This document shows positions 1 to 64,000 of a stretch of 64,000 bases of DNA, in pieces (within the stretch, counting starts at the first letter, position 1; each line of letters begins with the position of its first letter). Under the pieces are notes generated by a model, which was not told where the DNA came from, searched no databases, and saw nothing but the letters and a program-made list of their open reading frames with translations. The position numbers were made by a program, and so were the translations under genes. Origin of the DNA: an uncultured Lactobacillus sp. (lineage in GTDB: Bacteria; Bacillota; Bacilli; Lactobacillales; Lactobacillaceae); NCBI GenBank assembly GCA_946477855.1, contig CAMKZU010000006.1:1-64000 (forward strand). Direction: 5' to 3'.

Positions 1-420
1 AAATAATAGTATAATGTATATATTTTTTATGATAATAATAAATTAAGTTATTTAAAATATATATAAATATTTATATAATATTATTTAATTAAAACATTTT
101 TGTGAAATAAAATAATTTATTGACATTTATTACAACATTTATTAGGATTATAATATCTTATTTTATTGGCTTTTTAGCTGCTATATTTGAAGGGAGTTAT
201 GGTTATTTAAAATAAATAAATAATATAAAACTTGTATGAAGAAAAGCAATCTATAGTAAAAACAAACTATTATTTAGTGGATAAAGGAGAGGAGATGCTA
301 TGAAGTAAAAAAGCAACTTCACTGTAGTGATCAACTGAATTTGCTTTCCGTAATGCAATGTTAGGAATAAATTTATAAAGTTTTTCATCATGCTAAAGAT
401 TAGATTTATCCCTAGCGCAG

Positions 421-469
421 AAAAATAGTAGTGAGAGAAATTAAATAAGGTTAATTCAACTCACTACTA
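421..469 (-). terminator. Minus-direction intrinsic terminator
   Basis: A perfect 10-bp stem (426-435 TAGTAGTGAG with 460-469 CTCACTACTA) with a second inner 6-bp stem (AATTAA/TTAATT). Read on the minus strand the stem is followed by a run of five T, so it looks like an intrinsic terminator for a leftward transcript. No gene is visible to its right on the minus strand before the MFS gene, so the transcript it serves is unknown. Confidence 0.55.
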
Positions 470-612
470 AAATTAATAATAATAAAAAATTTATAGAAGT
501 TTATAGTTGTAAAATTTTTATCTTAAATTAAGAAAAAATATTACACGCATGTAGATTTAATCATAAAATTTTTCTATGAATAAAAATCTTAAAATCACAT
601 ATACACTAGCTT

Positions 613-646
613 AAAGGTTGTACTGAACTTTCATACAACCTTTTTT
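613..646 (+). terminator. Intrinsic terminator in non-coding region
   Basis: Stem AGGTTGTA (615-622) with TACAACCT (634-641), followed by a run of T to 646. It would end a rightward transcript arising from the gene-poor stretch upstream and isolates the MFS gene from it. Confidence 0.6.
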
Positions 647-813
647 GGCCAAATCCTATGACTTTAAAAGAATGACAAATATTAAGCAAAATAACTGCTA
701 GTCACATGTAATTGTATGTTTTAATTTATGATCTTCTCTTTAGTACATTTTATTATATGCCAACCTTTAAGTGATAGAATAGATAAGTCAAGTTTAAAGT
801 AAGTGAGGTAAAA

Positions 814-1998
814 ATGACAAAAGAAAAATCGGTTTATACTAAAGATGTATTATTAGTTATGGCAGCTTCATTCTTTTTTATGTTTAGTACCATGTTTGTG
901 AACCCTCTGATTAACGGCTATGCTAAAAGTCTAGGAGCTAGCAGCGGCTTTGCAGGCTTAATTGTGGGAATTATGAGTATAGCTGCAATGTTTTTACGAC
1001 CGATTGCTGGCAATTTGACAGATAAATTTTCAAAATATCGTTTATCTTTTATAGGCGGTATTCTGATAGTGGCCGGTGTAACCGGCTACGTAATAGCTCC
1101 AGCAAGCAATTGGCTGCTCCTTTTTCGCTTAATTAACGGTTCAGGCTATGTTCTTTGCACGGTTTGCATGACGACTTGGCTAGCCTTCTTAGTACCACGT
1201 GCACATGTTGGTCAGGCAATGGGCTTTTATGGCCTAATGAATGCACTGGCAATGGCTGTTGCTCCAGCGCTAGCTATTAGTATTTATCAAAAAACTGGTT
1301 ACAGGACTGCTATCATTGCTTCCGCTATTTCGGCTTTTGTGATGGTCATTATCATTCAATTTGTTGGCAATAAAGCCAAACCCAAAGAAGTTAAGCATTC
1401 AGAAAAGAAAAAATCATTTTTGCATTTCAAAATCATTCAGAAAAATGTATTGCCGATAGCAATTCTCACTACTTTATTTGCCTTTCCTTATTTTGCCACA
1501 CAAGCCGATTTGGTCACTTATGTTGAAGAACGGCATTTGAATGTAAATGTCGGCTCCTATTTTTTGATTTATGCCGTCGTATTATTGCTTATTAGAATAG
1601 TTTTAAAAAATCTCTTTGATACCGTTAAATTTGGCACTTGGTTTTGGTATAGTGTTGTCGCTACCATGATTTACCTAATTTTGCTGGCAACAATGAAAAA
1701 TAACTGGGTAATGGCTCTCGCAGCTGCTTTTATGGCTATTGGTTATGGCTTAATGTATTCAGTTTTACAGTCAACTGCAATGCTCTTAGCGCCAATTAGT
1801 GAGCAGGGCTTAGCAAGTAGTACATTTTACTTAGGTCTCGACTTTGGCATGGCTTTTGGTCCAATAATCATGGGATTTATAAATGACTTATTGCCAGTTA
1901 AATATTTTTATTTAGTACAACTAATTTTAATACCGTTTATGATATTGATTTATTTACCTTACCGCGTTCGTTTGAACGGTGCAATAAGGCACCATTAA
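814..1998 (+). CDS. MFS family transporter
   Basis: A 394-residue integral membrane protein with about 12 hydrophobic segments and a basic cytoplasmic loop in the middle (about residues 188-205, rich in K). The first loop carries an MFS A-like motif (GNLTDKFSKYR, about 67-77). It should be a secondary transporter or drug exporter of the major facilitator superfamily; the substrate cannot be told from sequence. The start is ATG after a GAGG box seven bases upstream. It is a single-gene unit, convergent with pyrE and separated from it by a shared hairpin terminator. Confidence 0.8.
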   Translation: MTKEKSVYTKDVLLVMAASFFFMFSTMFVNPLINGYAKSLGASSGFAGLIVGIMSIAAMFLRPIAGNLTDKFSKYRLSFIGGILIVAGVTGYVIAPASNWLLLFRLINGSGYVLCTVCMTTWLAFLVPRAHVGQAMGFYGLMNALAMAVAPALAISIYQKTGYRTAIIASAISAFVMVIIIQFVGNKAKPKEVKHSEKKKSFLHFKIIQKNVLPIAILTTLFAFPYFATQADLVTYVEERHLNVNVGSYFLIYAVVLLLIRIVLKNLFDTVKFGTWFWYSVVATMIYLILLATMKNNWVMALAAAFMAIGYGLMYSVLQSTAMLLAPISEQGLASSTFYLGLDFGMAFGPIIMGFINDLLPVKYFYLVQLILIPFMILIYLPYRVRLNGAIRHH

Positions 1999-2015
1999 AC
2001 CTTTTTAATAAAAGA

Positions 2016-2058
2016 AAAACTGACTAGTCTTGTTATAGCAAAAGATTAGTCAGCTTTT
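2016..2058. terminator. Bidirectional terminator between MFS gene and pyrE
   Basis: A stem of CTGACTAGTCTT (2020-2031) with AAGATTAGTCAG (2042-2053). It is flanked by T/A-rich tails on both sides and so can stop both the MFS transcript and the leftward pyrFE transcript; the longer T tract serves the minus strand. Confidence 0.7.
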
Positions 2059-2088
2059 AATATCTCATAAAACAATTAGCTTTGCTTT

Positions 2089-2724
2089 TTATTGGAACTT
2101 TTTACCCCATTCCCAAGGATCTTCGTGCCAGTTCTTCAAAGTTTCATATTCTGTTGGAGTTATATATTTCATCTCTTTTTCTTTTTGGAGTAGTTCAGGA
2201 TATGTTAACAGAGGACTGTAGTCAACTTTAGCTTGAGCAAAATTAGCTTTAGTATCTTTTAGATAATAAGTAAATATTGAACTCACGCCGATTACATTAC
2301 CGCCTTCTTTTTCAGTTGCTTTTACCGCATTAATAACTGACCCACCAGTTGTAATTAAATCGTCAATTAATACAATTCTGTCGTGGCTATTAAAAAGTCC
2401 TTCAATTTGTTTACCTTTTCCATGATCTTTTGGTTTTGGCCGTACATAAATCATTGGTAGGTGCAATTTAGCAGCAACCCAGGCCGCATGGGGAATTCCG
2501 GCAGTAGCAACGCCACCGATTATACTAACATCTGAATATTTTTCTTTAATAAGAGCTGCTAAATCTGAAGCAATCCAGTCACGCAAGTCTGGATAGGAAA
2601 CAGTTAATCTTAAATCAGTATAAATGGGAGATAACATGCCACTTGCATAAGTGAATGGTTTGTCAGGGGATATTGTAATAATTTTTTTATCAACTAACTT
2701 ATTAATAATTTGATCTTGATGCAT
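2089..2724 (-). CDS. pyrE: Orotate phosphoribosyltransferase
   Basis: Transfers the phosphoribosyl group of PRPP to orotate, giving OMP, the fifth step of UMP synthesis. The PRPP-binding signature RIVLIDDLITTGGS lies at residues 116-129 of 211, and the length is normal for the family. An upstream in-frame TTG (2733) is too close to the ribosome-binding site. The ATG at 2724 sits ten bases from AAGGAG and is preferred; it then begins one base after the pyrF stop. The gene is co-transcribed with pyrF and presumably under the PyrR-type attenuator at 3444-3545. Confidence 0.95.
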   Translation of the reverse strand: MHQDQIINKLVDKKIITISPDKPFTYASGMLSPIYTDLRLTVSYPDLRDWIASDLAALIKEKYSDVSIIGGVATAGIPHAAWVAAKLHLPMIYVRPKPKDHGKGKQIEGLFNSHDRIVLIDDLITTGGSVINAVKATEKEGGNVIGVSSIFTYYLKDTKANFAQAKVDYSPLLTYPELLQKEKEMKYITPTEYETLKNWHEDPWEWGKKFQ

Positions 2725-2725
2725 T

Positions 2726-3433
2726 TTACTCAAACTCCTTTTTAATTTCTCGATAAACTAAAGCAGGATCTTCAGCCTGCGTAATTGGTCGACCCACTAC
2801 AAGAGCACTTGAACCAAATTCTTTAGCCTTTTGTGGCGTGGCTATACGCTTTTGATCATCAGTGGTACTATTTGACAATCTGATTCCTGGTGTGACGTAT
2901 AAAAAATCAGAACCAACCTGTTTTTTTAATTTTTTTACCTCAAGTGGTGAGCAGATTACACCATCTGCTCCAGCTTTTTTTGCAGTTTGTGCCAGACTGA
3001 CAACTTGATCAGCCATTGATAATGAACAATTTTGTTCGTTTGCCAAAATCTTTTCCGAAATTGAGGTCAGTTCAGTCACAGCTAATAATTTAGGAGTATT
3101 GTTTCCAGTTGGTGTGCTATCTATCAAGCCTTTTTTTGCAGCGGAAATCATTTCACTGCCACCTAGAGCATGAATAGTCGTGCAAAAAATACCTAAATGA
3201 GCAATTTGCCTAGCAGCTTGATAAACTGTATTGGGAATATCGTGTAATTTAAGATCTAAAAAAATATGATAGCCTTGATTTACTAATTTTTTTACAAAAT
3301 CGGATCCATAATGGTAATAAAGTTCCATACCGATCTTTAAGTATGTTTCTTGGGGCTGTCCCAATTTTGCTAGTAATTCATGAACCTTATTTTGGCTGTC
3401 AAAGTCCAAAGCTACAAACACTGCTTTTTCCAT
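2726..3433 (-). CDS. pyrF: Orotidine 5'-phosphate decarboxylase
   Basis: Decarboxylates OMP to UMP, the last step of the de novo pathway. The catalytic D-K-x-x-D motif is seen as DLKLHDI (residues 60-66 of 235). The frame extends five codons further upstream, but the ATG at 3433 follows a GGAGG box at a good distance and starts the conserved MEKAVFVALDFD sequence. It is first gene of a pyrFE pair on the minus strand, divergent from pyrD. In many Firmicutes these genes close the single pyr operon, so here the operon has been split and inverted. Confidence 0.95.
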   Translation of the reverse strand: MEKAVFVALDFDSQNKVHELLAKLGQPQETYLKIGMELYYHYGSDFVKKLVNQGYHIFLDLKLHDIPNTVYQAARQIAHLGIFCTTIHALGGSEMISAAKKGLIDSTPTGNNTPKLLAVTELTSISEKILANEQNCSLSMADQVVSLAQTAKKAGADGVICSPLEVKKLKKQVGSDFLYVTPGIRLSNSTTDDQKRIATPQKAKEFGSSALVVGRPITQAEDPALVYREIKKEFE

Positions 3434-3443
3434 TAAAAACCTC

Positions 3444-3545
3444 CACAAAAAAAGTCTATTCTGGTACGAGAGTGCATCAAAATAGACCTTTTATATTTAA
3501 TTTAAGTCATGTTTTTAACTTGCGGTCTCTCTGTACCGTTTAAAG
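3444..3545 (-). promoter_or_regulatory. PyrR-type attenuator ahead of pyrFE
   Basis: On the minus strand, 3545-3518 carries a PyrR-binding-loop-like sequence (TTTAAACGGTACAGAGAG), related to the known anti-antiterminator of Bacillus pyr leaders. Downstream, 3490-3447 forms a terminator stem (GTCTATTTTG with CAGAATAGAC) followed by seven T, just before the pyrF ribosome-binding site. The terminator loop CTCTCGTACC can pair with GGTACAGAGAG of the binding loop, the expected antiterminator switch. PyrR bound to UMP would therefore favour termination. Confidence 0.75.
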
Positions 3546-3558
3546 TTTATCAATAATG

Positions 3559-3587
3559 AGATTACCATTTTTATTTATAAAATACAA
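3559..3587 (-). promoter_or_regulatory. Candidate pyrFE promoter
   Basis: Minus-strand TTGTAT (3587-3582) and TAATCT (3564-3559) spaced by 17 bases, placed so that transcription would start just ahead of the PyrR-type leader. The -10 match is only fair. Confidence 0.35.
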
Positions 3588-3678
3588 TAAAATTTTGTTT
3601 TTAAAAAGTAAAGAAATTGTGTAAAATATATCCAAAAATAATTGTACTGACAGTGAGCTTACATTTTTGGAGGGTAAT

Positions 3679-4602
3679 ATGACAAATATCAGTGTAAAAT
3701 TGCCTGGATTTACTTTAAAAAACCCGGTGATGCCGGCTAGTGGTACTTTCGGCTTCGGGGATGTACCAGCAGCAAAAAAATTCGACTTGAATGAACTGGG
3801 AGCACTAGTTATTAAAACGACTACACCTAAGCCAAGTTTAGGAAATCCGCAACCCCAAATTGCAGTTTTAGATAATGGCATATTAAATTCAGTTGGGTTG
3901 ACCAATCCAGGGGTTGATAAAGTTATTAGCGATAAGTTGCCTGCTATTAAAAAGCAATATCCAGCTCTACCAATAATTGCCAGTGTTGGTGGTGAAAGTG
4001 AAGATGGCTATCTTGAAGTTGCTCAAAAACTGTCAGATTCAAAAATGGTTACTGCTCTTGAAATTAATGTTTCTTGCCCCAATGTGGCTCAAGGTGGGAT
4101 GTCATTTGGTGTTCACCCAAGAGTGGTGGAGAAGCTAACTGCTGCAATAAAAAATGCAGTTGATTTGCCCGTTTTTGTAAAGTTGACACCTAATGTAACT
4201 GATATAGTGGCATTAGCGCAGGCTGCTGAAGCTGGTGGTGCTGATGGCTTATCCTTAATAAATACTGTAACTGGCATGAGGATTAACATTAAGACTTGCA
4301 AACCTCTGCTGGGAAATAATTTTGGTGGTTATTCTGGTACTGCAGTGAAGCCTATTGCCTTGTACCAGATTAATCAGGTAAGGCGAATTACCAATTTGCC
4401 AATTATCGGCATGGGGGGAATTGCCTCTGCTGAAGATGTGGTTGAATTTATGCTTGCTGGTGCTAACGCTGTTGCAGTAGGTAGTGCCCATTTTAAAGAT
4501 CCTTTAGCTTGTCTTCATATTGTCCATGACTTACCGCAGGTTTTGAATGGCTTGGGAGTTAATGATATTAAAGATTTAGTTGGTCAAGTTGAATATAATT
4601 AA
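3679..4602 (+). CDS. pyrD: Dihydroorotate dehydrogenase, class 1B-like catalytic subunit
   Basis: Oxidises dihydroorotate to orotate. The TIM-barrel FMN enzyme shows the active-site segment NVSCPN with the catalytic Cys, and [11 protein letters not shown] in the phosphate-binding end. The overall sequence resembles the Bacillus class 1B catalytic subunit (GTFGFG, NTVTGMR, AVAVGSA blocks) more than fumarate-dependent class 1A. Class 1B enzymes usually work with the FAD/iron-sulphur partner PyrK, which is not in this window. Start: ATG 3679 follows GGAGGG; a TTG four codons upstream lies within that box. 307 residues. No PyrR leader is seen ahead of it. Confidence 0.92.
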
Positions 4603-4635
4603 AAAAGCTAATATCAGCAATATTTAACTTTACTA

Positions 4636-4664
4636 TTGACAATTTAAGTTTGAAACAGTATATT
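4636..4664 (+). promoter_or_regulatory. pyrR operon promoter
   Basis: Consensus -35 TTGACA (4636-4641) and -10 TATATT (4659-4664) with an ideal 17-base spacer, immediately upstream of the PyrR-binding leader. Confidence 0.75.
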
Positions 4665-4673
4665 TAAACAGAT

Positions 4674-5341
<668 letters not shown>

Positions 5342-5352
5342 AAAATTAATTC

Positions 5353-5471
5353 AACCGTTTAATTGGCTCCAGAGAGGGTCAGAAGGGTTTGAGTTCTTTT
5401 ATTGAGTCTCTAACTATATGAAAAACCCTTTTGCTAAACCTGGAGCTGAAAAAGCTTTAGGTTTATTTTTT
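5353..5471 (+). promoter_or_regulatory. PyrR-type attenuator between pyrR and pyrB
   Basis: 5353-5390 contains a second PyrR recognition element (GTTTAATTGGCTCCAGAGAG and following AGAAGG). The terminator is TAAACCTGGAGCT (5435-5447) with AGCTTTAGGTTTA (5453-5465) plus seven T. The 3' part of the binding hairpin can pair with the AACCCTT..CTGGAGC region to make an antiterminator. An internal attenuator gives independent control of pyrB and the downstream genes. Confidence 0.8.
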
Positions 5472-5485
5472 GGAAAAGAGCAAAA

Positions 5486-6442
5486 ATGAAGAATATTAAT
5501 CTTGTTACCCTAAAATCATTTGTAAGTGTTGAAGGTTTAAGAATTGAAGAAGTAATGGCACTTATCGAGCGAGCAGAATACTTCAAAAACGGTGGAGCTC
5601 GTCCGCATTTAACGCATCCCGTTTTTGTCACCAACATGTTTTTTGAAAATTCCAGCAGGACTCACACGAGTTTTGAAATGGCAGAAAGAAAATTGGGTTT
5701 AAGTGTAATACCATTTGATCCTGCACACAGTTCAACCAAAAAAGGGGAAACGCTTTATGATACTTCGCTTATTATGGCAGCTCTTGGGATTGATCTTGAA
5801 GTTATCAGGCATACTGAAAATGAATACTATAACCAACTGATAAATCCCAAACAAAACCAACATCTTGATATTGGTGTCATCAATGCAGGAGATGGTAGCG
5901 GACAGCACCCATCACAATGTATGCTTGATATGATGACAATTCATGAGCATTTTGGACATTTTAAGGGTCTTAAAGTAGCTATCGTAGGAGATATTACTAA
6001 TTCGCGAGTTGCTAAAAGTAATATGGAACTTTTGACCAGACTGGGAGCCAAGGTTTATTTCTCTGGTCCTGATTATTGGTATGACAAACAATACGATAAG
6101 TATGGTGAATATAAGCCCATTGATGACTTGATAAATCAAATGGACGTGATGATGTTGTTAAGAGTGCAACATGAACGACACGCAGGTGATCCTAACGAAG
6201 CAAATTTTGACGCCAAAAGCTACCATGAAAAATTTGGTATTAATCAAAAAAGGTATGAGCAAATGAAAGATGATGCTATTATCATGCACCCAGGTCCCAT
6301 TAATCATGATGTTGAACTTAGCGGTGACTTAGTTGAAGCTCCTAAGTGTCGGTTTGTAAGGCAAATGGAAAATGGCGTTTTTATGAGAATGGCAATGATT
6401 GAAGCAGTTATGCGAGGACGTAAATTAGGGGGATTGTCCTGA
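5486..6442 (+). CDS. pyrB: Aspartate carbamoyltransferase catalytic subunit
   Basis: Condenses carbamoyl phosphate with aspartate. The carbamoyl-phosphate-binding motif SSRTHTSFE is at residues 56-64 and [11 protein letters not shown] lies near residue 271, both diagnostic. 318 residues, a normal length for the catalytic chain; no regulatory pyrI is present, as usual in Gram-positives. Its TGA stop shares a base with the pyrC ATG. Confidence 0.96.
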
Positions 6443-7719
6443 TGGCAACTGTAATTAAAAATGGCTATATCTATACCAACGGAGAAATAGTGCATGGTGA
6501 CCTTTTAATTAAAAATGGCCTAATTTCTGCAATTGGTACTGATTTGAAAGCGGAAAATATAATTGATGCCAAAAAGCAATTAATTAGCCCTGGACTTGTT
6601 GATGTCCATGTTCATTACAGAGATCCGGGACAAACTGATAAAGAAAACGTTAAAACAGGGTCACTAGCAGCAGCACATGGTGGCTTCACTACGGTTTGTG
6701 CAATGCCAAATGTAGTCCCTGTACCCAACACGCCAGAGCTGATGGGTAAAATGGTGAAAAACAACTGTGAAAATGGTGTAATTCATGTTTTGCAATATGC
6801 ACCAATTACAGTTAATGAAGATACTAATGAAATTCCTGATTATGCCGCTCTAAAAAAAGCTGGCTGCGTTGCACTGAGCAATGATGGCAAAGGTGTGCAG
6901 AATGCGCACACGATGTATCTGGCAATGCAAAGGGCACAAGCTAATAATTTAATTATTGCCGAACATGCTCAAGATGATTCGTTGTTCAATCAAGGCGTGA
7001 TAAATGAAGGTAGAAAAGCAAGTGAATTTAATTTAGCTCCGATTACTGAATTAGCTGAAACTACTCAAATTGCCCGAGATTTATTATTGGCGCAAAAGAC
7101 TGGCGCTCATTACCATGTTTGCCATGTTTCTACTAAAAAAAGTGTTGAATTGATCAGAATTGCTAAAAGCAAAGGTATTAATGTTACCTGCGAAGTTGCT
7201 CCTCATCATCTTCTATTAGGAGAAGAAAATATTATTAGTGATAATGCTAACTTTAAAATGAATCCGCCTTTGAGAACCAAAGCAGATCAAGAAGCACTTA
7301 TAGCTGGATTGCTTGATGGCACAATTGACATGATAGCTACTGATCATGCACCTCATACTGCAAGTGATAAACAAAATGGTTTTGCTGAGGCTGCATTTGG
7401 TATTGTTGGCAGTGAAACGGCTTTTTGCGAACTTTACACTAAATTTGTTAAAACTGGTGTTTTTACTCTGGAGCAGTTAATAAATTGGCTCACTTTGGCT
7501 CCCGCTACAGCTTTTGGATTAAAAAAAGCTGGAAAAATAGCTTTAGGTCAACCGGCAGATATTGCAATTTTCGATCTTCATAAAAAAGAAGCTATTAATG
7601 CAGCTAATTTTAAGTCCAAAGGGAAAAATACTCCTTTTAATAATGATGCAGTTTACGGTCAAACAGTTTTAACAATGGTTGATGGCCAGATTGTTTTTCA
7701 AAGTGAGGAAAGTAAATGA
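6442..7719 (+). CDS. pyrC: Dihydroorotase
   Basis: Zinc amidohydrolase that cyclises carbamoyl aspartate to dihydroorotate. The metal-binding DVHVHYRDPG is at residues 54-63 and the late catalytic DHAPH near residue 302. The 425-residue long form is typical of Bacillus-type PyrC. Translationally coupled on both sides: ATG overlaps the pyrB stop, and its own stop overlaps the carA start. Confidence 0.96.
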   Translation: MATVIKNGYIYTNGEIVHGDLLIKNGLISAIGTDLKAENIIDAKKQLISPGLVDVHVHYRDPGQTDKENVKTGSLAAAHGGFTTVCAMPNVVPVPNTPELMGKMVKNNCENGVIHVLQYAPITVNEDTNEIPDYAALKKAGCVALSNDGKGVQNAHTMYLAMQRAQANNLIIAEHAQDDSLFNQGVINEGRKASEFNLAPITELAETTQIARDLLLAQKTGAHYHVCHVSTKKSVELIRIAKSKGINVTCEVAPHHLLLGEENIISDNANFKMNPPLRTKADQEALIAGLLDGTIDMIATDHAPHTASDKQNGFAEAAFGIVGSETAFCELYTKFVKTGVFTLEQLINWLTLAPATAFGLKKAGKIALGQPADIAIFDLHKKEAINAANFKSKGKNTPFNNDAVYGQTVLTMVDGQIVFQSEESK

Positions 7720-8801
7720 GATATTTAATTTTAGAAGATGGCAGTGTATATGCTGGCGAAGGCTTTGGTGGAAGCCAAACCACTAAAGGCGAAGTAGTCT
7801 TCACCACCGGAATGACAGGTTATCAAGAGGCTATTACAGATCAATCATATGCTGATCAAATTTTAGTTTTTACTAACCCATTAATTGGCAATTATGGGAT
7901 CACACTGGCAGATTATGAGTCACTCGAACCAGGCATAAAAGGAGTGATTTGCCATGAAGTGGCACGTCATCCTGATAATTGGCGCATGCAAACTACTTTA
8001 CCAGATTTTTTAAAGGGATTAGATGTGCCTGGTATTCAAGGAATAGATACCAGAAAATTGGTTAAAAAATTACGCGCCCACGGCACAATGAAGGGTCAAA
8101 TTTGTGATTCTAAGGAGAAAGCTGCTGAAATTGCAGAGCAGTTAAAAGCAAGTCAGCTTTCAAAGGGCGTAGTTAAGAGAGTTGCGACTACAAAATCTTA
8201 TCCTGTACCAGGCTCAAAGCGCAATATTGTTGTAGTCGATTTTGGCTTAAAAAACAGCATCTTGCGTGAATTAAGCCAACGAGATTGCAACTGTATCGTT
8301 CTGCCTTATACTACATCAGCTGAAAAAATTTTATCTCTTCATCCGGACGGCGTTTTGCTTTCTAATGGACCTGGAGATCCTCTAGAAATGAAAGGCGCCG
8401 TTAAAATGGTTCAAGAAGTGGAAAAGCAGATCCCACTAATGGGAATTTGCATGGGTCACCAGGTTTTTGCTCTGGCTAATGGTGCAAAAACTTACAAAAT
8501 GAAATTTGGTCATCGCGGATTTAATCACCCCGTACGTGAAATTGCCACAGGTAACATTGGGTTTACTTCACAAAATCATGGCTATGCTGTTAGTCGTGAT
8601 TCAATTGATTCTGATAATTTAATGATTACACATGTTGAAGTTAATGATGGGACTGTAGAAGGTTTGCGGCATAAGAAATATCCTGCTTTTTCCGTGCAAT
8701 TTCATCCTGATAGTACACCGGGCCCGCACGATGAAGAAGGCATCTTTGATTACTTTATGCAAATGATTGACCAAAGAAAGGACGTTGAAAATCATGCCTA
8801 A
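7716..8801 (+). CDS. carA: Carbamoyl phosphate synthase small (glutaminase) subunit
   Basis: Releases ammonia from glutamine for carbamoyl phosphate synthesis. N-terminal CPSase small-chain domain (about 1-140) followed by a class I glutamine amidotransferase with the nucleophile in GICMGHQ (Cys near residue 244) and a late histidine in QFHPD. 361 residues. ATGA-type overlap with pyrC. Sits with the pyrimidine genes, so this is the pyrimidine-specific copy (also called pyrAA). Confidence 0.95.
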
Positions 8802-11800
8802 AAGAACTGATATTAAAAAAATAATGGTAATTGGTTCAGGCCCAATTATTATTGGCCAAGCTGCAGAATTTGATTATTCGGGCACGCAAGCATGTCTGGC
8901 ACTGCGTGAAGAAGGCTATGAAGTGGTTCTGGTTAATTCTAATCCTGCTACAATTATGACCGATACTTCAATAGCTGATAAGGTTTATATTGAACCGTTA
9001 ACTGTGGAATCTGTATCGCGTATTATCCGTAAGGAATTTCCTGATGCAATTTTGCCAACTTTAGGTGGTCAAGTTGGTTTAAATATGGCTTTATCATTAG
9101 CTAAAAGTGGTATTTTAGATGAATTAAACATCGAATTATTGGGGACAAAGCTTGATTCAATTGAACAGGCAGAAGACAGAGAAAAGTTTAAAGAGCTCTG
9201 TCAAAAATTAGGGGAGCCTGTGCCACCATCAACTAGTGTTAAGACAGTACAAGAGGCATTAGATTTTGGAGATAAGATTGGTTATCCCATAATCGTGCGT
9301 CCAGCTTTCACTATGGGTGGAACCGGTGGCGGCATTTGCAATGACAGGGATGAACTAGCTAAAATTGCTAAAAACGGTTTGGAATTGTCACCAGTTACCG
9401 AATGCTTAATTGAACGATCCATAGCTGGATATAAGGAAGTCGAATTTGAAGTCATGAGAGATCATGACGATAATGCCATGATTGTTTGTTGTATGGAAAA
9501 CTTCGATCCTGTTGGTATTCATACGGGCGACTCAATTGTTTTTTCACCGTCTCAGACATTATCTGATAAGGAATATCAGATGTTACGGGATTGTTCTTTA
9601 AAACTTATTCGGGCACTAAAAATTGAAGGTGGTTGCAATGTTCAATTAGCCCTTGATCCAAACAGTTTTAATTATGATGTCATTGAGGTTAATCCCCGGG
9701 TTTCGCGTTCTTCTGCATTAGCGTCAAAGGCTACTGGCTATCCCATTGCCAAGATGGCTGCTAAAATCGCTGTGGGTCTGACTTTAGATGAAATTAAAAA
9801 TCCGGTAACAGGTACTACATTTGCCGAATTTGAACCAGCATTGGACTATGTGGTCTGCAAGATCCCTCGTTGGCCCTTTGATAAGTTTGCCAAAGCAAAT
9901 CGTGAACTGGGAACCCAAATGAAAGCAACTGGAGAAGTCATGGCTATAGGCAGAACAGCTGAAGAAGCGTTTCAAAAAGCTGTGCGCTCTTTAGAAATTG
10001 ACCAAAAAGATTTTTATTCAACTGAAGCACATGATGCAAGTGATGAAGAGCTGGAAAATAAGCTGGTTAAAGCGCAAGATGACCGTCTCTTTTATTTAGC
10101 TGAAGCTTTCCGCAGGGGCTATTCAATGTCTGATGTTCATGAATTGACTAAAATAAACTTCTATTTTTTAGATATTGTTAAGCATATTGTTGATTTAGAA
10201 AAATCAATTGCAGCTGGCCCTGATGATCTGGCAGTGCTCAAAAATGCCAAAAAGTACGGCTTTAGTGATCATACTATTGCCAATTTGTGGCACGAAGATG
10301 AAGATCATGTGCGTAATTTACGTAAGAAAAATCATCTTTTACCCGTTTACAAAATGGTTGATACATGTGCTGGGGAATTCGTCTCAGAAACACCATACTT
10401 TTACTCTACTTATGATACGGAAAATGAGAGTGAAAAAACTGCCAAGAAATCCGTCTTGGTTGTTGGTTCAGGACCTATCAGGATTGGTCAAGGTGTGGAA
10501 TTTGACTACGCCACTGTACATTGCGTCAAAGCACTACAAAAGATGGGTTATGAAGCTATTGTCATTAATTCGAATCCCGAAACCGTTTCAACCGACTTTT
10601 CGGTGTCAGATAAATTATACTTTGAACCACTAACCTTAGAAGATGTGTTGAATGTTTGTGATCTGGAACAACCTGAAGGCGTCATTATTCAGTTTGGAGG
10701 CCAAACTTCAATTAATTTAGCTGCTGGCCTAGAAAAACATGGTGTCAAGATTTTAGGTACCAGTGTAGAAGACCTCAATCGGGCTGAAGATCGCGAATTA
10801 TTTGATCAAGTAGTAAAAGAATTAGGTTTAAAACAGCCGCAAGGAATCACGACTACTACCCATGATGGCGTCATCAAGGCTGCCGAAAAGTTGGGCTACC
10901 CAGTTTTAGTCAGACCGAGTTATGTTTTGGGTGGAAAAGCCATGGAAATTGTTTATAATCGGCCAGAACTTGAAGACTACTTGCAAAATCACGTGGATAT
11001 CGCCAGCAGTCATCCTATTTTAGTTGATGATTATCTTGATGGGCGTGAGTGTGATGTTGATGCCATCTGTGATGGTAAAAAAGTGCTAATTCCCGGAATA
11101 ATGGAACATATTGAGCATGCCGGAGTTCACTCAGGAGATTCAATGGCAGTTTATCCCGCTCAAACTTTTTCTCCTGCAATTAAACAAAAAATAGCTGACA
11201 TCACAAAGAAGTTAGCATTAAAGCTTAATTGTCGCGGAATAATGAATTTGCAGTTAATTGAGCGCGATGGTGAAATTTATATTATTGAGGTCAATCCTCG
11301 TGCTAGTCGTACTGTACCATTCTTAAGTAAAATTACATCTATTGAAATGGCGCAAGTAGCAACAAGAGTAATTATGGGTGAAAGTCTACAAAAGCAGGGT
11401 TATGATGATGGCCTGGCACCAGAAACCAAAATGATTAGTGTTAAAGCCCCTGTATTTTCGTTTAGCAAGCTTTCTGATGTTGACAGCTACTTAGGGCCAG
11501 AAATGAAGTCAACCGGTGAAGTTATGGGTAGTGATTTGAGTTTTCCTAAGGCACTTTACAAGGCCTTTTCAGGTGCAAACATGCAGATCCCTGACAGCGG
11601 TAATATTTTATTGACAATCGAAGATCGTGATAAACAAGAAATTTTGCCCATTGCCAAAAGATTCGCCCAAATTGGCTATAGGATTTTTGCTACCAGTGGT
11701 ACAGCGATCTTTTTAAAACAAAATCATTTGCATATTGCTTTAGTGGATAAAATTCATGAAGATACTGACACAAACATTCTAAATGAATTAAAAGACGGCA

Positions 11801-11976
11801 AAATCGACTTGGTAATCAACACTATGGGACATGATTTGGCTAAAACTTCTGACGGCTTTGTCATTCGTCAAACAGCCATTCAGCAAAACATTCCGCTAAT
11901 TACCAGTTTGGATACTGCACGTGCATTGCTAACTGCATTAGAAAACAGGTCGTTTGCTACAATAAACATAAAATAG
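8794..11976 (+). CDS. carB: Carbamoyl phosphate synthase large subunit
   Basis: Makes carbamoyl phosphate from bicarbonate, ammonia and two ATP. Two homologous halves are visible, each opening with a GSGP(I)xIGQ-type phosphate loop (about residues 14-23 and 560-570) and each with an ATP-grasp domain ending in EVNPR, plus a C-terminal MGS-like allosteric domain from about residue 930. The ATG at 8794 overlaps the carA stop by eight bases; the frame extends nine codons upstream into carA but without a better start. 1060 residues. Last gene of the operon. Confidence 0.96.
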
Positions 11977-12020
11977 AATTTTCCAATTTAATTAAAAAAA
12001 GCAACTGTGTTAAAAATGAT

Positions 12021-12058
12021 ATGACCCCCAAATTAGGATAAATTTGGGGGTCATTTTT
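12021..12058. terminator. Bidirectional terminator between carB and pepX
   Basis: A perfect 14-bp stem (12021-12034 ATGACCCCCAAATT with 12041-12054) followed by T on the plus strand. It ends the pyr operon and probably also the convergent pepX transcript. Confidence 0.85.
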
Positions 12059-12099
12059 ATGTTCCACCTTGAGAGGTACCGATATATATAAAATCCAAG

Positions 12100-14499
12100 T
12101 TATTTAGTGCTAAATTTAATGGCGGTTTTAGACAGATCGATTGTGTAATCTGTATTTTCAAGAGGTCTTTTCGTCATTCCCTGGTCAGTTGAATAAATAA
12201 TTAAGCAAAGCTTGCTTCCTGCCGACATTGTGTAATAAGTTGGTTGTAATTTAAACTGCAAGTCATAAAACTCACCGGCTTTAATACTACTTGGCTTTTT
12301 CATATCTGCATAATTCTGCAGATTCATGTGCGCCTTGGTAATCAATTTGGCGTGAGTTAGTTTGTCAGGCATAAATTCTTGTAAAGAGTCAAGTTGAAAA
12401 TGGAAGCCCAGTTCTTGTCCACCAGGCATTAAAATTTTAGGGGTAGGAGTCAAACGCTTGCGATCAGCAATTTCTACCAGAGCAACCGAAATTTGTCCTT
12501 TGGTAAGACTTGAAGAAACACTCATTCTTATTTCTGGTCGACCAACTATGGTTACGGGATGAATAAATTCATCTGTGGTAAAACGCAAACTGGCTTTTGC
12601 CCATTTTTCTTCACCACAAATAAATTGATATTGCCAGTCATTCTCAGAAATTTTTGCTTTTTTAAATTCAGTTCCGCCTACATCAGTAAAGGAAACTTTT
12701 GGCTTGCAGCTAGAATCTTTGGTTAACTCATTATCTGAATTAGGGAAATAAACAGTTTCGCTTCCAATGTCATTACACCAATCCTTTTCTTTGTGCCACT
12801 TATCTGCTTTTAAATTATCTTGAATAAGCACAGTTGGCCACTGATTATAGGCGTTATTTTCTACTCCCAAGAGTTCATGAACCAGCCACAAGTTCATTAG
12901 ATCAGTAAAATCAATTGAAACCAAATTATTCATATTATAGTGCGGCCCTTGATGCAAAAAAAGATGGTGGGCAACAGGAAGGTTTTTGACTTTTTGCCAA
13001 ATTTTATAGACATTCTTAGGCTTAACGTTCCAATCATTTAAGCCATGGACGCTAATCCAAGAACATTTAATATTATCAGTATGATGGCGATAATTGCGTT
13101 TTTCCCAGAAATCTGAATACTGACCAGTCTTGCGATCAGACTTTTCTAGTAAAATTTTCTGCATTTCGTCAAATTTAGGCTTTATTCTTAAATAATCTCC
13201 AGCATCCCACAAGTTAGACTGACAAGTTTCTGCAAGCATATCCAGATCTTCACCTTGGCAATCTTCTGGTGCAATCACCAAGCCATGTTCGCGGTAATAA
13301 TCATACCAGGAAGAAATGGCAGCTTCAGAAATAACTGTTTTTAAGCCAGGTACACCTGTAGTAGCAATGGCTATTTGCAGAGTGCCTAAATAGGAACGAC
13401 CCGTCATCCCAATTTTTTTATTACACCAAGTTGCTTTGGTTTCGTGCTGCCTTGTTCTATCAGTATAAGCAACGCGATCTCCGTGTAGCCATTCAATTAT
13501 TTCCTTGGCACTTTCGGTTTCTTCTGGAGCACCAGTAATTCTAAGACCATCACTGCCCCGTGTTCCGATAGCACCAGCAAACACACTGGCAAAGCCACGA
13601 GCTAGCATATATTCGTTCAAACCGTAAGAAGATTTGCCGACAGCCTGTTCTACCGGTTTATATGAGCTTTCACTATCCAGAGGCTTTTTGGCTTTAACAA
13701 TTGCAGAAGCCTGATATTGTGGATTAGTCCACTCAGTCGCATCATTCAAATTTTCATCTACGTTGTGGTTGCGCTTTTCGTTATCAATGATGCCGCCAAA
13801 ATAGGGGCTGGCAGTGTAAAGAGCGGGAACCGGTAAGGTTTCGCTTTCAATTGGACGAAATATTGTCGTTTGCAAAAGGTCACTCTTGCCATCACCGTCT
13901 GTGTCCAAATCACTTTCAACATAAACAACTTCACGGATTATCTTGCTGGTATCAAAAACAGGCATACTTTTACCATTAAAAAAGAGAAACTTATTCTGCG
14001 CAAATTCCGTTTTTCTATTGTAAAAATAGCCTTGACCAGCCATGACGTCTATTAACAGTTGTCCATTTTTAGCGCGCGTATTAAGCAAACGATAAAAAGC
14101 TTGAATAAGAGACTGCTTGTCATTAATTTTCTCAATATAAGGTAATGCCTGCTTTTTCATAAAAGCCAAAGGATCATTTAACTGATAATCGTAGCCAACA
14201 TGATAGCCAAGAAGCTGCAATGCAACATTATAAAATTGGTTAGAAGCAATTTCCTCGGGATTGGTATCTAAAAAAGCATTAAGACTCTGGACACTTGAAA
14301 CTGCAAACTCAGCTAATTTTGCTTTGCGAGCACTTTCGTCGCAAGGGCTAATCACCGCCACTGCATTTGCGATCAGCTCTCCTAAAAGATTGGAAAAAGA
14401 GCGTTTTTCATAATCTATTGGCAAAAATTTAATTTGCAATAATTCTTTAACTTCTGTTTTGTAATCAGTTTCCACATAAGCGTATTGGTTATACTTCAT
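12100..14499 (-). CDS. pepX: Xaa-Pro dipeptidyl-peptidase
   Basis: Cytoplasmic serine peptidase (S15) that removes X-Pro dipeptides from peptides, important for growth on proline-rich milk or host peptides. The nucleophile sits in [10 protein letters not shown] (Ser near residue 368), with the conserved HGLNDWNV and LHQGPHYNM segments supplying the charge relay. The N-terminal helical domain and C-terminal jelly-roll-like domain complete 799 residues, the normal size for lactobacilli. Start ATG follows AAGGAG. Transcribed alone; a terminator separates it from the upstream Spx-like gene. Confidence 0.96.
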
Positions 14500-14553
14500 A
14501 AAATTCTCCTTTTTGTATTATTTTACCTGTTAACAATGATATTAGAAAGCTGA

Positions 14554-14592
14554 TTAATAAAAAAGAAGGTACTGTTTTCAATACCTCCTTTT
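14554..14592 (-). terminator. Terminator after the Spx/ArsC-like gene
   Basis: On the minus strand AAGGAGGTA (14590-14582) pairs with TACCTTCTT (14571-14563) and is followed by a T run. It closes the Spx-like transcript before pepX. Confidence 0.65.
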
Positions 14593-14604
14593 TAAATATT
14601 AAAT

Positions 14605-14967
14605 TTATAACCAAACTTTTTCGTAAATTTTTTCATTAAAGCCACAGGTCAGTTTTTTACCTTCAACAACCAGAGGCCTTTTTATTAGTTTTCCATTTTT
14701 GGACATCATGTCAGCGGCATCTGCAATTGACATATCTGCAATTTGATCTTTAAGGTGTAATTTGCGATAGTCTTGACCGTGAGTGTTGAAAAAATATTTT
14801 AAGCCACGATCTTCATGCTGGCTTAGCCATTTTACTAGATCTTCTTTTTTTGGCGGTTCTTCGACCAAATCTTGAAAATCGATCTCAACATTGTGCTCCG
14901 TCAGCCATTTTTGAGCAGCCCTTGAAGTAGAGCAACGCTTGTAACCATAGAATTTTATCATATTCAT
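14605..14967 (-). CDS. Spx/ArsC family (arsenate reductase-like) protein
   Basis: A 120-residue thioredoxin-fold protein of the ArsC/Spx/YffB family. The redox motif near the N-terminus is RCSTS (Cys near residue 12), that is C-x-x-S, rather than the C-x-x-C switch of classical Spx. The conserved R-P-L/I cis-proline region is present as LIKRPLVVEGKKL (about 95-107). It could be an RNA-polymerase-binding stress regulator or a small thiol reductase; the sequence does not decide. Start ATG 14967 follows AAGGAG; a second ATG two codons in is possible. Confidence 0.8.
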   Translation of the reverse strand: MNMIKFYGYKRCSTSRAAQKWLTEHNVEIDFQDLVEEPPKKEDLVKWLSQHEDRGLKYFFNTHGQDYRKLHLKDQIADMSIADAADMMSKNGKLIKRPLVVEGKKLTCGFNEKIYEKVWL

Positions 14968-14983
14968 ACTCTCCTTTACTTCA

Positions 14984-15012
14984 ATTATAGCAATAAGACT
15001 GATAAACCAGAA
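14984..15012 (-). promoter_or_regulatory. Promoter of the Spx/ArsC-like gene
   Basis: Minus-strand extended -10 TGCTATAAT (TATAAT at 14989-14984) close upstream of the ribosome-binding site, with a weak -35 (TTCTGG, about 15012-15007) at 17 bases. Confidence 0.5.
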
Positions 15013-15029
15013 GAGTAGAGTATTTTAAA

Positions 15030-16067
15030 CTAACTGAAATCCAGTTCAAAGTCTTTACTAGTAAAAAGATGAACTTTGTTATTAAAAAGGTAATTCATTG
15101 CGATGCCTAATGCAATTGGTAACACGAAGAAAAGAACAGCAATTAATATAATATTAACAAAATTCGCTGGGCGATTTGCCATGGCGGCAATAGGGCCAAT
15201 TAAACCTGAAAAGCCAAATCCTGCACTCATTGGTGTACCCTGAATTTGAAATACTGCACCTAAGGCACCCATTATACCGGCATTAATTAAAAGCGGGATA
15301 AGTAATTTGGGATTAGTCATTAGATTAGCCATTTGCATTTTAGGAGAACCTAAGAAGTGGGCAATTGATGTACCAAAACTATTTGATTTCCAACCGAAAA
15401 CAGCTAAAGAGAATGCAACGGCTGTGATACCTAAATTGGCAGAACCGGAAGCTATGCCAGAAATGCTTATCGCGGTGGCAATACCGACTGAAGAAATAGG
15501 GGAAACGATAAGTAACCCAAATACTATTCCCATCAGCATACCCATAATAATTGGTTGCAATGCCGTCAATTTTTCAACTCCGACACCGATCAAACTAGTT
15601 AATTGGCCAACAGGGATGCGGGTAAGACAGCCAATTCCTCCAGCTATTAGCAGAACAAGTAATGGAACTAATAGAATTGTGTATGCTTTCAATTTCTTAC
15701 CAAAAAACAAAACTAAGCCGTAAGCTATCATAATAGTGATGGCAGTATTAATAACGTCACCACTGCCCATAACCGCAACCTTGCCTTTGTTCATCACAAA
15801 GTTACCAGCTCCAGCTGTTGCCGCTAAGGCAATAGATGAAGTTTGGATGGGTGTTAATTTACCAGTCATACCAACACAGACGGCACTGATTGCTGGCAAC
15901 AATGCCGAAGCAAAGGTGGTCAAAGCTAAAATAAAGCTTAATTGCGGCATGCTTGGCAGCAATGCTTTTACCAGCTGATTAATTAAGGCTCCAGGAATTA
16001 AAGCTACAACTATACCTGTTGATAAGCCATTTAGTGTATCTAACGTAATCTTTTTTAAAGTATTCAT
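15030..16067 (-). CDS. PTS EIIC-like membrane permease (PTS_EIIC_2 type)
   Basis: A 345-residue protein with about nine or ten membrane segments, highly rich in G, A, I and L. It resembles the stand-alone PTS EIIC-like permease family (GMLMGIVFGLLIVSPISS, GWKSNSFGTSIAHFLGSP and GFGFSGLIGP blocks). No EIIA or EIIB partners are nearby, so PTS-type sugar uptake is doubtful. The start ATG follows GGGAGAG. The 5' leader carries an aromatic-rich leader peptide and a terminator, implying control by Phe/Tyr/Trp supply. This suggests, as inference, a transporter of an aromatic amino acid or related metabolite. Confidence 0.75.
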   Translation of the reverse strand: MNTLKKITLDTLNGLSTGIVVALIPGALINQLVKALLPSMPQLSFILALTTFASALLPAISAVCVGMTGKLTPIQTSSIALAATAGAGNFVMNKGKVAVMGSGDVINTAITIMIAYGLVLFFGKKLKAYTILLVPLLVLLIAGGIGCLTRIPVGQLTSLIGVGVEKLTALQPIIMGMLMGIVFGLLIVSPISSVGIATAISISGIASGSANLGITAVAFSLAVFGWKSNSFGTSIAHFLGSPKMQMANLMTNPKLLIPLLINAGIMGALGAVFQIQGTPMSAGFGFSGLIGPIAAMANRPANFVNIILIAVLFFVLPIALGIAMNYLFNNKVHLFTSKDFELDFS

Positions 16068-16080
16068 TTTACTCTCCCAA

Positions 16081-16116
16081 TAAAAAACTCACACAGATGA
16101 CGACAACTGTGTGAGT
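16081..16116 (-). terminator. Attenuator terminator before the EIIC-like permease
   Basis: On the minus strand ACTCACACAG (16116-16107) pairs perfectly with CTGTGTGAGT (16096-16087), followed by a run of T. It lies only 14 bases before the permease start codon, so it can act only as a conditional terminator. Confidence 0.85.
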
Positions 16117-16203
16117 CTTCAGAGAAGAAAGTACTTAAGTCTTTGAACACACAATTGTCATGAAGATTGAACTGTGTGTCTAAGACAATGACAAACTAGG
16201 CAC

Positions 16204-16275
16204 TCAGATCAAATAGCTGAAGTACCAGAAATAATATTTAACTTGCGGTTGATTAATTTTTTTAATTGCCGTCAT
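16204..16275 (-). CDS. Aromatic-rich leader peptide (23 residues)
   Basis: A 23-residue frame starting at ATG 16275, with GAGAGG eight bases upstream, ending in TGA. It begins MTAIKKINQPQ and ends VKYYFWYFSYLI: seven of eight consecutive codons (TAT TAT TTC TGG TAC TTC AGC TAT) specify Tyr, Phe or Trp. This is analogous in design to the E. coli pheL and trpL leader peptides, in which stalling at scarce aminoacyl-tRNA relieves termination. A near-consensus promoter lies 32 bases upstream and a conditional terminator downstream. Its sequence has no other evident function. Confidence 0.8.
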   Translation of the reverse strand: MTAIKKINQPQVKYYFWYFSYLI

Positions 16276-16306
16276 AATCTTTACCTCTCATAAATATTTA
16301 AGCAAT

Positions 16307-16335
16307 ATCATAACTTAATAGCATAAAAAAAGCAA
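16307..16335 (-). promoter_or_regulatory. Promoter of the leader-peptide / EIIC-like operon
   Basis: Minus-strand TTGCTT (16335-16330) and TATGAT (16312-16307) separated by exactly 17 bases; transcription would begin about 25 bases before the leader peptide ATG. Confidence 0.65.
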
Positions 16336-16568
16336 GAGAATTTTTAAAGAAAAAAATTCTTTGGTATATCAAGCTTTAAGCATCTAATAGTCTTTTTGTT
16401 GGGAAAGAAAAAGTTAGTTAATTATTAAAAAAATATTTTTTCTTTTTCAATTAGCAAAATAGCTTGCCAAGATTTGAATAACTTTTTTGAATAACAGGTC
16501 GGTAACGACTAAAATAATGACAAGTAAAAATAATAATTTAGTTTTATAATAAAAAGATATAGAAAGAA

Positions 16569-17054
16569 GTGTTTATTATCTCACTGTTTATTAATTGCAT
16601 CAGTTTCTTAGGAGATTGGTTGTTGTTTGCCTTTCCTCTTTATCAGGGATTAATGGAGCTTTATGATTATGAATGGTTTTTGAAGGAATTTAACCAATCA
16701 AGTAAAGCACAACCAAAAATTTCTCCTTTGTACTGGATTATACCTATTGTAAAAATTTATCTTGAAAAACGGCGTGCAGTCAAGATTTTAGGTAGTATTA
16801 TCAAAAATGAATCTGATTTGCGTACAGCTATGAGTTTTATTGATAAGGCTACTGCCTGGTATTTTGTTTCTCTTGGTGGTTGGTTGAAGATGGTATCTTC
16901 TCTATATGAATTTATCGGAGAACTTCATGAAGACAGCATTTTATTGCTGGTTATCGGAACAGTTGTTTTAACTTTTTTGGGAATTTTCTCAGGTTATTAC
17001 CGGTTAAATCCAAAACGTCAAAAAGTGCTGATATCAAAAATCAAGAAAAATTAG
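16569..17054 (+). CDS. Hypothetical membrane protein
   Basis: A 161-residue protein that I do not recognise. Three or four hydrophobic stretches (about 1-25, 52-65, 95-112 and 121-142) suggest an integral membrane protein, with a basic tail ending KRQKVLISKIKKN. The proposed start is GTG 16569 after a weak AGAAAG box, so the true start is uncertain; the first internal ATG is residue 29. It stands alone between the divergent leader operon and a minus-strand tRNA and has its own terminator. Confidence 0.55.
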   Translation: MFIISLFINCISFLGDWLLFAFPLYQGLMELYDYEWFLKEFNQSSKAQPKISPLYWIIPIVKIYLEKRRAVKILGSIIKNESDLRTAMSFIDKATAWYFVSLGGWLKMVSSLYEFIGELHEDSILLLVIGTVVLTFLGIFSGYYRLNPKRQKVLISKIKKN

Positions 17055-17065
17055 CGATCAAAAAA

Positions 17066-17099
17066 GAACTATAACACGCTTTGTTATAGCTCTTTTTTT
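17066..17099 (+). terminator. Terminator after the hypothetical membrane protein
   Basis: GAACTATAAC (17066-17075) pairs with GTTATAGCTC (17083-17092, one mismatch) and is followed by seven T. The A-rich left side may also terminate the convergent tRNA transcript. Confidence 0.75.
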
Positions 17100-17105
17100 G
17101 AAAAA

Positions 17106-17179
17106 TGATCCGGGTGAGATTCGAACCCACGACCCACGGTTTAGAAGACCGTTGCTCTATCCAGCTGAGCTACCAGACC
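17106..17179 (-). tRNA. tRNA-Arg (anticodon TCT)
   Basis: On the minus strand a full 74-base cloverleaf: acceptor GGTCTGG/CCGGATC with two G-T wobbles, D arm GCTC..GAGC, anticodon stem ACGGT/ACCGT with loop CTTCTAA (anticodon TCT, reading AGA), and T arm GTGGG-TTCGAAT-CTCAC. The discriminator base is A and CCA is not encoded. A single tRNA with its own promoter. Confidence 0.95.
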
Positions 17180-17215
17180 GTCAGTTTTGCGTATTCCCGC
17201 GCAAGAACATTAACT

Positions 17216-17244
17216 ATTATAGAGAAAAGTTTTTGTAATTGCAA
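17216..17244 (-). promoter_or_regulatory. tRNA-Arg promoter
   Basis: Minus-strand TTGCAA (17244-17239) and consensus TATAAT (17221-17216) with a 17-base spacer, about 37 bases before the tRNA. Confidence 0.7.
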
Positions 17245-17315
17245 CCGGAAATTTCTTTTTTATCCAACTTATTTTTAAAGTCAAATAGATAATAAAGAAA
17301 GGAGTACAAATTGAT

Positions 17316-17345
17316 TTGTTAATTGTATTTCACAACCTGTATAAT
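17316..17345 (+). promoter_or_regulatory. Promoter of the DUF2207-like gene
   Basis: TTGTTA (17316-17321) and TATAAT (17340-17345), spacer 18, about 35 bases before the start codon. Confidence 0.5.
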
Positions 17346-17379
17346 TAAGAAAAGTGAAGAATGAAAGATAGGAAAAAGC

Positions 17380-19143
17380 ATGAAAAATAAAATTCTAAAA
17401 CTGATGTCTCTTATAGGAATTCTTTTATTTTTCTTTGTTTCTGGACAAGAAGTAAAAGCAGATGTTGATTATGATATTGCTAAAAACATCGCCACTGCTA
17501 AAGTGAATTCTGATGGTTCGTTGTCGATGAAAAGGGCAATCACGTATAAATTCAACAGCTCTGCACATGGAGTTTTTTATCGCCAAAATCTACAATCGAA
17601 TCAGAAAATCGATGATGCGTCAGTAAAAGTGGCAGATGGCAACGACAAGGGTCACAAAACTGATGATTATGATCTTAAAAGAAATAAAAAGGGCTACCGT
17701 TTTAAAGTATTTCATAATATAAAGAGTAATAGTCGCTTTACTGTTACTTATTTTTACCGTATCACTAATGCCATTACCAATTACCGTGATGTAGCCGAAC
17801 TTAATTTTAAAATTATTGGCGACGGTTGGGACACCAGCTTAGACTATGTTAAAGCCAGTGTGATTTTTCCAGGGCCTGTAAAGGGTCTAAAAGCATGGGC
17901 CCACGGACCACTTGATGGTCATCTGCAAGTTAATCCTCAAAAAGGAAAAATTGTCATGACAGCTGAAAATCTTGCTGGTGACATGGGTATTGAAGTTCAT
18001 ACTATTTTCCCTCCTAAAATTACTGCCAACAATCAAAATGTCAAAAATAAGAATCACAGGCAGGCAGTGATAAAGCAAGAAAAAGAGTTAGTGCGAAATA
18101 CGGAATTAAAGCAAAAAAGAGGGGTAAGAAGAAGTCTCTGGCTAATTGCTGTGAGTATAATAGCAGGACTTTTAGGTATCATTAAGGGTTTTAGGGCCAA
18201 AAAGATTGGTTTTAAGCCCCGCAAAATTCGTGAATTAGCCCATAACTATGAAATACCTGATGTGGATCCCATATTAGCGCAGATTTTGGATACTGCAAAG
18301 CAACCGGATAATCGTGCGTTTACCGCTTATTTGATGGAACTGGCAGCACAGAAAAAAATTAAGATTGAAGATTATAAAGCCCATCTTAAAACTTATTATC
18401 GGATAACCGCGATAGACGAAAGTATTGTTGACGAAAGCCGATTAATGAAAACACTCTTTAACAAGATTGGGGATGGAACTAGTTTTACCACTCAAGCCTT
18501 GAAAAAATATCATGGTAAGAGATTAGGCAATGATTTTGACTTTTGGGCAGAAGATTATTTTGATAGTAAAGAAAAGCAAATATATTTGCCCGATTCATTA
18601 ATAAATCGTAAAAATAAAAATATAGCTATCATAATTTTAATGATGGTCATCAGTTTCGCTGCTTCGGTAGTAGCCCTTATAAGCTCACTTAAATTTATCT
18701 TAGTGATAGTTTTTGGCGAGGCTTTGATTCTGATTTTGAGTTTGCTGGCGCTGATTTTCAATATCAAACGTACCGGCATATATTCTGAAAAAGGAAAAAT
18801 TGAAACCGAAAAGATACGTGGTTTCAAGAAAATGTTGAAAGATATCGGTAAGTTTAAGATGAAGGATGTTGGTGACATCATTTTATGGGAAGATATCATG
18901 CCTTATGCTGTTGCTTTTGGTCTAGCTAATAAAGTGATGAAACAGCTAAAAATTGAATTTAGTCAAGAAGAATTGGCAAAGAGTGATTACTTTTACTATG
19001 GTTTTGCCTCTAATACTGGCAAAGATAGCTTTTCTGCCAACTTTGATTCTTGCTTTAACGACAGTATATCTACTGGCTCAAGCAGCTTTTCCAGTGGTTC
19101 ATCTGGTGGCTTCGGTGGAGGATCCGGTGGTGGAGCTTTCTAG
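17380..19143 (+). CDS. DUF2207-like membrane protein
   Basis: A 587-residue protein of unknown function. It has an N-terminal signal sequence (about 1-28, cleavage near VKADVD). A long extracytoplasmic beta-rich domain of DUF2207 type follows (about 30-210). One membrane segment lies near 248-268, then a cytoplasmic region, two further membrane segments near 410-450, and a C-terminal Ser/Gly-rich tail ending GGFGGGSGGGAF. The glycine-rich tail is a usual feature of this family. Start ATG follows GATAGGAAAAAGC. Single-gene unit with its own promoter and terminator. Confidence 0.75.
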   Translation: MKNKILKLMSLIGILLFFFVSGQEVKADVDYDIAKNIATAKVNSDGSLSMKRAITYKFNSSAHGVFYRQNLQSNQKIDDASVKVADGNDKGHKTDDYDLKRNKKGYRFKVFHNIKSNSRFTVTYFYRITNAITNYRDVAELNFKIIGDGWDTSLDYVKASVIFPGPVKGLKAWAHGPLDGHLQVNPQKGKIVMTAENLAGDMGIEVHTIFPPKITANNQNVKNKNHRQAVIKQEKELVRNTELKQKRGVRRSLWLIAVSIIAGLLGIIKGFRAKKIGFKPRKIRELAHNYEIPDVDPILAQILDTAKQPDNRAFTAYLMELAAQKKIKIEDYKAHLKTYYRITAIDESIVDESRLMKTLFNKIGDGTSFTTQALKKYHGKRLGNDFDFWAEDYFDSKEKQIYLPDSLINRKNKNIAIIILMMVISFAASVVALISSLKFILVIVFGEALILILSLLALIFNIKRTGIYSEKGKIETEKIRGFKKMLKDIGKFKMKDVGDIILWEDIMPYAVAFGLANKVMKQLKIEFSQEELAKSDYFYYGFASNTGKDSFSANFDSCFNDSISTGSSSFSSGSSGGFGGGSGGGAF

Positions 19144-19158
19144 TATAAGTTTTGATTT

Positions 19159-19187
19159 TAAGTCTAGCATAACGCTGGACTTTTTTG
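19159..19187 (+). terminator. Terminator after the DUF2207-like gene
   Basis: AAGTCTAGC (19160-19168) pairs with GCTGGACTT (19174-19182) through one G-T wobble, followed by T. Confidence 0.75.
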
Positions 19188-19230
19188 CTTTTGCTATACT
19201 TAAGTAAATAATATAAAGACAGGTAAAAAT

Positions 19231-20562
19231 ATGTTCGATTATCGCAATAATTTAAAAAGGATTCTTAATCAGACTGCCGGAGATGAGAAGAGCCTTAAGA
19301 ATGGCTTGGCTGCAATAAAACTGATCTTAGGTATTACTGATAGGGAAGAAAAAACCAATTCAACCGTAAAAGATAAAGATACTGTAGAAGTTGATTTACA
19401 GCAGCTTAATTTATTATTAACAAGTCTAAGGCGACTAATTACTAATCCGGCAAACATTTCAGCTAAAAATACAGCTCTCTCGGCTACGCAAAAATTAACG
19501 CTTGCTCAAGGCATCAATACAGAGTACCGTCAAAATTTAGTTGATTTAAAAAAAGCAATAAAGTCACTTGGTACTTCAAAAGATTTAATCAATAAAAAAG
19601 TATTTGAGCAAGCAGTTGCTACACCTAAAAAACCTCCAAGGGATTACCGAAAAGGGAAGCGTTATACGGTAATTCGTTTATTGTCAGGCTGTGATTTGAT
19701 TAATGATAGCAATAGGACCGTTTATACGTTAAAAGAATCACAGATCCATTCCCTGAATTTGAAAAGTGGAGATATCGTTGAAGCTGTACCAGAAGAAAAA
19801 AGTTCTCATTATGAAGCGACTATTTTAAGGATTGTTGGCTATCGTTATTTGCCCAGTATGGAAGTTGATTCTATTTCAACCTTTAAGTATGCAGTAGTTC
19901 AAGGACGAACCGGACATCTGGCTATTTCGCGTAATGCTCAAGGTAAAAAATTGCGGGTTCATGGTAAAGCGCTTCTTTTACCAGTTGATTCAAGCAAATA
20001 TTGGGATGAAAATATTAAGTTAGTTGATGGTTCAATAGTAGACTTAGCTTGGTATGATGGGGACGTGCGTCTGAAAAAGAATCCGGCTGAGGCAATTCAA
20101 ATTCGCTGGGTTTATCAAATTGAACAGTCCCAGAAATCTATTGGCACAAAAAAGAAAAAAAGTACTGCTGAATCAAAGAAAGTTTATTTACCTAAACTAG
20201 CGATGGATCTACATTATCAAAGAGTTGGAATTGCTATTGGTAATAATCAAAATGAAGCTATGCTTGAAGGAATAGTTAATCGTTATGGCGGCATTCCAAT
20301 TCCTATTGATGCTTTTCAGGGCAGAAAAAAAGTTATTGAAAACCAAATTAAAGATCTAGATATCGTGATTTTGGTTACGGCTTTTGCAGCTCATGACAGT
20401 ACTTGGAATATCAGAGAATTTGCCAGTAAATACCATATCAAGTTTGCCGTTAGTTCAAGTAAAGGCTATCAAGCGTTTGAGCGAGCATTATATCGGGCTG
20501 AAAAAGGTCTACCAGCATACGAAGGCAATCAGACTATTAGATACAAACTTGCTGAACAGTAG
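19231..20562 (+). CDS. DUF2325-like C-terminal domain protein
   Basis: A 443-residue soluble protein of unknown function. The N-terminal 130 residues look helical and low in aromatic residues; the middle (about 140-300) is beta-rich. The C-terminal 100 residues (from about RVGIAIGNNQ to the end) resemble DUF2325, a Rossmann-like domain with the typical VILVT..A.HDSTW..REFA..Y segment. No catalytic set can be named. ATG follows a weak GACAGG box. Stands alone after the DUF2207-like gene, in lactobacilli a lineage-typical hypothetical. Confidence 0.65.
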   Translation: MFDYRNNLKRILNQTAGDEKSLKNGLAAIKLILGITDREEKTNSTVKDKDTVEVDLQQLNLLLTSLRRLITNPANISAKNTALSATQKLTLAQGINTEYRQNLVDLKKAIKSLGTSKDLINKKVFEQAVATPKKPPRDYRKGKRYTVIRLLSGCDLINDSNRTVYTLKESQIHSLNLKSGDIVEAVPEEKSSHYEATILRIVGYRYLPSMEVDSISTFKYAVVQGRTGHLAISRNAQGKKLRVHGKALLLPVDSSKYWDENIKLVDGSIVDLAWYDGDVRLKKNPAEAIQIRWVYQIEQSQKSIGTKKKKSTAESKKVYLPKLAMDLHYQRVGIAIGNNQNEAMLEGIVNRYGGIPIPIDAFQGRKKVIENQIKDLDIVILVTAFAAHDSTWNIREFASKYHIKFAVSSSKGYQAFERALYRAEKGLPAYEGNQTIRYKLAEQ

Positions 20563-20656
20563 TATTTATAATTTCTTAATAATTTAAGAAAAATTCCTCA
20601 GAGTTATGGTTTAAGCGATTTTAAGAATGATCAAGCATAACCAAAACCCATATTCC

Positions 20657-20686
20657 TTGCATAATTTAGCTACTTTCCTGTAAAAT
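20657..20686 (+). promoter_or_regulatory. Promoter of the YitT-family gene
   Basis: TTGCAT (20657-20662) and TAAAAT (20681-20686) with an 18-base spacer. Confidence 0.5.
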
Positions 20687-20718
20687 GTAAAATAACAATT
20701 TTATGGAAGGAAGATGAG

Positions 20719-21558
20719 ATGGACACACAAAAGCAAACCCATACTTGGCAATACTGGCTCTTTTTCTTGGCTGGTCTGGAAATAATCACAATATCAATTA
20801 ACTTCTTTTATGCTCCAATAAATGTTGCTGCTGGTGGCTCGACTGGAATCTCAATATTGATTGATGCTGTTTGGGGAATTAACCGCTCAGTTTCGGTATT
20901 TGTGGTTAATGGCTTAATGTTAATTTTAGCTGCCGTCTTTTTAGGCAAACAAACTTTAAAAAAAGTTGCATTGGGCAGTCTTTTAGTACCTGTCTTAATG
21001 GCAATTACCCCTAGCTTTAAACTAACTTCAAATAATATGCTGGCGGTAATTTATGGTGGGGTTTTAATGGGCATTGGTGTTACAATGCTGTATCGGATTA
21101 ACGCTTCATCTGGCGGAACCACAATTCCCCCACTAATTATAAAAAAATATTTTTATGTTGACCCTGCTATATCGCTCATGCTCATTGATATGTCGGTCAT
21201 TGTACTGAACATTTTTGTTGATGGAACTGAAGCATTTTTACTGGCAGCTTTTTCCCAGGTCATTACTACTATTACTATGCGATATACTGAAACAGGTTTT
21301 GATAAAAAATATCAAGTGCGCATAATGAGTAACACTAAATTAGATAAAATTAGGCAAATGCTCCAGCAGGATTACGATGGCCTGACTGTTTATAACGTTG
21401 TGGGTGGTTACAGTGACCAAGATAAGCAACAATTAGTTATAATTGTTGATACTAATGAATATGGTCAATTAGTTGCCAAAGCCCGCGAAATTGACAGTGA
21501 AGCATTTATTGTTACCGAAAATATAGCTAAAGTACACGGTGGTAAGTGGCAGATTTAA
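20719..21558 (+). CDS. YitT family membrane protein
   Basis: 279 residues: five or six hydrophobic segments in the first 190 residues, with the glycine-rich NVAAGGSTGISILI and NASSGGTTIPP repeats typical of YitT/DUF161. A cytoplasmic C-terminal DUF2179 domain follows (about 195-279, including VVGGYSDQDKQQLVIIVDT). Transport substrate is unknown for this family. Start ATG after GGAAGG. Single gene. Confidence 0.85.
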   Translation: MDTQKQTHTWQYWLFFLAGLEIITISINFFYAPINVAAGGSTGISILIDAVWGINRSVSVFVVNGLMLILAAVFLGKQTLKKVALGSLLVPVLMAITPSFKLTSNNMLAVIYGGVLMGIGVTMLYRINASSGGTTIPPLIIKKYFYVDPAISLMLIDMSVIVLNIFVDGTEAFLLAAFSQVITTITMRYTETGFDKKYQVRIMSNTKLDKIRQMLQQDYDGLTVYNVVGGYSDQDKQQLVIIVDTNEYGQLVAKAREIDSEAFIVTENIAKVHGGKWQI

Positions 21559-21564
21559 TGCCAA

Positions 21565-21590
21565 TTTACCCAATAAAAAGGGTATTTTTT
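21565..21590 (+). terminator. Weak terminator after the YitT-family gene
   Basis: Short stem TACCC/GGGTA (21567-21571 with 21580-21584) followed by six T. Confidence 0.4.
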
Positions 21591-21591
21591 A

Positions 21592-21620
21592 TTGCCAACT
21601 AGACTTAAGAGTAGTATTAT
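21592..21620 (+). promoter_or_regulatory. rplU operon promoter
   Basis: TTGCCA (21592-21597) and TATTAT (21615-21620) with a 17-base spacer, upstream of the L21 leader. Confidence 0.6.
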
Positions 21621-21626
21621 GTAGTA

Positions 21627-21725
21627 GTTGTATTTGTGGGTTCCTCCACATCTGCAACCGCACATTTCGGGGTAATAAGTCTTTTACGGAGCACCTCGAT
21701 TGGCGAGTCTAAGTAAATTTTGGAG
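21627..21725 (+). promoter_or_regulatory. Ribosomal protein L21 leader
   Basis: About 100 bases of structured untranslated RNA between the promoter and rplU. Local hairpins include GTGGGTTCCTCCAC (21656-21669 region) and a GC-rich GAGCACCTCGATTGGCGAGT stretch. The position and appearance fit the conserved Firmicute L21 leader, thought to bind excess L21 or a related ribosomal protein and repress the operon. I have not matched it to a covariance model. Confidence 0.6.
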
Positions 21726-21733
21726 GGTAGTAA

Positions 21734-22048
21734 ATGTACGCAATTATTAAAACCGGTGGCAAGCAATATAAAGTTGCTGAAGGCGATAGTGTTTTTGTTG
21801 AAAAGCTTGATGCTGCAGAAGGCAAAGAAGTTACTTTTGATGAAGTAGTTCTTACTTCCGATGGCAAAGATGTTAAAGTTGGTACACCGTTAGTTAAAGG
21901 TGCTAAAGTTGTTGCTAAAGTTGAAAAGCAAGGTAAGGAAAAGAAAGTAGTTACTTTCAAGTACAAACCTAAGAAGCACTCACATTCAAAATATGGTCAC
22001 CGTCAACCTTATACTAAGGTTACAGTTGAAAAAATTGAATTAAACTAG
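21734..22048 (+). CDS. rplU: 50S ribosomal protein L21
   Basis: 104 residues starting [14 protein letters not shown], the hallmark N-terminus of L21, and the basic [20 protein letters not shown] segment that contacts 23S rRNA. ATG after GGAGGG. First gene of the short rplU-rpmA operon. Confidence 0.98.
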
Positions 22049-22058
22049 AGGTGAAGTA

Positions 22059-22355
22059 ATGATGAATATTTTAAATCTTAAATTATTAGCCCACCACAAG
22101 GGTGGAGGTTCTACTGCCAATGGTCGTAATTCAGCTGGACGTCGTTTAGGCGCTAAAGCTGCAGATGGTCAAACCATTCATGCTGGTTCAATTATTTATC
22201 GTCAACGTGGTACAAAGATTCACCCTGGTAAGAATGTTGGTCAAGGTGGAGACGATACTTTATTTGCCTTAGTAAATGGAGTAGTAAAATTTGAGCGGAA
22301 AGATAAATACAGAAAACAAGTTTCTGTTATTCCGGTTGAAGAAGAAGCTAAGTAA
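22059..22355 (+). CDS. rpmA: 50S ribosomal protein L27 with N-terminal extension
   Basis: 98 residues. The mature part [20 protein letters not shown] is clear L27, whose N-terminus reaches the peptidyl transferase centre. As in other Firmicutes there is a short N-terminal extension that must be removed, but it reads NLKLLA instead of the common NLQFFA, and the protease gene prp that normally lies between rplU and rpmA is absent (gap of ten bases). Two consecutive ATG codons follow GAGGTG; the first is used here. Confidence 0.95.
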
Positions 22356-22370
22356 TTTAGTTCTTAAACC

Positions 22371-22404
22371 AAAAGACGAAAAGCATATGCTTCTCGTCTT
22401 TTTT
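22371..22404 (+). terminator. Terminator after rpmA
   Basis: AAAGACGA-AAAGCAT pairs with ATGCTTCTCGTCTTT around 22371-22401, followed by T; ends the rplU-rpmA operon. Confidence 0.75.
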
Positions 22405-22498
22405 CTGTTTTATTTAAAAAAGTAATGATGTGATGGTATTGTATATCCCTTTGGGGTTAAAATTGAGGTAAAAGTTTGATATACAGGAGAATACAAGC

Positions 22499-23608
22499 AT
22501 GACTGAACAAAATGATTTATTAACACTAATCAACAGGCGCATACAGAAAGTAACCGAACTAATTAAAGAGCGTGATGCCGATGGCTTGCTGATTTTTAAT
22601 CAAGCTAATTACCGTTATCTTACTAATTTTACCGGTGAAGAAGCACAATTAATTTTAACTGCTAAAGGGGAGCGGATATTACTGTCGGACTCACGCTTTA
22701 ATGACCAGATTAAGGCTGAAGCTCCAGGCGAAATTGACGTGGTAATGAAAACGAAAGATCAAGACGTTGAAATTACTAATCAATTGCAAAAAGCTAACTT
22801 GCAAAAAGTTTTAATCGAAGGGGAGTTCGTTTCAGCGGTTGAATTTACGAAATTGCAAAAACTAAACCCGCAAGCTGATTTTGAGATTTGTCAAGAATTA
22901 GTCGAACAAGTTCGCAATATCAAAGACTCCCTTGAATTAGAAACATTACGTACAGCCATTAACATTTCGATGGATAGTTTCAATGAAATTTTGCCTTTAA
23001 TTAAACCGGGAGCTGTTGAAAGGAAAATAGGAGCTAAATTAGATTACTATTTCAAAGTCAATGGCGGTGATGGTCCTAGTTTTGATACCATTATTGCTTC
23101 AGGTGTACGTTCTGCCTGGGCTCACGGGGTTGCCAGTGACAAAATGATTGAAAATGGTGACATGGTTGTAATCGATTTTGGTGCATTTTATCACGGCTAT
23201 GCGGCTGACATTACCAGGACTGTTGCGGTTGGCAAAGTTGACCAGGAAATGCATAAAATTTACAAAATCGTCCACGAAGCGCAAAGACGGGGCATTGAAG
23301 CTGCAGTTGCCGGCAACCACGGTTCTGATGTTGATCGAGCAGCCAGAAGCTATATTACTGAACAAGGATATGGCCAATATTTTGGCCACGGAATAGGTCA
23401 TGGTATAGGACTTGAGATACATGAACTTTGTCAGCCGGCTCTGCCTTTTGGTAAACAAGAACTAATTAATAATATGGTTCATACAGTTGAACCAGGAATT
23501 TATTTGCCAAATAAGGGTGGTGTCAGGATCGAAGACGACATCTTAATCAACGATAACTGTCCTGAAACACTATCAACTTTACCTAAAGACGACTTAATTT
23601 CTTTGTAA
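22499..23608 (+). CDS. M24 family Xaa-Pro peptidase
   Basis: A 369-residue metallopeptidase of the pita-bread fold, with an N-terminal creatinase-like domain (about 1-140) and a C-terminal catalytic domain. The metal ligands are seen in VVIDFGAFYHGYAADITRT (two Asp), GHGIGHGIGLEIHE (His), HTVEPGIY (Glu) and GGVRIEDDI (Glu). It is an Xaa-Pro aminopeptidase or dipeptidase; the usual position just before efp favours the YqhT/PepP-like enzyme. ATG follows AGGAG by nine bases. Confidence 0.85.
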   Translation: MTEQNDLLTLINRRIQKVTELIKERDADGLLIFNQANYRYLTNFTGEEAQLILTAKGERILLSDSRFNDQIKAEAPGEIDVVMKTKDQDVEITNQLQKANLQKVLIEGEFVSAVEFTKLQKLNPQADFEICQELVEQVRNIKDSLELETLRTAINISMDSFNEILPLIKPGAVERKIGAKLDYYFKVNGGDGPSFDTIIASGVRSAWAHGVASDKMIENGDMVVIDFGAFYHGYAADITRTVAVGKVDQEMHKIYKIVHEAQRRGIEAAVAGNHGSDVDRAARSYITEQGYGQYFGHGIGHGIGLEIHELCQPALPFGKQELINNMVHTVEPGIYLPNKGGVRIEDDILINDNCPETLSTLPKDDLISL

Positions 23609-23680
23609 AAGATAAATAATAATTATAGTAAAATCGCTTACTAATTGGTAAGATAATATTATGGAGATGAGGTACTCAAT

Positions 23681-24250
23681 ATGACAATGATTTCAGTTAA
23701 TGAGTTTAAGAATGGTTTAACTATTAAGTATAATAATGACTTATGGCGAATTGTTGAATTTCAGCACGTTAAGCCAGGTAAAGGTAGCGCCTTTGTTCGT
23801 TCAAAGCTAAAGAGTTTGAACACTGGTGCAGTGCAGGAATACACATTCCGCTCAACCGCTAAAGTTGAAACTGCAGAAATAGAGACCAAGGCTATGCAGT
23901 ACTTGTATAATGATGGTTCAAGTTACGTCTTTATGGATACAACAACCTACGACCAGCTGGCAATTCCTAATGAACAAGTAACAGACGAAGCTAAATTCTT
24001 AAAGGAAAATATGAACGTCAGTGTAATTATGCATGATGGTAAGACATTAGGAATTCAATTACCAAACACTGTTGAATTGACGGTTACCAAAACAGAGCCT
24101 AATATTAAGGGAGATACCTCATCAGGTGGTGGTAAGCCCGCAACAATGGAAACGGGTCTTGTTGTTAACGTACCTTTCTTCATCAATGAAGGAGACGTTT
24201 TAGTAATTAATACGGTCGATGGTACATACGTATCTCGCGCAAATAAATAA
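23681..24250 (+). CDS. efp: Elongation factor P
   Basis: Rescues ribosomes stalled at proline stretches. 189 residues with the KPGKGSAFV loop whose lysine (about residue 34) is the modified tip in Bacillus-type EF-P, and the OB-domain signature near the C-terminus. ATG follows GGAGATGAGG. Head of a run shared with the Asp23-like gene and nusB, the common Firmicute order. Confidence 0.97.
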
Positions 24251-24267
24251 TTTTTCGAGGTAAAAAA

Positions 24268-24726
24268 ATGGCAGATAGTTCAAAAATTGTCTTAGATGAT
24301 CAAAATAACGGCGAAGAAATTGAAATTGATCCTAGTGTTCTTGAAGTTATTATGGGCATTGCTGCCGAAAAAGTAGATGGAGTTGCCGAAATGCACGGTG
24401 ACGTCAAGTCCGGAATTAACCGCGTATTAGGAAGAGAAGATCGGGGCAGAGGTGTATCTGTTAATATTGATGATGAGCATAACTTGATTGCCGATGTTTA
24501 TGTCAGTATTGAAGCCGGTAAAAATGTGCCTGAAATAGCAATGAATTTGCAAAAGACTTTAAAGCAACAGGTTTTACAGATGACCGATTTAACTCTTAGT
24601 GAAATTAATGTGCATGTTACAGGACTTGAATTTCCAGATGATGATAATGAAGATGGCAGCGGCACCTCTCAGCTATTTTCCGACATAGATGAAAAGGGTA
24701 AAAATGAATCAACACGAGAGTCGTAG
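24268..24726 (+). CDS. Asp23/Gls24 family envelope stress response protein (YqhY-like)
   Basis: 152 residues, acidic. The Asp23/Gls24 fold region (about 20-125) includes the typical IAAEKVDGVAEMHG start and ends with an Asp/Glu-rich tail. Such proteins are linked to envelope stress and, for YqhY, to fatty acid synthesis control in Bacillus. ATG follows CGAGG. Overlaps the nusB start by 23 bases, so translation is coupled. Confidence 0.88.
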   Translation: MADSSKIVLDDQNNGEEIEIDPSVLEVIMGIAAEKVDGVAEMHGDVKSGINRVLGREDRGRGVSVNIDDEHNLIADVYVSIEAGKNVPEIAMNLQKTLKQQVLQMTDLTLSEINVHVTGLEFPDDDNEDGSGTSQLFSDIDEKGKNESTRES

Positions 24727-25096
24727 AGTCGCAATGCAAGCTGTTTATTTGTCTAATCAAGACTTAAAATATACGGCTAATGAAGTTGAAGCTAAAACTG
24801 TCGCAATGCTTGATTTAAAAGTACTTTCTGCCTATTCAAAAGAATTAATTGAAGGCGTAATAGAAAAACGGGATGAATTAAAGGGTGAACTCGCCAGCTA
24901 TTTAAAAAAGAACTGGCGTATTAACCGTATTAATCAAATTTCGTTGGCCATTTTGGAAGTTGCTTTGTATGAAATTAAATACAGTAAGGAAATTGAGCCA
25001 AAAGCTGCGGTAAATGAAGCATTGAACTTATGTGATGAGTTTGCTGATCCTAAAGATAAGCCATTTATTAATGGTATGTTGGCAAATTTTATCTAA
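24704..25096 (+). CDS. nusB: Transcription antitermination factor NusB
   Basis: 130 residues, all-helical, beginning MNQHESRRVAMQAVY and ending in the conserved DPKDKPFINGMLANFI. Binds boxA in rRNA leader transcripts with S10. The frame extends five codons upstream but ATG 24704 follows AAAAGGG and begins the conserved region. It overlaps the preceding Asp23-like gene. Confidence 0.95.
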   Translation: MNQHESRRVAMQAVYLSNQDLKYTANEVEAKTVAMLDLKVLSAYSKELIEGVIEKRDELKGELASYLKKNWRINRINQISLAILEVALYEIKYSKEIEPKAAVNEALNLCDEFADPKDKPFINGMLANFI

Positions 25097-25105
25097 AAAT
25101 AAATT

Positions 25106-25134
25106 ATAGTCGGCTTTGTGCCGACTATTTTTTT
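25106..25134 (+). terminator. Terminator between nusB and folD
   Basis: ATAGTCGGC (25106-25114) pairs with GCCGACTAT (25119-25127), followed by seven T. It lies only 18 bases before the folD start, so folD depends on read-through or a promoter I cannot see. Confidence 0.8.
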
Positions 25135-25151
25135 AGAAAAGGAAATAAAAA

Positions 25152-26003
25152 ATGGGTCAACTTTTAGACGGCAAGCAGTTAGCTAATATTCGCGCTGAAG
25201 TTCTTCAAAAACAAGTTTTAACTTTGAAGAAGGCAGGCATACAACCTCAATTTTGCGTAATTAATATTGGTAATGATCCCAGTAGCAAAATTTACTTAAA
25301 AACTAAAAAAAGAAGAGCAGATCAAATTGGTATTAAGCAAAAATTGTTTCAATTACCGTCTACTGTGACACAAAAAAATTTGTTAGAGTTAATTGATCGC
25401 CTAAATAATGAAAAGGATGTCAATGGTATTATGATTCAGTTGCCAGTACCGAAACAAATCATTTTAAATGAGGCACTAGCTGCTATTGATCCAAATAAGG
25501 ACGTTGACTGTCTTACTCCAGCAAATGTAGGTCGCTTATGGCAAGGAGATCATTTTGTTGAACCTGCAACTGCACATGGTATTTTAGCTTTATTAGATCA
25601 CTATCATATTAGTTTAAAAGGAAAAAATGCAGTGATTATAGGTAGAAGCAGCATTGTGGGTAAACCTTTAGCTGCATTGATGCTTGAAAGGGATGCAACT
25701 GTTTCTATTCTACATTTGAAGACTAAAAATTTGGCTGAATATACCAAGAGAGCTGATATATTAGTTTCGGCAACAGGCCACCCCAAATTAGTAAAGGCGA
25801 ATATGATTAAGAAAAATGCAGTTATTATAGATGTAGGGATAAGTCGATTTAATGGCAAAACAGTTGGAGACGTTGATTTTGAGCAAGTTGCTCCAATTGC
25901 GAGTTTCATAACTCCGGTTCCAGGTGGAATTGGTCCTCTTACGGTTGAGTCTCTTATGGAACAAGTTGTTCAGTTGACGAGGAGAAATAATGGAAAGCAG
26001 TAA
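25152..26003 (+). CDS. folD: Methylenetetrahydrofolate dehydrogenase / methenyltetrahydrofolate cyclohydrolase
   Basis: Interconverts methylene- and formyl-tetrahydrofolate for purine and formyl-Met synthesis. NADP-binding GRSSIVGKP (about 164-172) and the C-terminal PVPGGIGPLTVESLMEQVV signature are clear; 283 residues. ATG follows AAAAGGAAA. Overlaps xseA by 14 bases. Confidence 0.96.
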   Translation: MGQLLDGKQLANIRAEVLQKQVLTLKKAGIQPQFCVINIGNDPSSKIYLKTKKRRADQIGIKQKLFQLPSTVTQKNLLELIDRLNNEKDVNGIMIQLPVPKQIILNEALAAIDPNKDVDCLTPANVGRLWQGDHFVEPATAHGILALLDHYHISLKGKNAVIIGRSSIVGKPLAALMLERDATVSILHLKTKNLAEYTKRADILVSATGHPKLVKANMIKKNAVIIDVGISRFNGKTVGDVDFEQVAPIASFITPVPGGIGPLTVESLMEQVVQLTRRNNGKQ

Positions 26004-27357
26004 GTACTTAACAGTTTCGGACTTAAATTACTATATAACTCAAAAATTTAAAAACGATCCTTATTTACACAAAGTTTTTCTTCAAGGTGAATTGTCTAAT
26101 TTTCGTTATCGGCGTAATTCACATCAGTATTTTTCACTAAAAGATGAAAAATCGAAGATAAATGTGGTCATGTTTCGTTCATATTTTGATAAAGTGAAAT
26201 TTAAGCCTGAAGAAGGCATGAAAGTATATGTAACTGGCTATGTTAGCGTATATGGGCCACAGGGCTCTTACCAATTTTATGCCGAATCTATGGAGCCTGC
26301 AGGATTAGGGGCATTATATGAACAATTACAGCAATTGCAAAAAAAGCTGGCTAGTGAGGGGCTTTTTGATCAGAGATTTAAAAAATCACTTCCTCATTAT
26401 CCAGATTACATTGCTGTTGTAACGAGTGCTTCTGGTGCAGTAATCCATGATATCCTAGTAACTGTTAATAGGAGATTTCCTCATGCAGAAGTGGATTTGT
26501 TTCCAGCTCAAGTTCAGGGAGATTCTGCTGCTGACTCATTAATAGCGTCAATGAAGCAAATAGCTCAGTTTAAAGATAAATATGACGTTATGATCATTGG
26601 TAGAGGTGGAGGGTCGCTTGAAGATCTATGGCCCTTTAATGAGGAAAGCGTAGTACGACAAGTATTTGATATGAAAATGCCGGTCATTTCTTCTGTCGGT
26701 CATGAAACTGACACTACACTATGTGATTTAGTTGCTGATGTAAGAGCAGCAACTCCAACTGCTGCAGCCGAATACGCCACTCCTAATTTACCAGATGAAT
26801 TGATAAATATTCGCCAAATGCAAAACAGCCTTGTTTCCAGTATACAAAACATAATTAGGGTACGTCGTGATGCCTTAAGTCGCATTAATAATTCTGTTAT
26901 CATGAGAGAACCTGCAAGACTATATGATGAGCAGGCACAAACCTTAGACCTTTTACGAGACAGACTTCATAATGATATGGTGCGGCAATTGGAACGCAAA
27001 AGGCATAATTACCAGTTGGCAAAACAAAGCCTGATTACAGTCAGCCCCAATAAAAAAATCAAGTCTTTTTTGCAGCAAACAGATTTTTATTATCAGAGAT
27101 TAGTTGCTAATACAGAACATTTTTTACAGGGAAAACGTAATGTTTTAGGCCAATCAGAACAACAACTTAACGATTATGATCCCGACAGAATTTTACGAAG
27201 AGGATATGCATATGTTAAAGACCAAAAGAATAAAACTGTCAATTCCGTAAGTCAAATTGCGGTTAAAGATGAAATCAGCATCAAATTTAAAGATGGTTTA
27301 GCAACAGCAGTTATCAGTTCAATAAGGAGAGAAAAAAATGGCAACCAAGAAAAATAA
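25990..27357 (+). CDS. xseA: Exodeoxyribonuclease VII large subunit
   Basis: 455 residues. N-terminal OB fold (about 5-100), then the catalytic domain with IIGRGGGSLEDLWPFN, a family hallmark, and a helical C-terminal region. Degrades single-stranded DNA together with XseB. Start ATG after GAGGAG, inside the end of folD; its end overlaps xseB by 20 bases. Confidence 0.96.
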   Translation: MESSKYLTVSDLNYYITQKFKNDPYLHKVFLQGELSNFRYRRNSHQYFSLKDEKSKINVVMFRSYFDKVKFKPEEGMKVYVTGYVSVYGPQGSYQFYAESMEPAGLGALYEQLQQLQKKLASEGLFDQRFKKSLPHYPDYIAVVTSASGAVIHDILVTVNRRFPHAEVDLFPAQVQGDSAADSLIASMKQIAQFKDKYDVMIIGRGGGSLEDLWPFNEESVVRQVFDMKMPVISSVGHETDTTLCDLVADVRAATPTAAAEYATPNLPDELINIRQMQNSLVSSIQNIIRVRRDALSRINNSVIMREPARLYDEQAQTLDLLRDRLHNDMVRQLERKRHNYQLAKQSLITVSPNKKIKSFLQQTDFYYQRLVANTEHFLQGKRNVLGQSEQQLNDYDPDRILRRGYAYVKDQKNKTVNSVSQIAVKDEISIKFKDGLATAVISSIRREKNGNQEK

Positions 27358-27580
27358 TTTTGAAGAGGAATTGACTGAATTACAAACAATTGTTAATAAC
27401 TTAGAAAAAGGCGATATTCCTTTGGAGGATGCACTTGAGCAGTTTAAAGCTGGAAAAAAATTAAGTAATGATTTAAATAAAAAATTAACTGAAGCCGAAG
27501 AAACAGTAGCTAAATTAATTGATAGTGATGGAACAGAGCATAAGCTTGATCCTAATGATGCTGCTGCCCCTGAAAAATAG
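27338..27580 (+). CDS. xseB: Exodeoxyribonuclease VII small subunit
   Basis: 80 residues with the family core FEEELTELQTIVNNLEKGD and EDALEQFKAG, a two-helix protein that binds the large subunit in several copies. ATG after AAGGAGAG within the 3' end of xseA. Confidence 0.94.
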   Translation: MATKKNNFEEELTELQTIVNNLEKGDIPLEDALEQFKAGKKLSNDLNKKLTEAEETVAKLIDSDGTEHKLDPNDAAAPEK

Positions 27581-27592
27581 AGAAGATTTGAC

Positions 27593-28459
27593 ATGAATTT
27601 TAAAGAATTTAAAGAAAAGTGGACTCCGATAGTAGATAGTTACTTAAAAGAACATTTGACAAGTGAAGTTTCTGACAAGCAAATAAGTCAGATTATGTCT
27701 TATTCAGTAATGGCTGGAGGCAAAAGGTTGCGTCCCCTGCTTTTTTTAGCAACGCTTGACGCACTTAAAGTAAAAATAAATGACGAAGAAGTCAGAATTG
27801 CAAGTGGAATTGAGCTGATTCACACTTATTCGTTAATTCATGATGACTTGCCGGCTATGGATAATGACGATTATCGCAGAGGAAAATTAACGAGTCACAA
27901 AAAATGGGGGGAAGCTGAAGCCATCCTTGCTGGAGATGCTTTATTACCAATGGGTATTGAATGGATTTCTGAGGGCAGTAATTCAGCTAAATTAGTTAAA
28001 ATAATTACCCAAGCTGTTGGTCCTAACGGCATGGTTGGTGGACAATATTTAGACATTGATTCTACCAATAATGATAGTGTCGCAAACAATTCTGCATTTA
28101 TTAATAAAATGGAGTGGTTAAAAACAGGTTGCTTAATTAAAGCGTGTGTCGCAATGGCAGTTGAATATGGTGATGCTAATTCTTCTCAAAAAAAGACGCT
28201 AATTCAGTTTGCTGAAGATTTTGGAAGATCATATCAAATTTATGATGATTTAGTAGATGTGGTTGAAACTTCTGCAGAGGCGGGTAAAAAAACTCATAAA
28301 GATTTAGAAAGCGGCAAAAATAATACCTTGACTTTGCTTGGTATTTCAAGAAGTCGTAAAGAGCTGACTGATTTAATGATTGATGCTCAAAAGTGCTTAA
28401 AATCTGTTGATGCGAATGTTTTAGCTGGATTTCTTGATTTATATAAAAAGGTATTGTAA
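27593..28459 (+). CDS. ispA: Farnesyl diphosphate synthase (polyprenyl synthetase)
   Basis: 288 residues. The two Asp-rich motifs are DDLPAMDND (first, about 83-91) and DDLVD (second, about 220), binding Mg-diphosphate of DMAPP/IPP. Makes farnesyl diphosphate for undecaprenyl carrier synthesis. The weak AGAAGA box before ATG suggests coupling to xseB, twelve bases upstream. Confidence 0.94.
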   Translation: MNFKEFKEKWTPIVDSYLKEHLTSEVSDKQISQIMSYSVMAGGKRLRPLLFLATLDALKVKINDEEVRIASGIELIHTYSLIHDDLPAMDNDDYRRGKLTSHKKWGEAEAILAGDALLPMGIEWISEGSNSAKLVKIITQAVGPNGMVGGQYLDIDSTNNDSVANNSAFINKMEWLKTGCLIKACVAMAVEYGDANSSQKKTLIQFAEDFGRSYQIYDDLVDVVETSAEAGKKTHKDLESGKNNTLTLLGISRSRKELTDLMIDAQKCLKSVDANVLAGFLDLYKKVL

Positions 28460-29272
28460 ATGGTCAAAGAAAGAGCGGATGTATTATTAGTCAGACAAGG
28501 CATGTTTCATTCTCGAACTCAGGCTCAACGGGCGATCATGGCAGGGTTAGTATCAGATCATAATCATCAGAGAATTGATAAAAGTGGTACTAACTTACCG
28601 GTTGATGAAAAGTTTTTTGTAAAAAAATCGGATAAAAAGTATGTCTCAAGGGGTGGTTTTAAACTGGCTAAGGCCTTAAGATCTTTTCAAATTGACTTGA
28701 CCAATAAAATTTGCCTAGACATCGGTGCTTCTACTGGGGGATTTACTGATGTCGCTTTACAAAATAAGGCTAAGATGGTTTATGCCCTCGATGTAGGATA
28801 CAATCAACTTGCTTGGCAATTGCGTGATGATCCGCGCGTTATAGTAATGGAGAAGCAAAATTTTCGTTACAGTAAGCCTGAAGATTTTACTCATGGTCAA
28901 CCTGATTTTGCAATGACTGATGTTTCCTTTATTTCTTTAGATTTAATTATGCCGCCAATGTTTCAGATTCTAAAAGATAAATGTGAAGCTGTTTGTCTGA
29001 TAAAGCCTCAATTTGAAGCTGGTCCAGAACATGTCGGTAAACATGGCATAGTACATGATCATGATGTCCATTGTGCCGTTATCAGACATACCATTGATCA
29101 GGCAAGGGCCAATGGCTTTAACGTGCTCAGCCTTGATTATTCACCAATAAAAGGTGGTAAAGGCAATATTGAGTTTTTGATACATCTACAAAAAGACGAA
29201 AAAGATGGTGGTAAATTAATATGGTCTGGGAACCCAGAAGATATAGTTGCTCAGGCTGTTGCCAATCTTTAG
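28460..29272 (+). CDS. tlyA: TlyA family rRNA (cytidine-2'-O)-methyltransferase
   Basis: 270 residues: an N-terminal S4 RNA-binding domain (about 1-60, ADVLLVRQGMFHSRTQAQ) and an FtsJ-like SAM-methyltransferase domain with LDIGASTGGFTDVAL as motif I. Often misannotated as hemolysin. ATG begins one base after the ispA stop. In many Firmicutes an argR/ahrC gene lies between tlyA and recN; it is absent here. Confidence 0.92.
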   Translation: MVKERADVLLVRQGMFHSRTQAQRAIMAGLVSDHNHQRIDKSGTNLPVDEKFFVKKSDKKYVSRGGFKLAKALRSFQIDLTNKICLDIGASTGGFTDVALQNKAKMVYALDVGYNQLAWQLRDDPRVIVMEKQNFRYSKPEDFTHGQPDFAMTDVSFISLDLIMPPMFQILKDKCEAVCLIKPQFEAGPEHVGKHGIVHDHDVHCAVIRHTIDQARANGFNVLSLDYSPIKGGKGNIEFLIHLQKDEKDGGKLIWSGNPEDIVAQAVANL

Positions 29273-29281
29273 GAGAAAAAA

Positions 29282-30970
29282 ATGTTAGTTGAACTGGATA
29301 TTAAAAATTTTGCAATTATTAAAGCATTGAAGGTTCGCTTTCAAGAAAATATGACTGTGCTAATAGGTGAAACTGGTGCGGGTAAATCAATTATTATCGA
29401 TGCAGTTTCATTATTAATGGGAAGTCGCAGTCAAAAAGAAATGATCCGTAGCGGTGAAAAAAAAGCTGTTATTACCGGCTTGTTTGATATTGATCATGAA
29501 TCTAAAAAAATTGCTGCAATTTGTGATAAGTACGGTATACCTGATGCAGATAAGCAATTAATCATCAGCCGGGAAATAGCTGCTAAGGGAAGAAATATTG
29601 TTCGCATAAATGGACAATTAACTACAATTAATGTATTAAAAGAATTAGGTAATTTTCTGGTTGATATTCATGGTCAAAATGATCAACAAATATTGATGGA
29701 TCAAGATCGACAAATTGATCTGGTCGATAATTATGCTCCTGCAGTATTTAAAGAGGAACTTCATCTTTATCAGAATAATTTTAAAAAATGGCAAAAATTA
29801 ACTTCTCAAATTAATCATTTGCATAAAGATGCCCAGGAACTGGCTCAAAAACAAGATATATTATCTTTTCAGAATGATGAATTGTCCAAAGCTGATCTGC
29901 AAGATCCTCATGAAGACGATCAGCTAGAAGAAGAATATAACGAACTAAATAACTACCAAAAAATTGTCGATACTGCTAATTATTTAATGCAATTGTATGA
30001 TGATGAAGACCATGGCATTGAAACTCTGTTGGGTAATGCTCAAGGAGCAGCCAGCGAGTTAACGGAATATGGCGCTAAATTCAAAGATATTGCCAAGACT
30101 ATTGATGACGGAGTTTTTGCTTTAAGTGATGCCCGGAGTGAATTATCAAATGTGCTTGATGAAATGGATTTTGATGAGGAAAGATTTCAATACGTTTCAA
30201 ACAGGTTAGATTTGCTTAATTCATTGAAGAAAAAATATGGTCCTTCATTAGAAGATGTTTTTGCCTTTTATGCCAAAATTCAAAAAGAATTGAGTCAATA
30301 CGAGACAGGTGGACTCGATGAAGAAAAGTTGCAAAAGCAGCTTAATATTCTGGAAGAAAAACTCAAAACTGAAGCGCAAAATCTTCATGAGACGAGGAAA
30401 AAAGTAGCCGCAACACTTGAAAGTAAAATCAAACAGGAATTAGCGGATTTATATATGGCAAAAGCTCGTTTTAGGATTGATTTTTCGACAACAAAAACTT
30501 TTAGTAATAAAGGCACTGATAATATTGTCTTCTTAATAGCACCAAATCCCGGCGAAGAACTAATGCCTCTGGTCAAGATCGTATCTGGCGGTGAACAGTC
30601 ACGGCTGATACTGGCATTGAAAGCAATCTTTAGCAAAGTTGAACCTGTAGGTACAATGATTTTTGATGAAATTGATACTGGGGTTTCTGGCCGTGTCTCA
30701 GCAGCAATAGGTCAAAAATTGCACTCAATTGGAGAAAATAAGCAAGTAATCGCCATAACACACTCACCACAAGTTGCTGCTGCTAGTGATCAAAAATATT
30801 TAGTAGCCAAAAAAGTTGAAGATGGTGCTACATACACCCAAATAGGTCCATTAACTCAAGAGGAAACAGTGACTGCGATTGCAGAAATGATGGCCGGAAG
30901 CGATGTAACACAAGCAGCTAAGCAAAATGCTAAAGACCTGATGAAAAGTTTTAAAAGGAAGAAGAAATGA
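29282..30970 (+). CDS. recN: DNA repair protein RecN
   Basis: 562 residues, SMC-like. N-terminal Walker A GETGAGKSI (about 32-40), a central coiled coil (about 155-370), the ABC signature VSGGEQSRLILAL and Walker B MIFDEIDTG near the C-terminus. Acts in recombinational double-strand break repair. ATG after TAGGAG. No LexA box seen at its own start. Confidence 0.96.
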   Translation: MLVELDIKNFAIIKALKVRFQENMTVLIGETGAGKSIIIDAVSLLMGSRSQKEMIRSGEKKAVITGLFDIDHESKKIAAICDKYGIPDADKQLIISREIAAKGRNIVRINGQLTTINVLKELGNFLVDIHGQNDQQILMDQDRQIDLVDNYAPAVFKEELHLYQNNFKKWQKLTSQINHLHKDAQELAQKQDILSFQNDELSKADLQDPHEDDQLEEEYNELNNYQKIVDTANYLMQLYDDEDHGIETLLGNAQGAASELTEYGAKFKDIAKTIDDGVFALSDARSELSNVLDEMDFDEERFQYVSNRLDLLNSLKKKYGPSLEDVFAFYAKIQKELSQYETGGLDEEKLQKQLNILEEKLKTEAQNLHETRKKVAATLESKIKQELADLYMAKARFRIDFSTTKTFSNKGTDNIVFLIAPNPGEELMPLVKIVSGGEQSRLILALKAIFSKVEPVGTMIFDEIDTGVSGRVSAAIGQKLHSIGENKQVIAITHSPQVAAASDQKYLVAKKVEDGATYTQIGPLTQEETVTAIAEMMAGSDVTQAAKQNAKDLMKSFKRKKK

Positions 30971-31854
30971 TACTTGTTGAAAAAGTAACTTTGAATGAAA
31001 AAGAAATTAGACAGGCAAATGAACTAACTGAAAAAGTTAAAAAAGCTGATAAAACTTATTCAAATTTTTACTTAAGTAATCAATTTAATTATTTTCAAGA
31101 TATGCCAACTTTCATTTTGGCTTATGATGAAAATAAGTTAGTTGGGTTAACTATGCTATATGCAGATGAGTGTCCTGAAGAAGAGGTGGAAGTCAACTTA
31201 GAAGTTGCTCCGGAATTTCGCAGACAACAGATTGCTACAGGAATGTTTGAGCATGCGAAAAGAATTATGGTGCAATATGGTTATCACAAATGGGTGTTTG
31301 TGACAGAGAAAGTCTTTTTAGAAAAAAATCCAAGTTTTTTGAAAAATATGAGTTTAAAAGTTGTTCCAGAAGATTCAGATTATTATATGCGAACTGTAGA
31401 ACCAGTAATGATTGAAAAGACTGACAAATTAAACCAAGTTCTAGCAGTTAAGCCTTTAACAATGAGCTATGTTGATCAAGTTGCTAAGGCTCACAGCCGT
31501 GCATTTGGGGAAGATGTTGAAACTTCTACTAAATATATCAAGAATTCCCTGGCAGATAAAAATACTAAAAGCTTTATTTTATTAAAAGTAAATGAAGTTG
31601 CTGGCTATTGTGCTGTGGATCATGGTGAAAATGAGGACTATTTCTTCGGATTGTTTATTGATAAGCCATTTCGTGGACAAGGTTTTGGCACTTTTTTTAT
31701 TAAAAAGATGACTGCAATTTTGCAAAAGGAAGGTAGCAGCGTTTTTGCTTTAAATGCTGATGTTGACAATAAAGCAGCAATTCACATTTATGAAAAAGCT
31801 GGCTTCAAAATATTAAGCGAAACATTGTATTTAAAAAGCCAAGAATCGTATTGA
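30967..31854 (+). CDS. GNAT family acetyltransferase with two GNAT domains
   Basis: 295 residues with two acetyl-CoA-binding domains: the first has VAPEFRRQQIATGMFEHA (about 78-95) and the second the better preserved FIDKPFRGQGFGTFFIKKM (about 238-256). The substrate is unknown. Its ATG overlaps the recN stop, so it is coupled to recN. The last bases form half of a hairpin that runs past the stop codon. Confidence 0.8.
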   Translation: MILVEKVTLNEKEIRQANELTEKVKKADKTYSNFYLSNQFNYFQDMPTFILAYDENKLVGLTMLYADECPEEEVEVNLEVAPEFRRQQIATGMFEHAKRIMVQYGYHKWVFVTEKVFLEKNPSFLKNMSLKVVPEDSDYYMRTVEPVMIEKTDKLNQVLAVKPLTMSYVDQVAKAHSRAFGEDVETSTKYIKNSLADKNTKSFILLKVNEVAGYCAVDHGENEDYFFGLFIDKPFRGQGFGTFFIKKMTAILQKEGSSVFALNADVDNKAAIHIYEKAGFKILSETLYLKSQESY

Positions 31855-31874
31855 TTCTTGGCAATGCGTTTTTA
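31838..31874 (+). terminator. Imperfect terminator at the end of the GNAT gene
   Basis: A 10-bp perfect stem GCCAAGAATC (31838-31847) with GATTCTTGGC (31853-31862) that spans the stop codon; the T run begins seven bases later, which makes it a poor intrinsic terminator. Confidence 0.4.
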
Positions 31875-31886
31875 TAATTAAATTTA

Positions 31887-32162
31887 TTATGCGAAATCAA
31901 TTCTAAATATAGTATCAATATCAACTATTTTAATTAGTTTTTTATTTGCTAAACGTAAAATAAAACGACCTGCAGAAACACGTTTTATGATTTGTCCGAT
32001 TTCACTCGTTCCGTCTTGATAACTTACCAATACATAGGAGCGATGGACTAGGGCGCTATTAAGAGCAGCTAATATTTCATAGTAGTATTGACTGTAAATA
32101 CTTAATTTATCTTCATCATAATCGAAAAAATAGTGATAAATTTTCTTAAGTGAGTTTTTCAT
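31887..32162 (-). CDS. Small YolD-like protein under SOS-type control
   Basis: 91 residues, beginning MKNSLKKIYHYFFDYDEDK. The C-terminal half (HRSYVLVSYQDGTSEIGQII..SAGRFILRLANKK) resembles the small beta-barrel of YolD-like proteins, which in Firmicutes often accompany DinB/UmuC polymerases; the match is distant. ATG 32162 is preceded by AAGGGGTGG; a TTG one codon earlier is less likely. No polymerase gene is adjacent. Its promoter contains one LexA-type box in the spacer and another just downstream, so DNA damage control is strongly suggested. Confidence 0.65.
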   Translation of the reverse strand: MKNSLKKIYHYFFDYDEDKLSIYSQYYYEILAALNSALVHRSYVLVSYQDGTSEIGQIIKRVSAGRFILRLANKKLIKIVDIDTIFRIDFA

Positions 32163-32184
32163 CAAACCACCCCTTAGAGTTAAC

Positions 32185-32198
32185 CGAACATTTGTTTG
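32185..32198 (-). promoter_or_regulatory. LexA (SOS) box 1
   Basis: CGAACATTTGTTTG fits the Gram-positive SOS box CGAACNNNNGTTCG at ten of the defined positions except the last C/G pair. It lies between the -10 element and the start codon of the small gene, where bound LexA would block elongation. Confidence 0.7.
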
Positions 32199-32207
32199 AC
32201 AAATTAT

Positions 32208-32236
32208 ATTATAAGAACATTTGTTCCAAAAAACAA
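32208..32236 (-). promoter_or_regulatory. Promoter of the small SOS-type gene, with LexA box 2
   Basis: Minus-strand TTGTTT (32236-32231) and consensus TATAAT (32213-32208), spacer exactly 17. The spacer contains a near-palindromic LexA-type box GGAACAAATGTTCT (32227-32214). Two boxes 29 bases apart would give tight repression. Confidence 0.75.
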
Positions 32237-32350
32237 GTATTTAAGTAAATTTTTTTAAGAGAATTTTGATTTGATGAAAATATCATAACTTGAAAATATT
32301 TTCATTTTAGTGCAAACTAGATACAATAGCTTTTTGTAAGGGAGTATGGC

Positions 32351-32965
32351 ATGGCAGAAAAAGGTTTGTTACTTGTTCTTTCTGGCCCTTCGGGAGTAGG
32401 TAAGGGTACCGTTAAAAGTGCAATCGTGAAAAATAAAGTTTTTCCGTTTGAATATTCAGTATCAATGACTACCAGGAAACCAAGGCCTGGAGAAATAAAC
32501 GGCAAGGACTATTATTTTGTTACTCAAGAACGGTTTAAGCAGGCTATCAGTCAAAATGAACTTTTGGAGTATAATCAATATGTAAATAATTTTTATGGCA
32601 CTCCTAAGGCACCAGTGAAAAAAATGCTTGATGAAGGTAAGGACGTGCTTTTAGAAATTGATGTCAATGGTGCTAAGAAGGTTAGGAAACAGATGCCTGA
32701 TGGTGTCTTCATCTTTTTAACACCACCTGATTTACATACTTTGCATACTAGATTAGAAAATCGGGGTACTGAATCCGAGGATGTAATTATGGGTCGAATA
32801 AAACAGGCTCGTCAAGAAATTCTGGTAATGCAGGATTATGATTATGCAGTAGTTAATGATACAGTAGCAAATGCTGTTGATCATATAAAAGCGATTGTTG
32901 AAGCTGAACACGTGAGTGTTAAACGTGTCATTGATACATATCGGAAAATGGTTAAGGAGGATTAA
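32351..32965 (+). CDS. gmk: Guanylate kinase
   Basis: Phosphorylates GMP to GDP. Walker [12 protein letters not shown] (about 11-21) and the GMP-binding region [17 protein letters not shown]; 204 residues. ATG after GGGAG. First gene of the gmk-rpoZ pair, the usual order ahead of priA. Confidence 0.97.
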
Positions 32966-32966
32966 A

Positions 32967-33185
32967 TTGAGAGTTACGTATCCATCTATAGATAAATTGT
33001 TGGCACAGGTTGATTCGAGATATTCTTTATCAGTTCTTGCTGCAAAAAGAGCACACGAACTTGAGGACGGCGAACCTGAAGCTCTGAAAAATTATAAATC
33101 ACAAAAACCAGTTGGCAAAGCTTTAGAAGAAATCGAAGCTGGCAAAGTTACCGTTGATCCCAAGCATCGTGAGGTTAATCAGTAA
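32967..33185 (+). CDS. rpoZ: RNA polymerase omega subunit
   Basis: 72 residues; [21 protein letters not shown] with the conserved AAKRAHEL segment. Helps assemble the beta' subunit. The start is TTG 32967, placed seven bases after AAGGAGG and one base after the gmk stop; the frame continues upstream inside gmk but without a ribosome-binding site. Confidence 0.93.
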
Positions 33186-33198
33186 TTAATAAAGTTTT

Positions 33199-33235
33199 AT
33201 GACCTCCATCCTAAGAAAGATGGAGGTCATTTTTT
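33199..33235 (+). terminator. Terminator after rpoZ
   Basis: Perfect 12-bp stem ATGACCTCCATC (33199-33210) with 33219-33230, followed by six T. It lies right before the priA ribosome-binding site, so priA needs read-through or its own promoter. Confidence 0.85.
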
Positions 33236-33247
33236 AAAGGTGATTAA

Positions 33248-35647
33248 ATGATTGCACAGGTTATTGTTGATGTTGCAGCTAAGCAAACAGATCGCATTTT
33301 TGAATATCATATTCCTAATGAGTTAGGTGAAGTAGAAATTGGCTCCAGGGTTTTTGTGCCTTTTGGTCCACGCAAGTTACAAGGTTTCGTAGTTGGTTTG
33401 AGTAACAAAAGTCAATATCAAGGTAAATTGAAAGACTTGCTTTTGGTGGTAGATGAAATGCCCCCTCTAACCTCTGAATTAATTAAATTATCAAAAGATT
33501 TGGCTGATCATGTTTATTCTTATCGAATTACTATTCTTAAAACAATGCTTCCTAGAGTTATGCGTGCCAATTATCGTAAAATTCTGGTACCGGAATCTTC
33601 TAAAGCAAAAAAAATGACTATTTTTCAAGGAAAGCCGTTAGATTTAAATACGATTAATGATAATAAACAAATTGCTGAAATTCGCAAATTGTTAAGGACA
33701 AATATGGCCAAAATTGAGTATGTTGTTGAAAATCGGGCTCGGGTCAAAACTGAAAATGAATATTCACTAACGAATAATAAAAAAGAATATATAAATATAT
33801 ATGAATCTTTAAGAAAAAATGCTGTTAAACAAAAGCAGCTCATTATGTATATAATTGAAAATTACGATAAATTTCCAAAAATGCAGAAAGAGATCGAAAA
33901 TAATGCAAATCTCAGCACTGTTTCATTAACGAATGCTGTCAAAAGAGGCTGGCTTAAAAAAAAACCGGCTGAAATTTATCGTGATCCACTGACAAAATAT
34001 GAGCAGGAAGAAAAATCAGATAAAAAAATCAAGCTTAACACTGAACAAAAGAACGCATTAGCTAAAATAGAACCAGCAATCATCAAGAAAAAAGCACGTA
34101 CTTTTTTATTAGAAGGTGTTACTGGCAGTGGTAAGACAGAAGTCTACTTAAATGCTATAAGTACTACTTTAAATGCTGGAAAAAATGCCTTAATGATGGT
34201 TCCTGAAATATCCTTAACCCCGCAAATGGTAAGCCAAGTGAAGAATCGTTTTGGTCAGCAAGTAGCAGTTCTACACAGTGGATTATCAGAAGGAGAACTG
34301 TATGATGAATGGCGTCGCATACGCCGAGGCGAAGCACGCGTTGTTGTTGGTGCTCGAAGTGCTGTCTTTGCTCCTTTAAAGAATATTGGATTAATAGTGA
34401 TAGACGAAGAGCATGAATCTTCTTATAAACAAGAAGATAATCCGCGTTATCATGCTAGAGATGTTGCAGTTTGGCGCAGCAACTATAACTCATGTCCCCT
34501 TGTGTTAGGCAGCGCAACACCCTCATTAGGAAGCAGAGCTCGAGCACAAAAAGATGTTTATCAATTATTGAGACTACCACATCGTGCTAACCAGCAAAGT
34601 TTGCCAGAAGTTAAGTTAATAGACTTAAAAAAGGCTCATTTTAATGGTGGGCAATTTGACCTATCTATTCAACTGGTTGAGGCAATAAAAAAAAGGATTG
34701 CCAAAAAAGAACAAGTTATTTTAATGCTAAATAGGAGAGGCTTCGCCAACTTTATGTTATGTCGTGAATGCGGCTATGTTATGAAATGTCCAAATTGCGA
34801 CTTATCTTTGACAATGCATAAAGATACTAATAAAATGCAGTGTCATTATTGTGGCTTTTCTACTGCGATTCCTGAAAAATGTCCTAATTGTCAAAGCACA
34901 AAAATCCGCTTCTTGGGTACCGGCACACAAAAAATTATGACAGAGCTTGAAAAAATAATACCAGGTTGCCGTATTTTGCGAATGGATGTTGATACTACAC
35001 GAAGAAAAGGATCATTTAAAAGGATCTTAGATGCTTTTGGCAATCGTGAAGCAGATATCCTGCTAGGTACGCAAATGATTGCCAAAGGACTGGATTTTCC
35101 CAATGTGACCTTAGTAGGCGTTGTTAATGCTGATACGGGATTATGGTTACCAGATTACAACGCCTCTGAAAGAACGTTTGAGTTGTTAACACAAGTGGCA
35201 GGACGAGCTGGACGAGCCCAAAAGAAAGGTGAGGTAATTATCCAAACTTTTAATCCTGATCACTATGCTATTAAACTAGCTGAAACTCAGGACTATGAGC
35301 AATTTTATCAGTATGAAATGCGTGTTCGTCATGCTGGCAATTATCCGCCTTATTTTTACACGGTGCTAGTTTCTGTTGCGGCCAAAAATGAACAAAATGC
35401 TGCTAGAGAAGCTTTTAGAATTAAAAAATGGTTACAACCAAAATTACACCAATCAACAATAGTTTTAGGTCCAACCCCTAGTGCAATTTCTCGCTTAAAA
35501 AATCAATATTATTATCAAATACTGGTAAAATATAAAAAAGAGGATAATTTAAACAAGTTATTACACCAAATTCAAGACTCAGCGCAAAAGGTTAAAAAAT
35601 ATGGTTTGTCTGTTTATATTGATAATGAACCAGAGCGCATAATGTAA
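33248..35647 (+). CDS. priA: Primosomal protein N' (replication restart helicase)
   Basis: 799 residues. N-terminal DNA-binding domain, Walker A GVTGSGKTEVY (about 294-304), Walker B VIDEEHESS, and two zinc-binding cysteine clusters (CRECGYVMKCPNC and CHYCGF..CPNC, about 515-550). The later helicase motifs TQMIAKGLDFPN and QVAGRAGRA are complete. Restarts stalled forks. ATG after AAAGGTG. Confidence 0.96.
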   Translation: MIAQVIVDVAAKQTDRIFEYHIPNELGEVEIGSRVFVPFGPRKLQGFVVGLSNKSQYQGKLKDLLLVVDEMPPLTSELIKLSKDLADHVYSYRITILKTMLPRVMRANYRKILVPESSKAKKMTIFQGKPLDLNTINDNKQIAEIRKLLRTNMAKIEYVVENRARVKTENEYSLTNNKKEYINIYESLRKNAVKQKQLIMYIIENYDKFPKMQKEIENNANLSTVSLTNAVKRGWLKKKPAEIYRDPLTKYEQEEKSDKKIKLNTEQKNALAKIEPAIIKKKARTFLLEGVTGSGKTEVYLNAISTTLNAGKNALMMVPEISLTPQMVSQVKNRFGQQVAVLHSGLSEGELYDEWRRIRRGEARVVVGARSAVFAPLKNIGLIVIDEEHESSYKQEDNPRYHARDVAVWRSNYNSCPLVLGSATPSLGSRARAQKDVYQLLRLPHRANQQSLPEVKLIDLKKAHFNGGQFDLSIQLVEAIKKRIAKKEQVILMLNRRGFANFMLCRECGYVMKCPNCDLSLTMHKDTNKMQCHYCGFSTAIPEKCPNCQSTKIRFLGTGTQKIMTELEKIIPGCRILRMDVDTTRRKGSFKRILDAFGNREADILLGTQMIAKGLDFPNVTLVGVVNADTGLWLPDYNASERTFELLTQVAGRAGRAQKKGEVIIQTFNPDHYAIKLAETQDYEQFYQYEMRVRHAGNYPPYFYTVLVSVAAKNEQNAAREAFRIKKWLQPKLHQSTIVLGPTPSAISRLKNQYYYQILVKYKKEDNLNKLLHQIQDSAQKVKKYGLSVYIDNEPERIM

Positions 35648-35661
35648 AGGGGAAATGATTA

Positions 35662-36606
35662 ATGACATCAATAATTTTTTTAGGAACTCCTAAATTTGCT
35701 GTACCAATTTTAAAGGCTCTTTCAGAGAATGATTATGAAATAAAAGCCGTGGTTACTCAACCTGATAAAAAAGTTGGACGAAAACAAAAAGTTACTGAAA
35801 CTCCGGTTAAGATTTTAGCTAAGAAACTGAATTTACCCGTTTTTCAGCCTGAACATTTGGGAAAATCTGCTGAATTAGCTGCTTTAATAAAAATGCACGC
35901 TGATTTAATCATCACTGCTGCTTATGGTCAGTTTTTGCCTAGTAAATTTCTGCAATCGGCAAAAATTGCTGCTGTTAACGTTCATGGCTCTCTATTACCA
36001 AAATATCGTGGTGGCGCGCCAATTCAATATGCTCTTATTAACGGTGATCAACAAACTGGGGTCACCATTATGGAAATGGTTAAGCAAATGGATGCTGGTG
36101 GTATTTATGCCCAAAAAGCAATAGATATTCAAAAAGAAGATAATGCAGGAACCTTATTTGAAAAACTATCTCTTTTAGGTCGTGACTTGCTAATCCAAAC
36201 TTTGCCGCAAATTATTGCTGATCCGCAGAAAAAGACAGCGCAAGATCAAAATAAAGTGGTTTTTTCACCAAATATCAGCAAAAAACAGGAACAAATAAAA
36301 TTAAATATGACCGCGACTGAGGCTAATAATTTGATTCGAGGCCTTAATCCTGATCCAGGAGCTTATTTGCTCATTGATGGTAAAAGATTTAAAATATGGC
36401 AAGCTGAAGTTGCTGGCGATACGACTACATTTCCTGCTGGAGTTGTTGTTGATAATAAAAAACGATTTGCAATCAGTTTTGCTAATCATACCGTTTTGAA
36501 TTTACTTGAAGTTCAGCCTTCTGGAAAGAAAAAAATGGTAATTAAAAGTTTTTTGAACGGTCAGGGTAAAAACTTCAGTAAAGGTGATAAGATTGTCAGT
36601 TCATAA
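35662..36606 (+). CDS. fmt: Methionyl-tRNA formyltransferase
   Basis: 314 residues. Formylates initiator Met-tRNA using formyl-THF. The hallmark NVHGSLLPKYRGGAPIQYA is at about 108-126 and the C-terminal OB-like domain follows. ATG after AAAGGGGAAATG. In Bacillus a peptide deformylase gene precedes fmt; it is not found here. Its end overlaps the rsmB start region. Confidence 0.96.
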   Translation: MTSIIFLGTPKFAVPILKALSENDYEIKAVVTQPDKKVGRKQKVTETPVKILAKKLNLPVFQPEHLGKSAELAALIKMHADLIITAAYGQFLPSKFLQSAKIAAVNVHGSLLPKYRGGAPIQYALINGDQQTGVTIMEMVKQMDAGGIYAQKAIDIQKEDNAGTLFEKLSLLGRDLLIQTLPQIIADPQKKTAQDQNKVVFSPNISKKQEQIKLNMTATEANNLIRGLNPDPGAYLLIDGKRFKIWQAEVAGDTTTFPAGVVVDNKKRFAISFANHTVLNLLEVQPSGKKKMVIKSFLNGQGKNFSKGDKIVSS

Positions 36607-37918
36607 AAGTGCACGTTCGGTAGCACTTGCAACCTTGATTCGAGTATTTCGTGATGGCTCTTATTCAAATATCAGTTTTAACAATAGTTTGCAGGAAACG
36701 AAGCTGTCTCAAGCTGACCAAAATTTAGCGACACGAATCGTGTATGGCACTATTCAGGAAAAAATATATTTGGAATATCAGTTTCAGGGTTTATTAAAAA
36801 CTGAACTTAAAGAAGATTATCTTTTGCCATTGCTACTAATGTCCGCCTATCAAATTTTATTTATGAACAGCATACCAGATCGAGCCGTTCTAAACGAAGC
36901 TAATAATTTGGCTAAGGAATTTGGTAGAAAGCATTCGGCTGGATTTAAGATTGTTAATGGTATTTTGCGGTCTTTCTTGAGAAGAGGCAAGATTTTACCC
37001 GATGCTGAAGACAAAGTACTTTTTTTAAGTGTTAAAGAAAGTACCCCCCAGTGGCTTGTTCAGTACCTTATTAATAATTGGGGTGAAAACAAAGCGGCCT
37101 CGATTTTGTCCAGTATTAATAAACCAGCTAAAAATACTGTTAGAATTTCAGGCTTGGCTGATTTCAATTTAGTTAAAGAAGAATTAACTAAATTAGGATT
37201 TTCTCCTGCTAAATCTCAAATTGCTGAAGATGAATTGGTTTTAACACATGGTGGAGTTTTTAAAACTTCTTTATTCAAAGAAGGGAAATTGACAATCCAG
37301 GACGAAGCTGCTAGTTTGGCAGTAAGTGCTTTCACTTTTACTGGCAATGAAGAAGTTCTTGATGCCTGTAGTGCACCAGGTGGAAAAACTGTTCAAATTG
37401 CTGAAAAGCTAAAACAAGGTTATGTTACTGCTCTTGATATTCACAAAAATAAATTGGGTTTGGTTAAGCAAAATGGTAAAAGAATGAATGTGGCATCAAG
37501 AATAAATGTTAAAACGATGGATGCCAGAAAAGCTGATCAAACATTTAAAAAAGGACAGTTTGACAAGATCTTGGTGGATGCTCCATGTTCTGGATTAGGT
37601 CTTATTAGAAGAAAACCGGAAATTCGCTATACTAAAACTTTACACGATTTAAGTAAATTACGAGAAATACAATTAGATATTTTAGACCATGTGAGTACCT
37701 TGTTAAGTCGGGATGGCGAATTAGTATATTCTACTTGTACTATTACACCAGAAGAAGATGAAGACGTTGTTAAGGCTTTTCTAAAAAGTCATACTCAGTT
37801 TGAATTACAACCTTTCACTGCGGGTAAGCTTGAAGCAACAAAAGGGATGTTGAAAATTTTACCTGATAGTTATGGCAGTGACGGTTTTTTTATTGCTAAG
37901 TTTAAAATGCGAGGTTAA
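36593..37918 (+). CDS. rsmB: 16S rRNA (cytosine-C5)-methyltransferase RsmB
   Basis: 441 residues: N-terminal NusB-like RNA-binding domain (about 1-140) and a C-terminal methyltransferase with SAM motif DACSAPGGKTVQIA, DAPCSGLG and catalytic STCTITPEEDE. Start is taken as TTG 36593, seven bases after AAAGGTG; a GTG three codons upstream lies within that box. It overlaps fmt by 14 bases. Confidence 0.93.
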   Translation: MSVHKSARSVALATLIRVFRDGSYSNISFNNSLQETKLSQADQNLATRIVYGTIQEKIYLEYQFQGLLKTELKEDYLLPLLLMSAYQILFMNSIPDRAVLNEANNLAKEFGRKHSAGFKIVNGILRSFLRRGKILPDAEDKVLFLSVKESTPQWLVQYLINNWGENKAASILSSINKPAKNTVRISGLADFNLVKEELTKLGFSPAKSQIAEDELVLTHGGVFKTSLFKEGKLTIQDEAASLAVSAFTFTGNEEVLDACSAPGGKTVQIAEKLKQGYVTALDIHKNKLGLVKQNGKRMNVASRINVKTMDARKADQTFKKGQFDKILVDAPCSGLGLIRRKPEIRYTKTLHDLSKLREIQLDILDHVSTLLSRDGELVYSTCTITPEEDEDVVKAFLKSHTQFELQPFTAGKLEATKGMLKILPDSYGSDGFFIAKFKMRG

Positions 37919-37922
37919 AGTT

Positions 37923-38672
37923 TTGATTAGAACAGCATTTGCATCTAGTATTGGACGAATACGCAAAAGTAATCAGGATTCTGTCCAGGTTTTCAAAAAC
38001 AAAAAGAACGCTTTGTTGGCCATTGTTTGCGATGGCATGGGTGGACACCAAGGCGGCGATGTCGCCTCAACTATGGCTGTAAGTCATTTGGGTCATAATT
38101 TTGGCGTTACTGATTTTTATGATTCTGACAGTGCACGTAAGTGGCTAAACGTCCAGCTCAGTAATGAAAATGAAACTATACTAAGAACTGCAGATCGTTT
38201 TCCTGATCTAAATGGTATGGGAACAACTATTGTTCTAGCTGCTATTTTTAATAACGAAGCTTTAATTGCCCATCTGGGGGATTCTAGGGCGTATGGTTAT
38301 TCTGCAGGAAAATTCATCCAGTTAGTTGAAGATCATTCTCTTGTTAATGAATTAGTAAAACTAGGACAAATTACGAAGCAACAGGCCAGAAATCATCCTC
38401 AAAAAAATATTATTACGCAGTCACTCGGAGTTTCCAGTACAATAGATCCGGAGTTTAAGCAGGTAACTTTAAATGATAACGATATTATTTTGCTTTGTAC
38501 TGATGGATTAACAAATTCATTGAGTGACCCACAGATTCAACAAATTCTTGCCACAAAAGATTTATCCTTGAAAAATCGTTGTCAAAAGTTAATTGACGAA
38601 GCTAATCGCTTAGGTGGTGAGGATAATATTACCGCTTGCCTAATTCTAAATGAAGGCGGTGACAGTAAATGA
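37923..38672 (+). CDS. stp: PP2C family Ser/Thr phosphatase
   Basis: 249 residues. The PP2C metal-binding motifs are visible: RKSNQDS, VCDGMGGHQGG, HLGDSRAYG, CTDGLT and GGEDNITA. Reverses phosphorylation by the kinase encoded next to it. Start is TTG 37923 after GAGG; the frame runs further upstream in rsmB without a start signal. The stop overlaps the kinase ATG. rlmN, which lies between rsmB and the phosphatase in Bacillus, is missing. Confidence 0.93.
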   Translation: MIRTAFASSIGRIRKSNQDSVQVFKNKKNALLAIVCDGMGGHQGGDVASTMAVSHLGHNFGVTDFYDSDSARKWLNVQLSNENETILRTADRFPDLNGMGTTIVLAAIFNNEALIAHLGDSRAYGYSAGKFIQLVEDHSLVNELVKLGQITKQQARNHPQKNIITQSLGVSSTIDPEFKQVTLNDNDIILLCTDGLTNSLSDPQIQQILATKDLSLKNRCQKLIDEANRLGGEDNITACLILNEGGDSK

Positions 38673-40654
38673 TTAATAAGGGCTATTTGTTAGGTGATCG
38701 TTACCGCATAATCGACACATTGGGTGAAGGCGGCATGGCCAATGTTTATCTTGCTGAAGATATAATTCTGCAGCGAAAAGTTGCGGTTAAAATTTTACGC
38801 CTTGATTTACAAAAGGAGCCACAAACTTTAGCTCGTTTTCAAAGAGAAGCGCTGGCAACCAGCGAATTGAGTCACCCTAATATAGTAATGGTTTTAGATG
38901 TTGGCACTGATCATGGCTTACCATACATGGTTATGGAATATGTTGATGGGCCGGATTTAAAAGACTATATCAGGTCAAATTCTCCGTTACACTTAGGAGA
39001 TATTATCCGCATCATGGATCAAATATTGAGTGCAATGTCTTTGGCCCATAAACATAATGTAATTCACAGAGACCTAAAACCGCAAAATATTTTAATGGAT
39101 AAACATGGAAATATAAAAATTGCTGACTTCGGTATTGCCGTAGCTTTAAATCAAAATTCAATTACCCAAACGAATTCAGCGATTGGTTCCGTCCATTATA
39201 TGTCCCCAGAACAAACGAGGGGAGGACTCGTTACCAAACAGTCTGATATTTATTCTTTGGGTATAATTCTGTATGAATTAATTACTGGTAATGTGCCATT
39301 TAATGGAGATTCAGCTGTTTCAATTGCTTTAAAGCATGCACAAGAGCCTATACCTTCAATCAGAAAACAAGATCCCAATATTCCACAAGCGCTAGAAAAT
39401 GTTGTTTTAAGAGCAACTGCTAAAGATCCACGAGATCGGTATGATTCTGCTAAAGAAATGAAAGATGATCTTGATAGCAGCTTAGAGCCAGGTAGAGCAA
39501 ATGAACCGGTTTTTAAGCCTACACACGGGAATAATGATGATGAAACAATTATTTTACCTAGTTTCAAGTCTAGCCCAAATAGCAGTAAGGTAACTGAAGA
39601 AGGCAAAACTCAAAGTAATGGGCCGCTAGACGAATCCAAAGCAAATCATTCTAGTTTTGCACAGGCTTTGCGTAAACATAAATGGTGGTGGCTTTTTGTA
39701 GGAATTGCTGCGGTCTTAATTGTTGGTTTGATGTTTTTTGTTCTTAACAGTAATGATCATAAAGATGTTCGTATTCCAGACGTCACCAATATGAGTGAAA
39801 CAAAAGCAAGAAATAAACTGGAGAACGTAGGATTGAAAGTAGGTAAAATAAGACACAGAAGTTCTGACAGTATTGATCGTGGTAAAGTAATTGAAACCTC
39901 GCCTACTGCAGGAGCAGAAATAAAGCGAGGCAGATTTATTGATCTTTATGTTTCGGATGGAGCTGGTATGGTAAGAGTACCTGAAGTTACAGGCGATGAA
40001 TATGAAATTGCAGTGCAAAAACTCGAAAAACTGGGCTTTGAAATAATTCGTGAAAATCAGTTTTCTTCTAGCGTTCCGCCAAATCATGTGATTTCTCAAA
40101 GCGTTGCAGCTGATGTTGAAGTAAAGCCAGAGCAAACAACAATTACTTTAACCGTATCTAAAGGAAAAAATCATCGTGCAAAAGCCCATATGATTAAATT
40201 GCCGGATTTATCTGATTATTCTTTGAAAGAAGCGCAAGAATTTGCACATAAACATGGATTGACTTTACAAGTCAGTTCCGCATACTCAAATAAAGTTAAG
40301 AAGGGTAAAATTATTTCTATGAGTCCGGCAGCCGGCACAGAGGTACCAAATGGAAGTACTATATCAGTTAATGTTTCTGAGGGAGCAAAAAAGCAACGTA
40401 ATCTGACGGCAATAAAAAACTTCACAGTTAGTTACGAAGACACTGATGACGATGATTCCGATGATAAACGGGGCAATCATGTTCAAATTTATATTTCAGA
40501 TGATAATCATTCAATTGACAATATTTATCGGGATTTGTACATTAAAAAGGATATGAATTTTTCAATCCCATTTGAACTTAAAGACGGTCCAGGTCAACTC
40601 AAAGTAGTGCGCGATGGACAGACTATTTTGAATGAGAAGGTCAAAAATGATTAA
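38669..40654 (+). CDS. prkC: PASTA-domain serine/threonine kinase
   Basis: 661 residues. Cytoplasmic Hanks-type kinase domain (about 10-275) with [24 protein letters not shown] and ADFGIA. Then a low-complexity linker, one membrane segment (about 332-352), and three extracellular PASTA repeats (about 365-575), which sense muropeptides or lipid II. A C-terminal domain of about 85 residues with an acidic DTDDDDSDD stretch follows and is not PASTA-like. Works with the phosphatase just upstream in cell-wall and growth control. ATG overlaps the phosphatase stop. Confidence 0.95.
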
Positions 40655-41540
40655 AGAAGATCAAGGAATTGTCATTGGTCTGATTGCAGGCTATTATGAT
40701 GTTCAAACAAGCACTGATATTATAAGAACCCGTGCCAGAGGAGTTTTCCGTAAAAATAATTTAAAACCTGTTGTTGGTGATCACGTTAAAATACAAATTG
40801 ATGATCAAGGCACAAGTTACTTGGTTGCAGTTTTGCCTCGTAAAAACCTGATTGGCCGTCCTGCCCTTGCTAATGTCACTCAGATTTTACTCGTAATGTC
40901 TGCAGTCCAACCAGACTTTTCGCTACAATTATTGGATCGCTTTTTGACTTTCTTTTCTTGGAAAGGCGTTCCTGTAAGTATTTTTTTATCAAAAACGGAT
41001 TTAACAAACAGACTGGAATTAACTAAAATTGAAGAAAGTTTGCAGTATTATCAGGAAATAGGCTATAAGGTCTATTATAGCCAAAAAGAAGTTGCCAGTA
41101 ATTTACCTAATGACATTGGTTCAGCACAAATATGGACTTTAGCTGGTCAATCTGGGGCGGGCAAATCTACTTTAATTAACTCGCTTAAAAATGGCTTGAA
41201 TCAAGAAACTGGAGTTATCTCAAATTCTTTAAATCGGGGCAAGCACACCACTAGAACAGTGAACCTCTTTCATTTAGGTAAAGGTTATCTTGCAGATACG
41301 CCTGGGTTTTCTGCAATTGATTTAACACCGATCAAAATAAATGAATTACGTAATTATTTCATTGAATTTAAGAGAGCAAGTAAATATTGCAAGTTCCGCG
41401 GTTGCCAACATCTTAATGAGCCTAAATGTGAAGTAAAAGCACTAATTAAGAAAGGTAAAATATCCAAAAGCCGCTATGATAATTATTTATTATTGCGCAA
41501 AGAAATAGAAAATGGCAAATTACCAGAATATTTAAAGTAA
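40647..41540 (+). CDS. rsgA: Ribosome small-subunit biogenesis GTPase RsgA
   Basis: 297 residues. N-terminal OB fold, then a circularly permuted GTPase in which the G4 motif SKTD comes before the P loop [10 protein letters not shown] and G3 DTPGFS. A zinc knuckle [17 protein letters not shown] follows. Matures the 30S subunit. ATG 40647 is preceded by GAGAAGG and overlaps the prkC end; the frame extends five codons upstream. Confidence 0.96.
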
Positions 41541-41550
41541 GGAGATAACA

Positions 41551-42198
41551 TTGATAGCACCATCAATATTAAATATTAATAATTTAAATTTAGAAAAAGA
41601 TATTCAGACAGCTGTGAATGCCGGCATAAAAAGGTTCCACATTGATATCATGGATGGGCATTTTGTAGCTAATTTATCTTTTGGTCCACAACTTGTTTCA
41701 GATTTCAAAAAAACTTTTCCTACTAGTGAGGCTGAGATCCATTTGATGAGCAATAACCCTGACGACTTGGTACCAGCATTCACTAAAGCGGGAGCTCAAA
41801 TTATGTTGCTTCATTATGAGGCAATGACTGAAGAAAAACTAAATTACTGGTTGGACTATTTAAAAGAAAATCATGTTAAAGCCGGAGTGGTTCTTAATCC
41901 TGATACTCCCGTTTCTGTACTTTCTAAATTTATTTCTAAAATAGATCAGATTTTGCTGATGACTGTTTTTCCGGGTTTTGGTGGACAAAAATTTATTCCT
42001 GAATCTCTTTCTAGAATTAAGGAAGCTTCAAGATTAGTCAAAGGAAAAGTTCCAATTGAAGTTGATGGCGGAATTAACGGTCAAACTGCTAAAAAAGCTA
42101 AGGATGCGGGAGCAGAAATTTTTGTAGCTGGATCATATCTCTTTTGTCAAAATAGCGTAGAACAACAGATTGCAGAATTAAGAGGCATACTACAATGA
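41551..42198 (+). CDS. rpe: Ribulose-phosphate 3-epimerase
   Basis: 215-residue TIM barrel. FHIDIMDGHFV with the catalytic Asp and metal His, FPGFGGQKF, and the phosphate-binding EVDGGIN are all present. Starts at TTG 41551 with AAGGAG seven bases upstream. Overlaps thiN by four bases. Confidence 0.95.
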   Translation: MIAPSILNINNLNLEKDIQTAVNAGIKRFHIDIMDGHFVANLSFGPQLVSDFKKTFPTSEAEIHLMSNNPDDLVPAFTKAGAQIMLLHYEAMTEEKLNYWLDYLKENHVKAGVVLNPDTPVSVLSKFISKIDQILLMTVFPGFGGQKFIPESLSRIKEASRLVKGKVPIEVDGGINGQTAKKAKDAGAEIFVAGSYLFCQNSVEQQIAELRGILQ

Positions 42199-42884
42199 AG
42201 GCCTGGGCGTTGTCAGGCGCTCCTAAACAATTATGGCCGAAGGATCTTAACCAGCAACTTTTAACAGCCAAAAAAAGCGGTGATTTAATAATCGGCGTTG
42301 ATCGTGGAGCTTTACTTTTAAAAGAAATGGGCATGAAAATTGATGTTGCTGAAGGAGATTTTGATTCATTACAAAAAAATGAATTAAGATTAATTGAACA
42401 AAATGTCAGAGATATCAGGTATTCGATACCAGAAAAAGATTTGACGGATACCGAAATGGCTATTAGATGTGCGTTTATAGATTATCATGTTTCTTATTTA
42501 ACCCTTTTTGGAGCGACTGGAGGACGCTTAGATCACTTTTTATCTAATTTATTTATGGTTCTCAAACCTGAATTTAACCAGTTTGCTGAGAAAATTGAAC
42601 TTATAGACCAACAAAATTCAATTAGATTTTACAATTGCGGACACCATGTGATTAAAAAATTATCGACTTATAAATATTTTGGAGTAATACCGTTAACGGC
42701 AGTTAAAAATTTAAAAATAACTGGAGCTAAATATAATTTAAATGATTTTAACGGGATTAATCCTATTTCATTTAGTTCGAATGAATTTTTACTTAATGTA
42801 AATCAGTTTAGTTTATCATTTGAAAAAGGTGTAGTAGCCGTTATTCAATCTAGAGATGTTAATCGCTTTCAAAATATAAAATAA
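42195..42884 (+). CDS. thiN: Thiamine pyrophosphokinase
   Basis: 229 residues. Transfers pyrophosphate from ATP to thiamine. Family motifs: GVDRGALLL, AEGDFDSL, KDLTDTEMA and GATGGRLDHFLSN. ATG overlaps the rpe stop. Last gene of the run from priA; ends at a strong terminator. Confidence 0.93.
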   Translation: MKAWALSGAPKQLWPKDLNQQLLTAKKSGDLIIGVDRGALLLKEMGMKIDVAEGDFDSLQKNELRLIEQNVRDIRYSIPEKDLTDTEMAIRCAFIDYHVSYLTLFGATGGRLDHFLSNLFMVLKPEFNQFAEKIELIDQQNSIRFYNCGHHVIKKLSTYKYFGVIPLTAVKNLKITGAKYNLNDFNGINPISFSSNEFLLNVNQFSLSFEKGVVAVIQSRDVNRFQNIK

Positions 42885-42885
42885 T

Positions 42886-42915
42886 AAAAAAGCAGAAGAA
42901 AACTTCTGCTTTTTT
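42886..42915. terminator. Bidirectional terminator between thiN and rpmB
   Basis: AAAAAAGCAGAAG and its complement CTTCTGCTTTTTT form a symmetrical stem with A and T tails on either side, serving both converging transcripts. Confidence 0.85.
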
Positions 42916-42933
42916 AAAACTTTATTATTTACG

Positions 42934-43119
42934 TTAGGCACGGGTAACTTTACCAGATTTTAATGTCTTAGTTGAAACCCATACGCGCTTTGGTTTGCCA
43001 TCAACAAGAATACGAACTTTTTGAAGGTTTGGCTTCCACGCACGACGTGATGAATTCAGTGAGTGTGAACGTGTATTACCAAAAGTGGTCTTTTTGCCAG
43101 TGATATAATCTTTTGCCAT
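42934..43119 (-). CDS. rpmB: 50S ribosomal protein L28
   Basis: 61 residues, highly basic; [20 protein letters not shown] and the conserved R-x-W-K-P-N-L segment are diagnostic. No zinc-binding cysteines, so the C-minus form. Strong AGGAGG box upstream. Lone minus-strand gene in the usual divergent arrangement with the Asp23/FakA-like pair. Confidence 0.97.
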
Positions 43120-43156
43120 TTGCTAAACCTCCTTTATTGTGTTTTCATACTAAATT

Positions 43157-43185
43157 AAGATAGCATAAGTTTAAGTTCATTGCAA
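43157..43185 (-). promoter_or_regulatory. rpmB promoter
   Basis: Minus-strand TTGCAA (43185-43180) and extended TGC-TATCTT (TATCTT 43162-43157) with a 17-base spacer. Confidence 0.6.
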
Positions 43186-43213
43186 CTGCAAAAGTATTTT
43201 TAGGAAGGGATTT

Positions 43214-43244
43214 TTGTATTTAAACTTGATTACTATGATAAAAT
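43214..43244 (+). promoter_or_regulatory. Promoter of the Asp23/FakA-like operon
   Basis: Extended -10 TGATAAAAT (TAAAAT 43239-43244) with TTGTAT at 43214-43219; spacer 19, so the -35 is weak. Confidence 0.45.
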
Positions 43245-43281
43245 AGATTCATAATATGAGAACAATGATACGGAGGTAAAC

Positions 43282-43644
43282 ATGGCTGTAAAAATCAAAA
43301 CAAAAAATGGTTTGATTGATATTTCAAATGGAGTGATTGCAACTGTTGTTGGTAGTGCAGCTACATCTAACTACGGCGTTGTCGGCATGGCATCTAAAAA
43401 TGCTATCCGTGATGGCTTCGATGGAATATTAAATCGAGCAAATTATAAACGCGGTGTTGTTGTTAAATCTGAGGATAATAGGATTACGGTTGATGTTTAT
43501 ATAATAGTCGGCTATGGTTTAAAAATATCTGAAGTAAGTCGCAACGTACAAGATAGTGTTAAATTCAATTTGAAAAATCAACTTGGAATTGAAACTAAAG
43601 CTGTTAATGTCATCGTTCAAAGTGTTAAAGTGCTTGATGAATAA
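43282..43644 (+). CDS. Asp23/Gls24 family protein (YloU-like)
   Basis: 120 residues, the second Asp23-family protein in the window and a shorter form than the one before nusB. The core runs from ISNGVIATVVGSAA to the C-terminal VNVIVQSVKVLDE. It precedes the FakA-like gene, the usual yloU-yloV order. ATG after CGGAGG. Confidence 0.9.
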   Translation: MAVKIKTKNGLIDISNGVIATVVGSAATSNYGVVGMASKNAIRDGFDGILNRANYKRGVVVKSEDNRITVDVYIIVGYGLKISEVSRNVQDSVKFNLKNQLGIETKAVNVIVQSVKVLDE

Positions 43645-43665
43645 CTCAAGCGGAGGTTAGAAATA

Positions 43666-45324
43666 TTGGTTTTAAAGGAAATAGACAGTAAAAAATTTAG
43701 AGATATGGTTCGCGTTGCTACGCACAGACTTGGTCGCAACGCTGAGTTTATTAACTCTTTGAACGTTTTCCCTGTTCCTGATGGAGACACTGGAACAAAT
43801 ATGAATTTAACTATTGAAAGTGGTGCTAAAGCTGTTGCCCAAAATACTAGTAATAGTGTTGGCGATTTGACAGAAAGTCTTGCTAAAGGGATGTTGATGG
43901 GTGCTCGCGGTAATAGTGGGGTAATCTCTTCTCAGCTCTTTAGAGGAGTTTATAAGGCAACTCAAGGCATGAAAACTCTTAATGCACAAGAATTGGCCAA
44001 TGCTTTTTCAAATGGGGTTGCAACAGCTTACAAAGCTGTAATGAAGCCAGTTGAAGGAACTATTTTGACTGTTGCTCGGATTGGCGCGCAAGAAGGTGCC
44101 AATAAGGCCAATGAAACCGATGATGTTGAAGAAGTTATGAAAGCCATTGTTGAAGGTGCAAAAAAGGCGCTGAAGACTACACCAGACTTATTGCCTGTTT
44201 TAAAACAAGTAGGCGTAGTTGATTCAGGTGGGCAAGGATTACTCTTTATATATGAGGGCTTTTTAGAAGGCATTTTAGGTGAGGAGTTTGCTGACCGCTA
44301 TCAACCTGATGAAGGTGAAATGGATGAAATGATTAATGCGATGCACCACCAGTCAGTACAATCACAACTTTCAACGCAGGATATTGCTAATGGCTACTGT
44401 ACTGAAATTATGGTTGACTTAACTGCTGATGCTCCCCATAAGAAAACTTTCAATTTAGATGAATTTAGAGAACATTTGTCTCAATTGGGTGATTCACTTT
44501 TAGCTGTTTCAGATGAAGAAGTGGCAAAAGTTCATATTCATACTGAACATCCAGGAGCTATTTTTGCGTATGGCAGTCAATTTGGACAATTAGGAAAAAT
44601 TAAAATTGACAATATGCGAATTCAACATGAAACAATAGTAAATAATAGTGAGGAAAACCAAGAAAACGTTGATTTTGCTGTTATTGCTGTGGCTTCAGGT
44701 AATGGTATTCGTAAATTGTTTGAAAGTGAAGGTGTTAACCGCATTATTTCTGGTGGTCAAACTATGAATCCTTCTACACAAGACATTATTGATTCAATTA
44801 AAAAATCAGGTGCCAAGAAGGCAATAGTGATGCCTAACAACGGTAATATTATTATGGCAGCAAAACAAGCAGCTGAAGTAAGTGATATTCCAGTTGGAAT
44901 TGTTCCTACCAAGACAATTGCGCAAGGTTTAACAGCAATGCTTTCATTTGATGCCGATGATTCCCTTGAAGACAATGTTGCCAATATGACTGACGCTCTT
45001 GATACAGTAGTTTCTGGTGAAGTTACCAAAGCTAACCGTGATACGACAATTAATGAAGTTGAAATTCATCAGGATGATTATTTGGGAATAGTTGATGGTG
45101 ATATAAAGATTGCAAATACTGACTTAATTACTACAGCTTCATCTATGGTAGAAAAGATGCTTGATGAGGACTCAGAAATTATTACAGTAATATATGGTCG
45201 TGACTCAAATAAAAAAGAAGCCCAAGAATTGGTTGAAGCGGTTAAAGAAAAGCATGATGACCTTGAATTTGAGATTCATGATGGCGGCCAACCTGTATAC
45301 AATTTTTTGATTTCTGTTGAGTAA
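43666..45324 (+). CDS. fakA: DAK2 domain fatty acid kinase-like protein (YloV/FakA)
   Basis: 552 residues. N-terminal DhaL/DAK2 nucleotide-binding domain (about 1-205) with VFPVPDGDTGTNMNLT and GARGNSGVISSQL, a middle domain, and a C-terminal domain related to the FakB fold. In Staphylococcus FakA phosphorylates FakB-bound fatty acids for phospholipid synthesis, which fits plsX and acpP downstream. Starts at TTG 43666 with GGAGG upstream. Confidence 0.9.
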   Translation: MVLKEIDSKKFRDMVRVATHRLGRNAEFINSLNVFPVPDGDTGTNMNLTIESGAKAVAQNTSNSVGDLTESLAKGMLMGARGNSGVISSQLFRGVYKATQGMKTLNAQELANAFSNGVATAYKAVMKPVEGTILTVARIGAQEGANKANETDDVEEVMKAIVEGAKKALKTTPDLLPVLKQVGVVDSGGQGLLFIYEGFLEGILGEEFADRYQPDEGEMDEMINAMHHQSVQSQLSTQDIANGYCTEIMVDLTADAPHKKTFNLDEFREHLSQLGDSLLAVSDEEVAKVHIHTEHPGAIFAYGSQFGQLGKIKIDNMRIQHETIVNNSEENQENVDFAVIAVASGNGIRKLFESEGVNRIISGGQTMNPSTQDIIDSIKKSGAKKAIVMPNNGNIIMAAKQAAEVSDIPVGIVPTKTIAQGLTAMLSFDADDSLEDNVANMTDALDTVVSGEVTKANRDTTINEVEIHQDDYLGIVDGDIKIANTDLITTASSMVEKMLDEDSEIITVIYGRDSNKKEAQELVEAVKEKHDDLEFEIHDGGQPVYNFLISVE

Positions 45325-45326
45325 TT

Positions 45327-47363
45327 ATGATTGCCCAAAAATTATTTGCTCCTGTTAGCGACTTAAAAGGGGTTGGAATTAAAACGGCTGCTGCACTGGG
45401 AGGCCTGGGAATTTATAGCATTTATGATTTGTTATATTATTTTCCGTTTCGTTATGATGAACTGCAAACGATTCCTCTTGACCAGATCATGGATGGTCAA
45501 AAGGTAATGTTAAAAGGAATTGTAGCGACTCCTGCTTTCGTAACCAGGTTCGGCTATAAAAAAAGCAGACTTAGTTTCAAAATGAGAATTGACCATGATG
45601 TAGTCATGGTCAATTTTTTTAATCAGCCGTGGCTGAAAGAAAAAATTGAGGTTGGCAAAGAAGTTGCAATTTATGGCAAATACAATATTTCAAGACAAAG
45701 CTTAGCGGGTTTTAAATTTATTGCTGCCAAAGAAAATGATAGTGGCATGGCTCCCATTTATTCTGTGAACCGTCACATAAAGCAGAAAAAATTGATTGAT
45801 TTAATTAATTTGGCTTTAGCTGACTACTTAACTGGTGTTGATGATGTTGTGCCAATTTCAATTAGGAAAAAATATCATTTGCTTAATGAAACTGATATTA
45901 TACAAAAAATGCATCATCCCAAAAATGCTACTGAGTCACAAGTTGCCAAAAGAAGTGCTATTTTTAGGGAATTTTTTATTTTTCAAACTGAGCTTGCCCA
46001 ACTGACTGAAGTTAATCCTCGAAATAAGGGTTTTGCCAAAAAGTATGATTTAAGTGCAGTCGCTAAATTAACTAAGTCTTTGCCTTTTGAATTATCAACT
46101 GACCAGAAAAATGTTATTAATGAAATTTTTGCTGATATGTTTTCTAAAATACAAATGCACCGTTTGTTGCAGGGAGATGTCGGTTCTGGGAAAACGATTG
46201 TGGCGGTCTATGCACTTTTTGCAGCAGTAACCGCTGGTTATCAAGCTGCCCTCATGGTTCCTACTGAAATTTTGGCTAGTCAACATTTTAAAAAGATTGA
46301 TGAATTACTCAGGCCTTTAGGCGTTCGTTGTGCTTTATTGACTGGCTCGACTAAAAGCATGGAACGTAGAGAAATTAACATGGAGCTTGCTGATGGCACT
46401 ATTAATGTTGTGATTGGTACCCATGCTCTTATCCAAGCCACTGTTATTTTTAAAAACTTGGGTTTGGTGATTATCGATGAACAACACAGATTTGGTGTCA
46501 ATCAGCGGCAATCTCTGGTCAATAAGGGAAACTTGCCCGATATTTTAGCCATGACCGCAACGCCTATCCCCCGAACTTTGGCTTTGACTGTATATGGCAA
46601 TATGGCCATTTCAGAGATACGACATCTTCCTGCTGGAAGGAAAAAGATAGTTTCTTCCTGGAAAACTAGTACGCAAATGGATCAAGTTTATCAATTGATG
46701 CGGCAGCAGCTGGCGCAAGGATATCAAATTTACGCTGTTACTCCTTTGATTACGGAATCAGAGGCATTAGATTTAAAAAATGCAGAACAGCTTTATGCAA
46801 AATTAAGTCATGATTTTCCTAATGAAAAAGTAGTATTACTTCACGGTCAAATGCCTGGTAATAAAAAGGATGAGATAATGGCCGAATTTGCTGCAGGAAA
46901 CATTAATATCTTGGTTACAACTAGCGTTATTGAGGTTGGAGTTGATGTGGCTAATGCTAATATGATGGTGATTTATAATGCTGATCGCTTTGGAATTAGT
47001 CAACTTCACCAGTTAAGAGGGCGAATAGGCAGAGGAAAAACTCAGAGTTATTGCATATTTTTGGCTGATCCTAATACGCAGGCGGGTAAAGCTCGTATGA
47101 AAATCGTTTCATCAACAACAGACGGTTTTAAGTTAGCTGAAGAAGATCTAAAGATGCGGGGAGAAGGAGATCTTTTTGGTAAGGCTCAATCTGGTTTACC
47201 CGAATTTCAAGTTGGTGATGTAGTTAATAACTACGAAACTATGGTAGTAGCACAAAAAGAGGCCAGAAAATTAATCAAAGATGATCCTCTCCTGCAAAAA
47301 TCAGAAAATAAAACTTTAAAAGAAGTGTTAGAATATAAACAATTACAGCAAAAGAGAACATAG
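45327..47363 (+). CDS. recG: ATP-dependent DNA helicase RecG
   Basis: 678 residues. N-terminal wedge/OB domain that binds branched DNA, Walker A GDVGSGKTIVA (about 285-295), DEQHRFG as motif II, motif III MTATPIPRT and QLRGRIGRG as motif VI, with the C-terminal TRG motif region. Reverses stalled forks. ATG lies two bases after the preceding stop with little ribosome-binding site, suggesting coupling. Confidence 0.96.
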   Translation: MIAQKLFAPVSDLKGVGIKTAAALGGLGIYSIYDLLYYFPFRYDELQTIPLDQIMDGQKVMLKGIVATPAFVTRFGYKKSRLSFKMRIDHDVVMVNFFNQPWLKEKIEVGKEVAIYGKYNISRQSLAGFKFIAAKENDSGMAPIYSVNRHIKQKKLIDLINLALADYLTGVDDVVPISIRKKYHLLNETDIIQKMHHPKNATESQVAKRSAIFREFFIFQTELAQLTEVNPRNKGFAKKYDLSAVAKLTKSLPFELSTDQKNVINEIFADMFSKIQMHRLLQGDVGSGKTIVAVYALFAAVTAGYQAALMVPTEILASQHFKKIDELLRPLGVRCALLTGSTKSMERREINMELADGTINVVIGTHALIQATVIFKNLGLVIIDEQHRFGVNQRQSLVNKGNLPDILAMTATPIPRTLALTVYGNMAISEIRHLPAGRKKIVSSWKTSTQMDQVYQLMRQQLAQGYQIYAVTPLITESEALDLKNAEQLYAKLSHDFPNEKVVLLHGQMPGNKKDEIMAEFAAGNINILVTTSVIEVGVDVANANMMVIYNADRFGISQLHQLRGRIGRGKTQSYCIFLADPNTQAGKARMKIVSSTTDGFKLAEEDLKMRGEGDLFGKAQSGLPEFQVGDVVNNYETMVVAQKEARKLIKDDPLLQKSENKTLKEVLEYKQLQQKRT

Positions 47364-47379
47364 TAAGGTTGAGGATACA

Positions 47380-48384
47380 ATGAGAACTATTGCTATTGAT
47401 GCTATGGGTGGAGAAAATGCCCCTGAGGCAATTATTCAAGCAGTATTACGGGCCAAAAAAGAGTTATCGAAAACAAAATTCGTACTTTTTGGTGACCAAA
47501 AAAGAATAAAAGAATTATTGGGTAGTGATAGCAGTCACATAGAAGTGGTTAATACTTCTGAAATTATTTTGGATGAAGATGAGCCAGTTAAGGCGATTAG
47601 ATCTAAAAAAGATTCATCACTTGTCGTGGCAGCACAATATGTGAAGCAGGGCAAGGCAGATGCACTTTTTTCGTTAGGTAATACAGGTGCTATCTTAGCT
47701 TGTGGTATATTTATTATAGGACGCATTAAAGGAGTAGCTCGTCCTGGCTTCATGCCAACTCTCCCAGTAAAAAATTCAGATGATGGATTTAATATGATTG
47801 ATGTTGGTGCGAATGCTAAAAGTAAACCGGAATATCTACTTGCTTGGGCTAAAATGGCTTCGTATTATGCAGAAAAAGTGCGGGGAATTAAAAATCCACG
47901 GGTTGGTTTGCTTAATAATGGGTCCGAAAGTGATAAGGGTGATGATGTTCATCAAAAAGCCTACCAATTGTTATTAGAAAGCAAAGTTAATTTTATAGGT
48001 AATATTGAAGGAAATGAATTATTAGATGGTAAAGCTGATGTGATTGCCACAGACGGTTTTACTGGTAATGCGGTTTTAAAAAATATTGAAGGAACCTCCA
48101 GTGTTTTGATACATCTTTTGAAGGAAAGCTTGCTTAATAACGGTCCTTTTGTTAAATTAGGCGCATTAATGATAAAAAAAGCATTAAAAGGGTTAGTTTC
48201 AAAATTTGATGTTGATAAATATGGTGGTGCAGTTTTACTCGGAGTCAATGCTCCCGTAGTCAAAACACATGGTCGATCAGGTCAACGTGCTGTTTATTTT
48301 ACGATTAAACAAATTGATAAAATTTTACAGAAAAAAATAATTGATAATTTTAAAGCAGAATTTGCAGTTGAAAATAAGGAGTAA
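47380..48384 (+). CDS. plsX: Phosphate acyltransferase PlsX
   Basis: 334 residues beginning RTIAIDAMGGENAPEAII, the family hallmark, with GNTGAILACG and DGFTGNAVLK. Makes acyl-phosphate from acyl-ACP for PlsY. In many Firmicutes fabD and fabG lie between plsX and acpP; here acpP follows directly after four bases. Confidence 0.96.
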   Translation: MRTIAIDAMGGENAPEAIIQAVLRAKKELSKTKFVLFGDQKRIKELLGSDSSHIEVVNTSEIILDEDEPVKAIRSKKDSSLVVAAQYVKQGKADALFSLGNTGAILACGIFIIGRIKGVARPGFMPTLPVKNSDDGFNMIDVGANAKSKPEYLLAWAKMASYYAEKVRGIKNPRVGLLNNGSESDKGDDVHQKAYQLLLESKVNFIGNIEGNELLDGKADVIATDGFTGNAVLKNIEGTSSVLIHLLKESLLNNGPFVKLGALMIKKALKGLVSKFDVDKYGGAVLLGVNAPVVKTHGRSGQRAVYFTIKQIDKILQKKIIDNFKAEFAVENKE

Positions 48385-48388
48385 AGAC

Positions 48389-48631
48389 ATGAGTAAAGAA
48401 GAAATTTTTACTAAAATTCGAGATATACTAGCTGATAATTTTGAAGTTGATAAAGAAAAGATAACTGATGAAACTGATTTCAAAAGTGATTTGGACGCTG
48501 ATTCCATTGACTTAGTGGAATTCATTTTACAACTAGAAGATGAATTCGGCGCCGAGATTTCTGATGAAGATGCAGAAAAAATTAAAACTGTTGGTGATGC
48601 TGTTAATTACGTTGCAAATCATCAAAACTAA
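48389..48631 (+). CDS. acpP: Acyl carrier protein
   Basis: 80 residues, very acidic. The phosphopantetheine serine is in DLDADSIDLVEFI. ATG 48389 follows AAGGAG; the frame continues upstream into plsX but that is not translated as ACP. Functions with PlsX and the FakA-like kinase upstream. Confidence 0.95.
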   Translation: MSKEEIFTKIRDILADNFEVDKEKITDETDFKSDLDADSIDLVEFILQLEDEFGAEISDEDAEKIKTVGDAVNYVANHQN

Positions 48632-48652
48632 TTAAAAAAATTAATTATTAGT

Positions 48653-48681
48653 TTGCATACAATTTGTTTCACGGTTATAAT
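48653..48681 (+). promoter_or_regulatory. opp operon promoter
   Basis: TTGCAT (48653-48658) and consensus TATAAT (48676-48681) with a 17-base spacer, about 68 bases before oppD. Confidence 0.7.
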
Positions 48682-48749
48682 TAGAAATTAAATAAATTTA
48701 TTAAATATCTTTAATAAATTCATTGAAGATTTGAGAGGGGAAATGACCT

Positions 48750-49760
48750 TTGGAAAAACAAAGTGATCTCTTGCTAGATATCCAGCATTTGCATACTGCA
48801 TATCGTTTAAATGGAAAGTTTTATGATGCTGCAGATGATATTAATTTAACGTTGAAGCGTAATGAAATTTTATCTATTGTAGGTGAATCTGGTTGTGGTA
48901 AGAGTACAATTGCATCGAGTATTATCGGCTTGTACGACCATAAAAATACGAAAGTAACTGGTGATATTCTATATAATGAGTTAAATTTAGTTGGATTAAA
49001 TGAAAACTTATTTAACAAAATACGTGGAGACAAAATTGGCATGATCTTTCAGGATCCTTTAGCCAGTTTAAACCCGTTGATGCGTGTTGGCGATCAGGTA
49101 GCTGAAACGCTTTATTATCATACAGATATGAATGAAAAAGAGCGTCATAATCGTGTGATTGAATTATTCAATCAAGTAGGGATGCCAAAGCCAGAAGAAA
49201 CATTTCAAATGTATCCTTTCGAATTATCAGGAGGATTAAGGCAAAGAGTCGTGATTGCTATGGCAATTGCATGTAAGCCTGAAATTATCATTGCGGATGA
49301 GCCAACTACCGCTTTGGACGTTACTATTCAAGCTCAAATTTTGGACCTGCTTGAAGATATTCAAAAACAATCTCAATCTGGTATTATTTTGATTACTCAC
49401 GATTTAGGTGTAGTTGCTGAAACAGCTGATCAAGTTGCAGTTATGTATGGTGGACAAATAGTAGAAAAAGCTGATGTAAAAACTGTTTTTGAGCATCCGT
49501 TACACCCTTATACTCGCTCCTTGTTAAATTCAATGCCTCAATCAGAAGATGAAGAAGAAGATTTACACGTTATTCAAGGAACAGTTCCTTCATTGCAAGA
49601 TATGCCTAGAAATGGCGACAGATTTGCTGCTAGAATTCCATGGATTCCTGCCAGTGCGCATGAAGAAAACCCAGTAATGCATGAAGTTGAGCCTGGTCAC
49701 TGGGTCAGATGTACTTGCTGGAAGACGTTCCACTTTCAAGATGAAGTAGGTGGGGAGTAA
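48750..49760 (+). CDS. oppD: Oligopeptide ABC transporter ATP-binding protein OppD
   Basis: 336 residues. Walker A GESGCGKSTIA (about 44-54), signature LSGGLRQRV, Walker B IIADEPTTALDVT and the late H-loop. The C-terminal oligopeptide/dipeptide domain is present with cysteines as in HWVRCTCW. TTG start after GAGAGGGG. First gene of oppDFBC. Confidence 0.95.
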   Translation: MEKQSDLLLDIQHLHTAYRLNGKFYDAADDINLTLKRNEILSIVGESGCGKSTIASSIIGLYDHKNTKVTGDILYNELNLVGLNENLFNKIRGDKIGMIFQDPLASLNPLMRVGDQVAETLYYHTDMNEKERHNRVIELFNQVGMPKPEETFQMYPFELSGGLRQRVVIAMAIACKPEIIIADEPTTALDVTIQAQILDLLEDIQKQSQSGIILITHDLGVVAETADQVAVMYGGQIVEKADVKTVFEHPLHPYTRSLLNSMPQSEDEEEDLHVIQGTVPSLQDMPRNGDRFAARIPWIPASAHEENPVMHEVEPGHWVRCTCWKTFHFQDEVGGE

Positions 49761-49763
49761 TTT

Positions 49764-50741
49764 ATGGCTAAAGAAATTATTCAAGTAAAAAACTTAAAGG
49801 TTCATTATCCCATTAGATCAGGTTTCTGGAACAGGATTACTGACTATGTCAGAGCGGTTGACGACATTAGTATTACTATTAATGAAGGTGAAACCTATGG
49901 TTTGATTGGTGAGTCTGGATCAGGCAAGTCTACTACTGGCAAGGCAATTGTGGGTGTTGAACCTGTTACTAGTGGCAGTATTCTTTATAAGGGTGTCGAT
50001 ATTACTAAAGCCAAAAATAGGCGAAAACTTAACTACAATAAAGATGTTCAAATGATTTTCCAAGATTCAATGTCAAGTTTAAATCCAAGAAAAAGAATTG
50101 AAGATATCATTGCTGAACCGATTCGAAATTTTGAAAATTTAACTACAGATCAAGAACGTGAGCGTGTTCAAGAGCTATTAGATATTGTTGGTATGCCTAG
50201 CGATTCAATTTACAAATACCCTCATGAGTTTTCGGGAGGGCAGAGGCAAAGAATTGGTGTAGCACGTGCGGTTGCAACTAATCCACGGTTAATTGTTGCC
50301 GATGAACCTACCAGTGCTCTGGATTTGTCTGTGCAAGCGCAAGTTTTAAACTTTATGAAGCATATTCAGCAACAATATAACATTGCCTATCTTTTTATTT
50401 CTCACGATTTAGGCGTTGTTAAGCATATGTCTGAAAACTTAGCTATTATGCACCGTGGCCGCTTGGTAGAGATTGGTTCAAGGGAAGACATCTACAAACA
50501 TCCAATGCACATTTATACTAAAAGATTGCTTTCCGCTATACCGCAAGTTGATGTTGAACACCGTGAAGAGCACAAGAAGCACCGTCAAGAAGTTGAACAA
50601 GAATTTCAAAATGATCAAGACAAGTGGTATGACAAGGATGGTCGTGTGTTTCCCTTGCAACAAGTGTCTGGCAAACATTTAGTGGCTTTACCTAAAGATG
50701 AATTGAATGAAGAAAAGATAAATGAAAAGGAGGGGGCATAA
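49764..50741 (+). CDS. oppF: Oligopeptide ABC transporter ATP-binding protein OppF
   Basis: 325 residues with Walker A GESGSGKSTTG, signature FSGGQRQRIG and Walker B IVADEPTSALDLS. Pairs with OppD to drive peptide import. ATG after GGGGAG. Three bases separate it from oppD. Confidence 0.95.
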   Translation: MAKEIIQVKNLKVHYPIRSGFWNRITDYVRAVDDISITINEGETYGLIGESGSGKSTTGKAIVGVEPVTSGSILYKGVDITKAKNRRKLNYNKDVQMIFQDSMSSLNPRKRIEDIIAEPIRNFENLTTDQERERVQELLDIVGMPSDSIYKYPHEFSGGQRQRIGVARAVATNPRLIVADEPTSALDLSVQAQVLNFMKHIQQQYNIAYLFISHDLGVVKHMSENLAIMHRGRLVEIGSREDIYKHPMHIYTKRLLSAIPQVDVEHREEHKKHRQEVEQEFQNDQDKWYDKDGRVFPLQQVSGKHLVALPKDELNEEKINEKEGA

Positions 50742-50743
50742 TC

Positions 50744-51703
50744 ATGTGGAAAACGGTCCTAAGACGAATTTTAATTATGATCCCGCAATTGATTATTTTA
50801 AGTATTTTAGTCTTTTTCTTAGCTAAAATGATGCCAGGTGATCCATTTTCAGGTCAAATTAACCCAAATACTGATCCTAAACAAATTGAAGCTTTAAAAA
50901 GAGCGGCTGGATTATATGACCCTGTACCTGTGCAGTATGCTCGGTGGGTTGGTAATCTTTTCAAAGGAGACTTAGGTACAAGCTATATCCAGCATGTACC
51001 TGTTACTTCATTAATTGCTGACCGCGCTGTAAATACTTTTTGGTTATCTTTATTTTCTACAGTTATTAGTTATTCTATCGCTATTCCTATGGGTATTAGC
51101 GCTGGACGTCACCAAGATGAATGGCAAGATCAAGCTGTTCAAATTTTCAATTATATTACCTTGGCTGTTCCTCCCTTTGTCTTTTATATACTAGGAATTT
51201 GGTTATTTGGTTTTACTTTAGGCTGGTTCCCTATCTCAGGTTCAATTTCACCAAATGCATCCGGTTTTTGGGGTACTTTGGGTAGTGAAATTTACCATAT
51301 TATATTACCGGGTACTCTAGTTGCACTGATTACCACAACATCTGTCGTGCAATATTTGAGGACAGGAATTGTCGATAATAAAGTTGAAGATTATGTTCGT
51401 ACAGCCCATAGTAAGGGTGTGCCAGAAAAAGTTGTTTTCAATAAACACATTTTACGTAACTCCCTTTTACCAATTGCTTCTTCTTTTGGTACTGTAATAA
51501 CTGGACTTCTTAGTGGATCCATGATTGTAGAATCGGTTTTCAGTTATCCTGGCATGGGGAAACTATTCCTGGATTCAATTGGTCAGCGTGATTACACCAC
51601 TTTAACAGCTTTAATATTGATATTTGGCTTTTTAACGTTGCTTGGTAATTTATTGTCTGATATTATCATGAGTATCGTTGATCCAAGGATTAGAATAAAG
51701 TAA
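50744..51703 (+). CDS. oppB: Oligopeptide ABC transporter permease OppB
   Basis: 319 residues, about six membrane segments. The EAA-type cytoplasmic loop that contacts the ATPases is seen as DYVRTAHSKGVPEKVVFNKH. N-terminal signal-like first helix. ATG after AGGAGGGGG. Confidence 0.94.
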   Translation: MWKTVLRRILIMIPQLIILSILVFFLAKMMPGDPFSGQINPNTDPKQIEALKRAAGLYDPVPVQYARWVGNLFKGDLGTSYIQHVPVTSLIADRAVNTFWLSLFSTVISYSIAIPMGISAGRHQDEWQDQAVQIFNYITLAVPPFVFYILGIWLFGFTLGWFPISGSISPNASGFWGTLGSEIYHIILPGTLVALITTTSVVQYLRTGIVDNKVEDYVRTAHSKGVPEKVVFNKHILRNSLLPIASSFGTVITGLLSGSMIVESVFSYPGMGKLFLDSIGQRDYTTLTALILIFGFLTLLGNLLSDIIMSIVDPRIRIK

Positions 51704-51716
51704 AGAGGAGAAACAT

Positions 51717-52637
51717 ATGACTGAGAATAAAAAAGGTACTTTAACTAAAAAGGCTAAAAAAGAGAAAGTTTCTTCTCCAACTTCAGGATTCAGAGTGATT
51801 GTAAGAGAAGTTGTGAAGGATAAAATTGCGTTAACAGCTTTTATATTAATTGTTCTGATCCTATTATTGACTTTCGGAGGATCTCTGTTTTTAAATGCCG
51901 ATAAAGTTTCTGAAACAAATATAATTGATGCTTATTACAGTTGGGGAACAGCCGGTCATTTCCTTGGAACTGATGATGGTGGTCGTGATATAGTTAATCT
52001 TCTTATTATGGGTAGTCGTAATTCCATACTTATTGGTTTGGGAGTTACTGTAATATGTGAATCTGTTGGACTTTTGGTCGGATTAATTTCTGGATATTAC
52101 GGTGGTTATATTGATGCCGTCATAATGAGAATAGTAGACTTCATTCAAGTTTTACCTGCAATGCCTATTGAAATAGTTTTGGTTAGTGTTATACCTCATT
52201 ACACCCCACTGAATTTAGTGCTAATAATTTCATTTTTTGGTTGGACAAGTACAGCAAGGTATTTCAGAGCATTTGTATTGTCTCAAAGAGAGCGTGATTA
52301 TGTATTAGCATCAAAAACGTCAGGTTCGTCAGATTTAAAAATTATGTTTCGTGAAGTTTTACCTAACATTACTTCCATGGTAATTATTGATGTAGTTTTA
52401 ATGATAGCAGGCAATATCGGAATCGAAACTACGCTTGAGTATATTGGCTACGGCTTGCCGCCGACTATTCCTTCTCTTGGTACGTTAATTGGATTTGCAA
52501 ATGATCCGGTTAATGTTGTTAGTCGACCTTGGCTTTGGCTTCCTGCCACAATCTTGTTATTAGTGATTTCTCTAAGTATTAATTATGTCGGAAGGGCATT
52601 ATCACGTGCTGGTGATGCTAGACAAAGAGAGAATTGA
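51717..52637 (+). CDS. oppC: Oligopeptide ABC transporter permease OppC
   Basis: 306 residues, basic N-terminal extension (about 1-35, rich in K), then about six membrane segments and the EAA loop RDYVLASKTSGSSDLKIMF. Second permease of the importer. ATG after GAGGAG. A terminator follows and the binding-protein genes have their own promoters. Confidence 0.94.
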   Translation: MTENKKGTLTKKAKKEKVSSPTSGFRVIVREVVKDKIALTAFILIVLILLLTFGGSLFLNADKVSETNIIDAYYSWGTAGHFLGTDDGGRDIVNLLIMGSRNSILIGLGVTVICESVGLLVGLISGYYGGYIDAVIMRIVDFIQVLPAMPIEIVLVSVIPHYTPLNLVLIISFFGWTSTARYFRAFVLSQRERDYVLASKTSGSSDLKIMFREVLPNITSMVIIDVVLMIAGNIGIETTLEYIGYGLPPTIPSLGTLIGFANDPVNVVSRPWLWLPATILLLVISLSINYVGRALSRAGDARQREN

Positions 52638-52663
52638 TAAACTTTTAAAATAAAACTAATTAT

Positions 52664-52702
52664 AAAAATCCTGAAATGAATTTATTCGTTTCGGGATTTT
52701 TT
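52664..52702 (+). terminator. Terminator after oppC
   Basis: AAAAATCCTGAAATGAAT (52664 onward) pairs with ATTCGTTTCGGGATTTTT with G-T wobbles, followed by T. Confidence 0.75.
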
Positions 52703-52844
52703 ATACTTATTTTACTTGCAACTAGTATGTATTTAGGAAATATAAGCAATTCGAAAGATTTTGCTATTTTATGTGAGCTAAATTTTTTATTAAATAATGC
52801 TATTTATATATATGAATAAGATTAACATTAAATTAACTTTACTA

Positions 52845-52872
52845 TTGATTTTCTAATTTAATATGTTAATAT
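52845..52872 (+). promoter_or_regulatory. Promoter of oppA1
   Basis: TTGATT (52845-52850) and extended -10 TGT-TAATAT (TAATAT 52867-52872), spacer 16. Confidence 0.5.
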
Positions 52873-52933
52873 TAAATTATTAACTTGTTCTGAGAAAAGC
52901 CATTAAGTTGCTATGATAAAGGAGTTAAAGGCT

Positions 52934-54697
52934 ATGAAAAGTAAGAAATTATTAGGCTCTGTGGGAGTCATAACTGCTGCTGCGTTATCGTTAGTTGCAT
53001 GTGGTAAAAGTGCAGATAACGGCAACACAAATGAAGCAAAAAAAGCAAGTAAGTTTCCAATTGAAGTACCTAAAAAGGAAACTAAACAAGGTGGAACAGT
53101 TAAATTAGCTATAGAAAGTGATTCACCCTTCACCGGTATTTTCTCTGAAGAATTGTCCACTACTAAAACTGACTCTGATGTTGTCGCTCCAGGTGCCGAA
53201 TCATTATTTGATGTAAATGATACTTATCAGATTAATGATAAGGGTCCTGCCACAATGAAAATTAATAAAAAGGACAAGACAGTGACTGTTACCATTAAAA
53301 AGGGTGTTAAATGGTCAGATGGTAAGCAGGTAACTGCTAAAGATTATGAGTATGCATACGAAATTATTGCCAATAAGGCTACTCAATCTGAAAGATATAC
53401 CAGTCAACTGGCTTTTTTAAAGGGACTTGAAGAGTACCATGAAGGAAAATCTAAAACAATTTCTGGGTTTGAAATGCCTGACGGTGAAAATGGCAGAACG
53501 GCCGTTTTACACTTTAAGGAATTAAAGCCAGGAATGTATAACAGTGGTAACGGCTATTTTTGGGAGGCTGTAGCTCCTTACCACTATTTAAAGGATGTTC
53601 CTTTCAGCAAATTAAATTCATCTGATAAAATTAGAAAGAAGCCACTTTATTTTGGCCCTTATCAAGTTTCTAAGGTCGTAAGAGGTCAGTCAGTAACTTG
53701 GGTTCCTAATAAGTACTACTGGCGTGGCAAGCCAAAATTAGATAAAGTAGTTTCGCAAGTTGTTTCTTCGAACTCGACTTCTCAAGCAATCAAGAGCCAT
53801 AAGTTTGATATAGCTGATGTTATTAACACACAATGGAAACAAGTTAAAGACACCAAAGGTGTAAATTTTGTCGCTAAAATTCCGCTACAATATAGTTATC
53901 TTGGCTTTAAAGTTGGTAAATGGGATGCAAAGCACAGCAAGAATGTCATGGATAAGAATGCTAAGATGAATAACAAGTCTCTTAGACAAGCTATTGGATA
54001 TGCCATGAATATTTCTTCTGTATATAAGAAATATACTGGTGGCTTGACCTTCCATGTAACGACATTAATTCCACCACAGTTTGGTGATTATCATAATAGT
54101 GATATAAAGGGTTATACATACAATTTAAAGAAAGCAAATCAATTGCTTGACAAAGCTGGTTACAAGAAGAAAGGCAAATGGCGTGTACAACCTAATGGTA
54201 AGCCGCTTAAAATTCATCTTTTGGCTGCAGGAGGCGATGCCACTAGAGGTCCAATCATTCAAAACTACATTCAACAATGGCATAAAATTGGTTTGAATGT
54301 TTCCTTAGTTGGTGGTCGTTTGGCTGAGGCTAACTCTTTCTTCGATAAGATTAAAAATGACGATCCATCTGTCGACATGTTTATGGCTGGCTGGAGTATG
54401 TCATCAGAACCATCACCTGCTGATTTCTTTGCTGAAGGTTCACCATTCAATTATCAACGTTTTGTGACTCCAGAACAAACCAAATTATTGAATTCACTTG
54501 ACTCTCAAAAGGCTTTCAATCATAAGTATCGTGTAGAGAAATTCCATGAATGGCAAAAATATATGTTTGATCAAGCATTCATTATTCCTACTAGGAATAG
54601 TTATGCTATCACAGCAGTTAATAACAAGTTAACTGGATATAGTCTTAAACCTACTCATGGTAATTCTCTTTGGTATGAAGTTGGCTACAAAAAATAG
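52934..54697 (+). CDS. oppA: Oligopeptide-binding lipoprotein, copy 1
   Basis: 587 residues, an SBP_bac_5 family extracellular peptide-binding protein. The lipobox LVAC at about 23-26 follows a hydrophobic signal. Conserved blocks shared with the next two copies include KKGVKWSDGKQV, RGQSVTWVPNKYYW and KKGKWRVQPNGKPL. ATG 52934 follows AAAGGAG; the frame extends seven codons further but starts between box and gene. Delivers peptides to OppBC. Confidence 0.95.
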   Translation: MKSKKLLGSVGVITAAALSLVACGKSADNGNTNEAKKASKFPIEVPKKETKQGGTVKLAIESDSPFTGIFSEELSTTKTDSDVVAPGAESLFDVNDTYQINDKGPATMKINKKDKTVTVTIKKGVKWSDGKQVTAKDYEYAYEIIANKATQSERYTSQLAFLKGLEEYHEGKSKTISGFEMPDGENGRTAVLHFKELKPGMYNSGNGYFWEAVAPYHYLKDVPFSKLNSSDKIRKKPLYFGPYQVSKVVRGQSVTWVPNKYYWRGKPKLDKVVSQVVSSNSTSQAIKSHKFDIADVINTQWKQVKDTKGVNFVAKIPLQYSYLGFKVGKWDAKHSKNVMDKNAKMNNKSLRQAIGYAMNISSVYKKYTGGLTFHVTTLIPPQFGDYHNSDIKGYTYNLKKANQLLDKAGYKKKGKWRVQPNGKPLKIHLLAAGGDATRGPIIQNYIQQWHKIGLNVSLVGGRLAEANSFFDKIKNDDPSVDMFMAGWSMSSEPSPADFFAEGSPFNYQRFVTPEQTKLLNSLDSQKAFNHKYRVEKFHEWQKYMFDQAFIIPTRNSYAITAVNNKLTGYSLKPTHGNSLWYEVGYKK

Positions 54698-54714
54698 TTA
54701 ATATTTAATTAGAA

Positions 54715-54756
54715 AAAAAACTAATTGCGAAAATAACGCAATTAGTTTTTTGTTTT
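54715..54756 (+). terminator. Terminator after oppA1
   Basis: AAAAAACTAATTGCG (54715 onward) pairs with CGCAATTAGTTTTTT, a near-perfect 15-bp stem with a T tail. Confidence 0.8.
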
Positions 54757-54941
54757 GATTTTTAGTTAAATTTAATTATAAAATACTCTTTTGATAAAAT
54801 AATTTATCTTTTAAAAATTATATGTATATATAGTGTTAGTGACCAATTTATCCTTGCAATTTTAATGATAAATGCTAACATTTATCTGTTAGCTTGATTC
54901 CAAAATACTATTAACTTTGTATCATGAAGGAGACATGTATT

Positions 54942-56711
54942 ATGAGAACAAGAAAATTTTGGGGTGCTGTTGGCACTTTATCTGCAGCTGCATTAACTTT
55001 AGTAGCGTGCGGAAAAAGTAATACTACTAGCAATGAAGGTGCTAAAACTGCCAGCAAGTTTCCAATTCAAACACCCGTTAAGACTGCTAAAAAGGGTGGA
55101 ACGATTAAGGTTGCAGAAGTAACTGATACACCATTTACTGGCGTTTTTAATGAAGAATTACAAATGGATCAACCAAGCGCTGATGTTTCTAGTCCAGGTC
55201 AGGAATCACTATTTGATACTGATGATCACTATAAAATTAACGATAAGGGTCCAGCTACACTCAAACTTGATCGCAAAGCAAAAACTGCTACTATTACTAT
55301 TAAAAAAGGTGTTAAATGGTCAGACGGCAAGCAAGTTACGGCAAAAGACGTAGAGTTTGCATATGAAATTATTGCTAATAAAGCAACTAACTCCCAAAGA
55401 TATGCCAGCCAATTTAATATTATTAATGGTATGAAAGAATATCATGAAGGCAAGGCAAAAACTATTTCGGGAATTGAAATGCCTGATGGTCCGGATGGCA
55501 GAGTTGCAATTATACATTGCAAAGAACTTAAGCCTGGTATGTATTATAGCGGAAATGGCTACATTTGGGAAATGGCTGCGCCATATCACTATTTAAAAGA
55601 TATTCCCTTTGCCAAATTAGAATCATCTGATAAGTTGAGAAAAAAGCCATTATTCTTTGGTCCTTATAAAATTGAAAAAATTGTTCGTGGTCAATCAGTT
55701 ACTTGGGTTCCGAATAAGTATTATTGGCGCGGTCAACCTAAGTTAGACAAAATAGTTTATCAAGTAGTTTCTCCAAATTCCGCTTCACAAGCAATTAAGA
55801 ATCATAAATTTGATATCACAAGGGTTACTAACAGTCAATGGAAACAAGTTAAGGATACTAAAAATGTAACATTTGTTGCTAAAATTCCGTTGTACTATAG
55901 TTATTTGGCATTTAAAGTTGGTAAGTGGGATAACAAAAAATCAAAGAATGTAATGAATCCTAATGCCAAAATGAATAATAAATCATTGCGTCAGGCAATG
56001 GCTTATGCCATGAATACTGATGCTGTGTACAAGCATTATACTGACGGCTTAAGTTTTCAGATTCCAACTTTGATACCAGCACAATTTGGCGACTATTATA
56101 ATAAAAATATTAAAGGCTATACCTATAACCTGAAAAAAGCAAATAAAATTCTAGACAAGGCAGGATATAAGAAGAAAGGAAAATGGCGTGTACAACCTAA
56201 TGGTAAGCCGTTGACTATTCACTTCATGGCAATGTCTGGTAATTCTATTCAGCAACCAATAATGCAAAATTATATTGAACAATGGAATAAGATTGGCTTA
56301 AATGTTAAATTAGTTGGTGGTCGATTAACTGAATTTAATTCATTTTATGATAAAGTGCAACACGATTCACCTGATGTTGATATGTTTATGGCTGCCTGGG
56401 GTCTTTCAACTGAACCTTCCCAAGAACAAATGTATAGTGAAGGTACAATGTCCAACTATTCACGTTTTGTAACTCCTGAAAATACAAAACTTATTCAAGA
56501 GATGGATTCGCAAAAAGCCTTTGATCATAAGTATCGCGTTCAAAAATTCCATGAATGGCAAAAATATATGTTTGATCAAGCTTATGTTGTTCCTGTATAT
56601 AATGCATACCAAATTGATGCAGTTAACAGTAAGCTTACTGGCTATTCACAAAGTGCATCACAGCAAAACAACGGACATCCACTTTGGTATAAAGTTGCTT
56701 ACACTAAATAA
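54942..56711 (+). CDS. oppA: Oligopeptide-binding lipoprotein, copy 2
   Basis: 589 residues, same family and length as its neighbours. Signal peptide MRTRKFWGAVG.. with lipobox LVAC. Similar to copies 1 and 3 throughout. ATG 54942 follows AAGGAG; an in-frame ATG six codons upstream overlaps the box. The 3' flank resembles that of copy 3. Confidence 0.95.
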   Translation: MRTRKFWGAVGTLSAAALTLVACGKSNTTSNEGAKTASKFPIQTPVKTAKKGGTIKVAEVTDTPFTGVFNEELQMDQPSADVSSPGQESLFDTDDHYKINDKGPATLKLDRKAKTATITIKKGVKWSDGKQVTAKDVEFAYEIIANKATNSQRYASQFNIINGMKEYHEGKAKTISGIEMPDGPDGRVAIIHCKELKPGMYYSGNGYIWEMAAPYHYLKDIPFAKLESSDKLRKKPLFFGPYKIEKIVRGQSVTWVPNKYYWRGQPKLDKIVYQVVSPNSASQAIKNHKFDITRVTNSQWKQVKDTKNVTFVAKIPLYYSYLAFKVGKWDNKKSKNVMNPNAKMNNKSLRQAMAYAMNTDAVYKHYTDGLSFQIPTLIPAQFGDYYNKNIKGYTYNLKKANKILDKAGYKKKGKWRVQPNGKPLTIHFMAMSGNSIQQPIMQNYIEQWNKIGLNVKLVGGRLTEFNSFYDKVQHDSPDVDMFMAAWGLSTEPSQEQMYSEGTMSNYSRFVTPENTKLIQEMDSQKAFDHKYRVQKFHEWQKYMFDQAYVVPVYNAYQIDAVNSKLTGYSQSASQQNNGHPLWYKVAYTK

Positions 56712-56739
56712 AAAGTTAATTGATAAGGTAAATTAGAAA
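56712..56739 (+). repeat. Shared 3' flank of oppA2 and oppA3
   Basis: The bases after the oppA2 stop (AGTTAATTGATAAGGTAAAT.., about 56714-56738) reappear after the oppA3 stop at 59038-59062 with a few changes. This supports recent tandem duplication of the gene with its 3' flank. An ISL3-type terminus (GACTCTTTGTCAAACAA, from 56742) begins just where the similarity stops. Confidence 0.6.
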
Positions 56740-56741
56740 CT

Positions 56742-57040
56742 GACTCTTTGTCAAACAACATAAAGTAGGAAGCAGATAGAAGTATGACAATACTTTTATC
56801 TGCTTTTTCTTTTACCTTGTTTTCTGCCAATCTGATCCTAGTTAGCAGATTGTGGAAGTTGCCGTAGCCAAAAGCTGTGCGCTCAATTTGTTTAAGTTTG
56901 TGATTTAAGCCTTCTAATCACCCATCGAAATAAATCGATGTTATCCCTTTATTTACTGCTTTTAGATTATGCTTAAAAGTTAACGGTTGCTGCTTTTGCC
57001 AGTCAACATCTTCTTTAGCATGAATGACTTTTTATGCAGT
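56742..57040 (-). pseudogene. ISL3-family transposase remnant (C-terminal fragment)
   Basis: Minus-strand translation gives QPLTFKHNLKAVNKGITSIY, then an in-frame TGA, then LEGLNHKLKQIERTAFGYGN and FHNLLTRIRLAENKVK. This matches the end of ISL3-type transposases (FKHNLKA..NG.EG.NRK.K.IKRTAYGY). The fragment has at least one stop, frame breaks upstream near 57030, and no start, so it is dead. Its outer end GACTCTTTGTCAAACAA resembles an ISL3-type terminal repeat. It separates oppA2 from oppA3. Confidence 0.8.
56770..56812 (+). terminator. Terminator within the IS remnant, after oppA2
   Basis: A 15-bp stem AGCAGATAGAAGTAT (56771-56785) with 56790-56804 and a T-rich tail. It lies in the IS-derived flank and now probably ends the oppA2 transcript. 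Confidence 0.75.
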
Positions 57041-57263
57041 AAAACTATTCACAGCTTAGCAGATGGATAAGTCATCAACAGGATAAATTATAGAGCCAAT
57101 CAATTTTCTTAATCCTAATTTTTAATTTTCGCTAATAAAATAATGGTATTTTGTATAAAATATTAATTAAAAATTAATAAAGCCTTTGTTTTTCTAATCT
57201 TTTTTGTTATTATTTTATTTAGGTTTTAAATCGTGTTTGTACATTTGTAAGGAGAGAAGAAAG

Positions 57264-59036
57264 ATGAAAGAAAAAAATTTTTTATGCTCCATCGGTATTA
57301 TAGCTACATGTGCCATGGCTCTGGTTGGTTGTAATAAAGCAAATAAAAGTAATAATGAGGACAGTTCAAAGGAAGCAAGTAAATTTCCCAATGCTTTGCC
57401 AAAAAAGGAAACAAAGCAAGGGGGAACTGTTAGAGTGGCCGTTGAAACAGATACTCCTTTTACAGGAATATTTACTGATGAATTGAGCGTAACTGCGACT
57501 GATGCAGATGTTGCTTCACCAGGTGAAGAATCTTTGTTTTATACTGATGATAACTACAAAATAAATGATAAGGGCCCAGCAACAATGAGGCTGGATCAAA
57601 AAAATAAAACTATAACTATTACAATCAAAAAAGGGGTTAAGTGGTCAGACGGCAAACAAGTAGTTGCCAAGGATATGGCATATCCTTATGAAATATTGGC
57701 TAATAAAAACACTAAAGCTCAGAGATATTCTACTAAAATGGAAGTTCTAAAAGGAATGAAAGAATATCATGAGGGCAAAGCTAAAAAAATTTCAGGAATT
57801 GAATTGCCGGATGGTGATAATGGTCGCAAAATGATATTACATTTTTCCTATATGACACCAGGAATGGCCTTTAGTGGTAATGACTATTATTGGGAATCAG
57901 CTTCACCATATCATTATTTAAAGGATGTACCTTTTAGCAAACTCGAGTCTTCAGATAAAGTTAGAAAAAGACCAATATATTTTGGACCTTATAAGTTAGA
58001 TAAACTAGTTCGTGGACAGTCAGCTACATGGGTACCAAACAAATACTATTGGCAAGGCAAACCAAAACTGGATAAAATTATTTATCAAGTTGTTTCTCCT
58101 AATTCTACTTCTCAAGCAATCAAATCACATAAGTTTGATATTGCTCAAGTTATTAATGCTCAGTGGAAACAAGTAAAAGATACTAAAGATGTGAGATTTA
58201 TTGCAGAAATTCCTTTATATTACTCATACCTAGGGTTTAAGGTCGGCAAGTTTGATGCTAAAAAGGGTAAAAATGTTATGAATCCTCATAGCAAAATGAA
58301 TAATAAAGCGTTAAGGCAAGCTATTGGTTATGCCATGAATGTGGAGGATGTCAATAAACGTTATAATAATAATCTGAGTTTCAGGATTCCAACATTAATA
58401 CCAAAGCAATATGGTGATGTATATAATAAAAATGTTAAAGGCTTTACTTATAACTTAAAAAAGGCTAATGAACTTTTAGATAAAGCTGGTTATAAGAAAA
58501 AAGGCAAATGGCGCGTGCAGCCCAATGGTAAGCCTTTAAAAATCAACTTTTTAGCCATGTCGGGTGATGCTACACAAGGACCAATTATACAAAATTACTT
58601 GCAACAGTGGCATAAAATTGGGCTAAATGTAGGTCTTCTAAATGGTCGGTTGACAGAACGTAACTCATTTTATGATAAAGTTCAAAACGATAATCCTCAA
58701 GTAGATATGTTTCTAGGTGCTTGGGGTCTTTCTACGGAACCATCACCCAATGGATTATATAGTGAAGGTGGCCCCGCTAACTATACTAGGTTTGTTACTC
58801 CGGAAAATAATAAATTGATTAAGGAGATTGACTCTGCTAAAGCATTTAACCATAAATATCGTGTTGAAAAATTTCATGAATGGCAACAGTATATGTTTGA
58901 CCAGGCTTATGTCATACCTGTTTTTAATGCATATAAAATTAAGGCGGTTAATAATAAATTAACTGGTTTATCACTAAAACCTTCTGAAACAAATAACGGT
59001 CATCCAATATGGTACAAAGTTGGTTACGCTAAATAA
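57264..59036 (+). CDS. oppA: Oligopeptide-binding lipoprotein, copy 3
   Basis: 590 residues, SBP_bac_5 family. Signal peptide MKEKNFLCSIG.. with lipobox LVGC. Differs from copies 1 and 2 in the first third (for example MTPGMAFSGNDYYWES), where the ligand pocket is partly formed, so peptide preference may differ. ATG 57264 follows AAGGAGAG; the frame extends 20 codons upstream without a signal. Confidence 0.95.
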   Translation: MKEKNFLCSIGIIATCAMALVGCNKANKSNNEDSSKEASKFPNALPKKETKQGGTVRVAVETDTPFTGIFTDELSVTATDADVASPGEESLFYTDDNYKINDKGPATMRLDQKNKTITITIKKGVKWSDGKQVVAKDMAYPYEILANKNTKAQRYSTKMEVLKGMKEYHEGKAKKISGIELPDGDNGRKMILHFSYMTPGMAFSGNDYYWESASPYHYLKDVPFSKLESSDKVRKRPIYFGPYKLDKLVRGQSATWVPNKYYWQGKPKLDKIIYQVVSPNSTSQAIKSHKFDIAQVINAQWKQVKDTKDVRFIAEIPLYYSYLGFKVGKFDAKKGKNVMNPHSKMNNKALRQAIGYAMNVEDVNKRYNNNLSFRIPTLIPKQYGDVYNKNVKGFTYNLKKANELLDKAGYKKKGKWRVQPNGKPLKINFLAMSGDATQGPIIQNYLQQWHKIGLNVGLLNGRLTERNSFYDKVQNDNPQVDMFLGAWGLSTEPSPNGLYSEGGPANYTRFVTPENNKLIKEIDSAKAFNHKYRVEKFHEWQQYMFDQAYVIPVFNAYKIKAVNNKLTGLSLKPSETNNGHPIWYKVGYAK

Positions 59037-59059
59037 AAGTTAATTGATACGCTAAATTA

Positions 59060-59098
59060 GAAAACTATTGTCATTTGCGGACAATAGTTTTCTTTTTT
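59060..59098 (+). terminator. Terminator after oppA3
   Basis: GAAAACTATTGTC (59060-59072) pairs perfectly with GACAATAGTTTTC (59080-59092), followed by six T. Confidence 0.85.
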
Positions 59099-59119
59099 AA
59101 CGTTAAAAACTGGTATAAT
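59090..59119 (+). promoter_or_regulatory. Promoter of rnc-smc-ftsY
   Basis: Extended -10 TGG-TATAAT (TATAAT 59114-59119) with a weak TTCTTT at 59090-59095, spacer 18. Confidence 0.5.
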
Positions 59120-59143
59120 TTAGATTGTTAAGGAGTTGAACAA

Positions 59144-59830
59144 ATGGTTAGTACCAAATTCATTAAACGATTAGATACAAAATACAAAATTAGATTTAAC
59201 AATCCAAAATTATTAGAAGAGGCTTTTACTCATTCTTCTTATGCTAACGAACATCCTGAAAATGGAACTCGGGATTATGAAAAATTGGAGTTCTTGGGGG
59301 ATGCAGTTCTGGAATTAGCAATTTCTGATTACCTTTACCGTAATTTTAGAAATCTTAATGAAGGTGAATTAACTAGAATGCGGTCAAATATTGTTGATAC
59401 TGAAGGTTTTGCAGAATTTGCCCAGAAATTTGGTTTTCCGGCTGAGATTAATCTAGGTCATGGTGAGGAAAAAGCAGGTGCACGTTCTCGCAAAACTCTT
59501 TTAGAAGATGTTTTTGAAGCTTTTAATGGAGCGCTTTTTCTTGATCAAGGCATGGAAGCAGTTGAGCATTTTTTGAGTTTAACCGTATACCCATTAATTG
59601 ATGCTGGCAAATTTGATGCATCAAGAGATTATAAAACAGACCTACAAGAATTATTGCAACAAGATGGACCGGTTAAGATTGAGTATGAGGTTTTAAAAGA
59701 AGAGCAACTGCCATCTAATTTTACCGTTCAGTTAGTTGTTAATGGAAAAGTGTTGTCTGAGGGACAGGGCCATAATAAAAAAGCTGCTGAACAAGAAGCA
59801 GCCAAAAGTGCTCTAGGTAAGCTCAATTAG
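59144..59830 (+). CDS. rnc: Ribonuclease III
   Basis: 228 residues. Catalytic domain with EKLEFLGDAVLELA (about 47-60) and the later LLEDVFEAFNGAL. C-terminal double-stranded RNA-binding domain from about DYKTDLQELLQQ. Processes rRNA and regulatory duplexes. ATG follows AAGGAG. First gene of the canonical rnc-smc-ftsY operon. Confidence 0.97.
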   Translation: MVSTKFIKRLDTKYKIRFNNPKLLEEAFTHSSYANEHPENGTRDYEKLEFLGDAVLELAISDYLYRNFRNLNEGELTRMRSNIVDTEGFAEFAQKFGFPAEINLGHGEEKAGARSRKTLLEDVFEAFNGALFLDQGMEAVEHFLSLTVYPLIDAGKFDASRDYKTDLQELLQQDGPVKIEYEVLKEEQLPSNFTVQLVVNGKVLSEGQGHNKKAAEQEAAKSALGKLN

Positions 59831-59842
59831 GGAGATGAGTGT

Positions 59843-62800
59843 GTGCCACTAACAGAACTGATAATTGACGGCTTCAAATCTTTTGCCGAAAAAACAAAAA
59901 TTAAATTTGATGCAGGTATTACTGCCATAGTTGGTCCCAATGGTAGTGGTAAGAGTAATATTACTGAAGCGATCAGATGGGTCATGGGCGAATCCAGTGC
60001 TAAATCATTGCGTGGCTCAAACATGAAAGATGTTATTTTTGCCGGGAGTGAATTTCGCCAGCCGGCAAATCATGCAGAAGTTTCTCTAATTTTTAACAAT
60101 AAAAAGCATGAACTAAATTTTAAGGAAGAACAAGTTGTTGTAACTCGACGGATTTTAAGATCTGGAGATAATGAGTACTTAATCAATAAAAAAAGTGTCA
60201 GACAAAAGGATGTACGCGCTCTATTCTTAGACTCGGGCATTTCGCAAGACAGTTTAGCAATTATTTCTCAAGGACGTGTGGATCAAATACTAAATTCCCG
60301 TCCGGAAGAACGACGTTTACTATTTGAAGAAGCAGCTGGTGTACTTCATTTTAAAAGACAAAAAGAAGAAGCCAAAGTTCAGTTGGAACAGACTACTGAT
60401 AATTTAGTGCGGATCAACGACCTTGTAAAAGAGTTAGAGCAGAGAATTGAACCGCTTCACGAACAAAGTTCTTTAGCTAAAGAATATCAGTTTCAGAAAA
60501 AAGGTCTGGATCGGGAACTAAAAACTTTATTAGCATTTGAAATTCAGGATTTAGATAGCCAAAAGGACGAAGAACAGAAGAAAGCTGACGAGAATCAGGC
60601 ACTGCTATCAAAGCTTGATCGAGAAGTAAGAGATTCTCAAGCAGCTGTGGCAACTAAAAGAAAAGAATATCAAACTTTAAATGATCAAAGAGATAACATT
60701 CAAAGTGATTTACTTTCTTTAACCAAAAAGCTTTCTGAAATTAATACCAATTTGCAAGTTGCGGAACAGTCTAAACAATATAGTGCAGCGACAAAAAAAG
60801 AATACCAAACTGAGTTGATTGAATTAAAAAAACAATTATCAGCTAGTGAACATGATAAGATTAGTCTGCTTGAAAAGGAGAGTAATTTAAAAAATGAGCA
60901 ACAGAAGCTAAATGATAAAAGAACTGAACTCTGTGCGCAGTTAAAAGAAGATCCTGAACAGCTAAACCAAGATTTGGAGCAGCTTAGGGCAGATTATATT
61001 CAATTTTTGCAAGATCAAACTTCTAACAATAATGAAATAGTTTATTTGAATTCTGAACTGAAAAAACTTTCTGATAATAGCCAGTTTCAAACAGAAAATG
61101 TTGTTGAAGAACTAAGAACTGAAACTACTGAGCTTAACCGACTTAAATCTGAAGGTAAGTCACTTAAAGAAAGCTGTCAGATTGAAAAGCAGAAGATTGC
61201 CGATCTTACTAGGGAGCAAGAAACAAGCCAAAAAATTTTGACGTCGCTTCAAGAATCGTTAACGACCAAAAAACAACGTTTTAGTCAGTTAAATGCGCGT
61301 TATGAAGCTTTGGAAAATATACGCAAACGTCATGAAGGCTATTTTTACGGAGTAAAAAACGTTTTAAATAATATATCCGCTTATCCTGGAGTAGTTGGAG
61401 CTGTGGGAGAATTAATTACTTTTCCTGCCAAATATGAAGCTGCAATGGCAACAGCTTTGGGTAATGGGGTTCAAGATTTAGTCACTAAAACAAAACTAGA
61501 TGCTCGGGATGCTATTAACAAATTAAAAGAAAATCATGCGGGGCGTGCTACTTTCCTGCCACTTGATGGATTAAGGGAATATACAATACCTTCTTCAACT
61601 GTTAATACAATTGCTTCTTTTACTGGTTTTCGAGGTATTGCAAGCGAAATAGTTAAAAGTTTACCAAATCAAAACATTGCTCCGGCAATTAATTATCTCC
61701 TTGGAAATACCATCATTGTCGATACGATAAGCAATGCTATGAAGATAAGACAACGCGTTTCTCGCTATCGTATTGTGACTCTTGATGGAGATGTTATATC
61801 ACCTGGTGGTTCAATGACAGGAGGAGTGCGTAATCAAAAAAGCAATTCCCCACTTCAAACAACTGCTGAGCTGAGTCAATTAAGACAAAATATTAATGAT
61901 TTGCAAGCAAAAATTAAGAATGAGCAGTCTCAGTTAGGTGAAGCTATAAGCAAAAATGACGTTTTAACTAAGCAGCTAAATGATGTGAGATCGAAATTGC
62001 AAAATCTTAAACAAGAATTAGGTGAAGCAGTTCTTTCATATCAAAACCAAGAAAAAGAAGTAAATAGGTTAAAGGCTGCGAATAGTTTGTTTGAACATCA
62101 AAAGGAAGAACGCAACCAGGAAACTGCTGAAACTAAGAATAAGATTAAGTCTGCTGAAAAAAAGAAGGAAGAACTGCAGGAGAAAATACTTCAGCAAAAA
62201 CAACACATTAGTGAATTGCAATTACGCATAAAAAACTTTTCTGAGCTGAATCAAGAAATTCAAGAAAAGTTAAGCAAACTTGATCCGCAAATAGCCGTTT
62301 ATGCTAATAAGTTGGAAAACGTGGCAAAGCAAAAGTCTGATAAAAAGAATGAATTAAAGCAGTTTCAAAACCAAATTAATACTTTGTCCCAAAAGTTAAA
62401 AGAACTAAATCAAAATGATGTGCTCAGTGACGAAAAGAAAATGAACTTTGATCGCGAAAATAAAAAGGGCATTGCAAAAAAGAAAAATTTGCAGGAACAA
62501 CTTAATAATTTAAGTTCTAAATTAGGGCAGTATGATGCTAAAATTAACCAGCTTGATCAGGTAGCTAGTCGTAATTATGAACTTCGTAAAGATGCTGCTG
62601 CTGAGCAAAAAGATTTTTCTGTGAAAATAGCACAGTTGAATAGCCAAATAGATCAACGTTTAGATACTTTGAATACGGAATATTCACTAACATATGAGGC
62701 CGCATTGAATCAAGCCGAAACAGAAAATAATGAGGCTAATAGGACACAGCTTCAAAAGAATGTGAAACTGCATCGCATGTCTATTGCAGATATTGGCCCA

Positions 62801-63406
62801 GTTAATCTAAAGTCCATTGAAGAATATGAAAATGTCAAAAAACGTTACGACTTCCTTAATGCACAACAAAATGATTTATTAAAGGGTCGAGACAATTTAG
62901 AAAAATCGATGTCAGAACTTGATCAAGAAGTATGTAGTCGCTTTAGTAAAACCTTTACAGACGTCGCCACTAGTTTTACTGAATTGTTTCCGGTAGTTTT
63001 TGGTGGTGGCAATGCCAAATTAGTTTTGACTAATCCTGAAGACTTATTGAACACAGGTGTTGAAATTATTGCTCAACCGCCGGGTAAAAAGTTGCAAAGA
63101 CTCAGCTTATTATCAGGTGGAGAAAGGGCACTGACAGCAATTACATTGCTGTTTGCTATGCTCAAAGTCAAACCAGTGCCATTTTGTGTACTGGATGAAG
63201 TAGAAGCAGCACTTGATGATGCAAACGTCACACGCTTTGCACATTTCTTAGAAGAATATGATATGCATACACAATTTATTGTAATAACACATAGAAGAGG
63301 AACAATGGAAAAAGCAGACCAACTTTATGGTGTTGTCATGCAGGAATCAGGGGTGTCACAAGTGTTGTCCGTATCACTAAAAGAATTAAAAAATGAGGTG
63401 AAATAA
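59843..63406 (+). CDS. smc: Chromosome segregation protein SMC
   Basis: 1187 residues. N-terminal Walker A GPNGSGKSNITEA (about 33-45), two long coiled coils (about 170-490 and 670-1000), the hinge (about 510-650, with GVVGAVGELI), and the C-terminal ABC signature LLSGGERALTAI with Walker B CVLDEVEAALDD. Forms the condensin ring with ScpA and ScpB. GTG start after GGGAGATGAG. Confidence 0.97.
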   Translation: MPLTELIIDGFKSFAEKTKIKFDAGITAIVGPNGSGKSNITEAIRWVMGESSAKSLRGSNMKDVIFAGSEFRQPANHAEVSLIFNNKKHELNFKEEQVVVTRRILRSGDNEYLINKKSVRQKDVRALFLDSGISQDSLAIISQGRVDQILNSRPEERRLLFEEAAGVLHFKRQKEEAKVQLEQTTDNLVRINDLVKELEQRIEPLHEQSSLAKEYQFQKKGLDRELKTLLAFEIQDLDSQKDEEQKKADENQALLSKLDREVRDSQAAVATKRKEYQTLNDQRDNIQSDLLSLTKKLSEINTNLQVAEQSKQYSAATKKEYQTELIELKKQLSASEHDKISLLEKESNLKNEQQKLNDKRTELCAQLKEDPEQLNQDLEQLRADYIQFLQDQTSNNNEIVYLNSELKKLSDNSQFQTENVVEELRTETTELNRLKSEGKSLKESCQIEKQKIADLTREQETSQKILTSLQESLTTKKQRFSQLNARYEALENIRKRHEGYFYGVKNVLNNISAYPGVVGAVGELITFPAKYEAAMATALGNGVQDLVTKTKLDARDAINKLKENHAGRATFLPLDGLREYTIPSSTVNTIASFTGFRGIASEIVKSLPNQNIAPAINYLLGNTIIVDTISNAMKIRQRVSRYRIVTLDGDVISPGGSMTGGVRNQKSNSPLQTTAELSQLRQNINDLQAKIKNEQSQLGEAISKNDVLTKQLNDVRSKLQNLKQELGEAVLSYQNQEKEVNRLKAANSLFEHQKEERNQETAETKNKIKSAEKKKEELQEKILQQKQHISELQLRIKNFSELNQEIQEKLSKLDPQIAVYANKLENVAKQKSDKKNELKQFQNQINTLSQKLKELNQNDVLSDEKKMNFDRENKKGIAKKKNLQEQLNNLSSKLGQYDAKINQLDQVASRNYELRKDAAAEQKDFSVKIAQLNSQIDQRLDTLNTEYSLTYEAALNQAETENNEANRTQLQKNVKLHRMSIADIGPVNLKSIEEYENVKKRYDFLNAQQNDLLKGRDNLEKSMSELDQEVCSRFSKTFTDVATSFTELFPVVFGGGNAKLVLTNPEDLLNTGVEIIAQPPGKKLQRLSLLSGGERALTAITLLFAMLKVKPVPFCVLDEVEAALDDANVTRFAHFLEEYDMHTQFIVITHRRGTMEKADQLYGVVMQESGVSQVLSVSLKELKNEVK

Positions 63407-63408
63407 CA

Positions 63409-64000
63409 GTGGGTTTATTTGATAAGATAAAAAAATCTTTATTTGGTGAAGAAAATGGTAAAGTTAATGATGATTCGCAGAATCAATCAGAAAAAGAGCA
63501 ACAAGAATCCTCTGAGGAGCTAGAAAATAAGGAAAAGATAACCGCTGAAGAAAAACAAACTTCAGAAAAGGATGAATCGGAAAACAAAAATTCGACAGCT
63601 TTGCAGGAAAAATCTTTAGAGAGGGAACCTGAAGACGAACCTAATAATGAAAAGCAAAATGATACTGAATTATATGAAAAAGGTCTAGAGAAAACTAATC
63701 AGGGCTTTGGAGCCCGGCTGAATCGCTTTTTCGCCCAGTTCAGGACTGTTGACGAAGATTTCTTTGATGACTTGGAAGAGCTGCTTATTGAATCTGATGT
63801 CGGTTATGAGACTGCCGAAGAATTGACTGACGAACTGCGAGATGAAGCAAAGTTGCAGAAAGCCAAGTCGCGAGATGATCTGAAAAAAGTTATTGTTGAA
63901 AAATTAGTTAATCTTTATGACCAGAGCGGTAATTCCGAAAATGAAAAATTAAAGTCGCATGACGATGGCAAACCGAATATCTATCTGTTTGTAGGAGTAA
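63409..64000 (+). CDS. ftsY: Signal recognition particle receptor FtsY (5' part, cut by window end)
   Basis: Partial: 197 codons are visible and the frame is still open at the window edge. GTG start after GAGGTG, two bases past the smc stop. The opening MGLFDKIKKSLFG is followed by a long acidic A domain (about 15-95, rich in E, K, N) and then the start of the N domain (FGARLNRFFAQFRTVDEDFF.). The window ends at IYLFVGV, just before the GTPase P loop. Confidence 0.95.
   Translation, partial: MGLFDKIKKSLFGEENGKVNDDSQNQSEKEQQESSEELENKEKITAEEKQTSEKDESENKNSTALQEKSLEREPEDEPNNEKQNDTELYEKGLEKTNQGFGARLNRFFAQFRTVDEDFFDDLEELLIESDVGYETAEELTDELRDEAKLQKAKSRDDLKKVIVEKLVNLYDQSGNSENEKLKSHDDGKPNIYLFVGV

Follow-up and report, generated by a model that had tools for sequence, protein, structure and literature searches.

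A probable ribosome-stalling attenuator with aromatic control codons ahead of a PF13303 permease in Lactobacillus and other Lactobacillaceae

How a bee-gut Lactobacillus might control a membrane permease through a short reading frame crowded with aromatic codons is the question raised by one locus of the window, the whole stretch of 64,000 nucleotides that was analysed. In Firmicutes, control by aromatic amino acids is generally attributed to T-boxes or TRAP. A preliminary description of this DNA had instead placed an aromatic leader-peptide attenuator before the permease, and read from the sequence, all elements it named lie on the minus strand. The promoter (16335–16307) consists of a −35-like TTGCTT (16335–16330), 17 nt, and a −10 TATGAT (16312–16307). 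The −35 matches 3 of 6 consensus positions and the promoter is absent from the consensus-scan listing; TATGAT is retained in 12 of 15 Lactobacillus alignment rows. The Shine-Dalgarno sequence GAGAGG (16289–16284) is retained in 13 of the 15. Both the promoter and the ribosome-binding site of the preliminary description are present. The leader frame (16275–16204) starts with ATG at 16275, comprises 23 codons (MTAIKKINQPQVKYYFWYFSYLI) and ends with TGA at 16206–16204. Its codons 14–21 (16236–16213) read Y Y F W Y F S Y, confirming the claim of seven aromatic codons in eight.

The remainder of the leader, on the same strand, is made of segments with alternative partners. Segment A (GGTACTTCAG, 16226–16217) lies within the control codons and pairs with segment B (TTGATCTGAGTGCC, 16212–16199), which covers the leader stop codon and can pair with either A or D. 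Segment D (GACACACAGTTCAA, 16180–16167) is in turn a partner of B or E, and segment E (ATGACAATTGTGTG, 16161–16148) is the 3′ arm of the middle hairpin with D, or one strand of an antiterminator with F. The intrinsic terminator (16115–16082) is composed of F (16115–16097), G (16096–16088) and a T-tract (16087–16082). Its hairpin spans 16115–16088, and the end of the T-tract is 14 nt from the permease ATG at 16067, exactly as had been reported. The control-codon hairpin pairs GGUACU.CAG with CUGAGUGCC; this hairpin, the middle hairpin and the terminator had been correctly described. None of 200 dinucleotide shuffles folds as stably as the 241-nt leader (z −4.09). Alignments also show a spacer, TTAAGTACTTTCTTCTC (16138–16122), between the middle hairpin and the terminator. 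Strong conservation of this spacer extends to most of 18 Lactobacillus leaders, and no clear partner for pairing is seen. It is missing from the more distant Lactobacillus leaders in the alignment, and is possibly a pause site or an anti-Shine-Dalgarno sequence. Pairing of its AAGTAC with the control codons was considered by eye and dropped, the more distant leaders having no spacer.

Do these helices persist when the sequence changes? A total of 57 leaders, related to one another rather than independent, was compiled; leaders found later stand outside the structural counts. A hairpin with a T-rich tail occurs 66–169 nt past the leader stop in all 57. Complementarity was tested against 100 dinucleotide shuffles of the spacer, and at p≤0.05 it was found for E:F in 50, D:E in 41 and B:D in 33 of the 57. 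Covariation was followed in the 18 Lactobacillus leaders (alignment A2) and in 28 leaders (alignment A3, which omits 29 of the 57: 6 near-duplicates and 23 unsafe to align), with 500 shuffle controls that take no account of relatedness. The terminator F:G is 100% paired in A2 with 7 of 9 pairs double-changed (0/500 shuffles), and 90.8% paired in A3 with 22 double cells (0/500). The antiterminator E:F, in which E competes for the 5′ arm and loop of the terminator (CACACAGTTGTCGTC), is 94.9% paired in A2 with 6 of 13 pairs double-changed (1/500) and a covariation score reached in 0/500, and 96.9% paired in A3 with 18 double cells (0/500). Sequence comparison thus argues strongly for the terminator and antiterminator as a pair. 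The middle hairpin D:E is 98.0% paired in A3, where 11 double cells (0/500) fall in 2 pairs (100/500); in A2 it is 89.2% paired and its covariation is not significant. For the control-codon hairpin A:B, 95.1% of cells are paired, and two double cells (3/500) in one pair (118/500) weakly favour the putative helix. The anti-antiterminator B:D is 88.9% and 88.2% paired in the alignable groups A2 and A3 with no significant covariation. It recurs with different sequence in other groups, for instance as GUAUCUAA with UUAGAUAC in genus g27, and its support comes from this recurrence. The compensatory changes that were to be looked for in relatives are therefore found in the terminator and antiterminator, while B:D is conserved without covarying. 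The helix that excludes the terminator is E:F, and the alternative helix TTGTCAT:ATGACAA proposed earlier was rejected: it is 80.6% paired, contains no pair changed on both sides and does not outperform shuffles. In genus g31, six leaders (L140–L143, L147, L158) carry an extra hairpin after the leader stop (GGTGCAAACACG...TTTGCACC or similar) and have a longer stop-to-terminator distance of 144–161 nt; g38 leaders (L190–L192) have a similar GGTGCAAACACG element. This extra-hairpin form is a second sub-architecture.

We propose, with a probability of roughly 0.8, that the leader is a ribosome-stalling transcription attenuator with the topology of the his operon, and that it permits read-through when the charged tRNA for Tyr, Phe or Trp runs short. 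The ribosome would translate the leader close behind the RNA polymerase. When one of these charged tRNAs is scarce, it would stall in YYFWYF and mask A, leaving B free to pair with D; E would then be released to form the E:F antiterminator, and the permease would be transcribed. When the aromatic tRNAs are charged, the ribosome would reach the stop codon inside B and cover B, upon which D:E and F:G would form and transcription terminate. If the leader is not translated, A:B would form and transcription would again terminate.

The geometry of the leaders agrees with this scheme. The leader stop codon lies within the switching segment B, an overlap that is partly by construction, as B was searched for from −21 to +18 around the stop. 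With the leading edge of the ribosome set 14 nt beyond the A-site, a stall at any of two or more aromatic codons would spare B in 37 of the 38 leaders whose B:D complementarity reaches p≤0.1. Since B is free at the aromatic stall sites, a stalled ribosome is expected to favour B:D and E:F, and hence read-through; it is from this geometry that we infer both the coupling of the switch to the ribosome and the direction of the response, namely read-through on starvation. Folds cut before the 3′ arm of the terminator were used to compare the sequestration of F with a stalled ribosome and with one at the stop codon, at a threshold of 0.2. With a stall at the second aromatic codon, F is more sequestered than at the stop in 17 of the 57 leaders, less in none, and without difference in 40. 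Averaging the first four stall sites gives 17 for and 1 against, and taking the best of the four, a choice that favours the stalled state, gives 19 for and 0 against. The pairing of E is less decided (10 for, 5 against, 42 neutral). Leader L157, although rich in aromatic codons, shows hardly any F sequestration. In equilibrium folds E:F is preferred in many leaders even when the ribosome sits at the stop codon, and a kinetic argument is therefore needed; as proof of switching, equilibrium folding was set aside as only partly informative.

Within Lactobacillus the leader accompanies the permease closely. A permease homologue at E≤0.001 occurs in 41 of 75 genomes, and the leader is present in all 22 genomes whose permease orthologue is at least 75% identical. 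A covariance model, R1, was built from 18 leaders, so that 18 of these 22 genomes match it by construction and 4 had no part in it. Every one of the 22 has one sense copy, directly upstream of the permease, a count valid for this leader type only, because the strict filters of the R1 run passed over leaders of a different appearance in G001, G011, G012 and G062. The remaining R1 matches are antisense copies at the same site, as expected for palindromic hairpins, and two matches of 30–31 bits in G037 and G033, which look like plain terminators and were rejected as leaders. All 18 leaders have Y, Y and F at peptide positions 14, 17 and 18 (numbered from 0), and the codons at 17 and 18 vary synonymously; Y stands at position 13 in 17 leaders and F at position 15 in 16. 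The N-terminal half drifts. The Trp position holds W in 10, R in 7 and G in 1, and with Arg or Gly there in 8 of 18, Trp is dispensable as a control codon. Retention of the aromatic run and of the leader in all close-orthologue genomes answers the earlier call for conservation in relatives, and the arrangement of aromatic leader and permease is not due to chance. Conserved codons with synonymous variation, a stop in the switching segment, compensatory changes and co-occurrence with the permease together support the attenuator that the preliminary description had proposed. In some Lactobacillus genomes (loci L157, L229, L230, L234) the leader looks different, with ..FFSFYYW, and lies well upstream of the permease; that of L157 stands ahead of the aminotransferase, and its antiterminator was not recovered by folding.

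The leader is also found beyond Lactobacillus. The permease was detected at E≤1e-80 in 68 of 397 Lactobacillaceae genomes, and the upstream region was inspected in all 68 (0.4–1.5 kb for direct leaders, otherwise as far as 7 kb or the end of the contig). A leader was defined as a short ORF with a Shine-Dalgarno sequence and an aromatic run, before the permease or before a gene block entering it; the loose ORF filter also returns unrelated aromatic ORFs, and leaders were chosen by position and run. By this definition 51 of the 68 genomes have an aromatic leader before the permease or its operon, and in the other 17 none was found in the same inspected stretch. By genus, the counts are g1 5/8, g3 2/2, g5 4/4, g9 5/5, g10 0/2, g12 5/6, g13 2/2, g14 4/4, g20 1/1, g21 2/2, g22 0/2, g23 3/9, g27 7/7, g31 11/11, g33 0/2 and g40 0/1. 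Identity with named contigs shows that g9 is Bombilactobacillus and that g14 includes a Lentilactobacillus. An aminotransferase search, with matches in 157 of 295 Lactobacillales genomes, revealed an aromatic leader in 12 of 30 inspected loci, adding g17, g38 and another g14 genome; among these 12, G571 (L193) is a weaker case with a GTG start, and G622 (L204) comes from another family. Leaders thus occur in 14 Lactobacillaceae genera (g1, g3, g5, g9, g12, g13, g14, g17, g20, g21, g23, g27, g31 and g38). Among order-level permease homologues, 2 of 24 loci (L162, L181) have an aromatic leader within the 1.5 kb upstream of each. Ten PF13303 homologues from other Lactobacillales (L164, L167–L169, L171, L172, L174–L176, L183), about 47–52% identical, are preceded by a long gene ending LGLPIHI or similar, which resembles that of a dihydrolipoyl dehydrogenase. 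In the 1.5 kb upstream of these homologues no aromatic leader was found, and they are perhaps a paralogous branch. A degenerate codon pattern run over the 397 Lactobacillaceae genomes matched 259 and was useless alone, as a reversed-pattern control gave, by eye, similar counts per genome; it nonetheless exposed L074 and the leaders that head operons.

Where the leader heads an operon, the order is often aminotransferase, D-2-hydroxyacid dehydrogenase, permease, or else aminotransferase followed by permease. Protein families were checked for eight proteins from five loci only. The best NCBIfam model for the five aminotransferases is NF005588/PRK07309, at 459–569 bits against a cut-off of 576, and for the three dehydrogenases PRK08605, at 275–307 bits against a cut-off of 356. 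PRK07309 was, we assume, once labelled aromatic aminotransferase. The best PDB relative of the aminotransferase is 4my5, a "putative amino acid aminotransferase", followed by 1dju, an "aromatic aminotransferase". The closest PDB chain to the dehydrogenase is the D-lactate dehydrogenase 4xkj, which leaves an assignment to the D-hydroxyisocaproate enzyme of L. casei unsupported.

The aromatic run could alternatively act in the manner of TnaC, as an arrest peptide whose nascent chain stalls the ribosome in response to a free aromatic amino acid or keto acid, so that excess induces the operon. We hold this to be unlikely. The TnaC-like class is defined by critical residues at a fixed distance from the stop, whereas here the last aromatic residue of the peptide lies anywhere from 1 to 13 codons before the stop, and R, G, Y or L can take the place of Trp. 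In addition, the geometry is such that arrest at the stop would leave the ribosome over B and so promote termination. Nevertheless, an operon of aminotransferase, hydroxyacid dehydrogenase and permease looks catabolic, and in bee Firm5 lactobacilli that have ArAT, Trp from the diet is turned into indole derivatives (PMC9018956). The TnaC leader of E. coli is likewise a peptide tied to aromatic metabolism and senses free Trp by nascent-chain arrest (PMC8429421); the geometry here argues for the sensing of starvation instead.

A hydrophobic, conserved peptide might also be a small functional protein in its own right, with hairpins that merely end the upstream transcript. Its N-terminal half, however, is unconserved, the leader has its own promoter and Shine-Dalgarno sequence and repeatedly precedes the same genes, and the antiterminator, which a plain terminator does not need, covaries; we consider this reading very improbable. 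Equally little credence can be given to an RNA that binds a ligand or tRNA directly, as a riboswitch or T-box, with the ORF incidental. T-boxes are certainly abundant in lactobacilli, with 13–40 matches per genome in 10 of 10 genomes tested, and part of the family has the conserved spacer. Against it, the features that different groups have in common are the codons and the paired segments, and Rfam has no match at the leader. At the gathering score the window yields only tRNA, an L21 leader and a PyrR site, and 20 leader-bearing loci yield two tRNAs, a few further such loci likewise being without a leader match; the T-box covariance model RF00230 matches neither the leader of the window nor the 20 loci. 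As T-boxes are numerous in all the genomes tested for them, the leader stands as an exception among bacteria that rely on T-boxes, and would perform the same task by means of an ORF.

What the ribosome-stalling attenuator would sense and serve can be approached from the peptides and the gene content. Of the 57 peptides, 40 contain Phe, Tyr and Trp together; of the other 17, 16 lack Trp and 1 lacks Tyr. Over the whole peptide, Phe is present in 57, Tyr in 56 and Trp in 41. The earlier suggestion that all three amino acids are sensed would fit these 40, but Trp is not essential, being replaced in 8 of the 18 Lactobacillus leaders. The host assembly is 1.34 Mb and 67% complete, and the permease is 99–100% identical in Lactobacillus laiwuensis, L. 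kimbladii, L. kullabergensis, L. huangpiensis and strain W8174. The 21 Lactobacillus leader genomes tested, two of them incomplete (67%, 87%), have no chorismate synthase apart from fragments in G001, and genomes without it can probably make no aromatic amino acids. Across all genomes tested it is present in 24 of 59, and auxotrophy is therefore not a condition. Here the permease alone would be under starvation control, which fits import; most likely it takes up aromatic amino acids or their 2-keto/2-hydroxy acids. Its AlphaFold2 model is mostly helical (mean pLDDT 84.2). By sequence family the gene (15030–16067, minus strand; 345 aa, a membrane protein) is assigned to PF13303, PTS_EIIC_2, at 1.2e-89, while a PDB sequence search gave nothing relevant and none of the four neighbours scanned has a PTS-family match, one of them being without any match. 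The next gene downstream (14605–14967, minus strand), of the Spx/ArsC family and followed by pepX, may be co-transcribed with it.

The operon form with aminotransferase and dehydrogenase fits either salvage or catabolism. A tentative and rather doubtful extension is that Lactobacillaceae possess a widespread aromatic-starvation salvage regulon under a single family of leader-peptide RNAs, in which the PF13303 permease, then misnamed a sugar PTS protein, would import aryl-pyruvates or aryl-lactates (or aromatic amino acids), from which the D-2-hydroxyacid dehydrogenase and aminotransferase would regenerate Phe, Tyr and Trp. Were this so, the phenyllactate/indolelactate "waste" pathway would run, at least partly, towards amino acids. 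Against the starvation response proposed for the attenuator, such an operon is usually read as catabolic, and fits induction by excess better than induction by starvation.

The six-segment topology, with three off-state hairpins and two on-state alternative helices, is that of the his attenuator of enteric bacteria (E. coli). In pheL and trpL of the same bacteria, runs of Phe or Trp codons precede a terminator, whereas the present run is a mixture of Tyr, Phe and Trp and the leader matches no Rfam family. With the his operon attenuator it shares a leader peptide with control codons, a principle set out in PMC9413887, but the codons are aromatic instead of His, the regulated gene is a permease or an aminotransferase operon, and the hosts are Firmicutes. 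Ribosome-type His leader peptides do replace T-boxes in bacilli and other Firmicutes; those leaders have histidine codons and his genes, and Lactobacillales use T-boxes for histidine (PMC2965389, PMC9413887). Similarly, a Leu/Ile-rich leader peptide with a terminator attenuates ilv-leu in Staphylococcus aureus, with genetic support, and is predicted in Lactococcus, but concerns branched-chain amino acids and biosynthesis rather than a permease (PMC5794164). The accessible text of the T-box survey PMC2494555 makes no mention of a leader of the present kind, and in the open-licence PMC literature, a scope to which subscription papers and supplements do not belong, no aromatic leader peptide in lactobacilli was found. 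Leader-peptide attenuation is a known mechanism; a wide aromatic regulon of this type in the T-box-rich Lactobacillaceae is apparently undescribed. An attenuator in 14 genera, beside T-boxes where these were tested, would show ribosome-stalling aromatic control in lactobacilli of food, probiotics and the bee gut. A permease family that is so far uncharacterised would gain a testable function, and a tie to the kind of operon expected to make phenyllactate and indolelactate, compounds that matter for food preservation and host signalling.

Other cis-regulatory RNAs were encountered along the way. The window contains a PyrR binding site (RF00515, 4672–4773, plus strand, 57.6 bits) and a ribosomal protein L21 leader (RF00559, 21646–21720, plus strand) directly before the ORF at 21734–22048. 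Near the permease locus of one Bombilactobacillus genome (L065, genus g9), a fluoride riboswitch (RF01734) lies at 2882–2954.
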